Below are positions 1 through 33,703 of a stretch of 33,703 nt of DNA, piece after piece. The notes below the pieces were generated by a model. The model worked only from the letters and a program-made list of their open reading frames with translations, was not told the origin of the DNA and did no database searches. Source of the stretch: an uncultured Truepera sp. (GTDB taxonomy: Bacteria > Deinococcota > Deinococci > Deinococcales > Trueperaceae); the NCBI GenBank assembly GCA_902806425.1, contig CADCWP010000336.1:1-33703 (forward strand), read 5' to 3'. How positions within the stretch are numbered: position 1 is the first letter of the stretch; every line of letters starts with the position of its first letter. Made by a program: the position numbers and the translations under genes.

Positions 1-1
1 C

Positions 2-1168
2 CCCCAAGCTTTAGACGGCGCGGACTACGTCATCGTGACCTTTCAGGTCGGGGGTTTAGAGGCCTACCGCCATGACGTCGAGATTCCGAGGCGCTACGGA
101 CTCGACCAGCCTGTCGGCGACACGCTCGGGCCGGGGGGCGTGTTTCGTTTTTTGCGGAGTGCGCCCGCGTACCGTGAGATTGCTCAGGACATGCGTACGC
201 TCTGCCCGGACGCGCTGCTCATCAACTACGCCAACCCGATGGCGATGAACTGCGCCTACCTGGAGCGCCTCGGCGTCAAGACGGTCGGGCTCTGCCACAG
301 CGTCCAGGGCACCACCCGGATGCTGGCGGACACTTTGGGGGTGCCCTACGACGAGGTTTTCTACCGCGCCGCAGGCATCAACCATCAAGCCTGGATCTTA
401 GAATTCCGGCGCGGCGCAGAGGACCTGATTCCGGGGCTGCGCGAGGTGATGGGCCGAGCGCACCTCACCGGGACCCTTGCGGGGGGTCTCGAGGCTGACC
501 GGGGCGACCACAGCGAAGCGCGCGGCCGGTCGACCTATGAGGGCGGGCAGGAGCGCGTCCGCACGGAAATCATGGCCGCCTTCGGTTACTTCCACACCGA
601 GTCGAGCCACCACGCCAGCGAGTATCTACCGTATTTCCGCAAGGATGGGCAGCTCATCAAGGAGATGATCCCGCAGCGCTGGGACTACTTCGAGGTCTGT
701 TCGCAGCACGACGAGGCGGGGCTCAAAGACCTTTTGGAGCGGCTTAAAGAGGACCTGAAGCCGTCTCTAGAGTACGGCGCGGGGATCGTTCACAGCATGG
801 AGACCGGCACGCCGCGCGTAGTCTACGGCAACGTCGCCAACCACGGCCTCATCACCAACCTGCCGGAGGGTTGCTGTGTGGAGGTGCCGTGCTTGGTCGA
901 TGGCGGCGGTGTCCAGCCGACTGCTATCGGAAACCTGCCCCCACAGCTTGCTGCGGTCAACCGCACCAGCGTCAACGTGCAGGAGCTGGCCGTCGAGGCG
1001 GCCCTGACGGGAAACGTTGAGCACATCCTTCACGCCGTCGCGCTCGACCCGCTGACCGGAGCCCTGCTGACCCTAGGTCGGATTCGTGAGCTGGTCGCTG
1101 AGATGTTGGCGGCTGAAGCTCAGTGGTTGCCGGACTTCGCCAAGCCCCGCCGTGCGGCGCTCGCTTGA
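2..1168 (+). CDS. Glycoside hydrolase family 4 (MelA-like alpha-glycosidase), 5' end outside window
   Basis: GH4 enzymes hydrolyse alpha- or beta-glycosides in the cytoplasm by an NAD+ and Mn2+ dependent oxidation-elimination route. The reading frame is open from base 2 (ALDGADYVIVTFQVGG), so the GTG at 35 is internal and roughly 70 N-terminal residues, including the NAD-binding Rossmann glycine motif, lie outside the window. Visible family motifs are the GDTLGPGGVFRFLR stretch, NYANPMAMN, GLCHSVQGT with the metal-ligand Cys, and AGINHQAW with the metal-ligand His. The GLCHSVQGT form and overall match favour the alpha-galactosidase (MelA) branch over 6-phospho-glycosidases, but substrate cannot be fixed from sequence. 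The gene lies upstream of a family-5 binding protein and two permeases, suggesting it cleaves the imported oligosaccharide. Confidence 0.88.
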   Translation, partial: PQALDGADYVIVTFQVGGLEAYRHDVEIPRRYGLDQPVGDTLGPGGVFRFLRSAPAYREIAQDMRTLCPDALLINYANPMAMNCAYLERLGVKTVGLCHSVQGTTRMLADTLGVPYDEVFYRAAGINHQAWILEFRRGAEDLIPGLREVMGRAHLTGTLAGGLEADRGDHSEARGRSTYEGGQERVRTEIMAAFGYFHTESSHHASEYLPYFRKDGQLIKEMIPQRWDYFEVCSQHDEAGLKDLLERLKEDLKPSLEYGAGIVHSMETGTPRVVYGNVANHGLITNLPEGCCVEVPCLVDGGGVQPTAIGNLPPQLAAVNRTSVNVQELAVEAALTGNVEHILHAVALDPLTGALLTLGRIRELVAEMLAAEAQWLPDFAKPRRAALA

Positions 1169-1193
1169 TATCCGGCAGACTTGCGGCTAGACT
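1165..1193 (+). promoter_or_regulatory. Candidate sigma-70 promoter for the ABC transporter genes
   Basis: TTGATA at 1165-1170 and TAGACT at 1188-1193 are separated by 17 bp and overlap the GH4 stop codon. This would give a leader of about 130 nt before the binding-protein start at 1332. It is a sequence match only; read-through from the GH4 gene is also possible. Confidence 0.35.
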
Positions 1194-1265
1194 GGCGTCA
1201 ACACACTATATATGGGCTCGTCGCACCTCTACGCGTCGGTTTTTGGGAGCTGCGACGCTGTGCCC

Positions 1266-1279
1266 TGACCCACGGGTCA
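1266..1279. promoter_or_regulatory. Operator-like palindrome in the leader of the binding-protein gene
   Basis: TGACCC-AC-GGGTCA is a perfect 6-bp dyad with a 2-nt centre, lying 52 bp before the start codon. The size fits a dimeric repressor site. The regulator is unknown and no second copy was noticed in the window. Confidence 0.35.
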
Positions 1280-1331
1280 TCAGATGCACCGACCTGTTCC
1301 AAGTGCCGGGATTCGGCGAAAGGAGTTTTAT

Positions 1332-3374
1332 ATGACGGTTTGTAGCAGATGGACGCTCGCTGTGGTTTTATCGCTCGTCGCTTTAGGTGCGGCGCAGGAG
1401 GCTGAGCCCGACCCGGCGCGCTCGCTGAGCGGCAAATTGGAGCTTTCGGACATCGTCGAGTACCGCGCCTTCGACAGCTATCAGGAAGCGCCCGAACTCG
1501 CCGCTATGGTCGAGGCGGGCGAGCTGCCGCCGGTCGCCGAGCGGCTGCCCAAGGAGCCCAGAGTCCTTAAAAGCGCCGGGATGGTCGATGGGATGGGCGT
1601 CTACGGCGGCGTCTGGCGCGACACCTTCGCGGTGCCGACGGTGAGCTACAACTGGGGCGTCGCGGGCCAGACGCAGGGTTACTTCGGCATCAACGAGATG
1701 GTGCAGGAGCCGCTGGTCGACCTTTTCCCGATGTGGATGATGGCGCAGCCCGAGCCCGCGCCGAGGCTGGCGAAGAGCTGGGAATGGTCCGAGGACGGGA
1801 TGAGCCTGACGATGAACCTCATCGAAGGGGCCAAGTGGTCGGACGGCGTGCCCTTCACCGCCGACGACGTGGTATTCACCTACGAGAACTACATCCTCGA
1901 CCCCAATGTGCCGAGCCCGAACGAGACGGATGCTTGGACCTATGGCGGAGAGGTGACGACGCTGGAAAAGGTAGATGACTACACCGTTCGCTTCACCTTC
2001 GGCGCGGCCCGGCCCTACAGCGCTTTCTACCGAATGGGTTACGAAGACTTTTCGGTCGTGCCCAAACACGTCTTCTCGAAGTTTCACCCGGAGTTCACCG
2101 AGGGCGCGACCTATCAAGAGCTCCTCACCGCCGCGCCCCCGCAAGACCTGCCGCCCGTCACGATGGGCGCGTTTATCCCCGTCCGCTACCGGCCCGGCGA
2201 GCAGATGATCTTGGTCCGCAACCCCTACTACTGGCAGGTCGATGAAGAGGGCAGGCAGCTCCCTTATTTAAGCGAAGTCCAGTACGCCGAGGCGTCGAGC
2301 GGAGAACAGCGCACCTTTAATCTGATCAACAACACCGGCGACCGCGACAACGTCGAGAACCCGCAGATATTTACCCAAATTTTTCAGGCTTCGCAGGAGG
2401 AGGGCGCTCACTTCAACCTGCGCTTCGAGGGTTTCGGCATCGGTTACCGGCTCGACCTCAACTTTTCCGACTTTGGGGCGAAAACGCCGCGCGCCCAGGC
2501 TCTGAGAGAGATGTTCCGTGACCTTACCTTCCGCGAAGCGCTCTCCTACGCGGTTGACCGGCAAGGTCTGGCGACGGCGGCCTTTGCCGGACCGCTGACC
2601 CAGCCCTGGTACGGCGGCTACCCCTCAGCGTCTCCCTTCTACGACCCCAACTTGGTTAAGCCCTACGAGTACAACCCCGACCAGGCCAAGGCGCTCCTCG
2701 GCGAACTCGGGTTTACGGACACCGACGGCAACGGCCTCGTCAACTGGCCCGAGGGCACCCCGGTCGCCGGGCAGGATTTGCTCATCGAACTCGTCGCTGG
2801 AGAGGATGTGCAGGCGGCGGTCGAGGCGGGACAGGCGCTCGTACCGCTTTTTCGGGCTGTCGGCATCGACCTGCGCTTCCGGGTTCTGCCCGGACCAACG
2901 GTCCTCAACCTCGTCAACACCTCCGACTTCGACATGATCGTCGACCGTATCGACGTGCCTACACCGGACGTGCAGCCGGGTCTCTACGGACCGGCCACCG
3001 CCGACGAACCGGCTTGGCACCAGGCCGGACCCGAGGGGCGCACACTGCTTCCGTTTGAAGAGGAGATGGTGACGCTGCTCGAGGAGGCCCGCTTTACCAC
3101 CGACCCGGCCCGCCGCCTCGAAATTTTTCACGAAGTCCTCCGCTTGTCGACCGAAAATGTCTACACCATCGGGCTCTACGAAGCGCGGCGCGGTTTGGCC
3201 GTCAACAAGCGCCTCAAGAACATCCCCGACGACCTGCCGACGTTCCAGTACGAATGGGGCATGGAGAACATTCCGTGGCTTGCCTGGACCGCCGCTGAGG
3301 AGCAGATTGCCCCACGCTTTTTAGACCTTATCCCGACGGCTCAGGACTACCAAGATCGTGCTTGGAATCAGTAG
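1332..3374 (+). CDS. ABC transporter substrate-binding protein, family 5 (peptide/oligosaccharide type)
   Basis: This extracytoplasmic binding protein of 680 residues captures an oligosaccharide or peptide and delivers it to the permeases encoded next. The start is the ATG at 1332, preceded by AAAGGAG at about 6 nt; an upstream GTG would put the signal peptide internally. Residues 1-22 form a signal peptide (short basic start, hydrophobic VVLSLVALGAA, then a change to acidic QEAEPDP). The mature part begins with a family-specific region containing PPVAERLPKEP and GVYGGVWRDTF, then the SBP_bac_5 core (PRLAKSWEWSEDGMSL, WSDGVPFTADDVVFTYE). At 680 residues it is longer than DppA/OppA (about 535) and resembles the long family-5 proteins found with glycosidase genes, as in Thermotoga. 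The adjacent GH4 gene favours a sugar ligand; this is inference. Confidence 0.9.
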   Translation: MTVCSRWTLAVVLSLVALGAAQEAEPDPARSLSGKLELSDIVEYRAFDSYQEAPELAAMVEAGELPPVAERLPKEPRVLKSAGMVDGMGVYGGVWRDTFAVPTVSYNWGVAGQTQGYFGINEMVQEPLVDLFPMWMMAQPEPAPRLAKSWEWSEDGMSLTMNLIEGAKWSDGVPFTADDVVFTYENYILDPNVPSPNETDAWTYGGEVTTLEKVDDYTVRFTFGAARPYSAFYRMGYEDFSVVPKHVFSKFHPEFTEGATYQELLTAAPPQDLPPVTMGAFIPVRYRPGEQMILVRNPYYWQVDEEGRQLPYLSEVQYAEASSGEQRTFNLINNTGDRDNVENPQIFTQIFQASQEEGAHFNLRFEGFGIGYRLDLNFSDFGAKTPRAQALREMFRDLTFREALSYAVDRQGLATAAFAGPLTQPWYGGYPSASPFYDPNLVKPYEYNPDQAKALLGELGFTDTDGNGLVNWPEGTPVAGQDLLIELVAGEDVQAAVEAGQALVPLFRAVGIDLRFRVLPGPTVLNLVNTSDFDMIVDRIDVPTPDVQPGLYGPATADEPAWHQAGPEGRTLLPFEEEMVTLLEEARFTTDPARRLEIFHEVLRLSTENVYTIGLYEARRGLAVNKRLKNIPDDLPTFQYEWGMENIPWLAWTAAEEQIAPRFLDLIPTAQDYQDRAWNQ

Positions 3375-3412
3375 CTGGCAAGGGTGTTTAGTCCTGCGGT
3401 GTAAACACTACC

Positions 3413-3443
3413 GCGGACCGTGTGTCACCACCACACGGTCCGC
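3413..3443 (+). terminator. Intercistronic hairpin between binding protein and permease
   Basis: A perfect 12-bp stem (GCGGACCGTGTG at 3413-3424, CACACGGTCCGC at 3432-3443) encloses a 7-nt loop. There is no T-run, so it is probably not a full terminator. Such hairpins behind binding-protein genes often stabilise the upstream mRNA segment or reduce read-through, giving more binding protein than permease. It starts 39 nt after the stop codon and ends 27 nt before the permease start. Confidence 0.65.
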
Positions 3444-3470
3444 CGAGGCGGCCCGAGAGGCAGGTGGGTC

Positions 3471-4466
3471 GTGCTCAGCTTTATCTTAAAAAGGATTGCC
3501 TACGCTCTGCCGACCCTTGCCCTGATCAGCTTTTTTTCTTTTCTGGTTATCGAGCTCCCTCCCGGCGACTACATGACTACGTTGCAAGGCACCCTCGTCT
3601 CACAGTCGGGTATGTCGCCGGGGGAGGCGCGCGCGCTGACAAACCAGATGCGCGAGGAGTATGGCCTCGACCAACCCTTTCTGGTGCGCTACGGTGAGTG
3701 GATAAGCGCTATCGTTACCCGTGGCGACTTCGGTTTCTCGTTTATCTTCCGCCGCCCGGTGGGCGAGATTATCTGGCAGCGCCTGGGGATGACGCTCCTC
3801 GTCGCGCTCTGCGCGCACGTCATTTCGGTCGTGATCGGCGTTCTTATCGGCATCTACTCGGCCACGCACCGCAACACATTCTTAGACCACATCTTCACCG
3901 TTTTGGCATTTATAGGCTTTTCAGTCCCCAACTTTTTCTTGGCGCTGCTGATCATGTATGTGCTCGCGTTTGGGTTCGGACAGCATGTGGGCGGCTTTTT
4001 CAGCCCCGACTACGTCATCGCCCCCTGGAGCTGGGCTCGTTTCGTGGACTTTCTCAAGCACTTCTGGATACCCGTCGTGGTCGTCGGACTCGCCGGAACG
4101 GCGCGCAACATGCGGGTTATGCGCGGCAACCTGCTCGACGTCTTGAACCAGAACTACGTGCGAACGGCGCGCGCAAAGGGCTTGTCCAACCGCCTGGTGG
4201 TGTTTAAACATGCTGTCCGCAACGCGGTTCAGCCTATCGTCATGTATCTGGGGGTGGCGCTACCCTTTTTGCTTCAAGGGGAGATTGTCACGAGCGCCGT
4301 ACTCAACCTGCCCACGATGGGACCTGTTTTTTTACAATCGCTGGTATCCCAGGATATGTATCTAGCGGGCTCGTTTCTGATGCTGCTGGCCGTCGTGCTG
4401 GTCATCGGCAACCTGCTCGCGGATATCGCGCTCGTCTGGGTGGACCCGAGGGTGAGTTATGATTGA
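3471..4466 (+). CDS. ABC transporter permease, DppB/OppB family
   Basis: This is the first membrane subunit of the importer, 331 residues. I place the start at GTG 3471 (MLSFILKRIAYALPTL), which matches the usual DppB opening and has a GGTGG-type site before it. A GTG at 3420 would put the intercistronic hairpin inside the protein. About six membrane segments are visible, and the cytoplasmic EAA loop that contacts the ATPase is NYVRTARAKGLSNRLVVFKH at roughly residues 224-243. The periplasmic part around FGFSFIFRRPVGEIIWQRL is typical. Its stop overlaps the next gene by 8 nt, so translation is probably coupled. No ATPase gene follows; those subunits must be encoded elsewhere or upstream of the window. 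Confidence 0.9.
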   Translation: MLSFILKRIAYALPTLALISFFSFLVIELPPGDYMTTLQGTLVSQSGMSPGEARALTNQMREEYGLDQPFLVRYGEWISAIVTRGDFGFSFIFRRPVGEIIWQRLGMTLLVALCAHVISVVIGVLIGIYSATHRNTFLDHIFTVLAFIGFSVPNFFLALLIMYVLAFGFGQHVGGFFSPDYVIAPWSWARFVDFLKHFWIPVVVVGLAGTARNMRVMRGNLLDVLNQNYVRTARAKGLSNRLVVFKHAVRNAVQPIVMYLGVALPFLLQGEIVTSAVLNLPTMGPVFLQSLVSQDMYLAGSFLMLLAVVLVIGNLLADIALVWVDPRVSYD

Positions 4467-5592
4467 CACGACCAGGACGCCATCCGTTCCGCAGCCCAAA
4501 CCGAAGGCTCGCAGCAAAAGCACCTCGACGCTGGCGCTGACCTGGCGGCGCTTTCGGCGCAGCACGCTGGCTCAGATCGGCGGGACGTTCGTCTTCCTGC
4601 TGCTGCTGCTCACCCTGTTTGCGCCCTTTTTCGCACCCTATAGCGCCGCAGAGACGCAACTCGGTACCGTCTACGTCCCGCCGCAGCGCCTTCACTTCGT
4701 CGACGCCGAGGGGCGCTTTCACCCCCGGCCCTTTACCTACGCACTCGTCCCCGACATGGACCCCGAGACCTGGGAGCGCGTGTACCGTAAAGATACCAGT
4801 CAGATGTACAAGGTGAACTTTTTCGCGCCGGGATGGGACTATAAGCTCTTGGGCCTCATTCCGACCAACATCCATTTTTTAAGCGTCGAGGAGGGGGGCA
4901 GCCTGCATCTTCTGGGGACCGACAAGATGGGGCGCGACCTGCTGAGCCTCATCATCTTCGGCGCGCGCATCTCGGTCGGCGTCGCGGTCTTCGGGGCGCT
5001 CATGAGCGCCTTTTTGGGCGCGGTCATCGGCGCAGCTTCAGGGTTCTATGGTGGCGTCTTCGACACCGTGACGCAGCGTATCGGCGAACTCCTGCTGAGC
5101 TTCCCGACGCTGCCGCTATTCATGGCGGTGAGCGTGGCGATCCCGGTCGAATGGCCGCCGCTCGGGGTATTTTTCGGCATCATGATGATCTTCGCGCTTT
5201 TAGGCTGGCCGGTGCTGGCGCGCGAGGTGCGCGGCAAGGTGCTCTCCTACCGCGAGGAGGAGTTCGTGATGGCTGCCCACGCCGCCGGAGCGAAGGGACC
5301 TTACATCATCTTCCGTCACATCCTGCCGAACGTCATCGGCCACATCATCGTGATCCTCACCATCAGCGTGCCCGAGCTTATCTTGGCGGAGGGGGCGCTG
5401 TCGTTTCTGGGGCTCGGGATTCAGCCGCCGCTGGTCAGCTGGGGTGTCTTGCTGCGGGACGCAACGACCCTCGAGACCCTCGGCCAAAACCCCTGGATCA
5501 TGCTCCCCGGCCTCGCCATCTTGCTGACCGTGCTGGCCTTTAACTTTCTCGGGGACGGGTTGCGTGACGCGGTAGACGCGACGTCTCGCTAG
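4459..5592 (+). CDS. ABC transporter permease, DppC/OppC family
   Basis: This is the second membrane subunit, 377 residues, starting at the ATG inside the end of the previous gene (8-nt overlap). After the first membrane segment (GTFVFLLLLLTLFAPFFAPY) there is a long periplasmic insertion, about residues 65-150, with PPQRLHFVDAEGRFHPRPF and WDYKLLGLIPTNIHF. This insertion marks the branch of long DppC-like permeases that accompany long family-5 binding proteins. The rest is canonical: HLLGTDKMGRDLLS, then the EAA loop (EEEFVMAAHAAGAKGPYIIF) and a C-terminal FLGDGLRDAVD. It ends the cluster; the following 104 bp up to the convergent rsmF show only a weak 5-bp hairpin (5660-5673). Confidence 0.9.
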   Translation: MIDTTRTPSVPQPKPKARSKSTSTLALTWRRFRRSTLAQIGGTFVFLLLLLTLFAPFFAPYSAAETQLGTVYVPPQRLHFVDAEGRFHPRPFTYALVPDMDPETWERVYRKDTSQMYKVNFFAPGWDYKLLGLIPTNIHFLSVEEGGSLHLLGTDKMGRDLLSLIIFGARISVGVAVFGALMSAFLGAVIGAASGFYGGVFDTVTQRIGELLLSFPTLPLFMAVSVAIPVEWPPLGVFFGIMMIFALLGWPVLAREVRGKVLSYREEEFVMAAHAAGAKGPYIIFRHILPNVIGHIIVILTISVPELILAEGALSFLGLGIQPPLVSWGVLLRDATTLETLGQNPWIMLPGLAILLTVLAFNFLGDGLRDAVDATSR

Positions 5593-5696
5593 GCTTCTCT
5601 ACAGGGGACTACAGCCTTGGTCCAGCTCTGATGAGGGGTAGGGAAGTAGCCTAGTCCGCAACGCTCCGGCGTTCGCCTCGAGCCCGCCGTCCGGTG

Positions 5697-7079
5697 TCAA
5701 CGCCTGAGCCCTTTCGGGTAGAAATTTTTGACGACCCCCTGGCTCCGCCGCCCCCAACCGAGCGCAAACCCGGAGACCGTGACCACCAGCCAGCCGTTCT
5801 CACCGGGAGCGTCCAACACGTCCCCTCCCAGATACCGCGTCACTTCGGGACTGTTCGGGTCTAGAGACAGCGTGCGCGTTCCGACCAGCTCCCCCGGCGT
5901 CAGCGCCAACGCGAGGCTGTGCGAGGGCTTGAAGCGGTTTTTTTTCAAGGTGCCGAGCCACAACCCGGTGCGGAGCGTGTGAATACCGGTGAGGTCGGGC
6001 AGCGTTTCGGGCAGCGCGTAGAGGTGGTCGCCTTGCAGGGTTAGAGGCGCGTTTATCAAGGGATTTTCCGCGAACGTCTCACGGACAAATGTCTCCCACA
6101 ATTTCGCCTGCCGGGGTGGCGGCGCGAACATTGGAGGTTTGACGTGTGCGGGTTTGACACGCGTTTCGGGCCCATCCGTGCGCCTCAGCTTGGCGATGAA
6201 GTGACCTTCGCCGGGGCTCAGGTGCGGCCAGAAGCGGGCGGTGCGCTCGAGTTTTGCCTCGCTCGTTGTGCCGAGCCAGTCGGGGCGGCCCGGTTGCGCG
6301 CCGGGAAGGGTGAGGGGCTCGAGCCTAAATTCTGGTGTATCCTGCAAAAACTTGGCGACAACCGCCTCGTCCTCCTCCGGCGCGAAGGTGCAGGTGCTGT
6401 AAACGAGTACGCCGCCCGGTCTGACGAGCTGCGCGGCTTCGGCCAACAAGCCATCTTGGCGTGCCGCGCAGCTCTCGACTAAACGGTTGCTCCACTGCGA
6501 CAACGCCTCAGCGGATTTGCGGAACATACCTTCGCCCGAGCAGGGCGCGTCCAGCAGCACCCGGTCGAAAACCGCGCCCCACTTTGCAAGCCGAGCGACG
6601 CTGTCCTGGGTGATCACCGTGTGCCGCGCGCCCCAGCGCTCGAGGTTCTCACCCAGCGCTCGCACCCGGCCCCGCGTCACCTCGTTGGCGACCAGCAAGC
6701 CCCGGTTCTCCATTAAGCTCGCTAAATGCGTGGCCTTGCCACCGGGAGCTGCGGCCAGGTCGATGACCCAGTCGCCCGGCTCCGGGGCCACCGCCGCCGC
6801 GACCGCCATCGCCGAGGGTTCTTGCAGGTAGTAGACACCGGCACGGTGGAGGGGATGCAGGCCGGGGCGCGCGGGCTCAGGTAACAGAAAGCCACTCGCG
6901 CACCAGGGGACGGGCTCGAGGGGCCACGGGGCAAGCTGTCTAAACGCCTCCGGGCTGCATTTAAGGGTGTTGACGCGCAGACCCGCGCGCGCGGGTTGGT
7001 CCAGGCTCGTTAAGAACGCCTCCGCTTCCGCTCTTAAAAGGGCGTGCATCCGCTCGGTAAAATGTTCGGGAAGCGTCAC
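5697..7079 (-). CDS. rsmF: 16S rRNA (cytosine-C5)-methyltransferase, RsmF/NOP2 family
   Basis: The enzyme transfers methyl from S-adenosylmethionine to C5 of cytosines in 16S rRNA; in Thermus, RsmF methylates 1400, 1404 and 1407. Motifs in order are an N-terminal RNA-binding lobe (LRVNTLKCSPEAF), the SAM loop DLAAAPGGKATHLA near residue 110, the DAPCSGEGMFRK motif and the YSTCTFAPEEDE motif; the last two carry the two cysteines used in catalysis and product release. The C-terminal third (from about residue 300) matches the RsmF-type extension with a PUA-like domain. The start is GTG 7079, placed exactly 7 nt after a TAGCGT box, so the mRNA is probably leaderless. It is divergent from sbcD. 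Confidence 0.9.
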   Translation of the reverse strand: MTLPEHFTERMHALLRAEAEAFLTSLDQPARAGLRVNTLKCSPEAFRQLAPWPLEPVPWCASGFLLPEPARPGLHPLHRAGVYYLQEPSAMAVAAAVAPEPGDWVIDLAAAPGGKATHLASLMENRGLLVANEVTRGRVRALGENLERWGARHTVITQDSVARLAKWGAVFDRVLLDAPCSGEGMFRKSAEALSQWSNRLVESCAARQDGLLAEAAQLVRPGGVLVYSTCTFAPEEDEAVVAKFLQDTPEFRLEPLTLPGAQPGRPDWLGTTSEAKLERTARFWPHLSPGEGHFIAKLRRTDGPETRVKPAHVKPPMFAPPPRQAKLWETFVRETFAENPLINAPLTLQGDHLYALPETLPDLTGIHTLRTGLWLGTLKKNRFKPSHSLALALTPGELVGTRTLSLDPNSPEVTRYLGGDVLDAPGENGWLVVTVSGFALGWGRRSQGVVKNFYPKGLRR

Positions 7080-7085
7080 GGGTTC

Positions 7086-7091
7086 ACGCTA
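7086..7091 (-). promoter_or_regulatory. -10 box of leaderless rsmF promoter
   Basis: On the minus strand TAGCGT is followed by six bases and then the GTG start codon of rsmF. Transcription starting at the usual +7 position would begin at the G of GTG. No good -35 is seen. Confidence 0.55.
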
Positions 7092-7184
7092 TCACAGGGC
7101 TTCGTTACCCTCGATAAACGGTGCTGCCGAAGAAGGCGTTAAAAAATCGCATCTTCCACAGCTCGTTTCAGAAACCCCGCACGG

Positions 7185-7190
7185 TAAACT
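7185..7190 (+). promoter_or_regulatory. -10 box of leaderless sbcD promoter
   Basis: TAAACT ends 7 nt before the A of the sbcD ATG, and there is no Shine-Dalgarno sequence. This predicts a leaderless sbcDC transcript. The -35 region is weak. Confidence 0.6.
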
Positions 7191-7196
7191 TGTAAA

Positions 7197-8405
7197 ATGA
7201 AAATCCTCCACACCGCCGACTGGCACGCCGGGCGGGTTTTGCATGGTCAACCCCGCACCCCTGAAATCCGCGAGGTATTGCGCGAAGTCGCCGAGCTGGC
7301 GAAAACCGAGGCCGTTGACCTCGTGCTCGTCGCCGGAGACCTCTACGACACCCGCAACCCCGGGGCCGAGGCCGAGACCGCCGTCTACGAGTTTTTCAAG
7401 ACTTTGGGCGACGCTTCGATACCCAGCGTGGTTATCGCCGGAAATCACGACGCGCCGGGGCGGCTCGAGGCGGCGTCCGGATTGCTCGGGCTGGCCGGGG
7501 TCCGGATCGTCGGGGAGCCCAAAGTCGCGCAGCAGGGGGGACTCCTTACCCTAAACCTCGGCGGCGAAACAGCCCGCGTTGCGGCGCTGCCGTTCGTCTC
7601 GGAGCGGCGTATCGTCAAGGTGCAAGAACTGCTCGGCGGCGACCCCGGCGCGTGGCGCGAATCGTACCGCGAGGGGATGCGAAAACTCATCAACAACCTC
7701 ACCGCTCCCTTTCGCCCCGACGCGGTAAACTTGCTGCTCCTGCACACGACGACCGACGGGGCGCGGCTCGCGCACTCCGAGTACGAGTTTCACTGCACGG
7801 AAAACTACACGCTCGACGCCGACCTTTTCCCGGAGGCGTGCAACTACGTCGCCTTGGGACACATCCATATGCCGCAGCGGGTGGAGGGTTTGCCGGAGAA
7901 CGCGGGCCGCTACGCCGGGAGCATCCTCCAACTCGACTTCGGCGAGCAGGGGGACGCGAAGTACGTGTATGTGCTCGAGGCCCGCGCAGGCCGACCCACC
8001 GAGATCGTTAAAGAGCACGCGCTGCGGGCGGGAAAACGCCTGAAGCGGGTGAGTTTGGCGCGCGAAGATTTGGACCGCAACCTGAGCGAGTTGGAGTGGG
8101 ACGGTTGGCTGAAGCTCTCCATCAAGCTCGAGCGCCCCGACCCCGGCCTCAAAGACCGTTTGAAACGCGACTACCCGAACCTGTTGGTGGTCGAACAACT
8201 CCTGCCCGAACGCGAGGGGGCAGCGAAACGCGGTGTCGACCAACACACCCTCAGTTTGGTCGACGCTTACGCGCAGTTTTACGACGACGAACGCGCGGCG
8301 GCGCTGCCGGACGACCTGCGGGGCGCGTTCAACACCCTTTACGCCGAAGCGCAACCGCTCGCCGACGAACCGGAGTTTACCCAAGAGTTCAATGAGGCCG
8401 TATGA
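7197..8405 (+). CDS. sbcD: Exonuclease subunit SbcD (Mre11 family)
   Basis: SbcD is the nuclease of the SbcCD complex, which opens hairpins and trims protein-blocked or double-strand DNA ends with Mn2+. All phosphoesterase motifs are present: HTADWHAG, VAGDLYDTRNP, IAGNHDAPGR, LLLLHT and VALGHIHMPQ. The length of 402 residues is normal. The start is ATG 7197, immediately after a -10 box, so the transcript appears leaderless. The stop overlaps the sbcC start as ATGA, indicating coupled translation. In Deinococcus, SbcCD takes part in repair of radiation-induced breaks. I saw no radiation/desiccation response motif in the upstream region. Confidence 0.95.
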   Translation: MKILHTADWHAGRVLHGQPRTPEIREVLREVAELAKTEAVDLVLVAGDLYDTRNPGAEAETAVYEFFKTLGDASIPSVVIAGNHDAPGRLEAASGLLGLAGVRIVGEPKVAQQGGLLTLNLGGETARVAALPFVSERRIVKVQELLGGDPGAWRESYREGMRKLINNLTAPFRPDAVNLLLLHTTTDGARLAHSEYEFHCTENYTLDADLFPEACNYVALGHIHMPQRVEGLPENAGRYAGSILQLDFGEQGDAKYVYVLEARAGRPTEIVKEHALRAGKRLKRVSLAREDLDRNLSELEWDGWLKLSIKLERPDPGLKDRLKRDYPNLLVVEQLLPEREGAAKRGVDQHTLSLVDAYAQFYDDERAAALPDDLRGAFNTLYAEAQPLADEPEFTQEFNEAV

Positions 8406-11170
8406 GGCCGCTCAAGCTCTCTATAAGCGGCTTTACCTGTTTCCGCGAACCGACCGAAATCAGCTTCGAGGACCTTGAACTCTTCGCCATCTCGGGCGTG
8501 ACCGGGGCGGGCAAATCAACCCTTTTAGACGCCATCACCTACGCGCTCTACGGCGAGACGGCGCGGCTTGGCGCGAAGGTCGGCGACACCCTCTTCAGCC
8601 CGAACTTGGACAAACTCTCGGTGCAGCTCACCTTCCGGGCGGGTTCCGAAACGTACCGGGTGGCGCGGGTTTCGGAGCGCAAGGGGGCGCGGCCCAAAAA
8701 CGAGACGCGGCTCGAGCGCTTAACCGGCGACGCGGCCTGGAAGCAGCTGACCGAGAGCGAAAAGCTCAAAGATGTAAACGGCAAAATCGAAGAGATTTTG
8801 GGGCTGAGTTACGACAACTTTACCCGCGCCGTGCTCTTACCGCAGGGGGCCTTCGACCGTTTTTTGCACGCCAAACCGGGCGAACGCACGAATCTCCTGC
8901 GCGACCTTTTAGGACTCGGCGTCACCGCGGAGATGGCTAAAAGGGCCGGGGAAACGGCCCGGAGCGCACAGGCGCAGGCGAGAACGCTCGAGGACCGTCT
9001 TACCCACGAACTCGCCGACGCGACTCCCGAACGGCGGCGCGATCTCAAAAACGACCTCACCGCCCTGACGACCGAACAGGCTGAGCTTGAGAGCGCACGC
9101 GGGCGTCTCGGCGAACAGGTACGCGACCTCCGGGCGGTGCAAGAACTCCTCGACGAGCGGTCCGACGTGCAGGCGAAACTCGCGGCGTTGGGGGCTCGAG
9201 AAGCCGAAGTGACGCGGAGCCGGGAGCGGCTCTCGCGGGCCAAAGCCGCCGACGCGCTCGCGCCGCACCACCGGACCCTTACCGAACGCCGTACGAAAGC
9301 CGACGCGCTCGGCAACCAACAAGCGCAGGTCGGGGCGAGGCTCGGAGCCGCCGAAAAAACTTACCAAACCGCCCGAACCGCGCTTGAGGGGGCCGAACGG
9401 AACGCCCAAACGTTACCCGACCTCACCGCCCGCATCGAAGGACTCGGCGAGGCGCGGGGGATGCTGGCGCGACTTAGGGGCTATAAGGGTTCGTTAGGGT
9501 ACGCCAAAGAGACGCGTGAACCCTTCTCCGATGAGGCTTGGGACACCCTGACGGCGCGGCTTAAGGAGCTGCCGGGGCTCGAGCGTGCGAGAGGCGAAGT
9601 TACCGACACGCAGATGCGGCGCAATCAGATTCAAGGGGTTGTCGAAGGGCTCATGGGCAGGATTACAGAAGCCCAAGGGGCGCTCGAGACGACCCTAGCG
9701 GACGGTAAAGCAGCCAAAACGAAGCGCGAAGGGGCCGAGGCGACCTACACCGAAGCTGCCCGCGTCGCCCCCGCCGCCGCGCTCCGGCCTCACCTGCACG
9801 TCGGCGAAGCGTGCCCGGTATGCGAACAGACCGTCGCCGCGCTGCCGCCGCCCGTAACGAGCGACTTGGAGAGGCTTAAAACGGTCCAAGACGCAGCGGT
9901 CGCCGAACACGAACGGCTGAAAACGCTCTATCTCGAGCAGCGCGAAGAACTCAAGTCGCTTAAAACGCGCCTGAACGACCAAAACGAAGGGTTAGCCCGC
10001 GCCGAGGCCGACCTCAAGTACCGCACCGAGCAGTTAGACGATATCGCCGGGCGTTTGGGTGCCCGCGACCCGTCACCGCTCCGGTCACGCCTCTACGCGG
10101 CGCAGCGGGCGCTGTTAGCCGGGCTCGCGGCGGGCATTCTGGAGCGCACCGGCGGACTCGACCCGGAAGCGGCCTACGCCGAACTGACCCGTGAACGCTC
10201 CGGGCTAGAGACCTCCCTACAAAACACGCAAAAAACCTTTCAGCACGCGCAGCTCGAGTTTGAGCGCCTCAGAACTGAAGCGGACGGCCTCGCGGAGCGT
10301 TTCGCCGAGGCGACGGCGGCGCACGCCGAAACTGCCGGGTTATTCACCGCGCTGCTCGCGCAAGCCGGTTTCGCGGACCAAGACGCACTCCGGGCCGCGA
10401 CGCTCGGTGCGGACGCACAGAGGACGCTGCTCGAGGGCCTGGGGCGTTTTGAACGCGACCACGCGCGGCTCACGCACCGCGACGCCGAGCTGTCCGAACG
10501 CCTTGCCGGGCGCACGGTCGAGTCAGGGGCGCTCCGGGCCGCTTTGGACGAACAAGCCCGCACCGAGACGCGCTTGGGTGAGGTGCAGAGCTCTTTAGGA
10601 ACGACGCGGGAGCGGTTAGCACAACTCGAGACGCAGTTGGGGACCGCCAAACGCCTCCGCACCGAGCGGGAAGCGCTCGAGACGACCTTTCGGCTCTACA
10701 ACACCCTCAGCCGCGACCTGCAAGTCGGTCACTTCCCTGCCTACTTGCTCACCCGCGTTCAGGACGACCTCGCTCAGCGTGCCTCGGACATCTTAAAGAC
10801 CGTCACCGAAGGGCGTTACGACCTATTTTTCCGGGGCGACGAGTACGTCGTGCTCGACGCCTGGACGGGCTCTGAACGTTCGGCCCGGACGCTCTCGGGG
10901 GGCGAATCGTTTATCACCTCGCTCGCGCTCGCGCTCGCGCTATCCGACACGCTCGCGGGCAGCACGGCGCTCGGCGCGCTCTTTCTGGACGAAGGCTTCG
11001 GGACGCTCGACGCCGACACCTTGGAAGGCGTCGCCAAGGTTTTAGAGTCGCTCACCGCGCACGGGCGCATGGTCGGCGTTATCACGCACGTCGCAGCGCT
11101 GACCGAACGCCTGCCGGACAGGTTGGTCGTTCGTAAAGGTCTCGAGGGCTCGGTCGTCACATGGGAATAG
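8402..11170 (+). CDS. sbcC: Exonuclease subunit SbcC (Rad50-like SMC ATPase)
   Basis: SbcC is the ATPase and DNA tether of SbcCD. The 922-residue protein has an N-terminal Walker A (GVTGAGKSTLLDAI, about residues 32-45), the VLLPQGAFDRFL segment, two long coiled-coil halves rich in Ala/Arg/Glu, the zinc hook CPVC at about 471, the ABC signature LSGGESF at about 831, Walker B ALFLDEGFGTLD at about 860, and the switch His in VITHV. It is shorter than E. coli SbcC (1048), mainly in the coiled coils. It overlaps sbcD by 4 nt and the next gene by 10 nt, so the three are probably one transcript. The sequence is rich in CTCGAG, mostly as Leu-Glu codons. Confidence 0.95.
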   Translation: MRPLKLSISGFTCFREPTEISFEDLELFAISGVTGAGKSTLLDAITYALYGETARLGAKVGDTLFSPNLDKLSVQLTFRAGSETYRVARVSERKGARPKNETRLERLTGDAAWKQLTESEKLKDVNGKIEEILGLSYDNFTRAVLLPQGAFDRFLHAKPGERTNLLRDLLGLGVTAEMAKRAGETARSAQAQARTLEDRLTHELADATPERRRDLKNDLTALTTEQAELESARGRLGEQVRDLRAVQELLDERSDVQAKLAALGAREAEVTRSRERLSRAKAADALAPHHRTLTERRTKADALGNQQAQVGARLGAAEKTYQTARTALEGAERNAQTLPDLTARIEGLGEARGMLARLRGYKGSLGYAKETREPFSDEAWDTLTARLKELPGLERARGEVTDTQMRRNQIQGVVEGLMGRITEAQGALETTLADGKAAKTKREGAEATYTEAARVAPAAALRPHLHVGEACPVCEQTVAALPPPVTSDLERLKTVQDAAVAEHERLKTLYLEQREELKSLKTRLNDQNEGLARAEADLKYRTEQLDDIAGRLGARDPSPLRSRLYAAQRALLAGLAAGILERTGGLDPEAAYAELTRERSGLETSLQNTQKTFQHAQLEFERLRTEADGLAERFAEATAAHAETAGLFTALLAQAGFADQDALRAATLGADAQRTLLEGLGRFERDHARLTHRDAELSERLAGRTVESGALRAALDEQARTETRLGEVQSSLGTTRERLAQLETQLGTAKRLRTEREALETTFRLYNTLSRDLQVGHFPAYLLTRVQDDLAQRASDILKTVTEGRYDLFFRGDEYVVLDAWTGSERSARTLSGGESFITSLALALALSDTLAGSTALGALFLDEGFGTLDADTLEGVAKVLESLTAHGRMVGVITHVAALTERLPDRLVVRKGLEGSVVTWE

Positions 11171-12000
11171 ACCCGCAGTTAGAAAAGCTCGTCGGCCTTC
11201 TGTCCGAACTGCCGCAGGTTGAGGCGATTGCGTTAGGCGGCTCGAGCGCGAGCGGGCGTTCGGACGAGCTTTCGGACTTCGACCTCTGCGTCCTCCCGAA
11301 CAAGCCGGTCCCGTTAGAGACCCGCCGGGACATCGTGCGGAGGCTCGGTGCGGTGGCGGTCGGCGACCTGGGACACGACTATAACGGCGGCGGGGACGAG
11401 TGGACCGACGCGGCGACGGGAACGCATTTCGACTTGATGTACTTCGGGCTTGAGTTCTTTCGAGAGCAAATTGAAAGACCACTCAGATACTTTCAGCCGA
11501 GTTTGGGCTACAGCACCGCCTTCGCCTACACCGTCAGCCAGGGGCGCATCTTATACGACCCAGACAATAAGTTTGCTGCACTTCAGGCACTGGCCTGTGA
11601 GCCCTACCCGGACGCGCTGCGCGAAAATGTCGTGCGCTACAACCGGCCCATGCTGCGGGGGTTCATCTCGTCGTATTATAGGCAACTCGAAAAGGCCGCG
11701 ACTCGGGACGACCTCGTGAGTTCGAATCACCGTTTGGCCGCGCTGCTGGCGAGCTATTTCGATATTCTTTTCGCCGCTAACCGGCTTCTTCATCCGGGTG
11801 AGAAACGGCTCGTAGCGACGGCGCTCAGCATCTGCACAAGTCTTCCCGAAGCATTTGAGAGGGACGTGACGGAGACGCTTAAAGCGGCGGGGGACAGCGC
11901 GCGGCTCTTACCTAACCTGACCCGGCTGTTAGATGCTCTTGACGTGTGGCTCGAGCGTGAAGGGTTCGACGTGACCCGCTCACGGCCTGACCTGAGCTAG
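11161..12000 (+). CDS. Nucleotidyltransferase-fold protein (DUF4037-like)
   Basis: The 279-residue protein opens with a minimal nucleotidyltransferase domain: GGSSASGRSDELSDFDLCV at residues 27-45 is the GS...DxD metal and triphosphate site, and FDLMYF near residue 96 can supply the third acidic residue. The C-terminal half is helical. Related proteins transfer nucleotides to antibiotics, proteins or RNA; the substrate here is unknown. The start overlaps the end of sbcC by 10 nt, so it rides on the sbcDC transcript, which hints at a link to DNA repair but does not prove one. Its TAG stop is shared with that of the convergent gene inside a CTAG palindrome. Confidence 0.75.
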   Translation: MGIDPQLEKLVGLLSELPQVEAIALGGSSASGRSDELSDFDLCVLPNKPVPLETRRDIVRRLGAVAVGDLGHDYNGGGDEWTDAATGTHFDLMYFGLEFFREQIERPLRYFQPSLGYSTAFAYTVSQGRILYDPDNKFAALQALACEPYPDALRENVVRYNRPMLRGFISSYYRQLEKAATRDDLVSSNHRLAALLASYFDILFAANRLLHPGEKRLVATALSICTSLPEAFERDVTETLKAAGDSARLLPNLTRLLDALDVWLEREGFDVTRSRPDLS

Positions 12001-12617
12001 TTTTGTCCCAGCATCTCCCTGGCCTCGTCGGCGGTCAGCTCTTTTGCGTAGATCGCCGAGCCCGGTTCCTGGACGGCGCTCTCGGGAAGCGTGCCGGTAT
12101 CGACGGCGGCAAACCCCAGGGATTCGATAAGTTCTGTCACGACCCGTTTGGCGTCAGCGTCGTCCCCAGCGATAAAGATGGCGCGGCGCTGTTCCAACGG
12201 TAGGCTGAGGTCGCCTTGGTCGCGCAGGTGCTGCCAAAAAATCGTGTTAAACGCCTTGACAACACGTGAGCCACTCAGATGCTGCGCCACCAAGCCGGTC
12301 TGCGTCGTACCCGATAGGTCGATATCGCCGTCGCGGTTGGGATAGTAGTTCGACGCGCTGATGACGATCTTGCCTTTAAGCGCCTCCGCGGGCAGGTCCT
12401 GATATTTGCCGAAGGGGACGGCCTCGAGCACAACCTCACCAAACTTGGCAGCGTCTTTGGCGGTCATTGCCGTGACGTTCGGCCCGAGTTCGGCTACTTT
12501 GCCTTGAAGTGTCTCCGGCCCGCGCGAATTGCTCACGGCGACCTCGTGCCCGGTCCATGCAAAAAGTTCCGCTAGCGTCCCGCCGATGTTGCCCGCTCCG
12601 ATGATGCCGATGTTCAT
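11997..12617 (-). CDS. NADP-dependent oxidoreductase, F420-dependent NADP reductase-like family
   Basis: The 206-residue protein has an N-terminal Rossmann motif, GIIGAGNIGGTLAE, followed by NSRGPETL, which typically binds the 2'-phosphate of NADP. VKAFNTIFWQHL and the IFIAGDDADAK segment are typical of the family that includes NADPH:F420 oxidoreductase. Many bacterial members lack F420 and use other acceptors, so the partner is not known. The ATG has AAGGAG about 6 nt upstream. It lies 59 nt downstream of the monooxygenase-like gene on the same strand and is probably co-transcribed. Its last 4 nt overlap the convergent gene. Confidence 0.8.
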   Translation of the reverse strand: MNIGIIGAGNIGGTLAELFAWTGHEVAVSNSRGPETLQGKVAELGPNVTAMTAKDAAKFGEVVLEAVPFGKYQDLPAEALKGKIVISASNYYPNRDGDIDLSGTTQTGLVAQHLSGSRVVKAFNTIFWQHLRDQGDLSLPLEQRRAIFIAGDDADAKRVVTELIESLGFAAVDTGTLPESAVQEPGSAIYAKELTADEAREMLGQN

Positions 12618-12676
12618 ACCCGCTCCTTCAGCTGTAAGTGGTACGCCCCAGAGGGTGTGTGAGTGAGATTAGGAGG

Positions 12677-12976
12677 TTACGGCAGTTTAGCAGCGAGCAC
12701 GTCCATCTCTTCGATAGCGGGTGGCTCGGCGAGCAGCTCGGGCGCGATTTCACTGAGGGCGTCGACGATCCGGCCGTTTAGGTGAGCTTGCCGTCCCGTT
12801 TCGTCGTCAAACGCGTCGAAGATGCCAAAGGTAGACGGTCCCAGTTTAAGGGCGAACCATACGCGGGTGTCCGGTTCCTGCTGGGCAAGCTCCAAACCGC
12901 CCTTGAGAAACGCCTCGAGGTCGGCCTCTTTGCCGGGTTTTGCTTCCAGACGGGCGAGCAGTCCAACGGTGGTCAT
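12677..12976 (-). CDS. Antibiotic biosynthesis monooxygenase (ABM) domain protein
   Basis: This 99-residue ferredoxin-like-fold protein of the ABM/YgiN type begins TVGLLARLEAKPGKEADLEAFL and ends with the characteristic hydrophobic and acidic stretch. Members act as small cofactor-free monooxygenases, quinol oxygenases or haem-binding dimers; here only the fold can be assigned. The ATG at 12976 is preceded by AAAGGAAG. A TAGCGT box at 12996-13001 would give a very short leader of about 13 nt beginning just before that site. The oxidoreductase gene follows in the same direction. Confidence 0.8.
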   Translation of the reverse strand: MTTVGLLARLEAKPGKEADLEAFLKGGLELAQQEPDTRVWFALKLGPSTFGIFDAFDDETGRQAHLNGRIVDALSEIAPELLAEPPAIEEMDVLAAKLP

Positions 12977-13086
12977 AGCTTCCTTTCGTTGCCAAACGCT
13001 ACAGCGCTGAGGAGGCAGCGGCTGTTACCGGCGTGACACGGCGCTCAGCTCGAGGCTGTTTGGGAGGAAAACGCAAGCCGGTGCTC

Positions 13087-13092
13087 TAGAGT
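13087..13092 (+). promoter_or_regulatory. -10 box of leaderless hydrolase promoter
   Basis: TAGAGT ends 7 nt before the ATG at 13099 and sits in the palindrome CTCTAGAG (13085-13092). No Shine-Dalgarno sequence is close to the start. Confidence 0.55.
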
Positions 13093-13098
13093 TACCTC

Positions 13099-14574
13099 AT
13101 GACCTTTTTGTACAGCACCCGGCTCCTCCTCGCGCTCGTCCTGGCTACCTTGGTCGGGTGCCTACCTGACATAAGAACCGACCTGGCCCTACCCAACCCG
13201 CCCTACCGCATAGCGCCGAGCGCCGTCTCGACGGAGTATCTGAGCGTACCCGGTTACACAGCGCCCGGTACGCCTCATAAGCTCAACCAGAGCTCTTACC
13301 TGCGCTACTTTTTGAGGTCAAAACTACAGCCGCCGACGCGAACCGTTTTGCTCCTCGTCCCCGGTATCTACGCCGGAGCCGCGAACTTCGACATTCTGGC
13401 GCGGCAACTCGTCGCGGCTTGGCCCGGCCTGGAGGTGTGGGCAGTGGACCGGCGCGCGAACGCTCTAGAGGACCGCTCGGCGCTGGTTGAGAGCTTGCGT
13501 GCAGGGGACCCGAACATCGCCTACCGCTACTATGTGACGGAGCAGGGCACGCCGGAGGGCTTTTCGCCCATCCCGCCGGAAGAGCTGGGCTTTATGCGGC
13601 GCTGGGGGCTTACCGTGCACCTCTGGGACCTGCACGAGCTGGTCAAGCGGGCGCGCACGGGGGCGAAGACCGTCATTCTGGGGCGTCACTCGCTGGGCTC
13701 GAGCCTAGTCAGCTTCTACGCCGCGCACATCTTTGAGGGGGGCAGGCCGGGAGACACCTTTATCGACGGCTTGGTGCTGTTAGACGGCACGCTGGGCCGC
13801 ACGGGTGCCTTCGGTATCGCGCAGAGCATCGTGCTGGGTAACTGGGAAGTTCTTCCGGACGCGGCTGGCTTCGACGCAGGGCGCGGTCCGCCGTACTTCT
13901 CGCTTGGTTCGGGACCCGGCTTCTACGCCGAAAGTGGCGCGCTCGCGCTGCTCGCCGCCTTGGCACCGGGGGCGCGGTCGCCGCATTCGGCCATGCCGAT
14001 CAGTAACCGCGCGCTGCTCGGTCTGCGTACCGACAGGGACTTCGTAGCGTCGCCGCTCTACACGGCAACCGTAGGTGAGCCCGTCGGCGCGCGCTTCGGC
14101 GGCAACCTCGTCGCCTTTATGCTGAGCGGGTTTACCAGCGTGAGGAGCCGCAGCGTAGCCGGGGTAGCGGACGGTTTTACGATGGTGCGCTGGTCGGCGG
14201 GTGATCCAGTCGAGCCCACCGACTTAGGCGCGTTTTCCCGCAGCTTGGTGCTGTCGGAAGCGGATGCCAACGAGTGGTACTTTCCGCTCCGGCTGCTTAT
14301 CGACATGAGCGCGCTCAAGCTCGATTTGACGGGCGTACCCGACTTCGTGCCGCACGGCGTAGTCGAGGTGCCGACGCTCTCCGTCGGGGCGGCGCGAGGC
14401 TTGGTGACGACCACGGACGGCTTCTCGGCGTACGGCAACCTGCGGGCGAGCAGTTTTTTCTCCGCGTATGTCGTACCCGGATTTGCCCACCTGGACCTGC
14501 TCACCGCGCGCAACAATCCCGTGGTGCCGCTTTTAGGACGTTGGCTGGCGCGCGTCGAGGCGCTGGGGCGGTAG
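13099..14574 (+). CDS. Lipoprotein alpha/beta hydrolase
   Basis: The N-terminus is a lipoprotein signal: hydrophobic LLLALVLATL then the lipobox LVGC with Cys at 21, so the protein is probably anchored outside the cytoplasmic membrane. The alpha/beta hydrolase core begins LLLVPGIYAGAANFDILARQL (oxyanion strand) and continues VWAVDRRANALED. The nucleophile elbow is GRHSLGS, near residue 196, with Ser as nucleophile. VPGFAHLDLLT near the C-terminus supplies the likely catalytic His. At 491 residues it has large insertions over a minimal hydrolase. The substrate, an ester or a lipid, cannot be told. It appears to be transcribed alone from a leaderless promoter; a second such promoter follows before the next gene. 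Confidence 0.8.
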   Translation: MTFLYSTRLLLALVLATLVGCLPDIRTDLALPNPPYRIAPSAVSTEYLSVPGYTAPGTPHKLNQSSYLRYFLRSKLQPPTRTVLLLVPGIYAGAANFDILARQLVAAWPGLEVWAVDRRANALEDRSALVESLRAGDPNIAYRYYVTEQGTPEGFSPIPPEELGFMRRWGLTVHLWDLHELVKRARTGAKTVILGRHSLGSSLVSFYAAHIFEGGRPGDTFIDGLVLLDGTLGRTGAFGIAQSIVLGNWEVLPDAAGFDAGRGPPYFSLGSGPGFYAESGALALLAALAPGARSPHSAMPISNRALLGLRTDRDFVASPLYTATVGEPVGARFGGNLVAFMLSGFTSVRSRSVAGVADGFTMVRWSAGDPVEPTDLGAFSRSLVLSEADANEWYFPLRLLIDMSALKLDLTGVPDFVPHGVVEVPTLSVGAARGLVTTTDGFSAYGNLRASSFFSAYVVPGFAHLDLLTARNNPVVPLLGRWLARVEALGR

Positions 14575-14594
14575 CGAACGCCGAGCGCTTGGGG

Positions 14595-14600
14595 TAAGCT
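14595..14600 (+). promoter_or_regulatory. -10 box of leaderless DinB-like gene promoter
   Basis: TAAGCT ends 7 nt before the GTG start at 14607. The -35 region is unremarkable. Confidence 0.5.
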
Positions 14601-14606
14601 GGGCAG

Positions 14607-15107
14607 GTGTTTGACAAAACCCTGTTGGCGCGTTTTGGCCGCGAGCCCGAGACGGCGACCGCCGCTCTGGTCCGTGAACTGGGCGCGTTTGCAGGGCTTC
14701 CTGAACAGCTCTCGAGGGTGTGGCTGACGCCGCACGCGCCGGGCAAGTGGTCGCCCGCCGAGACCACCGAGCACGTGATCAAGGTTGGCGTAGGGATGAG
14801 CAAAACGCTTCACCTGCTCCGCCTGGGCGCGCCGCTGCCCCTAGAGACGCGCACGTCGGGAACGCTGTTAGGCGGCAGGGCGCAGGCACCGGCCTTTTCT
14901 CAGCCCGGTCCGCCGCAGCCGTGGGGAGTTCTAAAGCCCCGCTGGCTCGAGATGCAAAGCCGCCTCTTAAACGAAGTCGATCAAACTCACAGCTGGTCCG
15001 GGCGCACCCGCTTCCACCCATATTTCGGCGATCTGGACGCGCTCGGCTGGGTGCAGGCCGCGGCCCTACACGTAGCGCACCACCGCAGACAGCTTGGGGC
15101 AGCGTAG
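14607..15107 (+). CDS. DinB-fold (DinB_2/YfiT-like) protein
   Basis: The 166-residue protein shows the four-helix DinB/YfiT pattern: an early helix with VRELGAFAGLPEQLSRVWL, then PGKWSPAETTEHVIK carrying the first metal-ligand His, and a C-terminal AAALHVAHHRRQLG with the His pair. DinB-fold proteins bind a divalent metal, and many act as thiol transferases in bacillithiol or mycothiol metabolism or respond to DNA damage. The family is expanded in Deinococcus. The GTG start is placed by the -10 box 7 nt upstream. It lies 32 nt downstream of the hydrolase gene. Confidence 0.75.
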   Translation: MFDKTLLARFGREPETATAALVRELGAFAGLPEQLSRVWLTPHAPGKWSPAETTEHVIKVGVGMSKTLHLLRLGAPLPLETRTSGTLLGGRAQAPAFSQPGPPQPWGVLKPRWLEMQSRLLNEVDQTHSWSGRTRFHPYFGDLDALGWVQAAALHVAHHRRQLGAA

Positions 15108-15193
15108 CGGTGGCCCACTAGAGCTGTCTAAACCTTACAAGCTAGTGCACGCCGGGGGGCGCAGCATCTAAAGCACCCTGGAGGCGTGTATCA

Positions 15194-15205
15194 ACTCTAT
15201 AGAGT
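15194..15205. promoter_or_regulatory. Perfect 12-bp palindrome at the sigma-factor start region
   Basis: ACTCTATAGAGT is a perfect palindrome and contains the -10-like TAGAGT (15200-15205). It lies between a GGAGG at 15180-15184 and the TTG at 15223. It could be an operator for autoregulation, or a promoter if translation starts at the TTG. Confidence 0.35.
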
Positions 15206-15222
15206 CCGACGAGCAACTCATC

Positions 15223-15768
15223 TTGCAGATGGCTGCGCGCGACGAGGCCGCGCTTGCCGAACTCTACCGGCGCTACGGCCCCTACTTGGCGGCGCTCTCG
15301 CGGCGACTGCTGGCCGACCGTGACGACGTGCAAGGATGCGTGCAAGACGCATTTTTTCGGGCGTGGCAAGCGGCGGGGCGCTTCGACCCGGCGCGAGCGA
15401 GCGCGAAGACGTGGCTGGTCACCATCGGGCACCGCGTCGCCATCAACCGGCTGCGCGGTCAAAAACCCAACACGCTGCCGCTGGAGGCGTGGGACGCGCC
15501 GACCCCGGCGGGCGATCCGGTCGAGCGCATCCAGCTCGAGGGCGCAGTTAGGGCGCTCGATCCGGTCGAGCGCGAACTCATCGAGCTGGCCTTTTACCGG
15601 GGTCACTCGCACCAGGAACTCGCCGAGCTGACAGGGAGGCCGCTCGGGAGCATTAAAAGCAAGCTGCGCGCGGCGCTGCACAGGTTGCGAGACCACCTAG
15701 ACGACTCGGACGACGATTCGAGCGACGAGCCGGACGACCGGCATGAGCGACAGGGAGGTGAGGGGTGA
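15223..15768 (+). CDS. ECF-type RNA polymerase sigma factor
   Basis: This alternative sigma factor (sigma-70 family, group 4) directs RNA polymerase to stress promoters. Region 2 spans DEAALAELYRRYGPYLAAL through WLVTIGHRVAINRLRG, and region 4 contains ALDPVERELIELAFYRGHSHQELAEL and GSIKSKLRAALHRLRDHL, the helix-turn-helix. The tail is very acidic (DDSDDDSSDEPDD). The start is uncertain: TTG 15223 is the first ordinary start, yet the frame is open upstream to 15172 and reads ...SDEQLILQ, which aligns with the usual sigma N-terminus. A GGAGG site precedes an ATC codon at 15190 in that frame. The stop overlaps the anti-sigma gene by 4 nt (GTGA), so the two are co-translated. Confidence 0.88.
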   Translation: MQMAARDEAALAELYRRYGPYLAALSRRLLADRDDVQGCVQDAFFRAWQAAGRFDPARASAKTWLVTIGHRVAINRLRGQKPNTLPLEAWDAPTPAGDPVERIQLEGAVRALDPVERELIELAFYRGHSHQELAELTGRPLGSIKSKLRAALHRLRDHLDDSDDDSSDEPDDRHERQGGEG

Positions 15769-16487
15769 CGGTAACGGAAGACACTTTGGTCAGCTACGCG
15801 TTCGGTCACCTCGCCTCGGTAGACGAAGCCGTGGTCGAAGCGCACCTGCGCGCGCACCCGGACGACGCAAGGACCGTCGCGGCGTATTTGGACGTTCTGG
15901 CGAGTCTGGTCATGGCGCTGCCGCCGGAACCGCTTCCGGCGGGCGGTGAGGAGGCGCTGCTGGCGCGGGTGCGCGGTCCGGCAACCCCCGCCGAGACCCG
16001 TTCTAACGCTCCCGAACGCACCCCTAAGGGTGTACCCGGCACCTACATACCTAGCAGGGAGCGACCACGTCGCGCGGTGTGGTGGCGCGATGTGCTGGCC
16101 GCCGCCGCTGTAGCGGGGCTCTACGTCAGCGTCTTCACGCTTCTGAACCCGGACGCCCGCACCGCGAGGGTGCTGCAAGGGTACCGGACCGAACCGGGCG
16201 CGGTTTCCTACGCGCTGAACGCCGAGGGTCGAGCCGAGCCGCTCGGCACGCTTGTACGGCTTCAAGATGGCCGGGTCTTCGTCGCCCTCGGCGTGCCACC
16301 AAGCGCCGATCAGGTCTATCAGGCGTGGGAGATCGCGGGCGCGCCGGTCTCGCTCGGAACCTTTGACGGGCGCACCTTTTTAAGTGCGCAGGCGGTCACA
16401 GAAGGAAACACCTTCGGCCTCACGCTCGAGCCTCCCGGTGGCAGCGACCAACCGACGAGCACACCCATCACGCTTTTGGAACTGTAA
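15765..16487 (+). CDS. Membrane anti-sigma factor, RskA-like
   Basis: This 240-residue single-pass membrane protein probably holds the preceding sigma factor inactive. The N-terminal part (DTLVSYAFGHLASVDEAVVE) is the sigma-binding segment; it lacks the HxxxCxxC zinc motif, so it is not a zinc anti-sigma. A transmembrane helix lies around VLAAAAVAGLYVSVFTLL, near residues 108-125. The extracytoplasmic C-terminal domain matches the RskA family: ADQVYQAWEIAGAPVSLGTF and FGLTLEPPGGSDQPT. RskA-type factors are released by regulated proteolysis. The start GTG overlaps the stop of the sigma gene. Confidence 0.85.
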   Translation: MTVTEDTLVSYAFGHLASVDEAVVEAHLRAHPDDARTVAAYLDVLASLVMALPPEPLPAGGEEALLARVRGPATPAETRSNAPERTPKGVPGTYIPSRERPRRAVWWRDVLAAAAVAGLYVSVFTLLNPDARTARVLQGYRTEPGAVSYALNAEGRAEPLGTLVRLQDGRVFVALGVPPSADQVYQAWEIAGAPVSLGTFDGRTFLSAQAVTEGNTFGLTLEPPGGSDQPTSTPITLLEL

Positions 16488-16522
16488 TCGTAGTCCCCCT
16501 TGCATCCAGGCGCGGCGAAAGC

Positions 16523-16562
16523 GGGTATACCCAAGGGGAACCTTAGAGCACAGCTCTAAAAT
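16523..16562. promoter_or_regulatory. Two dyads and a -10 box upstream of the CHRD gene
   Basis: GGGTATACCC (16523-16532) is a perfect 10-bp palindrome. TTAGAGC-ACA-GCTCTAA (16543-16559) is a 7-bp dyad with a 3-nt centre and overlaps TAAAAT (16557-16562), a -10-like box. Start at +7 would give a leader of about 9 nt, GGAGATTTT, which is nearly only the ribosome-binding site. GGAAC at 16537-16541 resembles an ECF -35 motif, but its spacing to the next -10 is short. Confidence 0.4.
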
Positions 16563-16577
16563 TTGAGAGGAGATTTT

Positions 16578-17111
16578 ATGAAACGTACCGCACTACTCTT
16601 TGCCTGCCTATTCGCCTTCGGTGCCGCTTCAGCCCAGGACGACACGATGACGGGTGGCATGATGTCCGGCGGGATGATGACGGGTGGGATGATGTCCGGC
16701 GGCAGCATGATGTCCGGGGGCGCGTCGATGGACCAGAGCCTCGAGGTGACGCTTTCGGGCGACCAGCAGGTTCCGCCGGTCACGACCGAGGGTACGGGTA
16801 GCGCGACCGTCTCGCTCGCAGGTGACACCATGACCGTTCGTGGCGACCTCTCTGGCCTCAGCAGCCCGCTCACCGAAGTTGCAGGTAGTTCCGGGCACGT
16901 TCACTTGGCCCCGGCAGGTGAAAACGGCGACGTGGTCTTCCCGCTTAACGTGAGCGCCGACGAGGGTGGTACGAGCGCCATCTTCAGCCTTTCAACCACG
17001 CTGACCCCGGAGCAGATGGACGCCTTTAACGCAGGCGAGTTGTACCTCAACTTCCACACCGAAACGAACCAGGGCGGCGAGCTTCGGGGGCAGATCACGC
17101 CGAGCCTGTAA
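16578..17111 (+). CDS. Secreted CHRD-domain protein with Met-Gly repeat
   Basis: A 177-residue exported protein. The ATG at 16578 follows GAGAGGAG. Residues 1-19 are a signal peptide ending ASA, then Q. Residues 23-51 form a repeat with the unit MM(S/T)GG, a flexible and methionine-rich linker. The rest is one CHRD domain: LSGDQQVPPVTTEGTGSATV, SGHVHLAP and ELYLNFHTETNQGGELRGQI, the hallmark HT..N.GGE.RGQI ending. CHRD domains occur in extracellular proteins, and their biochemical role in bacteria is not settled. It lies 90 nt downstream of the sigma/anti-sigma pair and has its own promoter-like dyads, so it is a plausible target of that sigma factor. Confidence 0.88.
   Translation: MKRTALLFACLFAFGAASAQDDTMTGGMMSGGMMTGGMMSGGSMMSGGASMDQSLEVTLSGDQQVPPVTTEGTGSATVSLAGDTMTVRGDLSGLSSPLTEVAGSSGHVHLAPAGENGDVVFPLNVSADEGGTSAIFSLSTTLTPEQMDAFNAGELYLNFHTETNQGGELRGQITPSL
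16647..16721 (+). repeat. 15-bp tandem coding repeat (MMxGG units)
   Basis: Five units of 15 bp, alternating TCCGGCGGG-like and ACGGGTGGG-like versions, so the real period is partly 30 bp. Copies are near-identical, so the unit number may vary between strains by slippage. Confidence 0.8.
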
Positions 17112-17128
17112 GCTCGGTTTTACCTAGA

Positions 17129-17152
17129 GGGCGGCCTGCGGGTCGCCTTTTC
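17129..17152 (+). terminator. Intrinsic terminator after the CHRD gene
   Basis: GGCGGCC (17130-17136) pairs with GGTCGCC (17141-17147), including one G-U pair, around the loop TGCG and is followed by TTTTCT. It lies 18 nt after the stop codon. The 200 bp from here to the nrdR end hold no gene that I can support. Confidence 0.8.
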
Positions 17153-17354
17153 TGCTGTCGCATCTACGAACAGACACTGCACGACGGGTTTTATGTAGTT
17201 GGACTCAGCTGTTTACGGTCTAAACATGACGCCTTGGGCGCTACTAGAGTAAACGAGCGGCTTGCGCCAAAGTTTCGGGGCTGAACGAAGCTCAAAACGC
17301 CACAAAATCCAAAATGCCTACCGATGAAGAGCTGGAATAGATTAGCTCGCCCCT

Positions 17355-17801
17355 CTAGGGCGCGTCGCCCAACTGCTTGATCTCTTCAATAAATCTGTCT
17401 ACCGAATCGAAGTCGCGGTAGACGCTCAGGAAGCGGATATAGGCTACGTCGTCTATACTTTTTAAAAATTTAAGCGCCTGAACGCCGATCTCTTCGGCCT
17501 GCACCTCGGGCAACTGCACCGCGTCCTCAAAGGTGTAGGCAAACTCACGAAGCTGTTTTTCGGTGATTGGACGTTTGTTGCAGGCGATGCGAAGTTTTTG
17601 CAGAAGTTTATCCGGGTTAAACGCCTCCCGGCGGCCCGAACGTTTAACGACCATCAGCGCCTCGAACTGCGCGCGCTCGTAGGTCGTGAAGCGGCGGCTA
17701 CAGACGCTGCATTCGCGCCGCCGCCGGATGGCACTGCCCTCGTCGCTGGGCCGCGAGTTCACGACCCGGGTGTCCGCCGACGAGCAGAAGGGGCAGTTCA
17801 T
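17355..17801 (-). CDS. nrdR: Transcriptional repressor NrdR
   Basis: NrdR represses ribonucleotide reductase genes when its ATP-cone senses dATP/ATP. All parts are visible in 148 residues: the zinc ribbon CPFCSSADTRVVNSR...CSVC at residues 3-34, RRFTTYE, then the ATP-cone starting VVKRSGRREAFNPDKLLQKL. YRDFDSVDRFIEEI near the end is typical. The gene begins 10 nt after the stop of the dehydrogenase-like gene and has no clear ribosome-binding site, so it is probably translated by coupling. No ribonucleotide reductase gene is in the window. Confidence 0.96.
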   Translation of the reverse strand: MNCPFCSSADTRVVNSRPSDEGSAIRRRRECSVCSRRFTTYERAQFEALMVVKRSGRREAFNPDKLLQKLRIACNKRPITEKQLREFAYTFEDAVQLPEVQAEEIGVQALKFLKSIDDVAYIRFLSVYRDFDSVDRFIEEIKQLGDAP

Positions 17802-17811
17802 CAGCGGCGAG

Positions 17812-18642
17812 CTACCATGTGCGGTTTATGGTGGCGACGTCTTCGTCATAATCGCCGTCGCCTGCGTCTTCCGCTGCTTCCAACTCGCCTTCTAACTCAT
17901 CTTCATCGTCGGGGTCGTCGTAGACGCTGGCCTCGAGGTCGTCTTGGCGCACGTTTGAATCGAGCGCGGCGCGCACTTCGGGTAGGAGCGATTCGATGTC
18001 CTTGGGTGGCGGCGGCAGCGTCACATAGAGGCGGTGGCCCGAGAGTCCGGTGCCGCGCGACCCCAGATAAAGAACGGTCTCGACGAGCGCAGCGTCGTGT
18101 TTGGGGTCCGACGCAGGCCGCGACGGCACCGCGACGTTGACGCTGAGCGTGTTATAGCGCGCCTCGAAGCCCGCTGCCATACGGGTGATGGCCCCGCGCA
18201 CCGCGACCATGTGCGGCTCGGTGGCGCTTTTGGGTGGCGAGACGATGACCAGCCAAGCGTCGTCTAAAAGCCGCGCCGACGCCTTGAGCATCAGAAACGT
18301 AGATTTAAGGTCTTCGTCGATAAGCTCGCTGAATTCACCTTCGCCGAGTTTGGCGAAGTAGGTGTTGGATTCAAAAGAAGCGACGTGTACAACACCGGAA
18401 AGGTCGCCGAAGATTTCAAAAACTTTCTCGAAGGTGTTGCGAACGTCTAGCGGCACCGACATGTCAGCCTGTATGGGGATCGCCTGACCACCCAACTCCT
18501 CGATCTCGGCGGCGGTCTTCGAGGCGAGCGTAACGTCCTTGTCGGCGCACACCACATCGTAGTCGGCCTGACCATACGCGAGCGCGATGGCGCGGCCAAA
18601 ACCCTGCCCGACATTGGTAACGAGAACGACGCTGACACCCAT
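17812..18642 (-). CDS. Degenerate short-chain dehydrogenase/reductase with acidic tail
   Basis: The 276-residue protein has a Rossmann fold of the SDR type: TNVGQGFGRAIALAY stands for the usual TGxxxGIG loop, with the first Gly changed to Asn, and a nucleotide-binding pocket follows (VVCADKDV, ADMSVPLDV). VVHVASF replaces the NNAG motif. The catalytic Tyr-x-x-x-Lys is absent: the region reads TEPHMVAVRGAITRMAAGFE. After about residue 235 there is an acidic tail (YDDPDDEDELEGELEAAED). It is therefore probably not an active dehydrogenase and may be a dinucleotide-binding or interaction protein. It precedes nrdR by 10 nt on the same strand. A TATGCT box at 18651-18656 ends 9 nt from the ATG, close to leaderless. 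Confidence 0.72.
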   Translation of the reverse strand: MGVSVVLVTNVGQGFGRAIALAYGQADYDVVCADKDVTLASKTAAEIEELGGQAIPIQADMSVPLDVRNTFEKVFEIFGDLSGVVHVASFESNTYFAKLGEGEFSELIDEDLKSTFLMLKASARLLDDAWLVIVSPPKSATEPHMVAVRGAITRMAAGFEARYNTLSVNVAVPSRPASDPKHDAALVETVLYLGSRGTGLSGHRLYVTLPPPPKDIESLLPEVRAALDSNVRQDDLEASVYDDPDDEDELEGELEAAEDAGDGDYDEDVATINRTW

Positions 18643-18703
18643 AACGCTTCAGCATACAGTTTTTTAGGTCCGCGCACAGCGTTCAGCCTCTCATCCAGGG
18701 GGT

Positions 18704-18709
18704 TACAAT
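18704..18709 (+). promoter_or_regulatory. -10 box of the accDA promoter
   Basis: TACAAT ends 7 nt before the ATG at 18716, which opens a 9-codon mini-ORF and not accD. GTTCAG at 18681-18686, 17 bp upstream, is a weak -35. The box lies back to back with the divergent dehydrogenase-like gene. Confidence 0.55.
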
Positions 18710-18715
18710 AGGCGC

Positions 18716-18745
18716 ATGACCGTGAGGAACATTCCGTGGCGCTAG
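18716..18745 (+). CDS. Putative leaderless mini-ORF overlapping the accD start
   Basis: ATG 18716 to TAG 18743-18745 encodes MTVRNIPWR. The ATG is exactly at the predicted transcription start, so it could be read as a leaderless start. The accD GTG (18736) lies inside it in another frame, with GAGGA (18724-18728) as ribosome-binding site also inside. Ribosomes on the mini-ORF would stop 7 nt past the accD start and could restart there. No translation evidence exists; the case rests on position alone. Confidence 0.4.
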
Positions 18746-19632
18746 AGCGGTGGTTTCGCCGCAAGCGTCCGACGCGCAGCGACGACAACAGCCCCGCTGG
18801 TTTGTGGCTGAAGTGTGACGAGTGTAACGCGCAGATCTACCGCAAAGACCTCGAGAAAAACCTCTACCTTTGTACCGAGTGCGGTCATCACTACAAGATG
18901 CCCGCCGACGCGCGGGTGGCGATGCTGGCCGACGCCGGAAGTTTCGAGCGGTGGTCGGGTACGATTAAAGGGGCCGACCCGCTCGCTTTTGAGGATACCG
19001 AGCCGTATGTCAAGCGCCTCGAGCGCGCCGCCGAGCGGCAAAAGCGCCCCGACGCCATTCTCACGGGTGCCGCCTCGCTACAGGGCGAGCCGGTCGCCCT
19101 AGCTGTGATGGACTTTTTTTTCGCCGGGGGCTCGATGGGTTCGGTTGTTGGTGAGGAGATCGCCCGCGCCGCTGAGCGCGCCGCCCGTGAGGGGCGCTCG
19201 CTCGTGACGGTCGCCGCGTCGGGTGGGGCGCGGATGCAGGAGGGCGCGCTGTCGCTTATGCAAATGGCGAAGACGACGGTCGCTTTGGAGGCGCTCTCAA
19301 GGGCGAAACTCCCCTTTATCAGCGTCCTCACCGATCCGACGACCGGCGGCGTGACGGCGAGCTTTGCGACGCTCGGCGACATCATCGTTTCCGAACCGCA
19401 GGCGCTCATCTGCTTTGCCGGTCCCCGCGTGATCCAGCAGACCATCAAACAAGACCTGCCCGAAGGCTTTCAGCGCGCCGAGTTCTTGCTGCAAAAGGGC
19501 ATGTTGGACGATGTGGTTACGCGCCCGAACCTCAAGGCGCGGCTGGCCCTCTATCTAAGTCTCCTGCGCGGTACCCTGACCCCGACCGCTACGGCTGCGG
19601 TAGGGGGTGAGCCGGGTGGCGCTGCCGTTTGA
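18736..19632 (+). CDS. accD: Acetyl-CoA carboxylase carboxyltransferase subunit beta
   Basis: AccD with AccA transfers the carboxyl group from carboxybiotin to acetyl-CoA, the first committed step of fatty-acid synthesis. The 298-residue protein begins [12 protein letters not shown] and carries the zinc finger CDEC...CTEC at residues 31-53. The carboxyltransferase core has [31 protein letters not shown] and [11 protein letters not shown]. The start is GTG 18736, supported by GAGGA 7 nt upstream and by the usual AccD N-terminus. It overlaps accA by 17 nt. A leaderless 9-codon mini-ORF precedes and overlaps its start. Confidence 0.96.
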
Positions 19633-20569
19633 AAAACCCATCGACGACCTTTCCGACCGCATCGAGGACATGCGCGCCTACGCCAGCGAGCAGAATATCG
19701 ATCTTTCAGAGGAGATTTCGCTTTTAGAGGGCCGCTTAGAGAGGCTTCAACACGACGTTTTTGAAAACCTTACCCGCTGGCAGCGGGTTCAGGTCGCGCG
19801 AGCACCGGGCAGGCCGACCGCGCTCGACTATATACAGAGCGTTTTCGAGACCTTCACCGAGCTGCACGGTGACCGCACCCTGGGCGACGACAGCGCTATG
19901 GTCACGGGTTTGGCGCTTTTGGGTGGGCGCAGCGTGGTCGTGATCGGACAGCAAAAGGGGCGCGACACAAAGGAGAACATCGGGCGCAACTTCGGTATGG
20001 CGCACCCGTCGGGCTACCGCAAGGCGATGCGGATGTTTAACATGGCCGACAAGTTCGGCCTGCCGGTGGTAACGCTGATCGACACGCCGGGGGCGTATCC
20101 GGGCGTCGCCGCCGAGGAGCAGGGGCAGGCGTGGGTCATCGCCGAGAGCATCCAGCGGATGAGTCAGCTTAAAGTTCCGGCGGTCGCGGTGGTGATCGGC
20201 GAGGGCGGCTCAGGGGGCGCGCTGGCGGTCGGCGTCGCCAACCGGGTGCTGATCTTAGAAAACGCCATCTACTCGGTGATCAGCCCCGAGTCGTGCGCGG
20301 CCATCTTGTGGCGCGACGCCTCGCAGGCCCCGAAAGCGGCTGAGGCGCTTAAACTCACCGCCGGTGACCTTTTAGAACTTGGCGTCGTCGACGGGGTAAT
20401 TAAAGAGCCCGTGGGCGGCGCGCACCGCGACCCACAGGCGACCATGCGCTGTGTGGGGGCGCGGCTCGAAGAGGAACTCGGTGCGCTCTCGAGCCTGAGC
20501 GAAACCGAACTCCTAGAACAGCGTTACGCCCGTTTTAGAAATATGGGCAGGCTTGAGAGCGTAACGTGA
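19616..20569 (+). CDS. accA: Acetyl-CoA carboxylase carboxyltransferase subunit alpha
   Basis: The alpha half of the carboxyltransferase, 317 residues from GTG 19616. An in-frame GTG at 19607 is an alternative, but the GGGGGTGAG before 19616 is the better ribosome-binding site. The N-terminal coiled coil ([18 protein letters not shown]) is followed by [20 protein letters not shown], the carboxybiotin-binding [34 protein letters not shown] and [12 protein letters not shown]. Gene order accD-accA with overlap is common in Deinococcota. The AccB/AccC subunits are not in the window. The following 184 bp show no clear terminator. Confidence 0.96.
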
Positions 20570-20753
20570 GCATCTGTATCTGGGAGCGCCTAAACTAGTA
20601 ACGGGTTAGCTTTACCAAACACAGCACTCTTGGAGCTAGGCTCTATACTTGCAACCCAGGCTGAGGCGGTGATACAGCACCCTGAGCGCACGTAACGGTC
20701 CGCCTTGCAAGTAGTTGAGCAGATGTGTAAACATTACCCTTGATGGAGGAACT

Positions 20754-21617
20754 ATGGCAGACTACGCCCACCCCGATGTTCTGGTCACGACCGACTGGGT
20801 TTTAGAACATCAAGACGACCCGAACGTTCGCCTGATCGAGGTCAACGAAGACGTCCTTTTGTACGATACCGGGCACGTCCCCGGCGCGGTTAAGATCGAC
20901 TGGCTCACCGACTTGTGGGACGACACCATCCGCGAATTTGTCCAACCGGACGAGTTTGCACAGTTGCTCGAGCGCCTCGGCGTCTCGGACGACACGACTG
21001 TGGTGCTCTACGGCGACAAAAATAACTGGTGGGCCTCGTACGCCTTTTGGTTTTTCAAGTATAACGGCCACGGAAACCTCAAGCTGATGAACGGCGGGCG
21101 GGCGAAGTGGGTAGCCGAAAATAGACCCCTCACTACCGACGCAACTGAGGTGCAGCCCGGCAGCTACACCCCCGGTCAGCGCAACCCGGAGCTGCGCGCG
21201 TTCAGGGAAGATGTGCTGGGGCACCTTGAGAGCGTCAAAGCCGGGACGGGTGCGCTCGTCGACGTGCGGAGCCCCGGCGAGTTTCGCGGCGACGTAACGC
21301 ATATGCCCGACTATCCGCAAGAAGGCGTCCTGCGCGGTGGTCACATCCCCGGCGCGCAGAGCATCCCCTGGGCGCAGGCGGCCAACCCGGACGGCACCTT
21401 TAAGAGTGCAGACGAGCTTAAGGCGCTCTACGAACCCAAGGGCGTTACCGGCGACAAGGAGATCATCGCCTATTGCCGCATCGCCGAGCGCAGCTCGCAC
21501 AGCTGGTTCGTCCTCAAGTACCTGCTCGGCTACGAGAACGTCAAAAACTACGATGGCTCTTGGACGGAGTGGGGTAACGCGGTCGGGGTGCCGATTGAAA
21601 AGGGCGACGCGAAGTAA
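20754..21617 (+). CDS. Thiosulfate sulfurtransferase, tandem rhodanese
   Basis: A 287-residue protein with two rhodanese domains. It transfers sulfane sulfur from thiosulfate or a similar donor to cyanide or a thiol acceptor. The N-terminal domain ([29 protein letters not shown]) lacks the catalytic Cys. The C-terminal domain has [25 protein letters not shown] and the active-site loop CRIAERSS with the catalytic Cys, close to the loop of actinobacterial and Azotobacter-type enzymes. The ATG follows GGAGG. TTGCAA (20705-20710) with TAAACA 17 bp later is a weak promoter candidate; TACCCT (20735-20740) would give a leader of only 7 nt. Confidence 0.92.
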
Positions 21618-21635
21618 GCTATAAAGCTTAGACAG

Positions 21636-21660
21636 AGGCCGGAGGTAACTCCGGCCTTTT
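21636..21660 (+). terminator. Intrinsic terminator after the rhodanese gene
   Basis: An 8-bp GGCCGGAG / CTCCGGCC stem around GTAA, with a TTTT tail; one more A-T pair extends it. The tail runs directly into the extended -10 box of the next gene. Confidence 0.9.
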
Positions 21661-21668
21661 GTTATGCT
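21660..21668 (+). promoter_or_regulatory. Extended -10 promoter of leaderless GNAT gene
   Basis: TGTTATGCT is an extended -10 (TGn + TATGCT) beginning within the T-run of the terminator. TATGCT ends 7 nt before the ATG at 21675. The -35 region would lie inside the terminator stem and shows no match. Confidence 0.6.
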
Positions 21669-21674
21669 CCGCAC

Positions 21675-22067
21675 ATGGGTATTCACTATCAAGCATCGTG
21701 TGAAGGTATCACCGCCGAGCAGTTAGTCGGCTTTTTCACCCATTGGCGGAACCCGCGCACAGCTACCGAGCATCTCGAGATTTTACGAGGAAGCGATTAC
21801 GTCGTGCTAGCGCTGGACGAGCGTGACGGGCGTGTAGTCGGTTTTGTCACTGCCCTGACCGACGGCGTGCAGGCGGCCTTTATCCCGCTGCTCGAGGTTT
21901 TGCCCGACTACCGGGGTCGTGGTATCGGCAGCGAGCTGATGCGGCGCGTTTTAGGACTTCTAAGCGACCTGACCGCTATTGACCTGACCTGCCGACCTGA
22001 ATTGCAGACGTTCTACGCCCGCTTTGGAATGCAGCCGTCGGTGGGCGCTGTTTTGCGTAACTACTAA
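21675..22067 (+). CDS. GNAT-family N-acetyltransferase
   Basis: A 130-residue acetyltransferase of the GNAT fold. The acetyl-CoA pyrophosphate loop is LPDYRGRGIGSELMRRVLGL at residues 76-95, and FYARFGM with the C-terminal aromatic residues is typical of small GNAT proteins. The acceptor is unknown. The ATG has no ribosome-binding site and sits at the predicted transcription start. The VOC gene follows after 17 nt. Confidence 0.85.
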   Translation: MGIHYQASCEGITAEQLVGFFTHWRNPRTATEHLEILRGSDYVVLALDERDGRVVGFVTALTDGVQAAFIPLLEVLPDYRGRGIGSELMRRVLGLLSDLTAIDLTCRPELQTFYARFGMQPSVGAVLRNY

Positions 22068-22084
22068 GCTCTGAAGGAGAACCC

Positions 22085-22465
22085 ATGAAGCTCGAGCACG
22101 TCGCCCTCAACCTCCCCGACCCCAAAGCCGCCGCTGCGTGGTACGCCGAGAATCTGGGGCTCCGCATCGTCAAAGCGAACGACGCCGCACCCTTCGAGCA
22201 TTTTCTAGCTGACGACGGCGGAAGCATGCTCGAGTTCTACGCTAACCCCACCGCCGAACTCCCCGACTACGCCGTGATGAGCCCCTTCACGCTGCACCTG
22301 GCCTTTACAGCCGACGACATCACCGCTACCTACGAAAACCTGCTGGGTGCAGGTGCGACCACCGCCGGAGAGATGGTGACGACCCCGGCGGGCGACAAGA
22401 TCGTCTTTTTGCGTGACCCGTGGGGCGTCGCGCTCCAACTCGTCAGCAGAAACGTACCGCTGTAG
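22085..22465 (+). CDS. VOC-family (glyoxalase/dioxygenase fold) protein
   Basis: A 126-residue single-module VOC protein: EHVALNLPDPKAAAAWYAENLGL at the start, and the closing DPWGVALQLVSR with the second half of the metal site. His and Glu ligand positions (EHVAL, MLEFYA) are present. Members include glyoxalases, extradiol dioxygenases and resistance proteins, so the reaction cannot be assigned. GAAGGAG precedes the ATG. A TAAGCT at 22065-22070 overlapping the GNAT stop might give it an additional short-leader transcript. Confidence 0.85.
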   Translation: MKLEHVALNLPDPKAAAAWYAENLGLRIVKANDAAPFEHFLADDGGSMLEFYANPTAELPDYAVMSPFTLHLAFTADDITATYENLLGAGATTAGEMVTTPAGDKIVFLRDPWGVALQLVSRNVPL

Positions 22466-22618
22466 GTGTTAGCGAGAAAAAACCGTATCGTCACCTTCTG
22501 CGCGCTGAGCTTATGGATATGCTCCCTTTTTCTAATGCTGTAGCTCGCGCCCATAGTCGAGTTTGTAAAGCGGGTGTTATGTTTGGGACGCTTTACACAA
22601 CCCAACGTGGAGGTTCGC

Positions 22619-23038
22619 ATGTTTAGAAACGCTGGTCTGGTTACGCTCGGCTCGCTTTCGCTGTTAGCGCTCATGGTCTCGGTTGCCGCGTGGGGTGCGG
22701 GCAGTGGCGGCGTGAACACTGATTCCGGCACGGTCTACCGCCTCTCGGCCATTTACCCTCAGACCGAGGACAGCACCTTCGATATGGATTACTACCTGAG
22801 CACGCACATCCCGCTCGTCGAGGAGCTGTTTCAGCCGGTGAGCATCGAGGTCAACGAGGGCGTCTCGGGGGCCGAGGAGGGCTCGCCTCCCCCTTACGCC
22901 GTCATGACCGACATCACCTTCGCCACCCTTGAAGACCTGCAAAACGCGGTAGCGACCCACGGCGCTGAAGTTATCGGCGACATCCCCAACTTCACGAACG
23001 TCGAGGCACAGCTACAAATCAACAAGAGCGACGACTAA
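22619..23038 (+). CDS. Exported EthD-domain protein
   Basis: The 139-residue protein starts at ATG 22619 after GTGGAGG. Residues 1-27 form a signal peptide or anchor (LVTLGSLSLLALMVSVAAWG). The rest is EthD-like: YRLSAIYPQTEDSTFDMDYYLSTHIPLVEELF, shown here in part, contains the family's YP....FD..YY...H.P pattern. EthD proteins are small dimeric ferredoxin-like folds known from ether degradation and usually cytoplasmic; an exported form is unusual. TGTTATGTT at 22575-22583 is an extended -10 candidate. The 153 bp upstream hold nothing else clear. Confidence 0.75.
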   Translation: MFRNAGLVTLGSLSLLALMVSVAAWGAGSGGVNTDSGTVYRLSAIYPQTEDSTFDMDYYLSTHIPLVEELFQPVSIEVNEGVSGAEEGSPPPYAVMTDITFATLEDLQNAVATHGAEVIGDIPNFTNVEAQLQINKSDD

Positions 23039-23140
23039 GCTAGGGTTCAGAGTATCTTGCCCTTGCCGGTTAGCACGCTTCCTCAGGTGCACGGCGAGGG
23101 TTTTTTACTAGACAGCACCCAGTCACAAATAACCTCAGAT

Positions 23141-23181
23141 AAACGTACCGTTTCTCACAACCGTAAGCTTCTGATTGTGAG
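23141..23181. promoter_or_regulatory. Two dyads in the gap before the flavoprotein gene
   Basis: AAACG-TAC-CGTTT (23141-23153) and CTCACAA...TTGTGAG (23154-23160 and 23175-23181, 14-nt spacer) adjoin each other in a 262-bp gap without a convincing gene. They look like operators or a small stem-loop pair; what binds there is unknown. Confidence 0.3.
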
Positions 23182-23288
23182 TGTAACTTTGCAAAACGTC
23201 TTGTTTGGAGTTCTCTCGAGCCCACCTACGCAGCGCCGAAGACGAGTCCGGCTTGTAGCGCCCTACGGCCAACCCGCTTAAAGCCGGA

Positions 23289-23294
23289 TACGAT
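23289..23294 (+). promoter_or_regulatory. -10 box of leaderless flavoprotein promoter
   Basis: TACGAT ends 7 nt before the ATG at 23301; there is no ribosome-binding site. No -35 was recognised. Confidence 0.55.
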
Positions 23295-23300
23295 ACCCCT

Positions 23301-24566
23301 ATGAACCCGCCTCCTCACGCCCTCATCGTCGGCGGCGGCGCGGCGGGATTTTTCGCGGCCATCACCTGCGCTGAAACGAACCCCGGAGTGCGCGTGACGC
23401 TCCTAGAGCGGAGCCCCCACCTCCTCGCCAAGGTGCGCGTCTCCGGCGGGGGACGGTGCAACGTCACTCACGACCTGACCGACCCGGCGCTGTTTACTCG
23501 GCACTACCCGCGTGGGGCTAAAGCGCTCCGTGGCCCCCTCACCCGCTTCGGTGCTCCTGAGACGGTCGCCTGGTTTGCTGTGCGCGGAGTAGAGCTTAAA
23601 ACCGAGGCCGACGGGCGGATGTTTCCGGTATCGAACAGTTCCGAGACCGTTGTGAACTGCCTTCTAGACGCGGCGAAGGCGGCGGGGGTCGCCATCCGTA
23701 CCCGAAGCGCGGTTCGTTTGGTGAGTGCGGACGAGGGGCACTTCACAGTAACGCTAAAGGGTGGTGGTGCGCTAACAGCTGACAAGCTGCTCTTGGCGAC
23801 CGGCAGCAATCCGCAGGTGTACGGTTGGGCGGAGGCGCTTGGGCACCGCGTCGAGCCGCCGGTGCCGTCGTTATTTACCTTTAACATTACGGACGCCAGG
23901 TTGGAGGGTTTGGCGGGGATTTCGCTTTCCCAAGTCGGGCTTTCCCTCGAGGGCACGGGGCTCGAGCAGCGCGGCCCGCTTCTGGTGACACACTGGGGAG
24001 TGTCCGGTCCGGCGGTCCTTAAACTTTCGGCTTGGGGCGCGCGCGAACTCCATAGTAAGGACTACCGCGCGGGTCTCGTTATAAACTGGCTGCCCGACCT
24101 GCGCCCCGAAGCGGTGCGGGAACGTCTGCGCGACTTTAGGGACGCCGGAGCCCGCAAGACGGTCGCTGGGGGCAACCCTTATGGATTGCCGCAACGGCTC
24201 TGGAGCGCACTTGTAAGGGCCGTGGGTGTCGCCGACAAACGCTGGGCGGACCTCTCCAAAGCTGAGCTGAGCCGCTTGCTTGACGAGCTGAGCCGAGGCC
24301 GTTTCGAGGTGACCGGCAAGGGCGTGTTTAAAGAGGAGTTCGTCACCTGTGGCGGCGTGCGGCTAGACGAGGTGAACTTTAAGACGATGGAGAGCCGCGT
24401 TCTTCCGGGACTCTATTTCGCGGGCGAAGTCCTCGATATCGACGGGGTGACGGGTGGCTTTAACTTTCAGAGCGCCTGGGCGACGGGCTATCTGGCGGGG
24501 CGGGCGATGGCGGCTACAGGTGCGGCTCCGACTGAGAGCGGCCACAGAGCCCAGCAGCCCGCTTGA
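23301..24566 (+). CDS. BaiN/HI0933-family FAD-dependent oxidoreductase
   Basis: A 421-residue flavoprotein. The N-terminal FAD motif is ALIVGGGAAGFFAAITCAE, followed by LLAKVRVSGGGRCNVTHD, the signature of the HI0933/YhiN/BaiN family. The C-terminal FAD closure is LYFAGEVLDIDGVTGGFNFQ. The central part is the HI0933-like insert domain. Family members are often annotated as aminoacetone oxidases or NAD(P)/FAD oxidoreductases, but the in vivo reaction is poorly defined. The gene is predicted to be leaderless and ends 3 nt from the convergent topoisomerase gene in a palindrome holding both stop codons. Confidence 0.9.
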   Translation: MNPPPHALIVGGGAAGFFAAITCAETNPGVRVTLLERSPHLLAKVRVSGGGRCNVTHDLTDPALFTRHYPRGAKALRGPLTRFGAPETVAWFAVRGVELKTEADGRMFPVSNSSETVVNCLLDAAKAAGVAIRTRSAVRLVSADEGHFTVTLKGGGALTADKLLLATGSNPQVYGWAEALGHRVEPPVPSLFTFNITDARLEGLAGISLSQVGLSLEGTGLEQRGPLLVTHWGVSGPAVLKLSAWGARELHSKDYRAGLVINWLPDLRPEAVRERLRDFRDAGARKTVAGGNPYGLPQRLWSALVRAVGVADKRWADLSKAELSRLLDELSRGRFEVTGKGVFKEEFVTCGGVRLDEVNFKTMESRVLPGLYFAGEVLDIDGVTGGFNFQSAWATGYLAGRAMAATGAAPTESGHRAQQPA

Positions 24567-24575
24567 TCATCAAGC
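24561..24575. terminator. Palindrome holding both stop codons of convergent genes
   Basis: GCTTGAT-C-ATCAAGC is a 7-bp dyad with a 1-nt centre. The TGA of the flavoprotein gene (24564-24566) and, on the other strand, the TGA of topIB (24572-24570) occupy mirror positions. No T-runs follow, so termination is uncertain. Confidence 0.35.
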
Positions 24576-25667
24576 AGGTTGCGCTGCCGGTGCTGCGGCC
24601 CGCGCCTCGAGAAACGTCAGCACCGCCACCTCTTCGACCCGCAGCCCCTCGGGGAGCGCGTTCGTAACCGCCCTGCTCACGTCGGCCAACTCGCCCAGCG
24701 AGCCCTCGAGGTAGCAACTGATAACCTCCGGGTGAACGTAGCTCTTGCGGCAGACCGCCGGGGTGTTCCCCAACTTTTTGGCGACCTCTTTAATCGCCGC
24801 CGTGACGTTCTTCGTTGCCTGCGCCTCCGTCTCGAACCGCTCGGAACCCGTCAGCGAAAACGTCGCCAGCACGGTTCCGGCCCAGGTGCGAAAGTCCTTG
24901 GCGCTGACCTCCTCGCCGGTGATGCGCTTTAGGTAGTCGTTGACGTCGCCCGAATCGACGTCCTGCCGCTTCCCGTCCTCGTCAAGGTACTTAAACAGCT
25001 CATAACCCGGCAGCTCCTCGCACTTCTTGACGATGCGGGCGATTTGTGGGTCACGCAGCTCGATGTCCCACTCCTTGCCGCTCTTGCCCCTGAACTCGAA
25101 GGCGACCGACGTGCCCGCTACGTCCACGTGCTTTTTTCGCATGGTGGTGAGCCCGTAGGAACCGTTTTCCTCTGCGTAGGTTTTGTTCCCGACGCGGATG
25201 AGCGTCGTTTCCAGAAGTTTGACGACCGCCGCCAGCACCTTGTCTTTAGGCAGGCCGGGAAGCTTCAGGTCTGCCTGCACGCGCCGCCGGATGTGCGGCA
25301 GCAACCTGCCGAAGGTGAGCATGTGCTCGAACTTGGCCGTATCTCTGACCCGGTGCCACTCGGGGTGATAGAGGTACTGCTTGCGCCCCCGTTCGTCGCG
25401 CCCGGTCGCTAAGATGTGGCCGTTCTCGCTCGGGCAGATCCACACCTCGGTCCAGGCCGGGGGGATAGCGAGGGCCTCGAGGCGCTTCCTTAAGCGTTTG
25501 TCAGTGATACGCTTTCCGTCTACGCCCAGGTAGCTCCACCCTTTGCCGGAGCGTTTGCGCCCCAGTCCAGGCTCCTCGTCGGACACGTAGCGGAGTTCGG
25601 CCTGCCGAACGACCTCGGCGAGCGCGGCGGTGGGTGGGGTGATGGTCTCAGTGGCGGTGACGCTCAT
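24570..25667 (-). CDS. DNA topoisomerase IB (eukaryotic/poxvirus type)
   Basis: A 365-residue type IB topoisomerase that relaxes supercoils through a 3'-phosphotyrosyl intermediate without ATP. Core motifs are AIPPAWTEVWICPSENGHIL, RVGNKTYAEENGSYGLTTMR with catalytic Arg, RGKSGKEW with the catalytic Lys region, DFRTWAGTV with the second Arg, and SYVHP with the nucleophilic Tyr at about residue 310. This family is found in Deinococcus (D. radiodurans TopIB, about 346 residues) and scattered bacteria. ATG 25667 has only a weak GAGTAGG before it. A leaderless 5-codon mini-ORF ends in an ATGA overlap with this ATG, suggesting coupled initiation. Confidence 0.93.
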   Translation of the reverse strand: MSVTATETITPPTAALAEVVRQAELRYVSDEEPGLGRKRSGKGWSYLGVDGKRITDKRLRKRLEALAIPPAWTEVWICPSENGHILATGRDERGRKQYLYHPEWHRVRDTAKFEHMLTFGRLLPHIRRRVQADLKLPGLPKDKVLAAVVKLLETTLIRVGNKTYAEENGSYGLTTMRKKHVDVAGTSVAFEFRGKSGKEWDIELRDPQIARIVKKCEELPGYELFKYLDEDGKRQDVDSGDVNDYLKRITGEEVSAKDFRTWAGTVLATFSLTGSERFETEAQATKNVTAAIKEVAKKLGNTPAVCRKSYVHPEVISCYLEGSLGELADVSRAVTNALPEGLRVEEVAVLTFLEARAAAPAAQPA

Positions 25668-25681
25668 AACCTACTCGACAT
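25664..25681 (-). CDS. Putative leaderless mini-ORF coupled to the topoisomerase IB start
   Basis: On the minus strand, ATG TCG AGT AGG TTA TGA runs from 25681 to 25664 and encodes MSSRL. Its ATG is exactly 7 nt after the TAAACT box, so it could be a leaderless start, and its TGA overlaps the topIB ATG as ATGA. The arrangement parallels the mini-ORF at accD. Only position supports it. Confidence 0.4.
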   Translation of the reverse strand: MSSRL

Positions 25682-25687
25682 CCACAG

Positions 25688-25693
25688 AGTTTA
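25688..25693 (-). promoter_or_regulatory. -10 box of the topoisomerase IB promoter
   Basis: TAAACT on the minus strand; start at +7 falls on the A of the mini-ORF ATG at 25681. Confidence 0.5.
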
Positions 25694-25803
25694 GCGTGAG
25701 GTGCAGCAGCTGATTTTGCTCTAGGTGACCGACGCTATGGGCCTAAGGCGAACCGTCGTCGTCAACCATCGGACCATGTGACCACCTTCTGAGGCGGCGG
25801 CTT

Positions 25804-25809
25804 TATACT
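25804..25809 (+). promoter_or_regulatory. -10 box of the DUF4342 gene, very short leader
   Basis: TATACT; +7 is the A at 25816, so the mRNA would begin AGGAGGTCAAC just before GTG 25827, a leader made almost only of the ribosome-binding site. Confidence 0.5.
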
Positions 25810-25826
25810 CGGCTGAGGAGGTCAAC

Positions 25827-26108
25827 GTGGCACACTGGGCCGACAGATTGGAAACCGCGGTGAGGCGTGTTGTAGACCGGGTGCGCCCCTCCCTCGAGGA
25901 CGCCCTGCACAGGGGCAACCGCCGCCGGGTCGTGGTGAGGGACCGGGGCGGCAAAACGGTTTTTCAGACCTCTCTGACGTACGCCGTGTTGGGCGCGGCC
26001 ATAGTGCTGCTGATTGCACAGCCGCTGCTCCCGTTCCTACTTGCAGGTGTCATCGTTGCCTACATGCTCGGCTACCGGGTTGCTACTGTCCCTACCGACG
26101 TGCCCTAG
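25827..26108 (+). CDS. Small membrane protein, DUF4342-like
   Basis: A 93-residue protein. The N-terminal third is basic and amphipathic (ADRLETAVRRVVDRVRPSL); then RRRVVVRDRGGKTVFQTSLTY leads into a hydrophobic stretch (about residues 52-80), as in DUF4342 proteins, where a short beta-rich part precedes one or two membrane helices. The function of the family is unknown. The start is GTG 25827 with GAGGAGG 4 nt upstream. It is divergent from topIB and ends 9 nt from the convergent aldo/keto reductase stop. Confidence 0.7.
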   Translation: MAHWADRLETAVRRVVDRVRPSLEDALHRGNRRRVVVRDRGGKTVFQTSLTYAVLGAAIVLLIAQPLLPFLLAGVIVAYMLGYRVATVPTDVP

Positions 26109-26117
26109 GGCGTCAGG

Positions 26118-27107
26118 TCAACGCCACGCGAGCTGTGAGCGGGTCTGCCAATAGGCCTCGGAAGCTTCAGCCAGAACGCCTAGCGCCGCCTCGGCCTCTT
26201 CGTCCAAGCGGACGTTTAACGCGCCTAGATTCGCCTCCAACTGCGCCCGCGTCGTCGCGCCGCTCAGCACCGTATCCGCCCAAGGTCGGCGCAGGGCTGC
26301 CGCGAAAGCGAGCGCTTCAGGGGTGGCTTGGAGCCGTTCGGCCTGTTTAATCAAGGTCTTGAGTTTGGGCGCGAACGCCAGCTCTCGGTTGCGCCGGGTC
26401 AGGCGACCGTTCGCCAGCGCCTCTTTGACGATGACGCCCAGCCCTTCCTGATAGGCGAGGCGGAGCGCGGCCCCGGCGGCGGGCTCGAGGGGGTTCCAAG
26501 TCGCCTGCACGGTGTCGAACAGGCGCACACCCCCGACTTCGGTTCGCAGCGCCTGCACGATTGTCTGCGCCTGCCCCGGCCCGCTGACGCTCAAGCCGAC
26601 CGCCGTCCCCTGCGCCTTGATGTCAGCGAGCCGTGCTAAAACCTGCTCATCTTCCAGCACGCCCGTTTGCAGCGTCGCCGAGTGAATCTGGTAGAGGTTC
26701 AGATACCCGCCGAGGTGGGTTTGGGTCTCGAGCCACTGTTTATCGAAGTGCTCCGCCGAATGGTCCTTGACCTCGTGAGTATCGGCGTCGACGCGCCAGT
26801 CGGCGGTGTAGGTGTAGCCCCATTTGGAGCCCACCACAGCGCCTACAGGTGAGGCGGCGCGCAGCCAAGTTCCCAAAAACGCCTCGGCTTTTCCGTACGA
26901 ACGGGCCGCGTCGAAATAGCGGACGCCCCCTGCCCAGGCGGCGCCGAGCAGGTCATGAGCGCGTCTTTGCATAGCGTCCAGGTCATAGGACCGTTCTAAA
27001 TCTTCAGCGTGACCCAGATTGATATAGCCGGGCCGCCCGAGCGCGGCGAGCCCCAAGCCGATAGGGGAGACGAGGTAGGGTGTTGTGCCGAGCGGTCGCA
27101 GGTTCAT
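26118..27107 (-). CDS. Aldo/keto reductase
   Basis: A 329-residue NADPH-dependent oxidoreductase with the TIM-barrel AKR fold. GLGLAALGRPGYINLG opens the barrel; VRYFDAARSYGKAEAFLG contains the catalytic Asp and Tyr; VVGSKWGYTY supplies the Lys; LYQIHSATL supplies the active-site His. It belongs to the branch resembling D-threo-aldose 1-dehydrogenases. I choose ATG 27107 (MNLRPLGTTPYLV) over the ATG at 27164, because TAAACT at 27115-27120, preceded by TG one base earlier, places the transcript start at or 1 nt before 27107. Substrate unknown. Confidence 0.88.
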   Translation of the reverse strand: MNLRPLGTTPYLVSPIGLGLAALGRPGYINLGHAEDLERSYDLDAMQRRAHDLLGAAWAGGVRYFDAARSYGKAEAFLGTWLRAASPVGAVVGSKWGYTYTADWRVDADTHEVKDHSAEHFDKQWLETQTHLGGYLNLYQIHSATLQTGVLEDEQVLARLADIKAQGTAVGLSVSGPGQAQTIVQALRTEVGGVRLFDTVQATWNPLEPAAGAALRLAYQEGLGVIVKEALANGRLTRRNRELAFAPKLKTLIKQAERLQATPEALAFAAALRRPWADTVLSGATTRAQLEANLGALNVRLDEEAEAALGVLAEASEAYWQTRSQLAWR

Positions 27108-27114
27108 GACGAAA

Positions 27115-27123
27115 AGTTTAACA
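27115..27123 (-). promoter_or_regulatory. Extended -10 promoter of leaderless aldo/keto reductase gene
   Basis: On the minus strand TGTTAAACT is an extended -10; the hexamer ends 8 nt before the ATG at 27107. This argues for the shorter protein. Confidence 0.55.
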
Positions 27124-27229
27124 ACGCGAAAACCGTTTTGGTGTCTGAGGCTTGGGTAAGCCATATACCCTGCCCGCGCCGATTCTGAGATAGACTAAGA
27201 AGCTTTCTTTACAAGGTCAAAGCGTGCGA

Positions 27230-27250
27230 CTTGGCTGGAAGTAAGCCAAG
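27230..27250 (+). promoter_or_regulatory. Hairpin touching the ribosome-binding site of the DEAD-box gene
   Basis: CTTGGCT (27230-27236) pairs with AGCCAAG (27244-27250) around a 7-nt loop. The last three bases of the stem belong to the AAGGAGG site (27248-27254), so folding could lower translation. A TAGACT box at 27191-27196 suggests a 5' leader of about 59 nt containing this stem. Confidence 0.45.
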
Positions 27251-27261
27251 GAGGAACACCT

Positions 27262-28614
27262 ATGTCTATACCCATATCCACACCAACGCCTACACAAACA
27301 GCTGAGCAGACGCCCTCAACGTTCGCCAGCTTCGATTTGCACAGCCGCGTCGCCGCTGGCGTTACAGCGGCGGGTTACACCAAACCCACCCCGATTCAGC
27401 AAGAGGCCATCCCGGTTGTGCTCTCGGGCCGTGACCTTTTGGGCTTGGCTCAGACCGGCACCGGCAAGACGGCGGCGTTCGTGCTGCCCATGCTGCATGG
27501 TCTTATAGACGGCCCGCGCGGACGGGTACGGGCGCTCGTCGTGGCCCCGACCCGTGAACTTGCCGAACAGATTCATCAGGACATCCGGACGCTCGGCCAG
27601 GGTACCAAGCTGCGGAGCGCCACCGTCTACGGCGGCGTCGGGATGAACCCGCAGGCGCAGGCACTCCGCGGCGGCGCGGAGATCATCGTGGCTTGCCCCG
27701 GACGACTTTTGGATCATCTCGAGCGCGGCACCGGCACCTTGAGAGACGTTGACATGCTCGTTTTGGACGAAGCCGACCAGATGTTCGACATGGGTTTCCT
27801 GCCTGCGGTTCGGGCTATCGTCAAGCGTGTGCCGGACGGCGCGCAGCGGCTCCTCTTTTCCGCCACCATGCCCAGCGATGTGCGGGCACTAGCCGAAGCG
27901 GTCCTCCGCGATCCTGTAAGGGTCGAGATAGGCCGCGCCGCCCCCGCCGACACCATCTCGCACGCGCTCTACCCGGTCGCCCGGCAGCAGAAGACGGAGC
28001 TTCTGAAGCACCTTTTGCGCCGCGCCGACACCCGTTCAGCGCTCGTGTTTACCCGCACCAAGCACGGGGCTAAACGCCTAGCCGAGCAGTTAGACCGTGA
28101 CAACTTCTTCGTGGCGTCGCTCCAGGGCAACCTGTCGCAGAACAAACGCCAAAAGGCGCTCGACGGCTTTCGTTCGGGCGACGTGCACGTGCTCGTAGCG
28201 ACTGACATCGCGGCGCGAGGCATCGACGTTTCTCGCGTCTCGCACGTGATCAACTACGACGTGCCGACCACCGCCGAGGCGTACACGCACCGCATCGGGC
28301 GTACCGGGCGGGCCGAGCGGAGCGGCGAGGCGCTGACCTTCGTCACCGCTGACGATACCAAGGCCGTCGGCACCATCGAGCGGGCTTTAGGCAGGCTCGA
28401 GCGCGTAACACTCGACAGTTTTGTCTACGAAAAAGAGACGGCGTCCGGAGAGGCTACCCGTTCGCAGCGGCACCCGAGGCCGCGCCCCCAGAACGGCGGA
28501 CGCGGCGCGGCCTCACCCAAACCCCAGCAAGGTGGTTCTAACCGCGGGGGCCGCGCCCAGACGGGCTCGAGAGCGCCTAGACGTTCGGGACGTTCCGGAG
28601 AGCGTTCAAAGTAG
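27262..28614 (+). CDS. DEAD-box RNA helicase
   Basis: A 450-residue ATP-dependent RNA helicase, RhlE/DeaD-like. All motifs are present: Q motif PTPIQQEAIP, motif I AQTGTGKT, Ia PTRELAEQ, II DEAD (VLDEADQMFDMG), III SAT, IV-V LVFTRTKHG and ATDIAARGIDV, VI HRIGRTGRA. After about residue 385 the tail is rich in Arg, Gly and Ser (RGAASPKPQQGGSNRGG), a typical unstructured RNA-binding tail. The ATG follows AAGGAGG partly held in a hairpin. Such helicases act in ribosome assembly or mRNA decay, often in the cold; the exact role is not set by sequence. Confidence 0.95.
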   Translation: MSIPISTPTPTQTAEQTPSTFASFDLHSRVAAGVTAAGYTKPTPIQQEAIPVVLSGRDLLGLAQTGTGKTAAFVLPMLHGLIDGPRGRVRALVVAPTRELAEQIHQDIRTLGQGTKLRSATVYGGVGMNPQAQALRGGAEIIVACPGRLLDHLERGTGTLRDVDMLVLDEADQMFDMGFLPAVRAIVKRVPDGAQRLLFSATMPSDVRALAEAVLRDPVRVEIGRAAPADTISHALYPVARQQKTELLKHLLRRADTRSALVFTRTKHGAKRLAEQLDRDNFFVASLQGNLSQNKRQKALDGFRSGDVHVLVATDIAARGIDVSRVSHVINYDVPTTAEAYTHRIGRTGRAERSGEALTFVTADDTKAVGTIERALGRLERVTLDSFVYEKETASGEATRSQRHPRPRPQNGGRGAASPKPQQGGSNRGGRAQTGSRAPRRSGRSGERSK

Positions 28615-28669
28615 CTCGGTACCCAGCGCCCCTTTACTGAAAGCTGGCTTAAACGAAGAACTAAAGCGC

Positions 28670-28805
28670 AGGCTTTGACACTTCTCTGCTGAGGTGTCCG
28701 CTTCAAGCCTATCTATACCTGTTTAAGCGCTACACTTAGGGCCGCCTGTACAGGTATAAACGACCCTGAGACACCCTCAGACGCAAAGAGCGTCTGAGGA
28801 TTTTT
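28670..28805 (+). ncRNA. Structured leader with terminator before the KefB-type gene (candidate attenuator)
   Basis: Four elements follow each other. (a) 28670-28710: GACACTTC pairs with GAGGTGTC inside an outer AGGCTT / AAGCCT pairing. (b) TATACCTGT (28714-28722) pairs with ACAGGTATA (28750-28758); the second arm also lies in the 10-bp palindrome CCTGTACAGG (28745-28754). (c) CTGAG (28766-28770) can pair with CTCAG (28776-28780), which excludes (d) the terminator (28775-28805). TACACT at 28731-28736 is a -10-like box inside the region. It may instead simply be the 3' end of the helicase mRNA. It does not match the c-di-AMP (ydaO) riboswitch pattern that I know. Confidence 0.4.
28775..28805 (+). 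terminator. Intrinsic terminator just upstream of the KefB-type gene
   Basis: CCTCAGACGC / GCGTCTGAGG, a perfect 10-bp stem around AAAGA, followed by ATTTTT. It ends 15 nt before the antiporter ATG at 28821, so either the antiporter promoter is very close or transcription must pass the terminator. Confidence 0.85.
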
Positions 28806-28820
28806 CTGCAAAGGGCAAAG

Positions 28821-30965
28821 ATGGATGTTTTTACCGCCGCCCCCCACCACGACGTCCTCGTGCTGGTTGTTCAGATTGCCACGCTGCTAATAGCTGCGCG
28901 CAGCTTCGGGTTCCTTGCCCAGCGTTTCGGCCAGCCCGCCGTAGTGGGTGAGATCTTGTCCGGCGTCCTGCTGGGGCCGTCGCTGCTCAGCAGCCTAGCC
29001 CCCGCGTTAGGCGTGTGGATTGTGCCGCAGACCGAGGTGCAAGGCTACCTTTTAGAGGTTATAAGTCTGCTGGGCGCGATGTTTTTGCTGATTATCACCG
29101 GGCTCGAGACCGACCTCCCCCTTATCCGGCGGCACGCCAAGACCGCCCTCGGGGTCGCGGCGGGGGGGCTCGTTTTACCCCTAGTCTCCGGCTTCGTGAT
29201 GGCGCTTTACCTGCCCGACTTTCTGCTCGCCGACCCGGAGCGCCGTCTAGTCTTCGCGCTGTTCGTGGCGACAGCGCTCTCTATCTCCGCAATTCCGGTG
29301 ATCGCTAAAGTTTTAATCGACCTTAACCTGATGCGCCGCGACATCGGTCAGACGATCATGGCCGCCGGGATGGTCGACGACACGGTTGCCTGGATTCTCC
29401 TCTCTATCGTGCTGGGGCTCGCGGGCGGCGGCGCGGTGACCGCGGGCAACGTGCTCTTCTCAGCTGGAAAGATTGTAGTTTTTATGGGACTCAGCTTTAC
29501 GCTGGGCCGCTGGCTCCTAAAGCGCGCGCTCGACTTTATGCAGGACCGGGTCGTCGGCCCCGACCGGCTCCTGAGCTTGGTCGTGGCGGCGGCGTTTATC
29601 TGGGGCGCGGTTGCCCAAGCGATTCAGATCGAGGCCGTGTTGGGGGCGTTTGTCGTAGGCATCTTGTTCGGTACCATGCGGCGGCTGCCTATTGACGTGG
29701 TGCACAAGCTCGAAAGCGTAGCCATCGGCATCTTCGCCCCGATATTTTTTGCGGTTGCCGGACTCAAGGTCAACATCCCAAGTCTGCTCACTCCGCAACT
29801 GCTGCTCACTACACTGATTGTTCTGGGTGTAGCGGTGTTCGGCAAGACCGTCGGCGCGTACACCGGCGGGCGGTTTATCGGGCTTGACCACTGGCGCTCG
29901 CTCGCCTACGGCTCGGCCCTGAACGCGCGCGGCGCGGTCGAGATCATCATCGCTACCATCGGTTTATCTTTGGGCATTTTAAGCCAGGATATGTACTCGA
30001 TAATCGTCCTCATGGCGGTTGCAACCTCGCTTATGGCCCCGGCCTTGTTGCGCTGGACCTTACAGCACGTAGTTCCAGACGAGCAGGAGTCCAAACGGCT
30101 GCGCCAAGAGGCGCTAACCAGCGGCAGCCTGCTGGCTAGGACCAACCGCGTCTTGCTGCCGGTGCGCCAGCGGAGCGGGGAGGGGCGTTTCGACCTGCAA
30201 AAGATCGAAACGCAGCTCATCGGGCGTCTCGGTGAGGGTCTCGCGGTGACCCTGCTAAACGTTGCGCCTCCGGGGGGGCGCGCTGAGGGCGCGGCTTACC
30301 TAAACGAGATGGGCGCGCTTTTTGCGGCGCAAGATCTGAGCAAACGGGTTGTCGAAACGGACGACGCGGCCACAGCCATTCTCGACGAGGCGCAAAAGGA
30401 CTACGACCTCATCATCTTGGGCGCGTCGGAAAAAGCTAGCGGTAGGGACGTTTTATTTCATCCGGTAACCGACGAGATCATCAGGTTGGCCCCGTGCCCG
30501 ACGATGATCGTTAAAGGAACCAGGGTCGCTGAGCACTGGCCGCCCCTACGCATCTTGGTGCCGACGAACGGGTCGGCGTCGGCGCGCTACGCGGCTGAGG
30601 TCGCCTTCGCGCTCGCGGGCGACGCCAAGGTAACGCTGCTGAGCGTGGTCGAGGGTGAAAAGCGGGGGGACTACCGCTTTGACAGCTCGGTCGGCGCGCG
30701 CGCGCGGCAGCTCAGCAACGCTCACAGCATTGTCACTTCGCTTCAGCAGTTGGGAGAAGCTCAGGAGGTCTTCGCGGAAACCGAGGTGCGGGCGGGTGGG
30801 TCGCCCGAAGCGGTGATCCTGGAGTGCGCCGAGCGTGGTCACTTCGACCTCATCATTCTAGGTACGGACCTGCGGGCGAGCACTCAGCGCGTCTTTTTAG
30901 GGCCACGCGTCGAGGCTGTGCTCGACGGCGCAACCTGTCCGGTAATCGTCGTCAACGCTTCTTAA
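28821..30965 (+). CDS. KefB-type cation:proton antiporter with two C-terminal Usp domains
   Basis: A 714-residue CPA2-family antiporter. Residues 1-410 hold about 12 membrane segments (FGQPAVVGEILSGVLLGPSLL, MFLLIITGLETDLPL, GMVDDTVAWILLSI, NARGAVEIIIATIGL). The acidic VDDT and ARG motifs fit the ion-binding core. Instead of a TrkA-N domain, the C-terminus has two universal-stress domains: about 440-565 (DLIILGASEKASGRD) and 570-714 (RILVPTNGSASARYA, FDLIILGTDLRAS). The first has degenerate ATP loops; the second has a GxDxRxS-like ending. It probably exchanges K+ or Na+ for H+ under nucleotide or stress control. AAGGG before ATG 28821 is a weak ribosome site. Confidence 0.9.
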   Translation: MDVFTAAPHHDVLVLVVQIATLLIAARSFGFLAQRFGQPAVVGEILSGVLLGPSLLSSLAPALGVWIVPQTEVQGYLLEVISLLGAMFLLIITGLETDLPLIRRHAKTALGVAAGGLVLPLVSGFVMALYLPDFLLADPERRLVFALFVATALSISAIPVIAKVLIDLNLMRRDIGQTIMAAGMVDDTVAWILLSIVLGLAGGGAVTAGNVLFSAGKIVVFMGLSFTLGRWLLKRALDFMQDRVVGPDRLLSLVVAAAFIWGAVAQAIQIEAVLGAFVVGILFGTMRRLPIDVVHKLESVAIGIFAPIFFAVAGLKVNIPSLLTPQLLLTTLIVLGVAVFGKTVGAYTGGRFIGLDHWRSLAYGSALNARGAVEIIIATIGLSLGILSQDMYSIIVLMAVATSLMAPALLRWTLQHVVPDEQESKRLRQEALTSGSLLARTNRVLLPVRQRSGEGRFDLQKIETQLIGRLGEGLAVTLLNVAPPGGRAEGAAYLNEMGALFAAQDLSKRVVETDDAATAILDEAQKDYDLIILGASEKASGRDVLFHPVTDEIIRLAPCPTMIVKGTRVAEHWPPLRILVPTNGSASARYAAEVAFALAGDAKVTLLSVVEGEKRGDYRFDSSVGARARQLSNAHSIVTSLQQLGEAQEVFAETEVRAGGSPEAVILECAERGHFDLIILGTDLRASTQRVFLGPRVEAVLDGATCPVIVVNAS

Positions 30966-31301
30966 GGTTGGCTGGTGCGGTTAGATGGGTGCCGGTGACG
31001 AGAACCGCCACGCGCCCGCACTGTACTTAAAGCTGCAAAATATGCCCTATAGGTCCCCACCTATAGGGCGTTTGGGTGGTGCTTGCGGCGCAACCGGCCA
31101 AGGTAAGTACCGCAGAAGGAGTTTACACCCCCGCCTTGGTGGCGGCTATGCGCTGTGTACCCTCAGTGTATGAGAAGTTGTCAGCCGCCCCAACCTGTAT
31201 TTAAGGCGCGGTTCCCGTTCGGGGTTTGGGTCTTGATATTTGCCTGACGGAATCGAGCTGGGTCTCGAGATGCACGGGAAGGCGTCAAAGCTAGGGAACT
31301 C
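30966..31301. other. Gap without a supported gene, containing a perfect hairpin
   Basis: 336 bp between the antiporter and the DUF454 gene. A 62-codon frame at 30985-31173 has no ribosome site or family resemblance. The only clear element is the hairpin at 31044-31069. The rest (31070-31301) shows nothing I can name. Confidence 0.6.
31044..31069. terminator. Perfect 10-bp hairpin, probable bidirectional terminator
   Basis: GCCCTATAGG / CCTATAGGGC around TCCCCA. Read on the minus strand it is followed by ATATTTTG, a usable T-run; on the plus strand by GTTTGGG. It lies 79 nt after the antiporter stop and could end transcripts from both sides. Confidence 0.65.
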
Positions 31302-31706
31302 CTAAGCCCGCCGACGCGCCGGACTTGTGGGTTGCCGCAACAAGTAGGTAATAAGGCCCACTGCGAAAAGGCCCAGCAAAACCCTGACAAGGGGCTGCTG
31401 AACGACAAAGCCAATGCTAAGCGCGAACGTCAACGTGATGGAGACGACGGCCAGCGTTTTGGCGCGCGCGCTCAGCCCCCGCCCCTCCCGCCAGTTGCGT
31501 AGAGGCGGGCCGACGAGCGGGTGACGCCGCAGCCAGCGGTGCAACCGGGGGTTTCCCCGCGCAAAGCACCACGCCGCCACGATGAAAAAGACCGTACTCG
31601 GCAGCAGTGGAACCACCGCCCCTACAAACCCGAGGATGACGCAAAAGGTGCCCAGACCCGTCAGTAGAGGACGAGCGAACCGCTTTAAGAGGGGAGTGTC
31701 GCGCAT
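31302..31706 (-). CDS. DUF454 (YbaN-like) membrane protein
   Basis: A 134-residue inner-membrane protein of the YbaN family: GLGTFCVILGFVGAVVPLLPSTVFF is the conserved first segment with LPTTPF-like LPSTVF, followed by AAWCFARGNPRLHRWLRRHP and GPPLRNWREGRGLS. Three or four membrane segments are predicted. Function unknown. ATG 31706 lacks a clear ribosome site and a -10 box at the leaderless distance, so the start is less certain. It is divergent from the nucleoside hydrolase gene. Confidence 0.85.
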   Translation of the reverse strand: MRDTPLLKRFARPLLTGLGTFCVILGFVGAVVPLLPSTVFFIVAAWCFARGNPRLHRWLRRHPLVGPPLRNWREGRGLSARAKTLAVVSITLTFALSIGFVVQQPLVRVLLGLFAVGLITYLLRQPTSPARRRA

Positions 31707-31822
31707 AAGGTCGTCTGAAACGGAGGGGGTCCCCGCCGAACTCCTTAAGATACTCCAAGGTGCGTGCCATGCTGCGGTGAGCTTGGGACGCCGTGGTAGA
31801 TAGTGGATACGCAGGAGGTTTG

Positions 31823-32872
31823 ATGTCTAATCTGATTACAGCGCTGGCGGTTGTCGTGTTGCTCGCGGGATGCGCGCAGACGCCTCCGGTTGTGCCCGCG
31901 CAACCGGCCCCTGAGGGGGACAGGGGGGCTGTGCCCGTTATCTTCGATACCGACCTCGGTTACGACTGCGACGACGCGGGTGCGCTCGCCGTGCTCCACG
32001 CCCTCGCCGACCGCGGCGAAGCAAATATTCTAGCCACCATGACGGTCGTAGGTGACCCGCACTCGGCGGGCGCGCTAGACGTCATCAACACCTATTACGG
32101 TCGCCCCGATATACCCGTCGGAGCCTATCAGGGCGAGCGCTGGGCTGACGCCCATCCGTACTGGCTAGAGCCGGACACTGGATTTCTCGAGGCGCTCGTT
32201 ACGGAGTATAAAAGCGATATCAAGTCGAAATCGGGAGCACCGGACAGCGTTTCGCTCTACCGTGAGGTTTTGGCGGGGCAAGAGGATGCCAGCGTGACGG
32301 TCGTCGCCGTGGGGTTTTTGCAGAACCTGGCGAACCTGCTCCGTTCCCCTGCCGACCGTTACAGCCCGTTGCCGGGCCGTGAACTCGTCGCCCGCAAGGT
32401 TAAACGGCTCGTCGTCATGGGCGGGCGCTATCCAACCGACCCCGAGCTTTTAGACTTCAACTTGAGCGACGGACCCTACCAAGACGGGCGTACGGCCCAA
32501 GCGGTGATAGAAGCGTGGCCGACCGAGATCATGTTTAGCGGCAGCGAGATCGGCGACGACATCTTTACCGGAAGCCGACTCTACGCGTCGCTGCCCGCCA
32601 ACCCGGTTGCTAAAGCTTACGACCTCTACCCCGGTACGAATAGTCTTGGTGAACGTCAGAGTTGGGACCTGACGGCCGTGCTCTACGCGGTAAGACCCAA
32701 CGCCGAGCTTTGGAACGTGCGCGGCGACAGGCACCTTGAGATCAGCGCTGACGGCACGCACGCCTGGCTTGCGGGGGCTGTAACGCCGCGCCGTGCCTTT
32801 TTGGTGGAGCGGGCCTCGCCGGAGCGCGTCAAGAACACCCTCGACGCGTTGCTGGCGCAGGCCCCGCGGTAA
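31823..32872 (+). CDS. Lipoprotein nucleoside hydrolase (IunH family)
   Basis: A 349-residue nucleoside hydrolase that cleaves the N-glycosidic bond of nucleosides, releasing ribose. The N-terminus is a lipoprotein signal (LAVVVLLAGC, Cys at 18), so it acts outside the cytoplasmic membrane. The Ca2+-binding aspartate cluster is DTDLGYDCDDAGALAVL, followed by VVGDPHSAGALDV, VVAVGFLQNLANLL, VVMGG and the late active-site Asp in SWDLTAVLYAV. The usual DTDxGxDxDD pattern is conserved. I use ATG 31823 after GCAGGAGG rather than the GTG at 31793. Periplasmic members salvage external nucleosides. Confidence 0.88.
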   Translation: MSNLITALAVVVLLAGCAQTPPVVPAQPAPEGDRGAVPVIFDTDLGYDCDDAGALAVLHALADRGEANILATMTVVGDPHSAGALDVINTYYGRPDIPVGAYQGERWADAHPYWLEPDTGFLEALVTEYKSDIKSKSGAPDSVSLYREVLAGQEDASVTVVAVGFLQNLANLLRSPADRYSPLPGRELVARKVKRLVVMGGRYPTDPELLDFNLSDGPYQDGRTAQAVIEAWPTEIMFSGSEIGDDIFTGSRLYASLPANPVAKAYDLYPGTNSLGERQSWDLTAVLYAVRPNAELWNVRGDRHLEISADGTHAWLAGAVTPRRAFLVERASPERVKNTLDALLAQAPR

Positions 32873-33206
32873 TTAAACACCTCAGACGGCTCGAGCGGGT
32901 TTCTCTATGAGTACGGTGTGCGTTTTTGCAGTCACTGACCGATCCGGAATTGACGTTTCGTCCGCGACGAAAACTTGCCCTGATGGGGTAGGGCGTCACA
33001 GTCCCTACTACTGTCTAAAGATGTATCAGCAGAACGATGAGCTAACGGCCCACGGCTTCTCAGTTGCCTACAGAGATACACTTGCGCCTCTGACCTGAAA
33101 TAACTCCGGACTCAGGTGAATTCCGCTTTTGCAAAGCGAACGCTGTGATGGTTATCTACACCGCACACAACTTGACAACCTTACTTTTTAAGGTATATAT
33201 ACACCT
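32873..33206. other. Gap with dyads and a strong promoter before the phage-type gene
   Basis: 334 bp. Dyads are TTTCGTC-CGC-GACGAAA (32956-32972) and CGCTTT-TGC-AAAGCG (33124-33138). A 63-codon frame at 32907-33098 has no ribosome site, resembles nothing known and is not called. The promoter at the end is listed separately. No att-like repeat can be seen because only one edge of a possible element is in the window. Confidence 0.5.
33172..33206 (+). promoter_or_regulatory. Strong promoter and overlapping operator-like dyad of the AAA ATPase gene
   Basis: A perfect TTGACA (33172-33177) is followed after 16-18 bp by overlapping TATATA boxes (33194-33201). The start of transcription falls at or next to the ATG at 33207, so the mRNA is leaderless. 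AGGT-A-TATATA-C-ACCT (33191-33206) is a near-palindrome with one mismatch lying over the -10, well placed for a repressor. Confidence 0.65.
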
Positions 33207-33703
33207 ATGAGCCCAAAAGTCAACCCTTTAAGCCGTCGGCCCGGCCAGAAGCGACTTGTGATCGCGGTACGTGGGGCGGCGGGTACCGGCAAAAGTCACT
33301 TCGCAGCATCCTTAGCCGACGCGGACGTTGGACGCTTGTGCTTTTTCGACGTCGAGCGCAAATCCCGGCTGTTACCGGGCGCGACCGGCCCGTCGCCCAA
33401 ATACGACGCGGTCGAGATTCATCACCCGGACGAGCTGCCCGACTTTATCGACTGGGCGCTTGACGGCGAGGGGAAAGCGCAAGGCTATGGGGCCTACGCC
33501 CTCGACTCGTGGAGCCTCTACTTCGCACGCAAGCACCGGGAGACGCTGAAAGCGGTGCGGGAGCGGACGGGCGACCCGGCGGCGCAACCAACCGCCGATC
33601 AGCTGCAAGACGATCAGGTGCTCTACCAGGAGGTTCTGAGGCGGCTCTGTATGGATTCGGGCGCGTGCGTCGTTATCACCGACCATATCGCCGCCAAAGG
33701 CAA
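33207..33703 (+). CDS. Phage-type AAA ATPase (AAA_24-like), 3' end outside window
   Basis: The open frame from ATG 33207 runs 165 codons off the window. After a basic start (MSPKVNPLSRRPGQKRLV) comes Walker A, VRGAAGTGKSHFAASLA, at about residues 21-37, then FFDVERKSRLL. YALDSWSLYF near residue 100 is the Walker B-like strand, and CVVITDHIAAKG the next core strand. This pattern (short P-loop protein with FDxExK and DSxS) is that of nucleotide-binding proteins common in phages and prophages, sometimes beside recombination genes. Only the N-terminal two thirds or so are visible. With a strong, apparently repressible promoter, it may open a mobile element. Confidence 0.72.
   Translation, partial: MSPKVNPLSRRPGQKRLVIAVRGAAGTGKSHFAASLADADVGRLCFFDVERKSRLLPGATGPSPKYDAVEIHHPDELPDFIDWALDGEGKAQGYGAYALDSWSLYFARKHRETLKAVRERTGDPAAQPTADQLQDDQVLYQEVLRRLCMDSGACVVITDHIAAKG

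Follow-up and report, generated by a model that had tools for sequence, protein, structure and literature searches.

Organization of the accD locus

The DNA analyzed here, referred to as the window, is a stretch of 33,703 nucleotides from a Truepera-genus MAG. On its forward strand lies accD (18736-19632), the gene of the acetyl-CoA carboxylase carboxyltransferase beta subunit; the ORF matches the Pfam families Carboxyl_trans and Zn_ribbon_ACC, starts with GTG (18736-18738), and has an N-terminus, MALER, that aligns in relatives. It is followed on the same strand by accA (19607-20569; Pfam ACCA), for which the start codon is putative. Upstream of accD, a short-chain dehydrogenase/reductase (SDR) gene, recognized from its ORF and Pfam match, runs divergently on the reverse strand (17812-18642).

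Immediately in front of accD on the forward strand, a −10 box, TACAAT (18704-18709), is separated by six bases from the ATG of a predicted leaderless upstream ORF (uORF) of nine codons (18716-18745). The uORF reads ATG (18716-18718) ACC GTG AGG AAC ATT CCG TGG CGC TAG (18743-18745). It is out of frame with accD, with an offset of 2, and it spans the accD GTG, so that its last base falls 7 nt past that codon, at accD position +10. The Shine-Dalgarno (SD) sequence of accD, GAGGA (18724-18728), is located 7 nt 5′ of the GTG and likewise lies within the uORF. The stop codon TAG is made by the third codon of accD, CTA, and the GAG that follows it; the same codon is present in the congener G001 and in G041, a genome from a sister family. 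On re-reading of the sequence, the original prediction's description of TACAAT, the ATG, the mini-ORF and the accD GTG proved exact to the base, and its statement that the mini-ORF includes both the SD and the GTG of accD and ends 7 nt past the latter was confirmed. The counterpart uORF of G001 (MIGSLMIIGLIAKKLMNPTVRETRWR, then the stop) is longer, with spacing, frame and stop as in the window.

In a single sequence, an open frame of nine codons is unremarkable: 81% of leader shuffles of the window are likewise open. The openness of frames judged by shuffling is weak evidence.

Evidence for a leaderless start

Genome-wide backgrounds were taken from 1.6 Mb of G001 (1-1.6 Mb) and 0.8 Mb of G008 (1-0.8 Mb), using gene calls from a purpose-written, home-made finder. 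Among the called genes of G001, TANNNT is most frequent 5, 6 and 7 nt upstream of ATG (56, 92 and 55 genes) and of GTG (21, 42 and 22 genes), although these peaks are somewhat sharpened, as the signal itself was used in choosing gene starts. At the other tabulated offsets, TANNNT is found at most 22 times for ATG and 5 times for GTG, and TTG starts are nearly without it. G008 is alike: ATG and GTG starts have their peak at 5-7 nt, and TTG starts have none. A peak that accompanies ATG and GTG but hardly TTG is what leaderless initiation leads one to expect. Published work on the phylum finds 6-7 bp between its −10 motif and leaderless ORFs, and shows that promoters with a −10 only are normal in Deinococcota (PMC12340547).

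In the window, the 6 nt between the −10 box and the ATG coincide with the leaderless-gene peak in G001. The accD mRNA thus probably begins at, or within about a base of, the ATG at 18716. The original prediction had placed the transcript start on this very ATG; the leaderless 6-nt spacing on which this depends holds and recurs across genera, the start itself being deduced from the −10 box.

A consensus scan gives a different preference. It finds a second sigma-70-like match, CTGACA-17-TACAGT (18632-18660), which it ranks above the TACAAT site and which offers the better −35 match; if transcription started from there or elsewhere, the mini-ORF would be internal to the transcript and not leaderless. 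However, TACAGT is replaced by TACCGG in G001, whereas TTACAATAG, which includes the TACAAT box, is shared with G001. Between accD and the SDR gene, a second conserved motif is explained by the SDR gene's own −10, TATGCT (18656-18651), which is the part of the upstream match that is conserved. Given, in addition, that −10-only promoters are normal in the phylum, a start elsewhere is extremely improbable, and the upstream promoter was rejected because the congener has not preserved its −10. The SDR gene appears to be leaderless or nearly so itself (TATGCT, 8 nt, ATG), and this arrangement is kept in G001.

Conservation of the uORF start codon

Start codons were counted in 36 accD leaders from 17 genera with a recognizable −10 box, drawn from the Trueperaceae and the sister families f2 and f5; the boxes were picked by pattern, and six Trueperaceae genomes with no confidently recognizable −10, or with a contig end, were left out of the count. 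Searching the whole class for relatives yielded no genome beyond the 111 of the order search. In 12 of the 17 genera, the accD −10 is followed by ATG or GTG (RTG) at a distance of 5-7 nt (5 nt in seven genera, 6 nt in three, 7 nt in two), as opposed to 0-3 genera at any other single offset and a background of about 2-4% per offset. A further case, at offset 6, is provided by G052 of family f5, and g14, which has two overlapping −10 boxes, has an ATG at offset 5 if TAGTAT is taken as the box. The flanks of these starts have diverged (AGGCGC-ATG, AGCGTG-ATG, GCGGC-GTG, ACTCGA-GTG and GAATTT-GTG), leaving RTG alone in common. Once relatives are compared, RTG at leaderless spacing occurs more often than by chance.

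The RTG of accD does not seem to follow from a rule of promoters, since other leadered genes display no clear excess of RTG at the same distance: in G001, its frequency in them is 1.9-4.6% at offsets 5-7 versus about 2.7% elsewhere. For that reason, the idea that promoters favor RTG in general was rejected. These numbers also bear on a simpler reading, namely that accD has an ordinary short leader starting near 18716, with an RTG present by coincidence or because transcripts favor it as their first triplet, and with initiation led by the SD. The well-spaced GAGGA and the several lineages without RTG would suit such a leader, and the counts come from a related family and are not independent. 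Nevertheless, it leaves the lack of clear RTG enrichment in other leadered genes, the recurrence of RTG despite strongly diverged flanks, and the co-variation of frame and stop described below without explanation, and we regard it as very unlikely.

The start codon is not universal. In g16, in most of g7 and in g10, a −10 is present with no RTG at leaderless spacing; in g16 and most of g7 the start codon has apparently been lost. In g13, a leaderless-positioned ATG opens an ORF that ends far upstream. The absence of RTG at this spacing from g16, most of g7 and g10 means that the device is dispensable. As judged from relatives whose sequences are not independent and from an AccD tree with weak deep nodes, it would be common and old in the group, and not essential. 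As for the conservation of ATG, frame and overlap on which the original prediction was to stand or fall, it holds for most lineages, the closest relative among them; g12, g14, g16, g7 and g10 are exceptions.

In family f4 (L157, L158, L155 and L171), accD itself looks leaderless, with TAAGAT or TACAAT 7-8 nt before its ATG, which suggests that the mode of accD initiation differs between families.

Conservation of frame and stop

Between 20 and 92 nt separate the uORF start from that of accD, but within each group this distance is constant modulo 3. It amounts to 20 and 71 nt in g1; to 49, 40, 40, 43, 55, and 55 or 67 nt in g17, g4, g3, g5, g15 and g8, respectively; to 38 and 35 nt in g12; and to 38, 38, 35 and 44 nt in f5, where the 35-nt case (G048) has a GTG 9 nt after the −10 and the values for G048 and G052 were read off the sequence. 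Among the leaders compared, none of the accD-overlapping uORFs is in frame 0. By parsimony on the AccD tree, leaders with the uORF underwent at least 11 length changes with 3 frame changes, versus 7.3 expected if two thirds of random length changes shift the frame (binomial p=0.009); leaders without it underwent 8 length changes, 4 of which changed the frame.

The stop goes with the frame: in most lineages, the frame used by the uORF is the one that meets a stop shortly after the accD start. Frame-1 uORFs end with TGA at +11 via CTT GAR, those of g1 and f2 end with TAG at +10 via CTA GAG, and all four f5 genomes have an ATGA or GTGA stop at +4. The f5 stop arises from the second codon of accD, which in this family (L233, L168, L169 and L170) encodes Thr instead of Ala (ATG/GTG-ACN). 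In the groups stopping at +4, +10 or +11, the other frame is without an early stop. CTT is found in 6 of 6 frame-1 genera versus 2 of 11 uORF-less lineages (p=0.002, by a statistic that ignores shared descent); in G001, the share of CTT among Leu codons is 6% within gene bodies and rises to 18% for codons 2-4. Two groups, g12 and g14, have kept the start with no early stop, and their frame-2 uORF of 37-54 codons continues for over 70 nt beyond the start of accD. With the uORF running so deep into accD, no ribosome delivery would be possible there. Elsewhere, stops close to the start of accD recur in other genera and in the sister families, which supports the earlier suggestion that a ribosome loaded on the 5′ ATG would finish within reach of the accD start.

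The uORF peptide and leader structure

The uORF peptides are unrelated between genera, and the differences among three close g8 uORFs are, by eye, all nonsynonymous. A conserved peptide was rejected, as none was found across the compared uORFs. Like an attenuator leader peptide, the accD uORF is a short ORF before a biosynthetic gene. It differs in containing no amino-acid run or regulatory codon run and in having no conserved peptide; furthermore, the accD leader has no Rfam match, that of the window contains no terminator-like stem, and the first 85 nt of the window leader show no unusual fold, folding no better than shuffles (z 0.08). An attenuator or riboswitch was rejected on the grounds of no Rfam match, no significant fold and no terminator.

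A proposed model for ribosome delivery to accD

We propose, with somewhat more confidence than doubt, that the leaderless uORF delivers ribosomes to accD by termination and reinitiation. A ribosome would first take the 5′-terminal ATG at 18716, as on a leaderless mRNA, and translate a short peptide of no importance. On termination, its P site would rest on CGC (18740-18742), 4 nt past the GTG at 18736-18738, and GAGGA would lie to its rear. A short move back, aided by the GAGGA within the uORF, could then allow the ribosome or its released subunits to reinitiate at the accD GTG. In the frame-1 relatives the backward step would be 5 nt, and at an RTGA junction the move would be 2 nt forward. 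The uORF would thereby serve as a ribosome-delivery, or translational coupling, device for accD. Delivery by this route would account for the keeping of start, frame and stop while the peptide is free to change. The position of the start, the out-of-frame overlap, the keeping of the frame, the matching of the stop and the non-conservation of the peptide can be read from the compared sequences; from them we infer the transcription start, translation of the uORF, reinitiation, and a positive sign of the effect.

The opposite sign would be expected if the uORF were an occluding decoy, whose leaderless-initiating ribosomes compete with accD initiation and lower it. In the window, a 70S ribosome on the 5′ ATG would cover GAGGA, which lies 9-13 nt downstream. 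Such a decoy would also suit g12 and g14, with their uORFs deep in accD, as well as the absence of frame 0 among overlapping uORFs. Yet in other leaders, with 35-92 nt between the two starts, the SD stays free during uORF initiation, and a decoy has no need of stops at +4, +10 and +11 or of the genome-wide enrichment of RTGA reported below. On balance, a decoy is unlikely.

Alternatively, the 5′-terminal RTG may only bind ribosomes, for loading or mRNA protection, with translation of the uORF incidental. The precedent is ptrB of E. coli, in which a start-stop mutant retained about 40% of expression while an AUG knockout retained less than 8% (PMC4965119), and this would explain why RTG is kept in g12 and g14 in spite of their having no early stop. 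Neither the keeping of the frame nor the matching of the stop is needed for ribosome binding, however, and we consider this explanation distinctly unlikely.

Were ribosome delivery through the uORF correct, accD output, and hence entry into fatty-acid synthesis, might be tied to the rate of leaderless initiation, such that conditions favoring 70S-type initiation would hand ribosomes from the uORF to accD. This extension is speculative and we give it little credence; if true, it would link the state of translation to membrane-lipid supply in Trueperaceae. The original prediction's idea that the mini-ORF could set accDA expression according to the ratio of free 70S ribosomes is likewise no more than a possibility.

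Relation to known systems

Leaderless mini-genes of mycobacteria are presumed to pass ribosomes to a downstream gene in the manner proposed for accD. Shell et al. (2015) described leaderless "coupled" and "overlapping" small ORFs in mycobacteria, and illustrated with an example that the linkage can be conserved when the peptide is not (PMC4633059). The window uORF resembles this class in running over the start codon of the gene that follows, in a different frame, and the accD uORFs resemble it in that the linkage is conserved and the peptide is not, with the exceptions of g12, g14, g16, g7 and g10. The RTGA tetramer of the "coupled" type is absent from the window, where the stop ends at +10 and the overlap is 10 nt, which places the window uORF in the "overlapping" class; the tetramer is found in f5 accD. 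The accD case differs in belonging to another phylum and in being predicted from sequence alone, followed over many genera at one gene.

Within the phylum, 85 leadered mRNAs with a 5′-ATG/GTG were reported for Deinococcus deserti (de Groot et al. 2014, as cited in PMC11596967), the stops of these ORFs lying upstream of, or overlapping, the gene start. Those transcripts were identified by RNA-seq and discussed as sources of peptides, whereas the accD uORF comes from sequence comparison. In E. coli, 5′-uAUGs on SD-led mRNAs (such as those of ptrB, rcnR and iscR) alter downstream expression in either direction (Beck et al. 2016; PMC4965119). The accD leader would be alike in combining an ATG (18716), predicted to be 5′-terminal, with an SD-led coding sequence (GAGGA and GTG); 70S binding was measured for the E. 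coli mRNAs, while the accD leader is known from sequence and conservation.

Our literature search found no report of an accD uORF for Truepera. The predicted accD uORF is a new, well-conserved case of a kind reported in mycobacteria and Deinococcus deserti, and not a new kind. Its contribution lies in a comparison of many genera from three families, which gives evidence that a leaderless uORF can keep its position, frame and stop while its peptide changes, as a delivery role predicts. Since the uORF is present in some natural accD variants and missing from others, accD is a good gene in which to test that role.

Leaderless-positioned uORFs at other genes

Leaderless-positioned uORFs ending at +1 to +14 belong to 31 leadered genes in the 1.6 Mb of G001, whereas equally wide control offsets give 6-12; for the 0.8 Mb of G008, the numbers are 10 and 1-6. 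The excess over controls is about 3.5-fold for the two genomes, and makes accD part of a wider class. RTGA/TGATG junctions are enriched among the overlapping uORFs (22/41 vs 205/739, p=0.0007; 9/17 vs 98/394, p=0.02). Examples, identified by our own reading of N-termini, include the genes for the DNA polymerase beta clamp, Ffh and a 2-oxoacid dehydrogenase E2; some uORFs in these counts may be real small genes. Tens of leaderless-positioned uORFs per Truepera genome are predicted, and the "leadered" genes of the phylum may in part be fed by leaderless initiation.

Elsewhere in the window, a coupled candidate at 3721-3792 was dropped, as the downstream permease frame appears to reach upstream of its ATG at 3789. 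A second mini-ORF, of five codons, is located on the reverse strand at 25664-25681 (TAAACT, 6 nt, ATG TCG AGT AGG TTA TGA). It ends on an ATGA shared with the ATG of a bacterial DNA topoisomerase IB gene (24570-25667, reverse strand), an architecture like that of accD with an RTGA junction. The topoisomerase IB gene is present in 5 of 39 family genomes, and two of its matches, L299 (G014) and L300 (G018), contain one in-frame stop each (TGA and TAA, respectively).
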